In this document: piece by piece, positions 1 to 33,855 of the stretch | Layout of the letters: each line of letters begins with the position of its first letter | How positions within the stretch are numbered: position 1 is the first letter of the stretch | Position numbers and translations under genes: made by a program | Source of the DNA: Flavobacteriia bacterium | GTDB taxonomy: Bacteria > Bacteroidota > Bacteroidia > Flavobacteriales_D > Crocinitomicaceae | Direction of reading: 5' to 3' | Assembly (NCBI GenBank): GCA_947455515.1 | Contig: CANGOF010000018.1 | Coordinates: 1 to 33,855 of the forward strand | Length of the DNA: 33,855 nucleotides | Notes under the pieces: model-generated | Database searches by the model: none | The model's input: only the letters and a program-made list of their open reading frames with translations | What the model was told of the DNA's origin: nothing

Positions 1-879
1 AAGAGAATATATTTCATCATTAATCCAATTTCTGGAACAGGTAAGAAGAGAGACTTGCCTAAAATGATACAAGAAAATTTAGATCATTCTATTTTTGATT
101 ACGAAATTAAATATTCGGAATACTGTAAACACGCCAAAGAAATTGCTGCGCAGGCTGCTCAAGATGGAGTAGATGTTGTGTGTGCAGTTGGTGGAGATGG
201 TTCGGTACACGAAGTCGGTACCGCTTTGATAGGAACAAAAACTTCCTTAGCAATCTTACCAGTTGGATCAGGAAATGGTTTAGCTCGACACTTACAAATT
301 CCTTTAAATATTAAAAAAGCAATCCAATGCATCAATGAGCAAAATCGCATGGTCATGGACACTGGATTGGTAAACGATAAACCTTTTTTAGGTGTTGGAG
401 GATATGGATTTGATGCCTTAATAGCAGACAAATTCAACAAGTCCAAAAAACGTGGAATGTGGAATTATGTGAAATTAATCACGAAAGAATTTTACTCTTT
501 TAAACCTATTACAATTACCATCGAATTACCACATTTTAAAAGAGAATTACCTGTGGTACTTTGTACCCTTGCCAACGCTTCTGAATTTGGAAATGGATTT
601 TGTATTTCACCAACTTCTAACGTTACCGATGGTAAAATGGAATTGTGCTTATTAAAACCGTTCTCCTTTTGGAAAGCTCCTTCTATTGCTTACCATTTCT
701 TCAAAAAAACGAGCTACAAATCTAAATTTACCGAAACGATTTCGTTGGAAAAAGCACGTATCACCTTGAACCAAAAAATGGCGCATTACGATGGTGAACC
801 TTTTGAAGTAAGAAAAGAATTAAATATTCAAGTTATACCAAAAAGTCTTAATATCTTCGCAGGAAAAACTCTTGCGTAA
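1..879 (+). CDS. Diacylglycerol kinase / LCB5-YegS family lipid kinase, 5' truncated by the window edge
   Basis: The reading frame is open from base 1, so the true start lies just upstream. The first visible residues, KRIYFIINPISGTGKK, are the N-terminal NPxSG motif of diacylglycerol/sphingosine kinase-like enzymes. The nucleotide-binding GGDGS motif follows (about bases 196-210, GGDGSVHEV), then the VGSGNGLARHL loop typical of the catalytic domain. The C-terminal half is the beta-rich YegS-like domain ending in a (Y)DGEPF motif near bases 790-804. The family uses ATP to phosphorylate a lipid hydroxyl (diacylglycerol or a sphingoid base) at the inner membrane. The substrate cannot be read from sequence. 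Bacteroidota make sphingolipids, so a long-chain-base role is possible. Its stop overlaps the next start by one base (TAATG), implying co-translation with the DinB-like gene. Confidence 0.88.
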   Translation, partial: KRIYFIINPISGTGKKRDLPKMIQENLDHSIFDYEIKYSEYCKHAKEIAAQAAQDGVDVVCAVGGDGSVHEVGTALIGTKTSLAILPVGSGNGLARHLQIPLNIKKAIQCINEQNRMVMDTGLVNDKPFLGVGGYGFDALIADKFNKSKKRGMWNYVKLITKEFYSFKPITITIELPHFKRELPVVLCTLANASEFGNGFCISPTSNVTDGKMELCLLKPFSFWKAPSIAYHFFKKTSYKSKFTETISLEKARITLNQKMAHYDGEPFEVRKELNIQVIPKSLNIFAGKTLA

Positions 880-1328
880 TGTTTGTAGATACTGAACTAG
901 AGGTAGTATTACCCATCTTTGATAAATTAACAGAAGCAACACCTGCTCTTTGGGGAACGATGTCTGCCCAACGTATGGTAGAACATTTAGTGGATGTTAT
1001 TCGAATTGCTACAGGAGAAAATCCACAAGCATTATTAATCGATGAAGAAAAATTGCCTTCGATGTTGCGTTTTTTAGAATCCGACAAACCGATGGCACGT
1101 GAAATTCAAGTTCCTTTTGCAACGGCTGAAATGCCTTTACGTCACGAAGAAATTGAATTAGCAATCGATGAATACATTGATGCTTATTTAGCATTTGAAG
1201 AGTTGTATGAAACCAACCCTGAATTAACAAATGTGCACCCATACTACGGACCATTGAATTTCAATCAGTGGAAACGATTGCACGCAAAACACCTTACCCA
1301 TCATTTCAATCAATTTGGATTGATCTAA
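879..1328 (+). CDS. DinB/DUF1569-like four-helix protein
   Basis: This is a 149-aa soluble protein with no signal peptide. The segment WGTMSAQRMVEHLVDVI near residues 24-40 and the C-terminal HAKHLTHHFNQFGLI have the spacing of His residues seen in DinB/YfiT-type putative metal-binding four-helix bundles. Its sequence style matches DUF1569 proteins of Bacteroidota. Homologous domains occur attached to or near phenylacetate/oxepin-CoA pathway proteins in this phylum (from memory), but no such pathway genes are visible here. The start ATG overlaps the stop of the upstream lipid kinase gene, and the next gene follows after 10 nt, so it is in an operon. The activity is unknown; thiol transferase or hydrolase-like functions are known for some DinB members. 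Confidence 0.72.
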   Translation: MFVDTELEVVLPIFDKLTEATPALWGTMSAQRMVEHLVDVIRIATGENPQALLIDEEKLPSMLRFLESDKPMAREIQVPFATAEMPLRHEEIELAIDEYIDAYLAFEELYETNPELTNVHPYYGPLNFNQWKRLHAKHLTHHFNQFGLI

Positions 1329-1338
1329 TTTCTCGCCT

Positions 1339-1584
1339 ATGAAGAAATGGATTTTTTTAAGCTTGTTGGTCATATTTTTTGTAAACCAAGAAGTGGTTGC
1401 ACAAGGATGTGCACAATGTAAAGTGGTAGCGGAACAAGCAGCAACAGATGCCGATGAATCTTCCTTTGGTTCAAATATAAATTTTGGTATTTTGTATTTA
1501 ATGCTTATTCCTTATGCTTTGTTAATCTTCCTTTTTCGTAAAAAGATTGTTGGCATTTTACGTATGGTTTTTTTAAAGAAATAG
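1339..1584 (+). CDS. Small membrane protein with CxxC motif, unknown function
   Basis: This 81-aa protein has an N-terminal hydrophobic signal segment (residues 2-20, ending VVAQG). A CAQC motif follows at residues 24-27, then a short polar stretch and a second hydrophobic helix (about residues 48-67, NFGILYLMLIPYALLIF), ending in a basic tail (RKKIVGILRMVFLKK). The predicted topology places the CxxC outside the cytoplasm, next to the membrane, with a basic cytoplasmic C-terminus. Similar short proteins with a GCA-x-C and GILYLM pattern recur in Bacteroidota, but I know of no assigned function. The CxxC could bind metal or be redox active. It is 10 nt downstream of the DinB-like gene and 7 nt upstream of the methyltransferase gene, so co-transcription is likely. 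Confidence 0.75.
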   Translation: MKKWIFLSLLVIFFVNQEVVAQGCAQCKVVAEQAATDADESSFGSNINFGILYLMLIPYALLIFLFRKKIVGILRMVFLKK

Positions 1585-1591
1585 GTGCTTC

Positions 1592-2452
1592 ATGCTTGGA
1601 AAATTAAAGAACCTCTATAAATTCCTTTCTCCGAAATGGCAAAAATTGTACATGGAGTATCCTGTTGATTTTAAACCACGCCACGGACATGGAAAAGCCC
1701 CACACGGGCAGTTATACTCCATCATAAATGAAAATAGAGCAGTTTATCGTGCGCTTTTAAACGAAGCGTTGAAGTATACTTCCGTTTTTCAAGGAATCAA
1801 AAAACAAATTGACGAAAAAGACCCAATACAACCAGGGTATAATAACCAGTTTTTACCAGGATTAGATATTATAGGAATTTATACTTTACTAGCAAAATAC
1901 AATCCGGAACGATACGTAGAAGTGGGTTCTGGTAATTCGACGAAAGTTGCGCGTAAAGCAATCAACGAGCAAGGCTTACAAACAAAAATTATTTCCATCG
2001 ATCCACACCCACGTGCTGAAATAGATGCGATTTCGGATGAGGTGATTCGTAAACCTTTTGAGAATATCGATATTGACTTCTTACTTTCCTTGAAGGAAAA
2101 TGATATTTTATTTATTGATAATTCGCACCGCGTACTTCCCAATTCGGATGCTACGGTTTTCTTTTTGGAAATATTACCGCGTTTGCATCCAGGAGTAATT
2201 GTGCACATCCACGATATCTATTTGCCGTACGATTATCCACAATTTATGTGCGATCGTTTTTATTCGGAACAATATACCCTAGCTGCATTTGTATTGGCAA
2301 ATCCGACGCGCTATTCTACCTTATTACCAAATTATTTTATCAGTGAGGATAAGGAATTGAGTGAGATTTTAGTGCCAATTTGGAATCATCCTAATCTCCA
2401 AGATGTGGAGAGACACGGAGGGTCGTATTGGATACAACTAAAAAACGGATAA
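1592..2452 (+). CDS. Class I SAM-dependent methyltransferase (Methyltransf_24-like)
   Basis: A 286-aa soluble protein. Motif I of the SAM-binding Rossmann fold is YVEVGSGNST (residues 108-117). An acidic strand end follows (IISIDPHP, around residue 135), and DILFIDNSH near residue 165 resembles the motif of cephalosporin-hydroxylase/Methyltransf_24-type enzymes. HIHDIYLPYDYP further on supplies conserved His/Asp residues often found in this subgroup. The substrate is not evident. Such genes are often linked to sugar or cell-surface modification, but nothing here fixes the role. It is the last gene of the rightward operon beginning before the window, with a hairpin just after its stop. Confidence 0.82.
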   Translation: MLGKLKNLYKFLSPKWQKLYMEYPVDFKPRHGHGKAPHGQLYSIINENRAVYRALLNEALKYTSVFQGIKKQIDEKDPIQPGYNNQFLPGLDIIGIYTLLAKYNPERYVEVGSGNSTKVARKAINEQGLQTKIISIDPHPRAEIDAISDEVIRKPFENIDIDFLLSLKENDILFIDNSHRVLPNSDATVFFLEILPRLHPGVIVHIHDIYLPYDYPQFMCDRFYSEQYTLAAFVLANPTRYSTLLPNYFISEDKELSEILVPIWNHPNLQDVERHGGSYWIQLKNG

Positions 2453-2474
2453 TTAGCGAACCAATTACCCGTTT
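2444..2474 (+). terminator. Hairpin at the end of the methyltransferase gene, possible terminator
   Basis: The arms AACGGATAATT (2444-2454) and AATTACCCGTT (2463-2473) pair over 11 positions with one A/C mismatch around an 8-nt loop. The stop codon TAA (2450-2452) lies in the first arm. The T-rich tail is weak (TATATTCTT), so termination efficiency is uncertain. Confidence 0.4.
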
Positions 2475-2606
2475 ATATTCTTAAGTGATTTTAATAAATT
2501 AGATTTTTTGAGGCAAACAAAAAATTTAACCCGCAGTTTACTTTGGTAAATGAGGATTTGAATTTTGCAGTTGAACGATGAAAAAGCAATTTATTAAATT
2601 CACTTA

Positions 2607-3263
2607 TTACAACACCATTTCTGGAACATTATCAGGAACAACCAATTCCCCTTCCGTCTTAGAAATAATCTCTTCCACACTTACCCCTGGTGCACGTTCA
2701 ATCAAGTGGAACTTACCATCTTTGATCTCCATTACTGCTAATTCAGTAACGACTTTCTTCACGCAACCTACCCCGGTTAAAGGAAGTGTACATTGTTTCA
2801 AGATTTTAGATTCGCCCGCTTTGTTTGAATGCATCATGGCAACAATGATGTTATCAGCAGAAGCTACTAAATCCATTGCTCCACCCATACCTTTTACCAT
2901 TTTCCCTGGAATTTTCCAGTTCGCGATATCTCCGTTTTGAGACACTTCCATAGCGCCAAGCACTGTAAGTTGTACGTGCTGACCTCTAATCATCGCAAAG
3001 GACATCGCAGAGTCAAAAAACACCGCTCCTTTCGTTGCAGTAATTGTTTGTTTACCTGCATTGATTAAGTCTGCGTCTTCTTCTCCTTCGAAAGGGAAAG
3101 GACCCATCCCTAAAATTCCATTTTCAGATTGAAATTCTACTTCAATTCCTTGAGGGATATAGTTTGCAACTAAGGTTGGGATACCAATTCCTAAGTTTAC
3201 ATACCAACCGTCTTTTAATTCTTGTGCAATTCGTTTTGCAATACCTACTTTATCTAAAGCCAT
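2607..3263 (-). CDS. scoB: Succinyl-CoA:3-ketoacid CoA-transferase subunit B
   Basis: A 218-aa protein, the normal length for the beta subunit of two-subunit 3-oxoacid CoA-transferases. The catalytic-Glu motif is present as SENGILGMGP, with Glu47 expected to form the acyl-CoA/thioester intermediate. Other family marks are GWYVNLGIGIPT at the N-terminus and GGAMDL in the middle. With ScoA it moves CoA between succinyl-CoA and acetoacetate or another 3-oxoacid. The start ATG is at 3261-3263. It is separated from scoA by the 427-bp four-helix cassette rather than following directly as usual. Glutaryl-CoA dehydrogenase at 8625 is another acyl-CoA gene nearby but on the other strand. Confidence 0.93.
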   Translation of the reverse strand: MALDKVGIAKRIAQELKDGWYVNLGIGIPTLVANYIPQGIEVEFQSENGILGMGPFPFEGEEDADLINAGKQTITATKGAVFFDSAMSFAMIRGQHVQLTVLGAMEVSQNGDIANWKIPGKMVKGMGGAMDLVASADNIIVAMMHSNKAGESKILKQCTLPLTGVGCVKKVVTELAVMEIKDGKFHLIERAPGVSVEEIISKTEGELVVPDNVPEMVL

Positions 3264-3271
3264 TTTTTTCT

Positions 3272-3307
3272 AATTTGAAGATTTGAAAATTAGTTAATTT
3301 GAAGATG
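3272..3307 (+). repeat. 36-nt terminal inverted repeat, scoB side
   Basis: Reads AATTTGAAGATTTGAAAA at the outer end and TTAATTTGAAGATG at the inner end. It pairs as an inverted repeat with 3663-3698 (28/36) and matches the solo copy at 22685-22720 at 32/36. It contains the TAA stop (complement of 3294-3296) of the four-helix gene. Confidence 0.7.
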
Positions 3308-3665
3308 GAAGCGTTTTCGAAATTTTGGATGAGGAAATTATTTTATTGATAATTCGAGAAATACTATCTAATTCGTCAATTAAGGATTGATCAAATGGAT
3401 AGGTTTTAATTTCTTTACAAATTTCTAACCAATAATACGTTTCATCGACTTCTTTCGCTGCAATCTTAAATTTGTGAATGAAATCATTCTTTGATTCTGC
3501 ATTTTGAGCTTCGCGAATATTAGCTCCAATTGATGTACCTGATTTGATTAATTGACGAGCGATTGTATACTTTTTTTGTTCTTCTAATGTTTCACAAAAA
3601 ACGACAATATTAAGCGCGAACTTAAAACTTAAATTAACAATAATTTTATCTCGATCGTTCCTCAT
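3294..3665 (-). CDS. Four-helix-bundle protein (S23 / bAvd-like, TIGR02436 type)
   Basis: A 123-aa protein counted from the ATG at 3663-3665; an upstream in-frame TTG at 3671 is possible but lies in the repeat. It has the family pattern: LSFKFALNIV at the N-terminus, RQLIKSGTSIGANIREAQ (residues about 41-58), KNDFIHKFKIAAKEVDETYYWLE and a C-terminal SRIINKIISSSK. Family members form pentameric helical bundles related to the diversity-generating-retroelement accessory protein Avd. They were first described as ORFs in intervening sequences of 23S rRNA genes; no rRNA or reverse transcriptase is near this copy. The molecular role is unknown. It sits between scoA and scoB with its start and stop codons inside flanking inverted repeats, which suggests an inserted cassette carried in this operon. 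Confidence 0.88.
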   Translation of the reverse strand: MRNDRDKIIVNLSFKFALNIVVFCETLEEQKKYTIARQLIKSGTSIGANIREAQNAESKNDFIHKFKIAAKEVDETYYWLEICKEIKTYPFDQSLIDELDSISRIINKIISSSKISKTLPSSN

Positions 3666-3698
3666 TTTCAAATTTTCAAATCAGCACATCTTCAAATT
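3663..3698 (-). repeat. 36-nt terminal inverted repeat, scoA side
   Basis: On the minus strand it begins AATTTGAAGATGTGCTG and ends ATTTGAAAATTTGAAAATG. That final ATG is the likely start codon of the four-helix gene. Its first base is the last base of the scoA stop codon. It matches the opposite end of the cassette in inverted orientation at 28/36 positions. Confidence 0.7.
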
Positions 3699-4393
3699 TA
3701 TTTTGATCTAACCGTTCTCTGTTCAATGCGTTTCTCAAATTTCTCTCCCTGGAAAATGCGTTGTACGAAAATTCCTGGTGTGTGAATTTGATTAGGATCT
3801 AATTCTCCAGCTGGAACCAATTCCTCTACTTCAGCAATCGTAATTTTACCTGCCATTGCCATCATTGGATTGAAGTTGCGAGCTGTTGCTTTATATACTA
3901 AGTTTCCTTCCGTATCGCCTTTCCAAGCTTTTACAATAGCAAAGTCAGCCTCTAATGCGGATTCTAAGATGTGTGGTTTACCATTGAAAACACGTACTTC
4001 TTTTCCTTCTGCAACTTCTGTTCCGTAACCTGCTGGTGTAAAGAATGCTGGAATACCTGCACCTCCCGCACGACATCTTTCCGCTAAAGAACCTTGAGGA
4101 ATTAAATCTACTTCTAATTCTCCAGATAACATTTGACGTTCAAATTCGTCGTTTTCACCAACGTAGGAACTGATCATTTTCTTCACTTGTTTTTGTTGTA
4201 ATAACAATCCAAGTCCGAAGTCATCTACACCCGCATTGTTTGAAATGCATGTAAGATTTTTAACGCCTAATTTTACTAATTCTGCGATTGAATTTTCAGG
4301 AATACCACATAAACCAAATCCACCAACCATCAAGGTCATGTTGTCTTCGATTCCTTTTAGGGCTTCTGAAACGTTACTTACTACTTTATTCAT
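3698..4393 (-). CDS. scoA: Succinyl-CoA:3-ketoacid CoA-transferase subunit A
   Basis: A 231-aa protein, the normal alpha-subunit length. The CoA-transferase signature [11 protein letters not shown] lies at residues 24-34. Further family marks are [34 protein letters not shown] and the C-terminal [15 protein letters not shown]. It combines with ScoB to activate acetoacetate or similar 3-oxoacids using succinyl-CoA. The start ATG is at 4391-4393. It follows the PBP1A stop by only 22 nt, so the two are probably on one transcript despite unrelated functions. Normally scoB would follow at once, but here the four-helix cassette intervenes, starting at the scoA stop codon. Confidence 0.93.
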
Positions 4394-4415
4394 CTTTTTT
4401 AACTATATGATTTAA

Positions 4416-6980
4416 CTAATTAAGTCCTCCTTCTATTTCTTCATCTACAGGTACTACCTCACCGTCTTCACCGGTCTCTTCGCCACTCGTCTCTTCTTCT
4501 TCTCGTGTTACCATGCTATAATTCTCATTGCAATCTACTTTCGAATCATCGAAATCTTCTGGTTTTTCAAAGTCTTCCTTCGATATTTTTAACTTCGGAT
4601 CTTTGTAAACACGATTCATAAAATACCCATAAATTGGGAGTGCAGTTCGTGCACCTTGCCCTTGGTTGGTAGATCTAAATCGAACTCCTCTATCTTCTGC
4701 ACCTACCCAAACACCTGTTGCTAAGTCTGGCGTTAAACCTATAAACCATCCATCCGAGTTACTTTGTGTTGTACCAGTTTTACCAGCGGTTGGGTATGGA
4801 ATATTTGCCCAAGCTTGTCCACTACGGATACTAGATGCAGTACCCGAACGACAAACCTCTTTCATCATGTCGATCATCGAATATGCATAGGTTTCATTGA
4901 ATACTTCACGAGTTACAAATTTGTTTGTATAAATCTCATTTCCATATCGGTCTTCAATACGAAGTATGGTCGTTGGTCTGTTGAATAATCCATGATTCAC
5001 AAACATTGCTTGTGCAGCAACCATTTGGTATAAGGACATGTCCACAGAACCTAAAGCCATCGAAGGAGTCAAATCACGTTTAGCCAATTTGATATCCATT
5101 AATTCCAATACATTACCAATTAATTTTGGCCCATTATTTCCCATACGATTGATGGTCCATGCTGCAATGTTGTTTAATGAATTCGCCAATCCTTTTTTGA
5201 TGGATACGGTTCCACCTTCACCACCACTACCTCCAGGACACCAAGTTTTGAAATACGTTCCATCATCGTGGTAAAGTTTGATGCAATGTCTAACGTTTTC
5301 CACTTTTGTACATGGTTTGATAACCCCCATAGACATTGCAGTAGCGTATACAAATGGTTTAATTGTCGAACCAACTTGTCGTGTACCTTGACGAACGTGG
5401 TCGTATGCGAAATGGTCAATGTCTGTACCTCCAACCCAAGCTTTCACAAATCCCGTCTCAGGTTCAATCGAAATTAAACCTGCTTGTAACATCGATTTAT
5501 AATATTTGATGGAATCTAATGGAGACATAATACGTTCTTCCGTTCCATCCCAAGTAAACACTTTGATCGGAATTTTTTCTTTGAACTTCTCTAGAATTTG
5601 TTCTTCTGTGAATCCAGCATTTGCCATGTTGTAATAACGATCGGAACGTTTAATAGCGGTCGTAATGTTATTTTTACATTCTTCATCGGTTAAATCATTG
5701 GAGAAAGGATAATTTCTTAATCCACGATTGTTTTGTTCAAATTGTGGTTGTAAGGTTTGACTCAAATGTCTTTTTACAGCATCCTCAGCATATACTTGCA
5801 TACGATAATCTACGGTAGTGTAAATTCGCAAGCCATCTTCATAAATGTTATACGGACGACTTTTATCCTCTGGATCATCCAAGTTACGCTTGTAAATTAC
5901 GTAATCTCCGTATTCGTCTTTTTCCGCTAATAAATCTACGACTTCTTTACGAACTGCCTCACGGAAGTAAGTTGCTTTCCCTTTTTTGAAATTTAATTGT
6001 TGGAAATTAGATCGGATCGAGGTTGTTTTCAATTTGTCGTATTCCTCCTGTGTTAATTTAACACGTAAACCATCGTTTCCTTTATTGCTGTTTTTTAACC
6101 ATTGAAATAACACTTGGTTTCTTCTTTCCCAAGCGCGGATACTATCCTTTTCTCTTGCAGCAGCAACTTCTTGTTCTGGCACAGCGTTAGGGGAGATACC
6201 TTTGTTATTTGCAATGATTCCTCTGTAATTTTTTTGTGTAAAAGTATACGGGTTAAACAGTGTTGGATTTTTACACATACCAACCAACATAGCAGCTTCT
6301 TGTCGCGTTACTGTTTGTGGAGTTTTGTTGTAATAAATTTTACATGCATTTGCAATCCCAACCGCGTTGTATAAGAAATCGAATTGATTCAAATACATCG
6401 TAATAATTTCTTCTTTTGTGAATGTTTCCTCAATACGAGTTGAAATGATGTTTTCACGTACTTTTTCAACCAAACGATTCACCTTACGTCCAATACTACC
6501 AAACCAAGGTTTAGACTCTTCTTCACCATTTGCACGATCTTCTCGTTGTTTTAGTGTAAATAATTGTTTGGCTAATTGTTGTGTTATCGTCGAAGCTCCA
6601 CCTGCACTACCCGCATTTGCAACGGCACGTGCAAGGGCTTTGAAGTCGATTCCAGAGTGATCGAAAAAACGCTCATCTTCCGTCGAAATCAATGCATCTG
6701 TAATAAATGGAGATATAGAATCGTAATGGGCAACCACACGATTTACTTTCCAATAACGTCCCAATTCCGTTTGACCATCATTTGCATAAACAATGGAGGC
6801 AGATAATTGTGGATCTTTTAAATCTTCAATCGAAGGTAAATCACTAAAAGATTGAAAAATCAATAAAGTGATGATTAAAGTGATAGGTAATGTTCCTAAT
6901 AACCAAAATCCGCGCGTAAATTTTTTATTACGGTTAGGAGAAGAAATCACGGTATTTTTTGCAGGTACTTTTTTAGCCAT
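4416..6980 (-). CDS. Penicillin-binding protein 1A, bifunctional transglycosylase/transpeptidase
   Basis: An 854-aa class A PBP. A cytoplasmic basic N-terminus is followed by one membrane anchor (about residues 24-44). The GT51 glycosyltransferase domain carries the catalytic Glu in EDERFFDHSG (Glu101) and the GGASTITQQLAKQLF motif (from 128). The transpeptidase domain has STIK with nucleophile Ser538, SLN at 601-603 and KTGTTQS at 734-740. All three active-site motifs are intact. The C-terminus is an acidic tail rich in Glu and Gly. It polymerises lipid II and cross-links peptidoglycan in the periplasm. UppP, which recycles the lipid carrier, is encoded elsewhere in the window. A hairpin terminator separates it from hemD upstream, so it needs its own promoter or read-through; scoA follows by 22 nt. 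Confidence 0.95.
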   Translation of the reverse strand: MAKKVPAKNTVISSPNRNKKFTRGFWLLGTLPITLIITLLIFQSFSDLPSIEDLKDPQLSASIVYANDGQTELGRYWKVNRVVAHYDSISPFITDALISTEDERFFDHSGIDFKALARAVANAGSAGGASTITQQLAKQLFTLKQREDRANGEEESKPWFGSIGRKVNRLVEKVRENIISTRIEETFTKEEIITMYLNQFDFLYNAVGIANACKIYYNKTPQTVTRQEAAMLVGMCKNPTLFNPYTFTQKNYRGIIANNKGISPNAVPEQEVAAAREKDSIRAWERRNQVLFQWLKNSNKGNDGLRVKLTQEEYDKLKTTSIRSNFQQLNFKKGKATYFREAVRKEVVDLLAEKDEYGDYVIYKRNLDDPEDKSRPYNIYEDGLRIYTTVDYRMQVYAEDAVKRHLSQTLQPQFEQNNRGLRNYPFSNDLTDEECKNNITTAIKRSDRYYNMANAGFTEEQILEKFKEKIPIKVFTWDGTEERIMSPLDSIKYYKSMLQAGLISIEPETGFVKAWVGGTDIDHFAYDHVRQGTRQVGSTIKPFVYATAMSMGVIKPCTKVENVRHCIKLYHDDGTYFKTWCPGGSGGEGGTVSIKKGLANSLNNIAAWTINRMGNNGPKLIGNVLELMDIKLAKRDLTPSMALGSVDMSLYQMVAAQAMFVNHGLFNRPTTILRIEDRYGNEIYTNKFVTREVFNETYAYSMIDMMKEVCRSGTASSIRSGQAWANIPYPTAGKTGTTQSNSDGWFIGLTPDLATGVWVGAEDRGVRFRSTNQGQGARTALPIYGYFMNRVYKDPKLKISKEDFEKPEDFDDSKVDCNENYSMVTREEEETSGEETGEDGEVVPVDEEIEGGLN

Positions 6981-6998
6981 TTTTAGTACATTTTATCC

Positions 6999-7028
6999 AA
7001 AAAAAAGTGCTTCAATGAGCACTTTTTA
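6999..7028 (-). terminator. Intrinsic terminator downstream of hemD
   Basis: Perfect 10-bp arms AAAAAGTGCT (7002-7011) and AGCACTTTTT (7018-7027) with a 6-nt loop. On the minus strand the stem is followed by a run of T (eight in a row including the stem end), as expected for termination after hemD. The top strand also has a T run, so it could act in both directions. Confidence 0.8.
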
Positions 7029-7037
7029 ATTCGTTAG

Positions 7038-7787
7038 TTATTTTTTCTTCAAGGAATCTTTCACAAAATTTTCGATTGCTGCTGTCATACTTGGTGCATT
7101 TGGTTGCGGAGCATGAACATCTAATCGCAAATTATTTTTGAGAACTGCATTGGCTGTTGTCGGACCAAAAGCAGCAATCAATGTATTATTTTGTTTGAAA
7201 TCAGGGAAGTTTTTGAATAAAGATTCGATACCACCTGGACTAAAGAACACCAACATATCGTAATAAACATCTTCTAAATCACTAAGATCCGATGCTACCG
7301 TACGATACAACATCGCTTTTGTAAAATTGATATTGTGCGTTTCTAAGGTTTCTGGTATTTTGTCGCGCAGGATATCTGTACAAGGAAGTAAATATTTTTC
7401 TCCTTTGTGTTTTTTCATACTATCCATCAATTCTTCAATTGTTTGTTTTCCAAAGAAAATTTTACGTTTTCTGTAAGTAACATATTTTTGAAGATACAAT
7501 GCAACAGCTTCCGAGATACAGAAATATTTCAGTGTATCTGGAACAGTATAACGTGTTTCTTGAGCAATTCTAAAGAAGTGATCAATTGCATTTTTTGAGG
7601 TCATTATGACCGCAGTATATTCGTTGAAATCAATTCGTTGGGTGCGAAATTCTTGTGCACTAACCCCTTCCACTTTAATGAATGGACGAAAATCTATCTT
7701 TAGCTTGTATTTATCAGCTAAATCAAAATAAGGAGATTTGTCTCCTTCAGGTTTAGGTTGAGAAACCAAAATTGTTTTGATGCTCAA
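7038..7787 (-). CDS. hemD: Uroporphyrinogen-III synthase
   Basis: A 249-aa soluble protein with the HemD layout: an N-terminal lobe (TILVSQPKPEGDKSPYFDLADK), the conserved IMTSKNAIDHFF segment near residues 61-72, a middle lobe with YLLPCTDILRDKIPETL, and FFSPGGIESLF and FGPTTANAVLKN motifs in the second lobe. HemD cyclises hydroxymethylbilane to uroporphyrinogen III in heme synthesis. Sequence conservation in this family is low, but the motif order and adjacency to DUF4271 (a usual Bacteroidota pairing) agree. The start appears to be TTG (complement of 7785-7787): an in-frame TAG lies a short way upstream, and no in-frame ATG occurs before internal coding residues. A terminator follows. Confidence 0.9.
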   Translation of the reverse strand: MSIKTILVSQPKPEGDKSPYFDLADKYKLKIDFRPFIKVEGVSAQEFRTQRIDFNEYTAVIMTSKNAIDHFFRIAQETRYTVPDTLKYFCISEAVALYLQKYVTYRKRKIFFGKQTIEELMDSMKKHKGEKYLLPCTDILRDKIPETLETHNINFTKAMLYRTVASDLSDLEDVYYDMLVFFSPGGIESLFKNFPDFKQNNTLIAAFGPTTANAVLKNNLRLDVHAPQPNAPSMTAAIENFVKDSLKKK

Positions 7788-7816
7788 AATGCTAATTATT
7801 AAGTTAATCTATTTTG

Positions 7817-8524
7817 TTATAATTTTCCCTCTAATAGCATCCATAAAGGATACATAGGTATAATTTCAAACATGCAAAAGTACAAAATAATATAATACCA
7901 AGATATCCCCTTTGAAAATGCGAATACCATTCCTCTAAAAATTCGATAGATATAACATATACTTAACGTTAACATTAAAAATCCGGCAAAAAAACCTGCA
8001 TTTTTACTGTTAAAAATCCAAATCATCAACATAAAGGTGAATAGTATACCTACAAGTTTACAAACTACCCAGTTTGTTAATTTTATCGCTTTTGTAATAC
8101 CTTGCTCCCCAGTAATGAATTCTACTAAAGTCAAACACAAATAGGGTCCTGTTAAAAACAACAGAGGAGTATATAAAATGGCTAAAAAAGTACTTGTATG
8201 TATTGGTACGCTTAGGTGATCTACGGTTAAATATAACAAACAGCTACCGCATATTAAAAAATTTAATAGTAATGAGAATGACGACAAAGCAGTAAGAGGA
8301 AATTCCTCTAAAGCTACCTTTTCAATAGATCGATTTTTATAGATGCTTTTGGTAATTGAAACTAAGAAATGAGCCGAACTCATACGTGCAAATGTGATCA
8401 ATAAAAAAGCGATAGAAAGAAAAAATGTTACCGTGCTGTAAATGGAGCTTCCTCTGGTAGAAAGTAGTTTCGGTACCACTACATCTTGTGTGTTTTTTAA
8501 TATTTCAAAAGCGAGTGTAATCAA
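7817..8524 (-). CDS. DUF4271 integral membrane protein
   Basis: A 235-aa protein with about six hydrophobic helices, for example at residues 31-46, 84-99, 111-125, 153-169, 173-190 and 209-225. Aromatic and basic residues line the loops, and an RGMVFAFSKGISWYYIILYFC segment closes the family pattern. It is recognised as DUF4271, a Bacteroidota membrane family commonly encoded just upstream of hemD, as here (29-nt gap). The function is unknown. The reading frame opens after a stop a few codons upstream, and the only plausible initiator before the first helix is TTG at 8522-8524 (complement). The next Met, residue 48, would delete that helix. This makes two consecutive TTG starts in the same small operon. 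Confidence 0.82.
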   Translation of the reverse strand: MITLAFEILKNTQDVVVPKLLSTRGSSIYSTVTFFLSIAFLLITFARMSSAHFLVSITKSIYKNRSIEKVALEEFPLTALSSFSLLLNFLICGSCLLYLTVDHLSVPIHTSTFLAILYTPLLFLTGPYLCLTLVEFITGEQGITKAIKLTNWVVCKLVGILFTFMLMIWIFNSKNAGFFAGFLMLTLSICYIYRIFRGMVFAFSKGISWYYIILYFCMFEIIPMYPLWMLLEGKL

Positions 8525-8592
8525 TTTGAATGGCTTAATTTACGTTTGGTAAAATTAGTGTTTTGTTTTTAGTTTATATTCTTTTATAATAG

Positions 8593-8600
8593 TAATTTTG
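8593..8600 (+). promoter_or_regulatory. Bacteroidota -7 element upstream of glutaryl-CoA dehydrogenase
   Basis: TAATTTTG matches the TAnnTTTG consensus exactly and lies 24 nt before the ATG at 8625. It overlaps an in-frame TTG at 8598, so translation from that TTG is unlikely. No TTTG was seen at the usual -33 spacing. Confidence 0.5.
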
Positions 8601-8624
8601 TACGTAGAATCATATTACATACTT

Positions 8625-9830
8625 ATGAAAACAGATTTATATACGCACCCAGATTATTTTAATTTGGATGATTTGTACACGGAAGAACAACTATTAATTA
8701 GAGATGCTGCTCGTGCTTGGGTGAAAAAAGAAGTTTCACCAATTATTGATGAACATTATGAGAATGCTACTTTCCCAAAACACTTATTAAAAGGGTTAGG
8801 TGAAATTGGTGCGTTTGGACCTTATATTCCAGAACAATATGGAGGACCAGGGTTAGACCAAATTTCTTATGGTTTAATCATGCAAGAGTTGGAAAGATGT
8901 GATTCAGGACTTCGTTCTACTGCATCTGTTCAAAGTTCGTTAGTGATGTATCCAATTTGGAAATATGGTAACGAAGAACAAAGAATGAAATACCTTCCAA
9001 AATTAGCTACTGGTGAAATGATGGGATGTTTTGGTTTGACAGAACCAGATCATGGATCCAATCCTGGTGGAATGCTTACCAACTTCAAAGATGCTGGTGA
9101 TCACGTAATTTTGAATGGTGCTAAAATGTGGATTTCTAATGCTCCTTTTGCAGATATCGCTGTTGTTTGGGCGAAAGATGAATCAGGAAGAATTCATGGT
9201 TTAGTGGTAGAACGTGGTATGGAAGGTTTCTCTACACCGGAAATGCATGGCAAACTTTCTTTACGTGCTTCTTCTACTGGAGAATTAATTTTCGTAAACG
9301 TGAAAGTTCCAAAAGCAAACATCTTACCTAATAAATCAGGTTTAGGTGCTCCACTTGGTTGTTTAGATTCTGCTCGTTTTGGGATTGCTTGGGGTGCTTT
9401 AGGTGCTGCTATGGATTGCTATGATCAAGCATTAAGATACTGTAAAGAAAGAACACAATTCGGCGTTCCAATTGGCTCTTTCCAATTACAACAAAAGAAA
9501 TTAGCTGAAATGATTACTGAAATCACAAAAGCACAATTATTAACATTCCGTTTAGGTCAATTAAGAAACGAAGGTAGAGCTACTTCTGCACAAATTTCTA
9601 TGGCAAAACGTAACAACTGTGAAATCGCATTAAATATTGCGCGCGAAGCAAGACAAATTCATGGTGGAATGGGTATTACTTCTGAATATTCTATGATGCG
9701 TCACATGGCGAATTTAGAATCAGTAGTAACATACGAAGGAACACACGATATACACTTATTAATTACAGGGATGGATGTGACTGGGATTCCAGCATTTACA
9801 CGTGAAATGCCAGATTTATCTAAAATGTAA
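8625..9830 (+). CDS. gcdH: Glutaryl-CoA dehydrogenase / acyl-CoA dehydrogenase
   Basis: A 401-aa FAD flavoprotein. The substrate-site Arg in LRSTASVQSSLVM (Arg97 from this start) corresponds to the glutaryl-binding Arg of GCDH. The catalytic base is in VVTYEGTHDIH (Glu371). FGLTEPDHGSNPGGM and WISNAPFADIAVVWA are FAD and substrate segments, and RQIHGGMGITSEY is the C-terminal family signature. GCDH oxidises and decarboxylates glutaryl-CoA to crotonyl-CoA in lysine/tryptophan catabolism and passes electrons to ETF. The Arg and the YEGTHDIH context favour GCDH over short-chain dehydrogenases. ATG at 8625 is chosen because a -7 promoter element overlaps the upstream in-frame TTG. It is transcribed alone and has a strong terminator. 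Confidence 0.92.
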   Translation: MKTDLYTHPDYFNLDDLYTEEQLLIRDAARAWVKKEVSPIIDEHYENATFPKHLLKGLGEIGAFGPYIPEQYGGPGLDQISYGLIMQELERCDSGLRSTASVQSSLVMYPIWKYGNEEQRMKYLPKLATGEMMGCFGLTEPDHGSNPGGMLTNFKDAGDHVILNGAKMWISNAPFADIAVVWAKDESGRIHGLVVERGMEGFSTPEMHGKLSLRASSTGELIFVNVKVPKANILPNKSGLGAPLGCLDSARFGIAWGALGAAMDCYDQALRYCKERTQFGVPIGSFQLQQKKLAEMITEITKAQLLTFRLGQLRNEGRATSAQISMAKRNNCEIALNIAREARQIHGGMGITSEYSMMRHMANLESVVTYEGTHDIHLLITGMDVTGIPAFTREMPDLSKM

Positions 9831-9852
9831 TACGTAGATTTCTTGATTATAC

Positions 9853-9886
9853 AAAGGCTGCTCGAAAGAGTGGCCTTTTTTATTTT
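9853..9886 (+). terminator. Intrinsic terminator of gcdH
   Basis: Arms AAAGGCTGCTC (9853-9863) and GAGTGGCCTTT (9868-9878) form an 11-bp stem with two G-T pairs, closed by a GAAA tetraloop and followed by a T-rich tail. Confidence 0.9.
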
Positions 9887-9966
9887 CCAAAAAGTATTAA
9901 TACGTGTTTTTTTTAAGTAAAAACGATTGAATAAGATATAAATCGCTCTATTTTAATAAAAATAAA

Positions 9967-9974
9967 TACTTTTG
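9967..9974 (+). promoter_or_regulatory. -7 promoter element of the TPR/MORN/transglutaminase operon
   Basis: TACTTTTG matches TAnnTTTG exactly, 20 nt before the ATG at 9995. It lies in the only sizeable gap (164 nt) ahead of the four-gene module and just downstream of the gcdH terminator. The -33 box is not clear. Confidence 0.5.
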
Positions 9975-9994
9975 ATAATTATAAATATTTCATA

Positions 9995-10933
9995 ATGCGA
10001 ATTATAGTAGCTCTTTTGTTGTGCTCTTTCTCCATCTTAGGTTTTGCACAAACACCAACGGACCCATCCTATTTAAAAGGACTGGAACTTGTTAAAGCAA
10101 ATAAATCCCATAAAGCGATTAAGGAATTTACCAAGGCAATTGATAAAAATCCTATCGAATATGTCTTTTTTGTGGAACGTGCAAAATGTCATTTCGATCT
10201 TCAAAATTACCAAGATGCCTACAACGATTTAACCGAATCGTTAAAGATAAAACCAAAAAATGATTACGTATACCTTCTATTATCTCGTTTATTTTTTGCG
10301 GTAAATAACAAACAAGAAGCGATAAATAATGCAGATATGGCTTTAAAATATGCTTCTGTGGATTCCATTAGAAAGGAAGCAAATTTGGTGAGAGCCGATG
10401 CTAAATCTGGTTTACAAGCACATAAAGATGCTTGCGAAGGATATAAAAAAGTATTGTTATATGATTCCTTAAATATTGCAGCGTTAAACAATATCGCGAT
10501 GTCTTTATTAGAATTAAATAAAGCAACGGAAGGTTTAACCTATTTAGATCGTATTGTCCGTTTCGACTCCTTAAATTTAGCAGCTACTTGTAATTACGGA
10601 TATATTTACCAAAAACTTGGAGATTACTCTAAATCAATAAATTACTACAAAAAAGCATTGAAAATTGAACCTAATAATTTCATAGCATTGAATAATTTAG
10701 GATATTCCAAATTTTTGAATGGTAATGTGGAAGAAGGATTACTGGATGTAAATGCTTCCATCAAAATTAATGCAACTAATGCTTTTGCATATAGAAATCG
10801 TGCTTTAATTTACCTTAAACAAGAAGAAAAAGAAAAAGCATGTACGGATTTGTATTTGGCAAAAGCACTTGGTTTTACGGATCAATATGGAAAAGAAGTA
10901 GAAAATTTAATTGACGAACACTGTAAAAAATAA
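9995..10933 (+). CDS. Exported TPR-repeat protein
   Basis: A 312-aa protein with a signal peptide (MRIIVALLLCSFSILGFAQ). About seven tetratricopeptide repeats span residues 24-310. Typical ones are NKSHKAIKEFTKAIDKNPIE, KLGDYSKSINYYKKALKIEP and ALNNLGYSKFLNGNVEEGLL. The TPR consensus (small residue at 8, Ala at 20, Pro at 32) is easy to follow. TPRs are protein-protein scaffolds, and export puts this one in the periplasm or at the outer membrane. It is the first gene of a rightward cluster and 42 nt upstream of the TPR/MORN gene, which also begins with TPRs, so the two may interact. The specific role is unknown. Confidence 0.88.
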   Translation: MRIIVALLLCSFSILGFAQTPTDPSYLKGLELVKANKSHKAIKEFTKAIDKNPIEYVFFVERAKCHFDLQNYQDAYNDLTESLKIKPKNDYVYLLLSRLFFAVNNKQEAINNADMALKYASVDSIRKEANLVRADAKSGLQAHKDACEGYKKVLLYDSLNIAALNNIAMSLLELNKATEGLTYLDRIVRFDSLNLAATCNYGYIYQKLGDYSKSINYYKKALKIEPNNFIALNNLGYSKFLNGNVEEGLLDVNASIKINATNAFAYRNRALIYLKQEEKEKACTDLYLAKALGFTDQYGKEVENLIDEHCKK

Positions 10934-10975
10934 GGTGTTACAAAGAATAAAGTTAAAAGTATAAAGGTTAAGTGT

Positions 10976-13900
10976 ATGAGAAATTATGGTTTATTAGTAT
11001 TGTTTGTGGTTGTCGCTCTTTTTGGAAAAGCGCAAAATACCAAAGAATCGTTTACACCTTCTGGTGATTTATTAGTGGAAGGATTAACACTTCACGATGA
11101 AGGAAAATACAGAGAAGCAATTAATACTTACCGTAAAGTTTCTTTGAGCGACACGAATGGTTTATTAGTTGCATATGAGTTGGCTTTAAGCTATGTTGCC
11201 TTAGAAAAACCAGATAGTGCTATTTATTTTGCAAACTATATTTTAGGATTTAAAACACAATACAGACGTAATGCATTTGATATTTTAGGTTCTGCATATG
11301 ATCTTGCCAAACAATCACAAAAAGCATTAGAAACGTATGACTTAGGGTTAAAAGAATTTCCTACTTATCACAAGTTTTATTATGAAAAAGGGATTACCTA
11401 CCAAAATTTAAAAAAATACCCTGAGGCGGTGGCCAATTTTCAAAAGGCAATAGAGCTAAATCCTTACCATGCTTCTAGTCACATGCGATTAGGTTATTTA
11501 GCGTTGAATAATGATATGTTAGTACCTGGTGTTTTATCCATGTTGCAGTTTTTGGCTATTGAACCTGCAACCAATCGTTCATTGCAAGTATTGATGACGT
11601 TAGAAAAACACTTAAAAAGAGATACTGTTATTGATAAAGACAGTGTCAAATATTCTACTCCTGGTGAAAACACGTTTGCGGATTTGGATGAAATGCTTCG
11701 TTCTAAAATTGCGCTAAACGAATCATACAAAACAAAAATTAAGCTTACGTATTATGGTATTATCAAACAACTGCAATTGATGTTTGAGAAAATGGAATTA
11801 AATCCTGCGGATAAAGGGTACTGGAATACCTACTATACTCCTATCTTCAAAGGAATGGCAGATAGACAATTATTTGAGCCTTTCATTTATTATATGTTTC
11901 AATCTATCAACGATAAGGTGGAAACTAAAATGATGAAGAAAAAGAAAAAAGACATCGTTATATTAACGGATTATATCATCAACTTATTAGGTGAAAAAAG
12001 AAAAATACGAGAAGTTACGATGAATGGTGCAAAAGTGAAAAAACGTCACTGGTATTATGATGGAGGAACTCTAAGTGCAGTTGGTGATGCAGATGATGTG
12101 AAACAAATTCGTATTGGCGATTGGATTACCTATAGTGAATATGGATTAATTAGTTCAGAAGGGAAATATTCGAAAGAAGGGAAAAGAGAAGGTGTATGGA
12201 AATATTACCATGATAATGGAAACTTGAGTTCAGAGGCTTCTTATAAAAACGATGAGTTAGACGGAAAATATACAACCTATGTATTGAATGGTGCCGTAAA
12301 CGAGACAGGTACTTATAAAAAAGGTAAAGTGGAAGGCCCAGTATCAAGTTTTAATGCTGCGAATGCACCTATTTCTACTTTAAATTATAAAAATGGATTA
12401 GCAGAAGGGGAGTATTTAGATTACGATAACAATGGAAATTTAGAGGGTAAATATATAAGTAAAGCGGATAAACTAAATGGTAAATTCACTGTCTTTTACG
12501 AGGATGGTGTAAAGAAAATAGAAGGTGTTTATGTCGATAATGAAATCGATGGTAAATACACAGAATACTATCACAATGGAGTTTTAGCTGAGGAAGGTAC
12601 CTTTGCGAAAGGAAAGAGAATTAACGAATGGAAGTATTACTTTGAAGATAAAAAAATCAAGGAAGTTGGATCGTATTTAAATGGTGTTAAGAATGGTGTT
12701 TGGAAAGAATACCATGATAACGGAAAGTTGTTTGGGGAAGTAAATACCAAAGAAGGATTAATGGAGGGAAAGGCTTCTTATTATGGAGAAGATGGAAAAT
12801 TGTTTGCTGAGCTTGAATACAAAGCAGATGAAATCATGAAGTACAAATTTTTAGACAAAAAAGGGAAGGAATTAGCAAAAGGGGAGAATAAAGCCGGAAA
12901 ATTAGTATATAAAAAATACACCATGGATGGGTACATTTCTTCAGAAGGTACGTTTGAAAAAGACAAAGAAGAAGGGGTTTGGAAATATTATAGTTCTACA
13001 GGACAATTAACCTCTGTTGTGAATTTCAAAAATGGATTATTAGAAGGAAAAGCAACGTATTATTTTCCAAATGGAACATCCAAACAAAAAGAATATACTA
13101 ATAAAGAAGGGAATACAGATGGCTATTATAAAGAATACTATTTAAATGGTGTGTTGCGTGCAGAGGGTTGGTATAAAGACGATATGATGCATGGAGAATG
13201 GAAATATTATTATCCAAATGGTAAATTAGACGAGGTAAAATATTTTACAAATAATGTTTTAGGTGGAAATGCAGAATATTTTTATCCTAATGGAAAAAAA
13301 CGTTTTCTAAACATGTATGACGAAACGAACACTTTCAGTCGATATGTTGAGTTTGATACCTTAGGGAACGAATACCAAAGAATAGATCTTAAATATGGTA
13401 ATGGACCTTTTAAATCTACTTATTTAAATGGAAAACCAGCACATTATGGTACCTTCAAATTTGAATCTTACGATGGACCAGAAACAGTATTTAGTACAGA
13501 TGGAAAAAAACTGATTGAGATTCAAAACAAATATGGAAAAGAGCATGGTCCTAAGACAAATTATTGGCCAAATGGAAATGTTAGAACTGCCGATACATTA
13601 GAATTTAATGAGTTGCATAGTATCCATAAAGAATATTTTGAAGATGGAAAATTAGATCGTCAATACCGAAATATTCATGGTAGTACAGAGGGTGACTATA
13701 TCGCATATCATCCAAATGGTTCAGTTCGTTTGAAAGGAACGTATGATGAAGATGAACGACATGGGTATTTCTATTTTTATGGTCAAGATGGAATGTTACG
13801 TTTCCGTTTGAATTATTATTATGGTCGCATCATGAGTTATTCATACGAAGATAATGCTGGGAATTTTGTTCCAGAAATTATGTTAGTAAAAGGAACTGGA

Positions 13901-14263
13901 ACAATTAAAGCCTTGTACAAAAATGGACAAACTTCTGCCGAAATAGGTGTGGAAGCAGGAATGTATCAAGGTAGTTTTAAATTGTTTTATTCTACGGGTG
14001 CTATCGAAAAAGACGAAAAATATTTGTACGGAGATTTAATGGGTACTTCTAAAAATTACTTAGCGAATGGGAAATTGCTTTCTGAAACAAATTATGTCTT
14101 GGATGAATTGGATGGAGTATGTACTTACTATACGGAAAGTGGAGTGATTAAAAGTCAAGATCTTTATAAATTAGGGTTTAAAAATGGGCCATGTAAAATC
14201 TATGATGCAAAAGGAAACGTGAAACAAACTATCTTCTATTATTATGGTGTTCCGCTTAATTAA
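10976..14263 (+). CDS. Large exported TPR / MORN-repeat protein
   Basis: A 1095-aa protein with a signal peptide (MRNYGLLVLFVVVALFGKAQ). Residues about 30-210 hold TPR-like helices (for example KKYPEAVANFQKAIELNPYH). Residues about 220-360 form a helical linker with a basic KMMKKKKKD run. From about residue 383 to the end there are roughly 30 tandem repeats of about 23 residues of the MORN/YwqK type: GxWKYYxxNGxLxxExxYKxG (such as EGVWKYYHDNGNLSSEASYK, HGEWKYYYPNGKLDEVKY). These fold as beta-hairpin ribbons. A repeat array this long suggests a surface or periplasmic scaffold. The YwqK-type 'antitoxin' label often attached to such repeats is not supported here. The next gene overlaps its 3' end by 20 nt. 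Confidence 0.88.
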   Translation: MRNYGLLVLFVVVALFGKAQNTKESFTPSGDLLVEGLTLHDEGKYREAINTYRKVSLSDTNGLLVAYELALSYVALEKPDSAIYFANYILGFKTQYRRNAFDILGSAYDLAKQSQKALETYDLGLKEFPTYHKFYYEKGITYQNLKKYPEAVANFQKAIELNPYHASSHMRLGYLALNNDMLVPGVLSMLQFLAIEPATNRSLQVLMTLEKHLKRDTVIDKDSVKYSTPGENTFADLDEMLRSKIALNESYKTKIKLTYYGIIKQLQLMFEKMELNPADKGYWNTYYTPIFKGMADRQLFEPFIYYMFQSINDKVETKMMKKKKKDIVILTDYIINLLGEKRKIREVTMNGAKVKKRHWYYDGGTLSAVGDADDVKQIRIGDWITYSEYGLISSEGKYSKEGKREGVWKYYHDNGNLSSEASYKNDELDGKYTTYVLNGAVNETGTYKKGKVEGPVSSFNAANAPISTLNYKNGLAEGEYLDYDNNGNLEGKYISKADKLNGKFTVFYEDGVKKIEGVYVDNEIDGKYTEYYHNGVLAEEGTFAKGKRINEWKYYFEDKKIKEVGSYLNGVKNGVWKEYHDNGKLFGEVNTKEGLMEGKASYYGEDGKLFAELEYKADEIMKYKFLDKKGKELAKGENKAGKLVYKKYTMDGYISSEGTFEKDKEEGVWKYYSSTGQLTSVVNFKNGLLEGKATYYFPNGTSKQKEYTNKEGNTDGYYKEYYLNGVLRAEGWYKDDMMHGEWKYYYPNGKLDEVKYFTNNVLGGNAEYFYPNGKKRFLNMYDETNTFSRYVEFDTLGNEYQRIDLKYGNGPFKSTYLNGKPAHYGTFKFESYDGPETVFSTDGKKLIEIQNKYGKEHGPKTNYWPNGNVRTADTLEFNELHSIHKEYFEDGKLDRQYRNIHGSTEGDYIAYHPNGSVRLKGTYDEDERHGYFYFYGQDGMLRFRLNYYYGRIMSYSYEDNAGNFVPEIMLVKGTGTIKALYKNGQTSAEIGVEAGMYQGSFKLFYSTGAIEKDEKYLYGDLMGTSKNYLANGKLLSETNYVLDELDGVCTYYTESGVIKSQDLYKLGFKNGPCKIYDAKGNVKQTIFYYYGVPLN

Positions 14264-16190
14264 TCGCCTTTGCATTTGGTTGTTTCTTTGTTCAAGTACG
14301 TTTGTATTTGGTCAATCGTATGAGGAGTATTTGGAGATCAAAAAAGCGAATTCAAATGCAGACATGTATTATTCAAACATCGAAGACCACATTAAGATTT
14401 ATTATGTTAAGAATAAATTAAAAATTGATCATTCCAGTTTAAGAGAGGATATCTATCTAACAGAACAGTCCAAAAATAAAACGGAAAGGTCGGTTTCCTA
14501 TTCGGATTTATTTAATGAAATTAAATCGATGGAGGCTTATTCGTTAGTCCCAAATGGGAAACGCTATTCCAAAATTAAAGTGGAGGATTTTGTCGTTTCT
14601 AAATCAACGAATAGTTCTGTTTTTTTTGACGATCAAAACACTAAATCTTTTCATTTTCAAGGATTAGAAGCAGGAGCAAGAACCTATTTCAAGTATGAGG
14701 AGGAGATCAAAGATGTTAAGTATATTTTCCCAATTTACCTTCAAGAATTTAATCCTGTAAAAATCACACATGGTTCCTTAAAATACCCAAATAACGTAAA
14801 ACTAAGCTACAAGGTATTTGGAGATACTTTAGGATTACGTGTTCGTTTAGCTAAAAAAGTGGGTGGTAGCGAAACACTTTTAACTTGGGAGGTGAAAAAC
14901 ACAAAGGCATTGGCATATGAAGGTTCCGCGTGTAATGTAAAATACTATGCGCCGCACATCATTTTTTGGATCGAGAATTACGAAAGTGATGGAAAAACAA
15001 TTCAAGTTTGTACCGATATTAAGCAATTATACAAAACAAATTACGATTTGGTAAAAGAGGTACAGGCAGAAGAATCACCTATTGTAAAGCATATTGCAGA
15101 TTCCTTAGTGAAAGGTGCAAAAACCGATTTGGAAAAATTAAAAAGATTGTATTATTTCACGCAAAATCACATTAAATATATTGCTTTTGAAGACCGTATG
15201 GGTGGGTATGTTCCTCGCTTTGCGAGCGATGTTGTTACTAAACGCTTTGGGGATTGTAAGGATAAAGCGAATTTATTGCGCGCGATGTTAAAAACGGTAA
15301 ATATCCCGGCATATTTAACATGGATAGGTACGCGTGACATCCCATATAGTTTCCAAGAATTGCCGACAAACTCCTTGTTTAACCACATGATCGCTGCAAC
15401 ACGTATCGACAACCAATGGGTATTTTTAGATGGAACTGCGGAAGACCATGGATTGGATGTAATACCTTCACACATTCAAGGAAAAGAGGCTTTAATAAGT
15501 ATTAGCGCAGATTCTTTTGTAGTTGCCAGGGTTCCGATTGCTCCTTTACATGCGAATTTCTATAAAGACCAATTGCATTTATCCTTAGACAAGGACGATG
15601 TTTTGAAAGGAACCTATAACTTAGCTTTGGGTGGTAACTGGAAAACGCGTATGGTGGGATACATTGCGGGTTTGACAGAAAAAGAGAAAGAAAAAGAATT
15701 GCAAGGATTGTGTCAAGAAGGTAACAATAAATCTTCGGCAGTATTAAAGGAAATTAAAGGCTTAAAAGAAAGAGATACCACCTTACATATAGGATTGGAC
15801 TTTACCTTACCAAACTATATTCGCAAGGTAAATGAGAAGATTTATGTAAATATGAATTACGTGAAACAATTAGAAACGGATTTAATAGATATTCCTAAAC
15901 GAGAATTGGATGTAGAAAATGATTTTCCCTATTACTACGAAATGACCTTTCGCTTGAAAATTCCAGCAGGATATACATGTACGTATTTACCAGAAGCAAG
16001 TAATTTTAAACACGATAATTTTGGATTTGATTTTAAATACAAGCAAGAGAAAAATGAAATCATTTTAGTAAAACGTATTGATATCAATTATCAAGTACTC
16101 CCTAAGAGTAAATTTGAAAACTGGAACGCTATGATTGAAGCGATAAAATCCAATTACAAAGAATCCATCGTGTTAGAACCTATAAAATAA
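14244..16190 (+). CDS. DUF3857/transglutaminase-like exported protein, intact triad
   Basis: A 648-aa protein with a signal peptide (residues 4-23, ending VFGQ). An N-terminal DUF3857-like beta domain (about 50-250) precedes a transglutaminase-like core (about 290-410). The triad is visible: Cys338 in RFGDCKDKANLL, His381 in SLFNHMIAA and Asp396 in VFLDGTAED. A C-terminal beta domain resembling DUF3858 follows. Bacterial proteins of this fold are usually cysteine peptidases or peptide-modifying enzymes rather than true cross-linkers; the substrate is unknown. The start ATG lies 20 nt inside the end of the MORN gene, implying translational coupling, and the next gene, a paralogue, begins 5 nt after its stop. 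The trio plausibly works in one envelope complex. Confidence 0.88.
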   Translation: MVFRLINRLCIWLFLCSSTFVFGQSYEEYLEIKKANSNADMYYSNIEDHIKIYYVKNKLKIDHSSLREDIYLTEQSKNKTERSVSYSDLFNEIKSMEAYSLVPNGKRYSKIKVEDFVVSKSTNSSVFFDDQNTKSFHFQGLEAGARTYFKYEEEIKDVKYIFPIYLQEFNPVKITHGSLKYPNNVKLSYKVFGDTLGLRVRLAKKVGGSETLLTWEVKNTKALAYEGSACNVKYYAPHIIFWIENYESDGKTIQVCTDIKQLYKTNYDLVKEVQAEESPIVKHIADSLVKGAKTDLEKLKRLYYFTQNHIKYIAFEDRMGGYVPRFASDVVTKRFGDCKDKANLLRAMLKTVNIPAYLTWIGTRDIPYSFQELPTNSLFNHMIAATRIDNQWVFLDGTAEDHGLDVIPSHIQGKEALISISADSFVVARVPIAPLHANFYKDQLHLSLDKDDVLKGTYNLALGGNWKTRMVGYIAGLTEKEKEKELQGLCQEGNNKSSAVLKEIKGLKERDTTLHIGLDFTLPNYIRKVNEKIYVNMNYVKQLETDLIDIPKRELDVENDFPYYYEMTFRLKIPAGYTCTYLPEASNFKHDNFGFDFKYKQEKNEIILVKRIDINYQVLPKSKFENWNAMIEAIKSNYKESIVLEPIK

Positions 16191-16195
16191 AAACC

Positions 16196-18148
16196 ATGAC
16201 TAAAAACGTATTATACGCTGTACTTATTTTTATTTGTACTATTTCCTTTAATTTATTTGGACAAAACATCGAATTTAAAAATTACGATTGGACAGATACG
16301 GTTACAAGTAGTAAAATTCCTGCGAGTATGAGTAAGGAAAACAGTGTGATTATTTTTGAAAAAAGAACCTTTGAATATTGTTTCAATAGCCAAGGAAATT
16401 TGGAGAAATACATGTTGATCCACAAAAAAATTAAAATTCTTCAAGAGAAAGGAATTGAGGATAATAATAAATTGTATGTTTCTGCCTATTCCCCAGATGA
16501 GGTATTAAACTTTAAAGCACGTGTAATTTCTCCAGAGAATAAAATTACCGAAATGTTTAAAGGAGAAACAAAAATGGTAAATGAAGATGGTTCCAATTAC
16601 ATGGTATTAGCTGTGGAAGGGTTGACCTTAGGATGCGATTTAGAGTATTATTATATCAAGCAAATAAATGCTAACTACTTTAATACCTTTCGTTTTCAAG
16701 ATCAAAAAAATCGTTTGAGTACGGAGTTTACCTTTATTTCACCTAAAAGTCTGACATTCAAAACGAAGTCGTACAATAATTTGCCTAATTTAAAAGATAC
16801 GTTAATAGATACAAAGCGTTTTTACACCTTGAAATTAGGCTTAATTGAAGCAATGGATGAAGAGAAATACGCTGCGTATGATGCTTCTGTGATGCGTGTT
16901 GAAATTAAGTTAAGTCAAAATTTAAATGACGGTAAAGCAGAATTATTTACTTGGGCAGGTGCAGCAAGTCAAATCTATGCGAATATTCATTATGAAAATA
17001 AAGAGGAATCTAAGAATGTGAAAAAGGTACTTAAGCAATTTACATGTACCGATAATTTGTGTTTGGTAAAAGAAATTGAATCCTACATTAAAAGTAATTT
17101 TAACATCCAAGAAACAGGAGAAAGTGATGACGTAGCATCGTCTTTTAAACGTAAATACACTTCTACAATGGGTATTTTAAAATTGTATGTTCGTTTCTTC
17201 GAGCAAGCAGGTATTCCATATGAATTAGTGGTAGGGATAGATAAATTTGATTCTAAATTTGATGCATCTTTTGAAACATGGAATTACTTGGAATCCTATT
17301 TATTTTATTTTCCTAAACTTCAAAAATATTTATCTCCAACTGCAGATGCGATGCGTTTAGGTTTTTACCCTGGTGGATTGATGTTGACAGATGCCTTGTT
17401 TATTAAAGAAGTAGGGATTGGAGACACGAAATCTGCGTTAGGTAAAATTCAAAAAATTGCAGAGATTCCAATGGAAACTACCTACAACAATTTGGATATT
17501 GAAATGAACGTAGATGTAGCAACATTGAAATCTAAATTAAAAATCTCGCACATTGCAAATGGCTTCATGGCACATGATATTCGTGCGTATTATTATTATT
17601 CTACTGAAGAAGATAGAACAAAATACGTGGAATCCACGTTCAAATATGGTGTAAAAGATGCTGTATTATCTAATATTTCTGTAAAAGGATATGATTTAGC
17701 AAAAGGAGAAACGGAAACGGATTTTGTATTAACGGCAGATGTTGCGAGTAGCGAGTTGATTGAAAAAGCAGGTGGAGATATTATCGTTAAGATTGGTGAA
17801 TTGATTGGTGAACAATCGGAGATGTACCAAGACAAGGACCGTAAAATGGATATGGAGTTAGAAAATACTCACTCTTATTCCCGTAAAATTGTTTTTAATA
17901 TTCCAGCTGGTTATGAAGTAAAAGGATTGGAAACGTTTAATTTCTCTTCCGAATTTGAGAACAAAGACGGTCGTAAATCTGGCTTTGTATCCAAAGGAAG
18001 AATCGAAGGAACGAAAATTATAATCGAAGTACGTGAATATTATGCAAGTATTTTTTACCCAAAATCTTTGTTTGAAGCGTATAAAAAAGTGATAAATTCT
18101 GCAGCAGATTTCAATAAATTGACGTTGATATTAGTGAAGAAGAAATAG
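16196..18148 (+). CDS. DUF3857/transglutaminase-like exported protein with degenerate triad
   Basis: A 650-aa protein with a signal peptide (residues 1-22, ending NLFGQ). It is laid out like its upstream neighbour: a DUF3857-like N-terminus, a central helical/core region and a C-terminal beta domain (PAGYEVKGLETFNFSSEF corresponds to PAGYTCTYLPEASNFKHDNF in the neighbour). Aligning on the shared GIP/NIP anchor puts Thr324 (KYTSTMGILKL) where the neighbour has Cys338. The His segment becomes ETWNYLESY, and the Asp segment becomes YLSPTAD. No triad residue is retained, so it is probably catalytically dead and may be a binding partner or regulator. The 5-nt gap to the active-looking paralogue supports a paired function arising from tandem duplication. 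Confidence 0.82.
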   Translation: MTKNVLYAVLIFICTISFNLFGQNIEFKNYDWTDTVTSSKIPASMSKENSVIIFEKRTFEYCFNSQGNLEKYMLIHKKIKILQEKGIEDNNKLYVSAYSPDEVLNFKARVISPENKITEMFKGETKMVNEDGSNYMVLAVEGLTLGCDLEYYYIKQINANYFNTFRFQDQKNRLSTEFTFISPKSLTFKTKSYNNLPNLKDTLIDTKRFYTLKLGLIEAMDEEKYAAYDASVMRVEIKLSQNLNDGKAELFTWAGAASQIYANIHYENKEESKNVKKVLKQFTCTDNLCLVKEIESYIKSNFNIQETGESDDVASSFKRKYTSTMGILKLYVRFFEQAGIPYELVVGIDKFDSKFDASFETWNYLESYLFYFPKLQKYLSPTADAMRLGFYPGGLMLTDALFIKEVGIGDTKSALGKIQKIAEIPMETTYNNLDIEMNVDVATLKSKLKISHIANGFMAHDIRAYYYYSTEEDRTKYVESTFKYGVKDAVLSNISVKGYDLAKGETETDFVLTADVASSELIEKAGGDIIVKIGELIGEQSEMYQDKDRKMDMELENTHSYSRKIVFNIPAGYEVKGLETFNFSSEFENKDGRKSGFVSKGRIEGTKIIIEVREYYASIFYPKSLFEAYKKVINSAADFNKLTLILVKKK

Positions 18149-18207
18149 GATTATTTATATCCTAAGATTCTAAATTAGGGGCAAGCAAATTAAGTAATAC
18201 GTAACAA

Positions 18208-19179
18208 ATGAAAATAGTTCAAAGATTTATTTTGTTTTTCTTCGTGTGTGGTGCTTTAAACCTAAACGCTCAAGCTTCTATTTTTGCTTGTTTAGAAAAT
18301 GGCGATATTGCATTAATTGATCCAAATGATTGTTCTTCAAAAATCTTGAGTAATAATAAGAATTTAAAACAAATTAATTTTTCATACTATTTTGATTATT
18401 TCACTGATATTACATATTCCAATGGATATTTGTATGGTATTTATGACGATTTATATGTTATAGATTTATCAAATAATGAAATTAAACAAATACAAGACAC
18501 TAATTTTCATGGTTGTATGGGTTTAGCAAGCGATAATCGTGGGAATTTATATGGTTCTGGGGACAATCTAAATAAGTACAATTTAGAGTCGAAGCAATCT
18601 AAAATCCTCGGTAAACTAACAAATCTTACCGATGGGGATATAGAGTTGAAAAATGATGTAATTTACGTTACTACATTTGATTCTGTTGGTAATTATTTGT
18701 CTAAAATTAAAACAAATCCATTTTCTGATACTGTCATTAGTATTCTTAATGCTGATATGAATTTTGGACTTACTAATTTTCCTGATTTAGCTAAGAATGA
18801 ATTGTATTTTTCTAAAGTTAATGATTTATTTGTCTTGAATTTAAATACAGGTGAAGAAAAATTAAAATGTCCAAATATTGTTGAACATGTAATTTTTGGC
18901 TTAACATCTGGTCCTTCCACATTAAGTATCAATAATCTTTCTTTAGAAATTCCTTTTAACCTCATACAAAATTCCGACGCACAGCAATTGACTATTACTT
19001 TGAATGAGCCTAAGTATACCTATTCTGGATATGTTTTGAATAGTTTAGGGGAAGAAATTTTAGATTTAGGTGTCATTACAGACACAAAAACTATTAATCT
19101 GAGTGATTTGTCTAATGGGTTATACTTTGTGAAAATCGTTAGTTCAGAAAATTCGTATTTTAAGAAGTTTTATAAATAA
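18208..19179 (+). CDS. Secreted protein with T9SS type A sorting domain
   Basis: A 323-aa protein with a signal peptide (to about residue 22, LNLNAQ). The middle (about 25-240) consists of repeating beta-strand units (such as GYLYGIYDDLYVIDLSNNEI and GCMGLASDNRGNLYGSGDNL) that look like a small propeller. The last 75 or so residues form the Por secretion tail: a beta-sandwich ending SNGLYFVKIVSSENSYFKKFYK, the hallmark of type A T9SS cargo. The protein is therefore expected to cross the outer membrane by type IX secretion and be anchored or released at the surface. It lies 59 nt after the transglutaminase pair and may be transcribed with it. No enzymatic motif was recognised. Confidence 0.85.
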   Translation: MKIVQRFILFFFVCGALNLNAQASIFACLENGDIALIDPNDCSSKILSNNKNLKQINFSYYFDYFTDITYSNGYLYGIYDDLYVIDLSNNEIKQIQDTNFHGCMGLASDNRGNLYGSGDNLNKYNLESKQSKILGKLTNLTDGDIELKNDVIYVTTFDSVGNYLSKIKTNPFSDTVISILNADMNFGLTNFPDLAKNELYFSKVNDLFVLNLNTGEEKLKCPNIVEHVIFGLTSGPSTLSINNLSLEIPFNLIQNSDAQQLTITLNEPKYTYSGYVLNSLGEEILDLGVITDTKTINLSDLSNGLYFVKIVSSENSYFKKFYK

Positions 19180-19224
19180 TAGCGAGACAATTTTGAATAT
19201 AAAGTTAGATAATAGAGCTTGGGA

Positions 19225-19257
19225 ATGAGTAAACTTACAGTTAATATTAAATTTTGA
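19225..19257 (+). other. Ten-codon leader ORF overlapping the GT39-like start
   Basis: ATG at 19225 opens a 10-residue frame (MSKLTVNIKF) whose TGA stop (19255-19257) overlaps the TTG start (19254-19256) of the glycosyltransferase gene. It could couple translation to the weak start codon. It is too short to be certain and may be chance. Confidence 0.3.
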
Positions 19258-21170
19258 ACAAACTACTCCATTTTATTAAATCAAATTCAAGTATTCTACT
19301 TATACTAATTTGTTCCATATCCTTACGTTTTTATCGCTTATTCGACCTCCCATTCACCCACGACGAGTTAAGTACTCTTTTTAGAACTTATTATACTTCA
19401 TTTGAGGAGTTAATCCATAAAGGAGTTAAAATTGATGGCCATCCTGCTGGTTTACAAGTCTTTGTTTACTATTTCAAAATGTTATTTGGTAGTTCTGAAT
19501 GGGTAATAAAAACACCTTTTTTAGTTTTTGGGGTTGCTTCCGTTTGGTTAGTCTATGTAATTTACACAAAATGGTATAATAAAACATTTGGTTTAATTTC
19601 AGCAGCTTTTCTTGCATCACTTCAGTATACTGTGATGTATAGTCAAATTGCACGTCCCTATATCAGCGGGATGTTTTTTGTATTAGCCCTTGTCTATTTT
19701 TGGAATTCGCTTTTTATAGAGAAAAAACAGCATTGGATCAATTATGTTGGGTATGTGTTGGTTGCAGATTTGTGTTTATATAACCATCATTTTTCTGCTT
19801 TGATGGCGGTAATTATTTCTATTACTGGTTTGTTTTTTGTAGATCGCAAAACAAGTTGGAAGTTCATTATTGCAGGCCTTGGAATTGTGTTCTTATATGT
19901 ACCACATCTTTCCATTTTAAAAGCCCAGTTAGCATTGAAAGGCTTGGGTTGGGTCAATAAACCTAACTTGTTTTTTGTGCGTGATTATTTTTGTTACCTC
20001 GGTCAATTTTCTTGGGTGGTTCTGTTACTTTGTATTGGTTTACTTATTTTTAGCCTCTTTCGTTTTCAGAAAAGTGCCTATTTTTCAACGAAAACATTCG
20101 TTTCTTTCTTGTGGTTTGTTTTGCCATTTGCTATTGGTTACCTCTATTCGGTTTACAGAGCTCCTTTATTACAATATTCGGTATTGATTTTTAGTTTTCC
20201 TTATCTATTTCCTGTTTTATTTGGTGGTATTAAATCTTTTTCAAACAAAGTAAACATTGGCATAGTGATACTCATACTTGGAATCAATAGTTCGGTGCTC
20301 ATTTTTCAACGTAAACATTATACCTTGTTTTATGAATCGATTTATAAAGAAATCGTATTACAAGCAAGAAATCAGAATTCTAAAAATTCTGTTTTGCTCT
20401 TGGATGCATCCGCTACTGATAAAGATATTATGGAGCATTATATTACGAAATGGCAAATTAACCTACCAATACATTGGATAGATTCGTTTCATAACTTGGG
20501 TGTATTCCGTAAATATGTCAAAGAAATGTCGTTGAATCACGAGTCATTGTATTTTGGAGCAATGTTTAGTTCAAGGCCTTCGCTTATTCCTATCATCCAT
20601 GAGTTTTTCCCCGAACTTATTAAAAGAAGGGATTATATTTCAGGCAGTACGTTTGTGTTTTCGAAAGGTAAACCAACGCTTCGTGTGCTTAGTGCCATAC
20701 ATTTTGATAAAAATGTCACACATTGGTCGCCTTTGAGTGTGTATAAGTCTTATATTCAATCTGGTCATTTTGCTATGGATAGCACCATAGAATATTCGTT
20801 AGGGTATGAGAATTTAATATCAAACTTACTTCCAAAGCAATACGATATTATTGATGTTTCTTTGCGCTTAAAATTAACTTCCAAAATGTGTCACGCAAGC
20901 GTGGTGACTTCTATCAGTTCATTAGATCAGCAATTGGATTGGAGTTCCACCAATTTTTCTGAATATGCTGATTCAACAATTACCTCTACTGAATGGATAA
21001 CGATACACCATAGTATTTGTCCGAATGAACTTTCACGAAATACAAAAGACGCAAAACTGTCTGTTTTTATTTGGAATGCGGATAAAGAAACGTTTAGTTT
21101 TGATGATATACGAATTTCCATTCGTAAGGAAAATCCAATTAAGTTTGGTTTGTATTTTCCAGTGAAGTAG
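19254..21170 (+). CDS. GT39/ArnT-like integral membrane glycosyltransferase
   Basis: A 638-aa protein. The N-terminal 350 or so residues hold about ten hydrophobic helices. The first loop carries THDELS (Asp37, Glu38), the acidic DE motif of polyprenyl-phosphate-dependent GT-C enzymes (PMT/ArnT type), followed by DGHPAGLQVFVYYF. The last 280 or so residues form a soluble, probably periplasmic domain. Such enzymes transfer sugars from a lipid-phosphate donor to protein or lipid. A stop codon at 19248-19250 lies just upstream in frame and no ATG precedes the first helix, so TTG at 19254 is the best start. A short leader ORF overlaps it. The acceptor is unknown; T9SS cargo or surface polysaccharide are options. 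Confidence 0.8.
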   Translation: MNKLLHFIKSNSSILLILICSISLRFYRLFDLPFTHDELSTLFRTYYTSFEELIHKGVKIDGHPAGLQVFVYYFKMLFGSSEWVIKTPFLVFGVASVWLVYVIYTKWYNKTFGLISAAFLASLQYTVMYSQIARPYISGMFFVLALVYFWNSLFIEKKQHWINYVGYVLVADLCLYNHHFSALMAVIISITGLFFVDRKTSWKFIIAGLGIVFLYVPHLSILKAQLALKGLGWVNKPNLFFVRDYFCYLGQFSWVVLLLCIGLLIFSLFRFQKSAYFSTKTFVSFLWFVLPFAIGYLYSVYRAPLLQYSVLIFSFPYLFPVLFGGIKSFSNKVNIGIVILILGINSSVLIFQRKHYTLFYESIYKEIVLQARNQNSKNSVLLLDASATDKDIMEHYITKWQINLPIHWIDSFHNLGVFRKYVKEMSLNHESLYFGAMFSSRPSLIPIIHEFFPELIKRRDYISGSTFVFSKGKPTLRVLSAIHFDKNVTHWSPLSVYKSYIQSGHFAMDSTIEYSLGYENLISNLLPKQYDIIDVSLRLKLTSKMCHASVVTSISSLDQQLDWSSTNFSEYADSTITSTEWITIHHSICPNELSRNTKDAKLSVFIWNADKETFSFDDIRISIRKENPIKFGLYFPVK

Positions 21171-21200
21171 AAGTTCTACCTTAAAGTTATGTGAATCAAG

Positions 21201-21219
21201 TGGTCACAATTTGTGACCA
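21201..21219. repeat. Palindrome TGGTCACAA-T-TTGTGACCA
   Basis: Nine-bp perfect arms around a single T, located 31 nt after the GT39-like stop. It shares the core GTCACAA-n-TTGTGAC with the palindrome at 21251-21277. Confidence 0.75.
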
Positions 21220-21250
21220 GTTACGGATAGATTTTATAAAAATTATTAGA

Positions 21251-21277
21251 TTAGAAGTCACAAATTGTGACTTCTAA
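21251..21277. repeat. Palindrome with 13-bp perfect arms at the end of the response regulator gene
   Basis: Arms TTAGAAGTCACAA (21251-21263) and TTGTGACTTCTAA (21265-21277) around a single A. It abuts the stop codon of the response regulator (complement of 21278-21280). On the minus strand it is followed by TCTAATAATTTTTATAAAA, so it may serve as a terminator. Its core matches 21201-21219. Confidence 0.75.
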
Positions 21278-21967
21278 CTACTCCTTAACAAACTTATATC
21301 CAACACCTCGTATGCTGTGAAAGTATTTCGGTGTTTTTGGATCTACTTCAAAGATTTTACGGAAATTGAGAATGTAGTTATCAATCGTTCTGGAGGTTGG
21401 GAATTGATCATTTCCCCATAATGTATCGAGAATTTCGTCTCTGGAAATTACTAATCCTTGTTTGGAGTTAAATAATTTCAATAAATCGATTTCTCGTTTG
21501 CTTAAATCGTATTTTTCACCTGTTAGGGTATTACTTACCAAATAACTGGTAAAATCTACGGAGAAGTCTCCTATGGTGATTTTATCGACAACGGTTGTTG
21601 CTTCTTCGATTCCTTCCACGAGAATTTGCACACGAAGTAATAATTCTTCTAAATCAAAAGGTTTTGGGAGGTAATCGTTTGCTCCTAATTTTAATCCTGC
21701 AATACGGTCTTGTGTGGTTCCTTTGGCAGATAAAAACAATATCGGAACACGACTGTATTTGCGAATTTCTTTACAGATAGTGAGTCCGCTAACTTCTGGT
21801 AGCATGACATCGAGTATTACCAAGTCAAACGTATCCATTTCAAAAGCACGAAGAAAAGCTTCGGTACCATGCGCGATGGAATCTACGCCATATCCTTCTA
21901 ATTCCAGATTCATTTTGATTAAATCTGAAAGACTTTCTTCATCTTCTATTAAACAAATCTTTTTCAT
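21278..21967 (-). CDS. OmpR/PhoB-family response regulator
   Basis: A 229-aa protein from the ATG at 21965-21967; an in-frame TTG four codons earlier lies in a repeat and is less likely. The receiver domain has the acidic pocket ICLIEDEE, phospho-acceptor Asp53 in LVILDVMLPEVSG, and the conserved Lys in DYLPKPFDLEEL. The C-terminal winged-helix DNA-binding domain runs from about residue 125 to 227, with DLSKREIDLLKLFNSKQG and SRTIDNYILNFRKIF as its recognition region, ending FHSIRGVGYKF. No histidine kinase is encoded alongside in the window. It is the last gene of the ftsX-DUF3098-uppP-truB run, 8 nt after truB; a 32-nt repeat forms the junction. Confidence 0.92.
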   Translation of the reverse strand: MKKICLIEDEESLSDLIKMNLELEGYGVDSIAHGTEAFLRAFEMDTFDLVILDVMLPEVSGLTICKEIRKYSRVPILFLSAKGTTQDRIAGLKLGANDYLPKPFDLEELLLRVQILVEGIEEATTVVDKITIGDFSVDFTSYLVSNTLTGEKYDLSKREIDLLKLFNSKQGLVISRDEILDTLWGNDQFPTSRTIDNYILNFRKIFEVDPKTPKYFHSIRGVGYKFVKE

Positions 21968-21970
21968 CAC

Positions 21971-22002
21971 AATTGTCAATTATCAATTGTCAATTGACAA
22001 TT
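21971..22002. repeat. 32-nt AATTGTCAATT repeat, copy A (truB/response regulator junction)
   Basis: Contains the 18-nt perfect palindrome AATTGTCAATTGACAATT (21985-22002), preceded by a further AATTGTCAATT unit. It matches copy B at 29037-29068 in 29 of 32 positions. The end of the truB reading frame and its TGA stop lie inside it. Confidence 0.8.
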
Positions 22003-22683
22003 TTGAATTTCCTCAATCCATTCTTCTACCGATTTGGAATTTTCAATTAAAAAACTTCCGGAGGCAGTTCTACGTAACGCGATTAACGCGGCTCCAGCAT
22101 TTAGTTTATGTCCAAAGTCATTCGCGATGGAACGAATGTAAGTTCCTTTGCTGCAAGTAATTTTGAAGTCTATTTCCGGAAAACGGGTAGCATCTATTTC
22201 AAATGCAGTGATGTTAATTTTATTTGCTTTTAGAATAACTTCTTTCCCTGCTCTTGCTAAGTCATAGGCACGTTTGCCATCTACTTGTTTGGCAGAAAAT
22301 ATCGGTGGAACTTGGTCTTGTTCTCCTAAAAATGAAAGACTCACTTCTTCGATTAATTCGGGTGTAATATGATCGATTGGAAATTCTTTGTTAAATTCCG
22401 TTTCTAAATCGTATGATGGAGTTGTTTTACCAACTAAAATGGTACCTGTATAGGTTTTATCCTCCATCACAAATTGATCAATCTTCTTGGTGTTTTTACC
22501 GGTACAAATAATTAAAAGTCCAGTTGCTAATGGATCTAAAGTTCCAGCATGACCTACCTTAAATTTTTTTATTCCAAGTTTTTGTTTGAGGTTCCAACGC
22601 AATTTATTCACCACATCAAAGGAAGTCCAATTCAAAGGTTTATCTACTAATAGGTTTTCGCCAGCTTGGAAATCGTATTGCAT
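21976..22683 (-). CDS. truB: tRNA pseudouridine(55) synthase
   Basis: A 235-aa protein, the short TruB form without a PUA extension that is usual in this phylum. The catalytic Asp50 lies in VGHAGTLDPLATGLL. Other motifs are ENLLVDKPLNWTSFDVV at the N-terminus, KTYTGTILVGKTTPSYD, QVPPIFSAKQVDGKRAYDLAR and CSKGTYIRSIANDFG. It makes pseudouridine 55 in the T-loop of tRNAs. The last residues, NCQLTIDN, and the TGA stop are encoded by the 32-nt AATTGTCAATT repeat, so the native C-terminus has been replaced or extended by the repeat. A separate 36-nt repeat lies just upstream of its ATG. The gene is in the ftsX-DUF3098-uppP-truB run. Confidence 0.95.
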   Translation of the reverse strand: MQYDFQAGENLLVDKPLNWTSFDVVNKLRWNLKQKLGIKKFKVGHAGTLDPLATGLLIICTGKNTKKIDQFVMEDKTYTGTILVGKTTPSYDLETEFNKEFPIDHITPELIEEVSLSFLGEQDQVPPIFSAKQVDGKRAYDLARAGKEVILKANKINITAFEIDATRFPEIDFKITCSKGTYIRSIANDFGHKLNAGAALIALRRTASGSFLIENSKSVEEWIEEIQNCQLTIDN

Positions 22684-22684
22684 T

Positions 22685-22720
22685 AATTTGAAAATTTGAA
22701 AATGAGTGAATTTGAAAATG
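22685..22720 (+). repeat. Solo 36-nt copy of the four-helix cassette repeat, in the uppP-truB gap
   Basis: Begins AATTTGAAAATTTGAAAATG and ends GTGAATTTGAAAATG. It is exactly the same length as the cassette ends and matches the repeat at 3272-3307 at 32 of 36 positions (differences at positions 9, 20, 24 and 33). It occupies most of the 43-nt space between the uppP stop and the truB start. Confidence 0.7.
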
Positions 22721-22726
22721 CAGGTG

Positions 22727-23566
22727 TTATTTATTGAACACTAATTCAAAAATAATAAAGGCGATTCCAAGTACGATGCGGTACCATCCCCACATTTTGA
22801 ATCCGTATTTTTTTAAGATTCCGATGAAGAATTTGATGGCAAGTACAGCAACAGCAAATGCTACGATATTACCGATAATGAATAAAATCATATAATTTTT
22901 TTCCATCAACATTTCGTAGCCTTTCATTTCCTTGATCGTTTCTACAGCATTAACCATAACAGGTACATCCCAATCTTTTAAGAAGATGGAATAACTTGTT
23001 ACTGCCAACATCGTTGGAACCGCTAAAAAGAAACTGAATTCAGCAGCCATACGCATGGTTAAACCTTGTTGCATCCCACCAATGATGGATGCAGCGGAGC
23101 GACTCGTTCCAGGCATCATAGCCAAACATTGCCAAAAACCAATGGTGATAGCACTTTTGTTGCTCACATTTTGTTCTTCGTCGATGCGTGTATTTTTAAA
23201 TAAACGGTGAATGAATAACAAGATAATACCACCAACAATCAGCGTTATTGCAATAGGAAGTGGTTTTTCAAGCACTGCTTCAATTTTGTCATCAAACAAT
23301 TTACCTAGCACTAAGGCTGGAATAACGGCTAAACCAATTTTCACGTAGAACTTGAAGTTGGTAAAGTCAAAGAATTTTTTCCAGTACAATACAACAACTG
23401 CAAGTATAGCACCAAACTGTATGGATACTTGAAACATTTTTACAAACACGTCTTTCTCAATACCAAAGATAGTACTGGTGAAAATCATGTGTGCAGTAGA
23501 GGAAACAGGAAGGAATTCGGTTAAACCTTCGATAATCGCTAAAACAATCGCTTGAAGAAAATCCAT
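22727..23566 (-). CDS. uppP: Undecaprenyl-diphosphatase
   Basis: A 279-aa polytopic membrane protein of the BacA/UppP family. The first active-site motif, EGLTEFLPVSSTAH, is at residues 13-26; the second, MPGTSRSAASIIGGM, is mid-protein. About eight hydrophobic helices fit the family. It dephosphorylates undecaprenyl pyrophosphate so the lipid carrier for peptidoglycan and other surface polymers can be reused, and it can confer bacitracin resistance when abundant. The start is one base after the DUF3098 stop region, so translation is coupled. The gap to truB is filled by a dispersed repeat. Functionally it supports PBP1A encoded at 4416-6980. Confidence 0.95.
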   Translation of the reverse strand: MDFLQAIVLAIIEGLTEFLPVSSTAHMIFTSTIFGIEKDVFVKMFQVSIQFGAILAVVVLYWKKFFDFTNFKFYVKIGLAVIPALVLGKLFDDKIEAVLEKPLPIAITLIVGGIILLFIHRLFKNTRIDEEQNVSNKSAITIGFWQCLAMMPGTSRSAASIIGGMQQGLTMRMAAEFSFFLAVPTMLAVTSYSIFLKDWDVPVMVNAVETIKEMKGYEMLMEKNYMILFIIGNIVAFAVAVLAIKFFIGILKKYGFKMWGWYRIVLGIAFIIFELVFNK

Positions 23567-23567
23567 C

Positions 23568-23831
23568 TTACTTAGCAGGAGTTTCGTTGTTCTCTTCTTT
23601 CTTCGGTTTTTTCATGATCGCGTAAATCATGATGATGTAACCCGCAATGATTAGAATTGGAGAAACTGTCAAACGTACAGGAGAAAATAATGCATCTGCA
23701 TCAAATTTTGTTGGGTCGGCAGAACCACCACCAATCATAAGTAGAAAACCAACAACATTGATTACTAAACCAATGATCAATAGTTTGTAGTTTAAATCCT
23801 GAAACGCGAATCTGTGATTTGCTTTGTCCAT
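23568..23831 (-). CDS. DUF3098 small membrane protein
   Basis: An 87-aa protein with two hydrophobic helices (about residues 15-34, LLIIGLVINVVGFLLMIGGG, and 54-71, TVSPILIIAGYIIMIYAI) and a charged KKPKKEENNE tail. The FAFQDLNYKLLIIGL opening and the PTKFDADALFSPVRLTVSPI loop are characteristic of DUF3098, a Bacteroidota family nearly always encoded between ftsX and uppP, as here. The function is unknown; its conserved position suggests a role linked to the divisome or lipid-carrier recycling. Gaps are 16 nt to ftsX and 1 nt to uppP. Confidence 0.9.
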   Translation of the reverse strand: MDKANHRFAFQDLNYKLLIIGLVINVVGFLLMIGGGSADPTKFDADALFSPVRLTVSPILIIAGYIIMIYAIMKKPKKEENNETPAK

Positions 23832-23847
23832 CTTTTTTATTTTTTAA

Positions 23848-24738
23848 TTAATATAAATCGTCTAATTTCATACGTAGGTACTTATTTAGCGCAAACCAAG
23901 TAGATACCAAGGTGATGATAATTCCAATCAATAATATGGATGTAAATAAGACAAGTAAGGTTTGTAAATGAAATGCAATTTCAACCGAGTCTACCAAATT
24001 ATTAATGGTATAAAACAAAGAAACCAACAGTGCCATTCCAATGAAAGCAGAAACCACACCTTGAAGAATTGCTTGCGTTAAAAATGGTTTACGAATGAAT
24101 CCGGAGGTTGCACCAACTAATTGCATAGTTTTGATAGTAAATCGTTTAGAGTATAAAGCCAAACGAATAGTGTTGTTAATCATCGCAACTGCAACTACAA
24201 TTAATAATGCAGCAACAATTAAAAATAAGAAAACGAATTGCTTGAAGCCAAGGTTTACTTGTTCTACGCTTGCTTCATCGTAATTTACCTCGTCGATCTC
24301 TTCTTTATACGCTTTTAGTAATTTGTGTTTAATGAACAACATGCCTTTTTTGTTTGCATATTTTTCTTTTGGTCTGTAACTAATCGTTGGAGGAAGTGGG
24401 TTAGATTTCTCAAAAATGGAAAGAATCTCTTTGGTATTGTTAGACGAACCACTAAATTCACCCATGGCTCTATCTGGTGAAATGAAAGTAACTTCTTTGA
24501 ATTCTGGCCATGTATTAATTTCTAATTCAATTTGTTTGATGTCAGCATTTGTTTGTTCCGGCATGAAAAACAAATCCCCTTGTAGGTTTTCTTTTGCTTG
24601 TGTTTGGATGGACTTTAATCCCATCATACCCCCTAACACTAAACCAATCATAAATAGCACTAAGGAAATACCAATAACAGTAGAAACGTAGCTTGTACGT
24701 AGTCCTTTGCGGCTGTATTTTTCTGTAGATTCACTCAT
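23848..24738 (-). CDS. ftsX: Cell-division protein FtsX, ABC-type permease
   Basis: A 296-aa protein from the ATG at 24736-24738 (MSESTEKYSRKGLRTSYVST). A longer frame from a TTG at 24795 adds 19 residues unlike the family and is rejected. The FtsX layout is clear: one N-terminal helix (about residues 21-40), an extracytoplasmic domain of about 120 residues, then three helices in the C-terminal half, with the cytoplasmic KTMQLVGATSGFIRKPFL loop that contacts FtsE. With FtsE it regulates peptidoglycan hydrolases during division. ftsE is not in the window, which is common in this phylum. It is the first gene of the run leading to uppP and truB. Confidence 0.92.
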   Translation of the reverse strand: MSESTEKYSRKGLRTSYVSTVIGISLVLFMIGLVLGGMMGLKSIQTQAKENLQGDLFFMPEQTNADIKQIELEINTWPEFKEVTFISPDRAMGEFSGSSNNTKEILSIFEKSNPLPPTISYRPKEKYANKKGMLFIKHKLLKAYKEEIDEVNYDEASVEQVNLGFKQFVFLFLIVAALLIVVAVAMINNTIRLALYSKRFTIKTMQLVGATSGFIRKPFLTQAILQGVVSAFIGMALLVSLFYTINNLVDSVEIAFHLQTLLVLFTSILLIGIIITLVSTWFALNKYLRMKLDDLY

Positions 24739-24828
24739 TGTCGCGAAGTTAGGAAAATTTAAGTTAAGAAAAAACGAAGTTAGTGCCTTAAACAAATATT
24801 AACAAAAAATAATTTAGTAATATTATGA

Positions 24829-24850
24829 ACCATATAAGGCATATAAGTTA
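24829..24850 (+). repeat. CATATAAGG-type direct repeat, copy 1
   Basis: ACCATATAAGGCATATAAGT, followed by TAG. It is nearly identical to 24880-24900 apart from one missing A, and internally it is a tandem of CATATAAG. Confidence 0.6.
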
Positions 24851-24879
24851 GAATTAGGTGAATTTTGCGTGTGAATTTA

Positions 24880-24900
24880 ACCATATAGGCATATAAGTTT
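24880..24900 (+). repeat. CATATAAGG-type direct repeat, copy 2
   Basis: ACCATATAGGCATATAAGTT, 51 nt after copy 1. Both copies lie in the 200-nt divergent space between ftsX and the HAD gene, upstream of the HAD start. Confidence 0.6.
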
Positions 24901-24938
24901 TAGTTGGATTTAAAGAAAGTTGAAAAGACAGAGAGATT

Positions 24939-25556
24939 ATGAAATTAGCAAATTTTGATACCATCATTTTTGATTTAGGAGGGGTGGTGATTAACTTGGA
25001 TTATGGGAAAACTACCCAGGCCTTTGAGGCATTGGGGTTGACTAATTTTAATGATCTCTATTCGCAGGCAGCACAAAGTGGTTTGTTTGATGCATTTGAA
25101 AAAGGGGAATGTTCGGTGCAATATTTTATCAATAAGGTATTGGATTATTTGCCGACTGGAACACAGGCGAATCAAGTGGTGGAGGCTTGGAATGCGATGA
25201 TTTTAGATTTTCCATTGGAGAATTTGGCATTATTGAAGCGACTTCAAGGAGAAAAGCGTACGTTTTTGTTGAGTAATACGAATGAAATTCATATTCAGAA
25301 AGTGCACCACCATTTGCAACAGGTTTCCGATGAAAAAACCTTACATCCGTATTTTGAGAAGGTCTATTTTTCCAGCGATATTGGGATGCGTAAACCGGAT
25401 GCTGAAATTTTTGAATTTGTATTGAAAGAGCAAGGTTTAGATCCATCGCGAACTTTATTTATTGATGATACGGAACAGCATATTTTGGGGGCTAAAGAGG
25501 TAGGGATACAAACGTATCATTTAGGAAAAGGGGAAAGTATCTGTAGTTTGTTTTAA
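24939..25556 (+). CDS. HAD-IA family hydrolase (YihX-like)
   Basis: A 205-aa soluble protein. HAD motif I is IIFDLGGVVINLD with nucleophile Asp12. The second Asp of the usual DxD is Gly here, as in the YihX/epoxide-hydrolase-N branch. Motif II is FLLSNTNEIH (Ser112), motif III GMRKPDAEIF (Lys152) and motif IV LFIDDTEQHILGA (Asp176, Asp177). A helical cap lies at about residues 20-95. It probably hydrolyses a sugar phosphate or similar small phosphate ester; the exact substrate cannot be read. The start ATG at 24939 is close to a purine-rich stretch. pdxJ follows after 26 nt but has its own promoter-like element. Confidence 0.87.
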   Translation: MKLANFDTIIFDLGGVVINLDYGKTTQAFEALGLTNFNDLYSQAAQSGLFDAFEKGECSVQYFINKVLDYLPTGTQANQVVEAWNAMILDFPLENLALLKRLQGEKRTFLLSNTNEIHIQKVHHHLQQVSDEKTLHPYFEKVYFSSDIGMRKPDAEIFEFVLKEQGLDPSRTLFIDDTEQHILGAKEVGIQTYHLGKGESICSLF

Positions 25557-25559
25557 TTC

Positions 25560-25567
25560 TATCTTTG
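25560..25567 (+). promoter_or_regulatory. -7 promoter element before pdxJ
   Basis: TATCTTTG matches TAnnTTTG exactly and lies 15 nt before the pdxJ ATG at 25583, just after the HAD stop. It suggests pdxJ can be transcribed on its own. No -33 box at the normal distance was seen. Confidence 0.4.
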
Positions 25568-25582
25568 TAAAAATATTTTGTC

Positions 25583-26299
25583 ATGCAAACAAAACTAAGC
25601 GTTAACATCAATAAAATCGCTACGATACGCAATGCGCGTGGCGGTAATACTCCTAATGTTGCATTGTCGGCGATTGACTGTGAACGTTTTGGTGCGCATG
25701 GAATAACGATACATCCACGTCCAGATGAGCGTCATATCACAACAAAGGATACCTACGACTTAGCAAAAGTTGTGAAAACAGAATTAAACATTGAAGGGTA
25801 TCCAGACCAACGTTTTATGGCGATGGTAGCTGAAATCAAACCTGCTCAAGCAACATTGGTTCCAGATCCACCGCATGTATTGACTTCCAATGCTGGTTGG
25901 GATACTGAAAAACACTTGGAGGAGTTACGCAACATCATTACTGAAATCAAAAGTCATGGTGTACGAACTTCGATTTTTGTGGATACGGATTTGAAAAACA
26001 TTGAATACGCTGCAAAAACTGGGGTAGATCGTATCGAATTATATACAGGTCCTTACGCAGAACATTTTCCAATTAATAAAGAAGAAGCAATCGCTCCTTA
26101 TGTGAAAGCTGCTGAATTGGCGCGAGAATTAGGTCTAGAAGTAAATGCAGGTCATGATTTAAGCCTAGAAAATTTAGCATATTTCAAAAAACACATTCCC
26201 TTTTTAGCAGAGGTTTCGATTGGACATGCCTTGATTTCGGATGCTTTGTATTTTGGATTGGAGAATACGATTCAGTTGTATTTGAAGGAATTGGTGTAG
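25583..26299 (+). CDS. pdxJ: Pyridoxine 5'-phosphate synthase
   Basis: A 238-aa TIM-barrel enzyme of normal length. Conserved segments are [17 protein letters not shown] at the N-terminus, [16 protein letters not shown] (phosphate and substrate-binding His/Arg), [36 protein letters not shown] and [14 protein letters not shown], followed by [13 protein letters not shown]. It condenses 1-deoxyxylulose 5-phosphate with 3-amino-2-oxopropyl phosphate to make pyridoxine 5'-phosphate in the DXP-dependent vitamin B6 route. The final codons (GAATTGGTGTAG) form one arm of a 20-bp hairpin whose other arm lies after the stop and is followed by a T run, giving a terminator that overlaps the coding end. 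Confidence 0.96.
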
Positions 26300-26339
26300 G
26301 GACGCAATGCGTTGCGTCCCTACACCAATTCGTTTTTTT
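26288..26339 (+). terminator. 20-bp-stem terminator overlapping the pdxJ 3' end
   Basis: The arm 26288-26307 (GAATTGGTGTAGGGACGCAA) is perfectly complementary to 26312-26331, with a TGCG loop, then GTTTTTTTC. The core GGGACGCAA/TTGCGTCCC resembles dispersed hairpin repeats seen in other bacterial genomes. The arm includes the last three sense codons and the stop of pdxJ. The minus strand lacks a T run, so it probably terminates only rightward transcription. Confidence 0.85.
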
Positions 26340-26344
26340 CTGGG

Positions 26345-27049
26345 TTATTCACGATTAACTCTAACGGTGAAATAGGTTTCTAATTCTGAAAGTGTTTCTT
26401 CCGTTTTTGGTTTGTCTTCGAGTACTTTTCCTTTTTCTAATAAAACCATTCGGTCACTGATTTCGGTGATGTGTGCCAAATCGTGACTGGAAATCAGCAT
26501 GGTCATCCCTTTTTGGTGAAATTTTTTGAGTGTTTCTTTTAACCAAGATTGGGAAGTAGGGTCTAAAAAAGAGAACGGTTCATCTAGGATAAGTAGTTCA
26601 GGATTAGGCAACAACGCGCCTAAGATTCCAATTTTGTTTCTATTTCCAGCAGACAATTCACGGATTAACGTTTTTGCTTTTGGGTCGATTTCGAAAAATG
26701 CTTCATTTTCTGCAAAAAATGCATCGCGTTTTTCGTTTGTTATTTTATGTAAGGAGGCTACAAAAGAAAGGTATTCGTAAGGAGTTAGGTATGGAATTAA
26801 AAAACTTTCATTTAAAAACGAACCTGTGTAAAATTTCCACGCTTCCGTTTCATTGACAGCTACATTTTTGGAATATACCGTTCCAGTATTTGCTTGAATG
26901 ATGTCTAAAATTAAACTCAATAAGGTCGATTTTCCGGCACCATTATTACCGACTAATCCGATGCTTTCTCCTTGTTGGATAGTCAATGAAGGAATATCAA
27001 GCACGGTAATTTTGTTGTATTCTTTTTGCAGGTCTTGTATGTTGATCAT
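26345..27049 (-). CDS. ABC transporter ATP-binding protein
   Basis: A 234-aa ATPase. Walker A is GNNGAGKST (residues 34-42), the signature is LSAGN (132-136), Walker B is LLILDEP (152-158) and the switch His is in LISSHDLAH. All motifs are intact although the signature is a non-canonical LSAGN. It should pair with the DUF5687 permease at 27569-29035, two genes upstream. The pair resembles Bacteroidota export-type ABC systems of unknown substrate. It is the last gene of the leftward operon, 14 nt after the DUF2442 gene, which together with DUF4160 separates it from its permease. Confidence 0.92.
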   Translation of the reverse strand: MINIQDLQKEYNKITVLDIPSLTIQQGESIGLVGNNGAGKSTLLSLILDIIQANTGTVYSKNVAVNETEAWKFYTGSFLNESFLIPYLTPYEYLSFVASLHKITNEKRDAFFAENEAFFEIDPKAKTLIRELSAGNRNKIGILGALLPNPELLILDEPFSFLDPTSQSWLKETLKKFHQKGMTMLISSHDLAHITEISDRMVLLEKGKVLEDKPKTEETLSELETYFTVRVNRE

Positions 27050-27063
27050 ATCTAAGTAAAAAA

Positions 27064-27294
27064 TTACTTTAAAAGGGCATGTAACGAAATATCTTCATCA
27101 ATAAGCGGCCAATGTATACCATAGCCAGAAGGAGATAATTTGTATAATGCACGCTCTATTTCAGTTGCATTCAGTAACTTTTTGGAGAGTTGATTTAAAT
27201 CAATTTTAACCATAGTACTATCCGTTTTAATAAACATGAATTGATTATCAAAAGTAATGTCAAGTATTATATTTTCTTTTATTAGATTATTCAT
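27064..27294 (-). CDS. DUF2442 protein, partner of DUF4160
   Basis: A 76-aa protein. The central DNQFMFIKTDSTMVKIDLNQL and the C-terminal YGIHWPLIDEDISLHALL are the conserved pattern of DUF2442. These small proteins are usually encoded next to DUF4160 proteins, as here (8-nt overlap). The arrangement resembles toxin-antitoxin or conflict modules, but no activity is established to my knowledge. The pair is inserted between an ABC permease and its ATPase. Confidence 0.85.
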   Translation of the reverse strand: MNNLIKENIILDITFDNQFMFIKTDSTMVKIDLNQLSKKLLNATEIERALYKLSPSGYGIHWPLIDEDISLHALLK

Positions 27295-27538
27295 TTTCGA
27301 AATATTTATTCCAACTATCTACAATTAAATCAAAGTGTTGGTAGATTATTTTTTTAATTTCTTTACGATCTTTTTGATTCAAATTATACGCATACGCTTC
27401 TTTTAATTCTACTTCTTCTTCTAAAATCCAGAATTTACATTCCATATCTGCTTTCTCTGCATGAACATGAATTGGTTCATTCCCTTCATTTGAATAAAAA
27501 AACAATCTCCAACCGAAAATATAAACTATTGTGGGCAT
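27287..27538 (-). CDS. DUF4160 protein, partner of DUF2442
   Basis: An 83-aa protein from the ATG at 27536-27538 (MPTIVYIFGWRLFFYSNEG), the usual DUF4160 opening. A TTG two codons upstream is possible but lies within a promoter-like element. EPIHVHAEKAD is the conserved His-rich segment of the family. The C-terminal half is helical and charged (KDRKEIKKIIYQHFDLIVDSW). The stop overlaps the DUF2442 start by 8 nt, so the two are co-translated. The role is unknown. It begins 30 nt after the DUF5687 permease stop. Confidence 0.85.
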   Translation of the reverse strand: MPTIVYIFGWRLFFYSNEGNEPIHVHAEKADMECKFWILEEEVELKEAYAYNLNQKDRKEIKKIIYQHFDLIVDSWNKYFENE

Positions 27539-27541
27539 ACT

Positions 27542-27549
27542 CAAATATA
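27542..27549 (-). promoter_or_regulatory. Possible -7 element for the DUF4160/DUF2442 pair
   Basis: TATATTTG on the minus strand matches TAnnTTTG exactly, ending 4 nt before the DUF4160 ATG. If used, the transcript would be nearly leaderless. It suggests the pair brings its own promoter into the ABC operon. AT-rich context makes chance possible. Confidence 0.3.
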
Positions 27550-27568
27550 CAAAATTTCCTTTAACTTT

Positions 27569-29035
27569 TCAACTGCTTCTAAACCCTTCAGCGAGTTTGT
27601 ATTTCTGTTCATGGAATTTACGGGTAATTACTCCTAACCAATAAGAATTTGTTGCAATACCAAGGATTCCAAGTCCTGCGAGAATGTAGTAGGTGAAGAG
27701 TACATTCCCAAGTAAAAAGCAGATTCCGTGGATGCAAAAAGGAATTAATAGCACTGGAATTAAAGGGATAAAATTGCGAATGTTAAACCCAGACATATCA
27801 AATCGTTTGTTTTGCGTGATGTCAAAAGGTTGGTATTTGAAATTCGCGACATAAAAAAACAAGTAAGGGAATATTCCTAATGCATAGATTAAAATCGCAA
27901 GGTTTAATAGAGGGATTCTTGCGTCTAAAAAGTAGTACGGAGTGGAAAGTAGGTAGGCTAGAACCATTGCACTTGCATAGATAATATATTTGACTCGAAA
28001 TAAGGTTTTTACAGGAATAGCTAAGGTCATAAGTCCATCAAAATGGGAACTATACCCAGACAATGCAATTTGACCTATATTCATCACAAAAGAAGAACAA
28101 ATAAAAACGCCTGCAAAAATGAGTTTGAACTTTGTAATATCAAAGTCCCCATAAAAAAACAGGCCATAAAAAATAAAAAAAGCGCTAGAGTACAGCATTG
28201 TTCTCGTTTTTTTATTTCGTAACATGAACTTTAATTCCAGCATAATTAAATGCCCTAAATTTCCATACTTCTCCAAAAACTGAAAAGAAATTAAGCGTTT
28301 TGCCTTCGACTTTTTAGAAAACAAAGCTTCATCGTAACGATTTTTTAGAAAGAGTTGATAGGTTAAACGGTAGACAATAATTAACAGAACCCAAGGGAAT
28401 ACGATCATCCATGGGTGAAGCATTGCAAAATGAACAAGTGAATAAAACCCGGAAGAAAGGGAAAGTACCCCTCGATTTTCTAATGTTAATAGCGTAAGTA
28501 CAAATGCAAAAAGGAGAATTCCAACCAACCCTTTTTTAGTAAAAATAAATTTGACAGCGAGACTTAAAAAATTAACAATCCCTATTCCTCCATAGATGTA
28601 AGAAAACCAAACCAAACTTTGCAATGGTGAATTTTCTTTTACAACAGCAATAAAAAAATAGGGAATTAAAATAACAAAAGCGAGAATGTTGAAATAACTA
28701 AAAAGACTTGTTATCAATGGGAAATGAAACAACTTTTTTTTGGAAAATGGTAGGAATAAATAATGTTGTAGATCGAAGGATGTTATGGTTTGAAATTTAA
28801 ACCGAAGAACAAAATCTACCAAATAATAACTAAACACAAAACGAGTGAACATTTCCAATACCGATTTATTTGGAAAGGTATCTGCAATTATTTTGTGAGC
28901 AAATGTTCCCATCATTCCAAATGCTACCAAAAAGTATAGGGAGAAAATGGAAATTAAGATAGAGGAAGCGATGGATTTTTTCCAGAAAACGGATCGAACG
29001 CGTTGTTTAAATAGGTGATGGAGGAGAATTTTCAT
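27569..29035 (-). CDS. DUF5687 ABC-type permease, membrane protein
   Basis: A 488-aa protein with about ten to twelve hydrophobic helices. The N-terminus, MKILLHHLFKQRVRSVFWKKS, and an SFDLQHYLFLPFSKKKLFHF cytoplasmic stretch are typical of DUF5687, a Bacteroidota permease family that works with a dedicated ABC ATPase. HLIMLELKFMLRNKKTRTMLY in the second half is the coupling region recurring in such permeases. The ATPase is at 26345-27049, displaced by the DUF4160/DUF2442 pair. The substrate is unknown. The 32-nt gap to the upstream M16 peptidase gene is wholly occupied by the AATTGTCAATT repeat. Confidence 0.85.
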   Translation of the reverse strand: MKILLHHLFKQRVRSVFWKKSIASSILISIFSLYFLVAFGMMGTFAHKIIADTFPNKSVLEMFTRFVFSYYLVDFVLRFKFQTITSFDLQHYLFLPFSKKKLFHFPLITSLFSYFNILAFVILIPYFFIAVVKENSPLQSLVWFSYIYGGIGIVNFLSLAVKFIFTKKGLVGILLFAFVLTLLTLENRGVLSLSSGFYSLVHFAMLHPWMIVFPWVLLIIVYRLTYQLFLKNRYDEALFSKKSKAKRLISFQFLEKYGNLGHLIMLELKFMLRNKKTRTMLYSSAFFIFYGLFFYGDFDITKFKLIFAGVFICSSFVMNIGQIALSGYSSHFDGLMTLAIPVKTLFRVKYIIYASAMVLAYLLSTPYYFLDARIPLLNLAILIYALGIFPYLFFYVANFKYQPFDITQNKRFDMSGFNIRNFIPLIPVLLIPFCIHGICFLLGNVLFTYYILAGLGILGIATNSYWLGVITRKFHEQKYKLAEGFRSS

Positions 29036-29036
29036 A

Positions 29037-29068
29037 AATTGTCAATTGATAATTGTCAATTGACAATT
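29037..29068. repeat. 32-nt AATTGTCAATT repeat, copy B (M16 peptidase/DUF5687 junction)
   Basis: Same organisation as copy A: AATTGTCAATT, a short variable stretch, then the 18-nt palindrome AATTGTCAATTGACAATT (29051-29068). It fills the whole intercistronic space between the peptidase stop and the permease start and matches copy A at 29/32. Confidence 0.8.
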
Positions 29069-31947
29069 TAATCGATTCTAATTTGTTTCAATTTAATTTC
29101 TTCGATATCTCCGAATTGCGCTAATTTCTTTTTGTCAATCAATTTCAAGTTTCCGTAGATCGTAATGATACGTGGACGGTTAACTAAGTTTTTAGTATAG
29201 AAATCAACGATGTTGTCGAAAGTCAATGTTTTGTATAAAGGATAACGATCTAATGCAGGAGAATAAGTATACCCCAAATCTCGACCATATGCTATAGAAG
29301 TAGAAATTGATCTAAAGTTTGGGTAATTAGAAGACATAGAGTTGATTAGACCTGCTTTAACCATATCGATACGTTCTGGTTTTTTAGGCATAAATCGCAA
29401 CATACTATCCATTACTGCAGTAGCATCATTTGTTTTATCCATTTGACAACCAACATAGGAATAGAATGTACATGGATTATTTTTCACGTTTGGAGTTTTC
29501 AAACTTCCACCTGTAGCATATGCTAACGAACGGAATTCTCGGATTTCTTGCATTAAAATTCCTGAGAAACCATCACTCATGTAGGAATTAAAGGCTTGCG
29601 CGTTTACTAAATCTTGTGTAAGTCCTGAATAATTAGCAGCATTTAAAAAGAAATATACTTGCCCTTGCACCGCTTTTTTATCGTTAACTAATAAGATTTT
29701 GTTTTTAGCAATTGGCAAGGTTAATTTATCTATATATGGAGTAAATTTAGTGCCTTTATCAGCAGGGAAAATCGCTTCCAAATCATTTTTTAACGTTGAT
29801 TCTGGTGTATTACCTATGAAATGCCAAGTCGTTTTATATGCTTCAGTTTTGTGGTAAAGTGTAAGCACTTCTTCGGAAGATATTTTTGCTAAATTTTTTA
29901 ATGAGGTTCTACTTAAATATTCGGATTGATTCCCGTAACGAGCATAATCTAACAATATTCTTCCCATCAAATCTGGATTTTTCAATTCTGCTTGACGGTT
30001 TGACTTTTCTCCATCCAACATTGTTTTAATTGCTTTTTCATCTAATAATGGTTCATATACCAAGGATTTAATTAATGGTAACGCTTTTTTCAAATTCGCT
30101 TCTAATCCTGTAAATTCAATCGTGAAACGGTTTTCTGTAACCGAAGCACTATACGATATACCATGTAAAGCAAATGCTTGTTTCAATTTGTCTCTTGATA
30201 ACTCTTTCGTGAAAAAATTATTAAACAAATAGGATGAAAGATCTAAGTTCGTAATTGAATCTGTTCCTATAGATCGCACCATTTTTAAGGTGAAAATATC
30301 GTTATAAGGGTTAGGAGTTAAATATAAATCACTTGTACCGAAAAGTTTGGTCAATTTAGCGTCTTTGTTATACTCTAACATTTTTGGTGTGCCTGACTCT
30401 TTCATGTTCGCTAAAAAGTTTTTACAATAGGTAGATTCAATTTTTTGGTCAGCAACTACTGGGTCAAATCCTGGTTTTTCTAAAGTAGTTTTATCTGGGA
30501 ATCCCATGGATGATCGAAGTGTAAAATGATTTTCGGTAAAATACGTTTTAGCAACTCGCATGATATCTTCTTTTGTTATTTGATTAATTTGGTTGGTTTG
30601 TGCTAAGTATTCTTCCCAAGTAGAACCTTCACTGAATAGAGAAACTAAAGTCATACATTTACTATGTTCGTCTTCTAATTCAGCTTTTCGTTCACGTTCA
30701 ATTTCTTGTTGAATGATGCGAATATTTGTATCTGAGAATTCTCCTTTTTTTAACTTTTCAATTTCTGCGTAAATTAATTTTTCTGCTTCTTCAAAGCTTT
30801 GACCAATAATTTTTGGACCGAACATAATTGCTGCAGCTCCATCGTCGTTATATGTCAAATTGAATGCGGATGAAAATAATAGATTACCATCTAATTGTAA
30901 TTTGTTTAAACTCCCCGTTTCGGAAGAATTATTTAATAAACGCATACAAATTTCCATAGGAATTTGATCTTTATGTCGAGTAGCAAATGTTTTATAGGCT
31001 AACATTCCAAATTTAATTGGAGTACGCTTCACCTCCATTAATTCCGGTTTATCGAATTTACTTTGTGGGTAAGATGGAAATGATGGGACAATTCCTGAGC
31101 GTAATTTGGAGAATTTTTCTTTGATGATAGCAGTTGTAGTAGAAACATCAAAATTTCCAGAGATTACTAAAGCCATGTTATTAGCAACATAATAATCATT
31201 GAAATACTTATACATTTTAGTCAATGAAGGGTTTTTCAAATGCTCTACGGTACCAATCGTTGTTTGCGTTCCATAAGGATGGGTGGCAAAAACTTTTGCA
31301 TGTAATTCTTCGATTAAGCTACGAAAAGGATTATCCATCCCTCTATTTTTTTCTTCGTATACTACTTCTAATTCGGATTGGAAAGAACGGAAAACAGGGT
31401 TTTGAAAACGGTGTGCGTATAATTCCAACCATTTATCTATTTGTGTTGCAGGAAAAGCGTTCAAATATACGGTCATATCCATTGCAGTAAAAGCATTCAA
31501 ATCTGTTCCACCGATACTTTTAATTAATTTATCGAATTCTGTAGGATTCGCATATTTTGCACCTTGAATACTTTGAATATTTATCAATTTTTGGATGTGT
31601 TTACGTTGTGTTTCATCGGAAGTTTTTCCTAATAAATCGTAGTAATACACAATGGAATCTAAAAAGGGTTTTTCTTTTGCGTAATCGGTAGTCCCTAATT
31701 CTGTGGTACCTTTAAATAATAAATGTTCTAAGTAATGTGCCATCCCTGTTGCATCTGATGGGTCATTTTTACTACCTGCTTTTACTGCTACAGCACCAAA
31801 AACACCCACAGCATTTGGATCCGGGTTAAGAATTACGGTTAATCCATTGTCTAAAACGAATTTTTGGATTGTAAATGAATTTTGTTGTCCTTTTACTTGG
31901 AAAACAAGAAGAAATAGCAGCGCTATTGGTAAAAATAAATGTCTCAT
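29068..31947 (-). CDS. Secreted M16 family zinc peptidase, two-domain
   Basis: A 959-aa protein with a signal peptide (residues 1-20, ending QVKG). The inverted zinc motif HYLEH is at residues 71-75 (His71, catalytic Glu74, His75); the third ligand is a Glu in LEVVYEEKNRG (Glu198 or 199). The length fits two tandem M16 halves (active N-terminal, inactive C-terminal), each with an M16 C-domain, as in pitrilysin-like peptidases. It should act in the periplasm or outer membrane on peptides. It is the first gene of a leftward operon with DUF5687 and its ATPase. It is divergent from the T9SS cargo gene at 32097, with 149 nt between. Confidence 0.93.
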   Translation of the reverse strand: MRHLFLPIALLFLLVFQVKGQQNSFTIQKFVLDNGLTVILNPDPNAVGVFGAVAVKAGSKNDPSDATGMAHYLEHLLFKGTTELGTTDYAKEKPFLDSIVYYYDLLGKTSDETQRKHIQKLINIQSIQGAKYANPTEFDKLIKSIGGTDLNAFTAMDMTVYLNAFPATQIDKWLELYAHRFQNPVFRSFQSELEVVYEEKNRGMDNPFRSLIEELHAKVFATHPYGTQTTIGTVEHLKNPSLTKMYKYFNDYYVANNMALVISGNFDVSTTTAIIKEKFSKLRSGIVPSFPSYPQSKFDKPELMEVKRTPIKFGMLAYKTFATRHKDQIPMEICMRLLNNSSETGSLNKLQLDGNLLFSSAFNLTYNDDGAAAIMFGPKIIGQSFEEAEKLIYAEIEKLKKGEFSDTNIRIIQQEIERERKAELEDEHSKCMTLVSLFSEGSTWEEYLAQTNQINQITKEDIMRVAKTYFTENHFTLRSSMGFPDKTTLEKPGFDPVVADQKIESTYCKNFLANMKESGTPKMLEYNKDAKLTKLFGTSDLYLTPNPYNDIFTLKMVRSIGTDSITNLDLSSYLFNNFFTKELSRDKLKQAFALHGISYSASVTENRFTIEFTGLEANLKKALPLIKSLVYEPLLDEKAIKTMLDGEKSNRQAELKNPDLMGRILLDYARYGNQSEYLSRTSLKNLAKISSEEVLTLYHKTEAYKTTWHFIGNTPESTLKNDLEAIFPADKGTKFTPYIDKLTLPIAKNKILLVNDKKAVQGQVYFFLNAANYSGLTQDLVNAQAFNSYMSDGFSGILMQEIREFRSLAYATGGSLKTPNVKNNPCTFYSYVGCQMDKTNDATAVMDSMLRFMPKKPERIDMVKAGLINSMSSNYPNFRSISTSIAYGRDLGYTYSPALDRYPLYKTLTFDNIVDFYTKNLVNRPRIITIYGNLKLIDKKKLAQFGDIEEIKLKQIRID

Positions 31948-32069
31948 TTTAAATTTTTTTGAAAGACAATATTACACAATTATTTAAAGAAGAGCCATAG
32001 GTAATTGTCTGCTTTTTTAGTTTATAACCAAATATTTATCCTAAAACACAACAAAATTTGAATTCTTAC

Positions 32070-32090
32070 GTATAGGTTTTTAACCTATAC
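32070..32090. promoter_or_regulatory. 21-nt inverted repeat just before the T9SS type B gene
   Basis: Arms GTATAGGTT (32070-32078) and AACCTATAC (32082-32090) around TTT, ending 6 nt before the ATG at 32097. It may be an operator or leader hairpin; TAGGTTTT inside it is one base from the -7 consensus. The rest of the 149-nt divergent space is AT-rich with no other clear signal. Confidence 0.5.
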
Positions 32091-32096
32091 CATGTT

Positions 32097-33386
32097 ATGC
32101 AATTTTTTAAAAGAGTTAGTGTACTTCTTTCTTTGTTTTCCACTTTTGTGTATGCACAAGAGAGTTATGATAATTGTGCATCAGCATTAACACTTTGTCC
32201 AAATGATACCGTTGTAGTAACAAATTATGCTACCTCAAGTACGAAATGCATAAATTGCGAGGACGATTTTTCCAAAGTGCTTTGTTTTGTAGCTAAAAAT
32301 ACCATTTGGTTGAAATTTACAACCAATGACAAAGGTGGCGATGTTTATTTTTTTGCCGATAATATTAGTTATAAATCGAATTCTAATCAAGCATCTGTAG
32401 TCAATGTTTCTATGTTGGAAGCTGGGTTTCCTTGCGATCCAACTACGTATAAACTGATCGGTAATTGTGTTGCAAATGCATCTACCTCTTTATCGATTAC
32501 AGCACCAAATTTACTCCCTAATTCAACGTATTATGTAGTGATTTCTGGAGGAGTGACCAATATAAATACTTTACCTGCGGAAGCTCAAATGCGCGTTCAT
32601 CTATCTGGCGTAGGAATTGCAAGACCGATTCCTTCTATTTCTGTTTTTTCATCGAAACAAGCTTTATGTAAAAATGAAAAGATTAGAATTGGAAGTCAAC
32701 TCACAGATTGTAAAGATTCTACGATTTACTCTTGGTATATTAATGATACGTTGGTTGCTAAAACAGATTCTGCATTTATTGAAACTACCAGATTAAAACA
32801 AGGAGATGTGGTACGTGTTTCGAATACCTGTTTTAGTTCATGTAAAGTAACAATCAATGCCTCAACACTTCCTTTTTCTGTATTAACGTTTCACATAGAT
32901 GCTGGTAAAGATACCATGGTACATGAAGGTCAAGGGGTCCAGCTACAAGGTCAAACAAATGGAGATACGTATTTTTGGAAACCAGATTTTATAGGTTCAA
33001 CCAATTTAAAACCAATAGTTTACCCTAATAATTCTACCACTTATTCCATTGTTTCTACCTTTAAAGGGTGTACTTTATCGGATGAAGTGCACGTGAAAGT
33101 ATTGAAAAGAAAGTTTGATGCGGTAACCAGTTTTACTCCCAATGGCGATGATATCAATGATACTTGGTTGGTTCCCTATTTGGAAGATTACCCAAATTGT
33201 GAAGTTAAGATATTTTCACGTTGGGGTCAACCGGTTTTTGAAACTACTGGATATACGTATAAAAAATCTTGGGATGGAAGGTATAATGGGAATATAGTTG
33301 ATGAAGGAGTATATTTTTATGTTATTCACCTAAGAGATACAACAAATAGTGAACCTATTCAAGGAACAATAACTATTATTCGATGA
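32097..33386 (+). CDS. Secreted protein with T9SS type B (gliding-associated) C-terminal domain
   Basis: A 429-aa protein with a signal peptide (MQFFKRVSVLLSLFSTFVYAQ). The N-terminal region (about 22-170) is Cys-rich (CASALTLCPNDT, CINCEDDF) and resembles the extracellular beta domain common in Bacteroidota surface proteins. A middle PKD/Ig-like segment precedes the C-terminal module beginning SFTPNGDDINDTWLVPYL, with VKIFSRWGQPVFE and YNGNIVDEGVYFYVI; this is the CHU_C/type B sorting domain. Such proteins are exported by T9SS, often with a partner PorP/SprF-like protein for surface attachment. That partner follows here with an ATGA start/stop overlap. Confidence 0.9.
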   Translation: MQFFKRVSVLLSLFSTFVYAQESYDNCASALTLCPNDTVVVTNYATSSTKCINCEDDFSKVLCFVAKNTIWLKFTTNDKGGDVYFFADNISYKSNSNQASVVNVSMLEAGFPCDPTTYKLIGNCVANASTSLSITAPNLLPNSTYYVVISGGVTNINTLPAEAQMRVHLSGVGIARPIPSISVFSSKQALCKNEKIRIGSQLTDCKDSTIYSWYINDTLVAKTDSAFIETTRLKQGDVVRVSNTCFSSCKVTINASTLPFSVLTFHIDAGKDTMVHEGQGVQLQGQTNGDTYFWKPDFIGSTNLKPIVYPNNSTTYSIVSTFKGCTLSDEVHVKVLKRKFDAVTSFTPNGDDINDTWLVPYLEDYPNCEVKIFSRWGQPVFETTGYTYKKSWDGRYNGNIVDEGVYFYVIHLRDTTNSEPIQGTITIIR

Positions 33387-33855
33387 AGAAGTCTCTACTT
33401 GTCCTTGTATGTATAAGTTGCATTTTTTCTTGTTTTTCACAACAGGAAACTCAGTATTCGCAATGGATGTGGAATCATTTGTCCTATAACCCAGCATTGG
33501 CAGGGATACAAAATTGCTCGAAAGTAAAAACAATGAGTCGCGTCCAATGGGTAGGATTTGAAGGAGCACCAGTTAGTAATTTAGTTACGTTTACTACACC
33601 AATAAAAACGAAACGTAAGCAGATGTTTAGTCCACGACAAGGTTTTGGGATGAAATTTGAAAAAGACAATATTGGTCCGTTTACTAGTAATGGTTTATCT
33701 TTTACGTATGCAGTTCATTTTAATTTTACACAAGACACTCGTATTTCTTTTGGAATAAATCTTGGTGCAAGACAGATGACTTTTTCCAATCGATCTATTA
33801 CAACGTATCAAGCGGATCCTGCAACGCAAAAGAGTAGTACGTTTTATAGTCCGAT
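33383..33855 (+). CDS. PorP/SprF family T9SS-associated outer-membrane protein, 3' truncated
   Basis: ATG at 33383 overlaps the TGA stop of the upstream gene (ATGA). About 157 codons are present and the frame is open to the window end. The signal peptide (MKKSLLVLVCISCIFSCFSQ) is followed by QYSQWMWNHLSYNPALAG, the hallmark PorP/SprF opening, then alternating beta-strands such as RQGFGMKFEKDNIGPF and ISFGINLGARQMTF of an outer-membrane barrel. These proteins assist attachment or secretion of gliding-associated type B cargo. The tight overlap with a type B cargo gene is the classic pairing. Confidence 0.9.
   Translation, partial: MKKSLLVLVCISCIFSCFSQQETQYSQWMWNHLSYNPALAGIQNCSKVKTMSRVQWVGFEGAPVSNLVTFTTPIKTKRKQMFSPRQGFGMKFEKDNIGPFTSNGLSFTYAVHFNFTQDTRISFGINLGARQMTFSNRSITTYQADPATQKSSTFYSP

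Follow-up and report, generated by a model that had tools for sequence, protein, structure and literature searches.

An IVP gene with inverted word-array ends in the scoA/scoB gap, a candidate exchangeable cassette of protein operons

Proteins of the IVP (S23) family have featured in the literature from the early 1990s onward, at first as curiosities of split rRNA genes and later as products of cas-locus genes and look-alikes of Avd. Two kinds of repeat bear comparison with the locus described here: REP/BIME elements with RAYT proteins, in which one gene is flanked by repeats scattered elsewhere in the genome, the REPs being palindromes, and the comparable short-period STRR repeats of cyanobacteria. 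The 23S rRNA intervening sequence (IVS) of Coxiella burnetii is 428 nt long, has a 28-bp terminal stem, contains an S23p ORF and is cut by RNase III in vitro (PMC4990558). The same paper reviews earlier proposals in which IVSs were seen as transposition remnants or as mobile elements with a mobility-aiding ORF, and its authors think that S23p is not made in vivo (PMC4990558). IVP ORFs have also been described in rRNA insertions of CPR (PMC11270868), and 18 PF05635 genes were reported from cas loci, frequently close to cas4 and cas6 (PMC3936711); a figure legend of PMC10910872 names such genes too. Homology of Avd to PF05635 has been suggested (PMC10053308), and heptameric intergenic repeats are described from Xanthomonas (GGGAATC) and Nostoc (GGGGA(T/C)T) (PMC4692102).

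We analyzed a 33,855-nt stretch of DNA from a Flavobacteriia bacterium (hereafter, the window; its genome is G000), in which a first-pass annotation had placed an IVP gene with 36-nt inverted ends, matching at 28/36 positions, between scoA and scoB. A repeat search and profile searches confirmed this arrangement, in which the minus-strand gene order is scoA (4393-3698), the IVP gene (3665-3294) and scoB (3263-2607):

3698..4393, minus strand: scoA, 3-oxoacid CoA-transferase subunit A, the upstream gene (TIGR02429, 3e-82)
3663..3698, minus strand: left (upstream) arm, an array of ~8-nt words (AATTTGAA...), an inverted pair with the right arm
3294..3665, minus strand: IVP / S23 / 'four helix bundle' gene, 123 aa from ATG, matching PF05635 and TIGR02436
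3272..3307, minus strand: right (downstream) arm, inverse complement of the left arm (28/36)
2607..3263, minus strand: scoB, 3-oxoacid CoA-transferase subunit B, the downstream gene (TIGR02428, 2e-97)

The IVP gene matches the PF05635 profile with an E-value of 4.4e-23 (82 bits, cut-off 33.8) and the TIGR02436 profile with 1.7e-27 (95.8 bits, cut-off 24). Its two arms, each of 36 nt and 78% complementary, are spaced 355 nt apart and fit closely around the coding sequences. The outermost base of the left arm is also the final one of the scoA stop codon, and the inner end of this arm is the last base of the IVP ATG (3665-3663); the IVP TAA (3296-3294) lies inside the right arm, which also encodes the final residues SSN. 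The coordinates therefore agree with the annotated start codon bordering one repeat and stop codon within the other. Eight nucleotides separate the right arm from the scoB ATG (3263), and the interval from the outer end of one arm to that of the other measures 427 bp. In the predicted fold of the window RNA, the arms are paired (MFE −85.7 versus −72.2 for shuffles, z −2.4; 1/100 shuffles equals it). Because this fold stands out from shuffles and inverted flanks with z≥3 occur in only 7/359 and 16/382 control genes of the surveys described below, the arms exceed what chance would give.

The interval shares with the Coxiella rRNA IVS a length of ~428 nt, terminal inverted repeats around one S23p ORF (28/36 here, pairing in the predicted RNA), a patchy distribution and inferred horizontal transfer (PMC4990558). 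It differs in its host site, which is a gap between protein-coding genes (scoA/scoB) and not a 16S or 23S rRNA gene, and in its arms, arrays whose 7-8 nt words vary with the lineage. Moreover, purifying selection acts on the IVP here; the authors of the Coxiella study, in contrast, consider S23p not to be made in vivo (PMC4990558). We consider it rather probable that the 427-bp interval is an exchangeable intercistronic cassette made of one IVP (S23/Avd-like) gene and its own inverted word arrays. Such a cassette, built like rRNA intervening sequences but residing in protein operons, is apparently and provisionally undescribed: the literature that we searched, which included few subscription papers, yielded no description of IVP genes with word-array ends in protein operons.

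We scored inverted ends by comparing the 150 nt upstream of each IVP gene with the reverse complement of the 150 nt downstream, against mononucleotide shuffles, and scored ORF-based control genes from the same loci identically. TIGR02436 is present in 156/299 genomes of the order, often in multiple copies. Our order set was drawn from the top of the E-value list (60 regions and 30 loci of several hundred matches), with the window and four scoA/scoB loci found via scoB in addition; its site frequencies are biased. The named set, from GTDB genomes, consists of the best 80 of at least 582 related stretches. Inverted ends reached z≥3 in 64/99 IVPs of the order set compared with 7/359 controls (Fisher p 3e-44), and in 72/93 IVPs of the named set compared with 16/382 controls (Fisher p 8e-50). 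The 35/99 and 21/93 IVPs below this threshold count against the cassette reading. For the context, tree, word and arm-matching analyses, twice-fetched loci were merged, which reduced the 99 IVPs of the order set to 97 distinct loci; L062, with no IVP with complete ends, was left out.

By phylum, z≥3 was reached in the named set by 59/77 IVPs of Bacteroidota, by 5/5 of Pseudomonadota (two from one locus) and by 8 of eleven single rows, which represent ten other phyla and one record without phylum; the single rows under the threshold are from Nitrospirota, Balneolota and Lentisphaerota. Outside Bacteroidota, 13/16 IVPs have inverted word-array ends, in rows that are mostly metagenome bins and of which two are one Vreelandella locus. 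L254, filed as Limnohabitans, has a neighbor that reads like a Bacteroidota thiolase and may be misbinned. Among 38 plasmid records with an IVP, the 12 that we examined, all cyanobacterial, gave z≥5 in nine cases, 2.6 in one and 0.4 in two (L307 and L308), where arrays flank the IVP on both sides but in direct orientation. Over a contiguous 1.2 Mb of G026, two of five IVPs scored z≥4 compared with 14/1041 other genes (p 0.002); the five scores are 5.1, 4.2, 3.3, 2.2 and 1.8, and three reach z≥3. Inverted word-array ends are common in the IVP family across several phyla and rare in control genes. The earlier picture of a single special cassette at scoA/scoB thus gives way to a widespread arrangement that crosses phyla. 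Of the 14 non-IVP genes of G026 at z≥4, some bear real arrays by eye. Within C1 ~3153373-3161710 of this genome, arrays without an IVP lie near an ftsZ-like gene (3.15 Mb) and a second nearby gene; elsewhere in the same stretch, small genes reading like GIY-YIG and other endonucleases also have inverted flanks.

Tandem words of 7 nt mark heptameric and STRR-type repeats. A period of 7 or 14 fits 76/101 arms best and a period of 8 fits 17/101 (arms ≥24 nt, z≥4; figures without a chance level), but the words of the window's own scoA/scoB subfamily are ~8 nt long and begin with AAT. Left arms are G-rich on the coding strand, with a positive GC skew in 42 versus 6 cases (order set) and 49 versus 5 (named set); for control upstream flanks, the counts are 395 positive versus 320. 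By description, the arms resemble the Xanthomonas and Nostoc heptamers, which are short-period, G-rich intergenic arrays, one of them in an operon gap (pecE/pecF), with lengths that vary among close relatives; the account of these repeats in PMC4692102 draws no link to an IVP gene.

Arms share more 6-mers with arms at the same site in another genome (Jaccard 0.111) than with arms at another site in the same genome (0.059; baseline 0.055): arm words track IVP site and lineage, not genome. Other four-helix genes do not carry the same ends, as had been conceivable from the first reading of the locus; ends are alike in kind, and their words differ by IVP lineage. We likewise rejected identical ends on every IVP of a genome, because words differ between co-resident IVPs: the three of G010 have AATTTGAA, TTAGACAAAAG and AGATTGCAG words, respectively. 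Left arms matched their own right arm above the mean of other species' right arms in 13/13 cases at sdhAB, 15/16 at fadBA, 4/5 at scoAB and 7/11 at sufBC, and own-partner matching was significant within site classes (permutation p≤2e-4). At sufB/sufC, the own partner was no better than the others (means 21.4 versus 21.9), which counts against the cassette reading.

IVP genes recur in particular gaps. Among the 97 distinct loci, 16 lie at fadB/fadA, 13 at sdhA/sdhB, 11 at sufB/sufC and five at scoA/scoB, with Sdh, Suf and Fad genes identified by Pfam and nine site labels (L065, L068, L072, L075, L079, L081, L085, L089 and L090) set by reading the flanks. Further gaps, named by reading sequences, involve hisH/hisF, kynurenine-pathway, panB and aldehyde dehydrogenase genes. 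IVPs are co-directional with both neighbors in 65/85 cases and with neither in 6/85, compared with 110/237 and 31/237 for controls (p 2e-6); they preferentially occupy gaps between co-directional genes. On cyanobacterial plasmids, IVPs lie between ribonucleotide reductase subunits or between secretion genes, in both cases antiparallel to their neighbors (L304 and L305). Two others (L308 and L309) lie, with word arrays around them, between cas6 and cas4 of type I-D CRISPR operons. PF05635 genes beside cas4 and cas6 match the known cas-locus IVPs, and the section of PMC3936711 on those genes makes no mention of word arrays such as those found here. We suggest that IVPs in cas loci reflect insertion into an operon rather than a cas function.

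In IVP trees, the genes at each of three sites, sdhA/sdhB (13 rows), sufB/sufC (11) and scoA/scoB (5), make up a single clade. Long residence, or exchange bound to the site, accounts for this better than free transposition would. The fadB/fadA genes do not group in this way and require 8 changes. One clade at each of these three sites, together with array lengths that differ between sister species, would also be in keeping with vertical inheritance and frequent loss of an ancient gene residing in the chromosome at each site, with arrays produced by polymerase slippage. The scoA/scoB site speaks against this explanation. When we searched 399 genomes of the order for the scoA/scoB subfamily, 30 loci were returned, and the IVP adjoins scoA or scoB in 20. 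They contain two lineages. Lineage I unites G000 and G010 with genera g9 and g27 (6 rows, 3 genera; support 95/95), and lineage II unites G003, G007 and G009 with genus g31 and families f3 and f13 (10 rows, 3 families; support 90/96, under the program's mark). A single clade of the five scoA/scoB rows from the window's genus was rejected (p-AU 0.0006, with one duplicate row left free in the test). Strict one-site-one-lineage inheritance is therefore rejected at scoA/scoB, while sdhA/sdhB and sufB/sufC each remain one clade. Slippage, moreover, leaves unexplained both the inverted, partner-matched arms and a remnant arm of foreign type behind an intact cassette (L197, described below). Old duplication with differential loss could yield part of the scoA/scoB pattern; overall, the ancient-gene explanation is disfavored at this site, and we regard it as very improbable.

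The arms change with the lineage. Words of the TTTGAAAAT type occur in 6/6 lineage I loci and ATGTAAC/GTACATT-type words in 9/10 lineage II loci; the tenth (L423), truncated at a contig end, has neither type. L410, with a core covering 21% of columns, and the L430/L432 pair are not part of this count. Since words change with the IVP lineage at scoA/scoB, the IVP gene and its ends go together, and these sequence comparisons support the view that gene and arms behave as a unit there. One word of the opposite lineage's type in each of three rows (L404, L407 and L418) counts against the cassette reading. The G009 IVP belongs to lineage II and is 61% identical to that of the window, and the ScoA proteins of G009 and G000 are 98% identical; because the last 600 nt of scoA are only 88% identical at the DNA level, we do not date the lineage exchange as recent. 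Locus L409 comes from a genome (G358) assigned to a different genus, yet its scoA, IVP and scoB proteins match those of G000 exactly; it is probably a misplaced contig and was excluded from the lineage counts.

We compared the contents of the same gaps in 13 genomes of the genus, several of them incomplete. The fadB/fadA gap measures 9 nt in G000 and G004 and 44-46 nt without an IVP in G007 and G011; a first IVP type fills it in G008, G010 and, judged by words, G003, and a second type in G001, G005, G009, G012 and, judged by words, G006. In G005 (L197), a right arm of the first type persists as a leftover behind the second-type IVP. At sdhA/sdhB, an IVP is present in G002, G003, G007, G008 and G009, and the gap is IVP-free in G010 (34 nt), G001 (array alone) and G012 (101 nt). 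G005 (L154) holds a nucleotidyltransferase (PF01909) and HepT-like (PF01934) pair, that is, MNT-HepT, at this site; right-arm-like words precede sdhB, and the cargo of this slot differs from the IVP that sister species hold there. Contigs of G000, G004 and G006 (L160, L161 and L162) begin within sdhB, those of G000 and G004 at the same residue, and leave the sdhA/sdhB gap unassembled; in G000, it could hide an array or cassette. At sufB/sufC, an IVP with left arrays of varying length is present in G001, G006, G008 and G010, the gap is clean (24-34 nt) in G007, G011 and G012, and other short repeats occupy it in G000, G003, G005 and G009.

The scoA/scoB gap is as variable. The window's IVP is present in G000 and G010, other IVPs are present in G003, G007 and G009, and G012 has 218 nt without one. 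In G001, G004, G005, G006 and G008, the gap holds a CCTCCC...GGGAGG repeat with right-arm-like sequence before scoB; right-arm-like TTTTCAAATCTTCAAATTAG or a close variant precedes scoB in five relatives without an IVP gene. Outside the genus, eight of nine junctions with both genes measure 10-54 nt without an IVP, and that of G026 contains one. The premise that scoA and scoB are normally adjacent, as annotated at first, is borne out for many of the relatives; scoA lies within the retrieved stretch in 19/30 scoB loci. Among relatives, the same gap is clean, IVP-filled or otherwise filled, so that the empty sites sought do exist, alongside differently filled and remnant-bearing ones. We noticed no target duplications by eye in the clean and filled fadB/fadA and sdhA/sdhB gaps, the only ones compared in this way. 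No insertion event was directly observed in the gap comparisons, which counts against the cassette reading. A palindromic CTCC...GGAGG repeat replaces the IVP at L032, L033, L035, L036 and L037 (scoA/scoB) and at L173 (sufB/sufC), and a GACTCCGCTCAGAGTGACG-type repeat fills the sufB/sufC gap in L165, with a variant in L169; these look like additional families of operon-gap repeats.

The first-pass observation is real, and its idea of a minimal unit is broadly right; the arrangement is family-wide and cross-phylum, with lineage-specific ends. The two findings that were to overturn the original proposal did not arise: relatives do not all carry the gene without repeats, and the words of the ends are not confined to this place in the genome. 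That protein and repeats form a minimal mobile or repeat-propagating unit is favored by their unit behavior at scoA/scoB, the recurring words and the varied gaps; movement itself was not directly seen. In a plausible mechanism, the IVP protein would recognize its own words, and host or trans-acting enzymes would perform the strand chemistry, moving or copying the unit once the IVP has bound its words. The arms would travel with the gene as its ends into an operon gap, sometimes one already housing another cassette or array, and gene-less arrays would be the remains of lost cassettes or non-autonomous ends. Survivors would be found between cistrons because insertion there is tolerated, as the operon can still be read.

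More broadly, we entertain tentatively that IVP cassettes are widespread minimal mobile elements without a recognizable transposase that home to operon gaps, that rRNA intervening sequences are the special case of landing in rRNA, and that their ends and remnants account for a large part of the short-word repeats (heptameric, STRR-like) in Bacteroidota and cyanobacteria. Shared ends offer one testable reason for the rRNA, cas and operon locations of IVPs, namely entry of a cassette into gaps of operons. Words differ between IVP lineages, so that assays with purified proteins and synthetic arms can address binding specificity directly. How short-period intergenic repeats arise thereby becomes experimentally approachable, which opens a way into both a protein family and short repeats that previously lacked explanation.

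Alternatively, the interval might act as an RNA element, in which the arms pair in the operon mRNA, RNase III cuts there and the module tunes the ratio or coupling of the cistrons, with the IVP helping or autoregulating. The paired arms in the predicted window RNA (z −2.4), the position of IVPs between subunits of one enzyme (SdhA/B, SufB/C and ScoA/B), mostly in operon direction, and the in vitro cutting of the Coxiella rRNA IVS by RNase III (PMC4990558) are consistent with such a role. Against it, transitions between arms show no excess of G-U compatible over incompatible changes (194 versus 247; 119 versus 101 in the order set and 75 versus 146 in the named set), relatives manage without the cassette across gaps of 9-46 nt, and some IVPs oppose both neighbors (6/85; L304 and L305). 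We therefore consider an RNA element unlikely.

The dN/dS of the IVP protein is 0.05-0.34, mostly <0.25, in pairs with dS >0.2, and these ratios show purifying selection. The window IVP gives 0.12 when paired with that of G010, at a dS of just 0.027, and 0.21-0.28 with three IVPs of the scoA/scoB site that are less closely related. Little weight attaches to the values of 0.60-1.55 from three very close pairs (dS 0.013-0.027), two of which were compared with one identical sequence. As the first annotation had it, the unit contains no known transposase: PF05635 is the only family matched in the gene, and for this reason we do not term the IVP a transposase. A reverse transcriptase might drive the element, with the IVP acting like Avd of diversity-generating retroelements, and PF05635 resembles Avd (PMC10053308). 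Yet RVT_1 has no match in four of the six genus genomes that are ≥90% complete (G001, G009, G010 and G012, holding 2, 4, 3 and 1 IVP genes), nor in G000 (86.5% complete), and is present in 6/13 genus genomes; the genomic reverse transcriptase that marks diversity-generating retroelements is thus missing from five IVP-bearing genomes. Our IVP sequence profile matched only XCC0516 (2gsc) and 2rld, not Avd. Dependence on a reverse transcriptase is disfavored by these absences from near-complete genomes, and we judge it extremely unlikely.

Arm words are scattered through the window genome, which has one PF05635 gene in an assembly that is 86.5% complete. In a whole-genome search of the kind that had been recommended, AATTTGAARATKTGAAAATT with ≤2 mismatches gave 29 matches, some overlapping, compared with 3 for the reversed control pattern. 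We inspected 23 match loci by eye: many look like intergenic arrays, and a few with two mismatches resemble chance matches. One array lies in the window itself, in a 43-nt gap between minus-strand ORFs 21976-22683 and 22727-23566:

22685..22720, plus strand: word array without an IVP (AATTTGAA AATTTGAA AATGAGTG AATTTGAA AATG; L010), with the same words as the arms

Since arrays also exist without an IVP, the words may have another cause, which counts against the cassette reading. One such cause would be a Y1 (HUH) transposase encoded elsewhere in the genome that moves the arms, as in REP/RAYT systems, with the IVP gene as a passenger. Like those systems, the locus pairs one gene with flanking repeats that are dispersed in the genome without it, and Y1_Tnp matches occur in 10/13 genus genomes (9 above cut-off), including 6/6 of those ≥90% complete. 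Y1 genes are common anyway (5/14 control genomes), so their presence carries little information; they are possible helpers of IVP cassettes. No Y1 gene lies between the repeats of the IVP element, its arms are degenerate tandem words unlike REP palindromes, and a genome may hold several IVP lineages, each with its own words. Across genera and families, moreover, the words go along with the IVP lineage, something not required of a passenger. We regard Y1-driven movement as quite improbable, and the REP/RAYT comparison made at the outset, which the scattered repeats fit, is no more than an analogy. Matches of the AATTTGAA type are abundant (13-55) in G000, G001, G004, G005, G008, G009 and G010 and number 1-9 in the other six genus genomes, in line with a former presence of lineage I in the first seven. 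In G010, a few long arrays supply much of the count. Its C13:4-135, C27:29412-29495 and C34:24386-24501 are long regular GATTTGAA octamer arrays, one of them at a contig end, in which one word has expanded locally to many copies.
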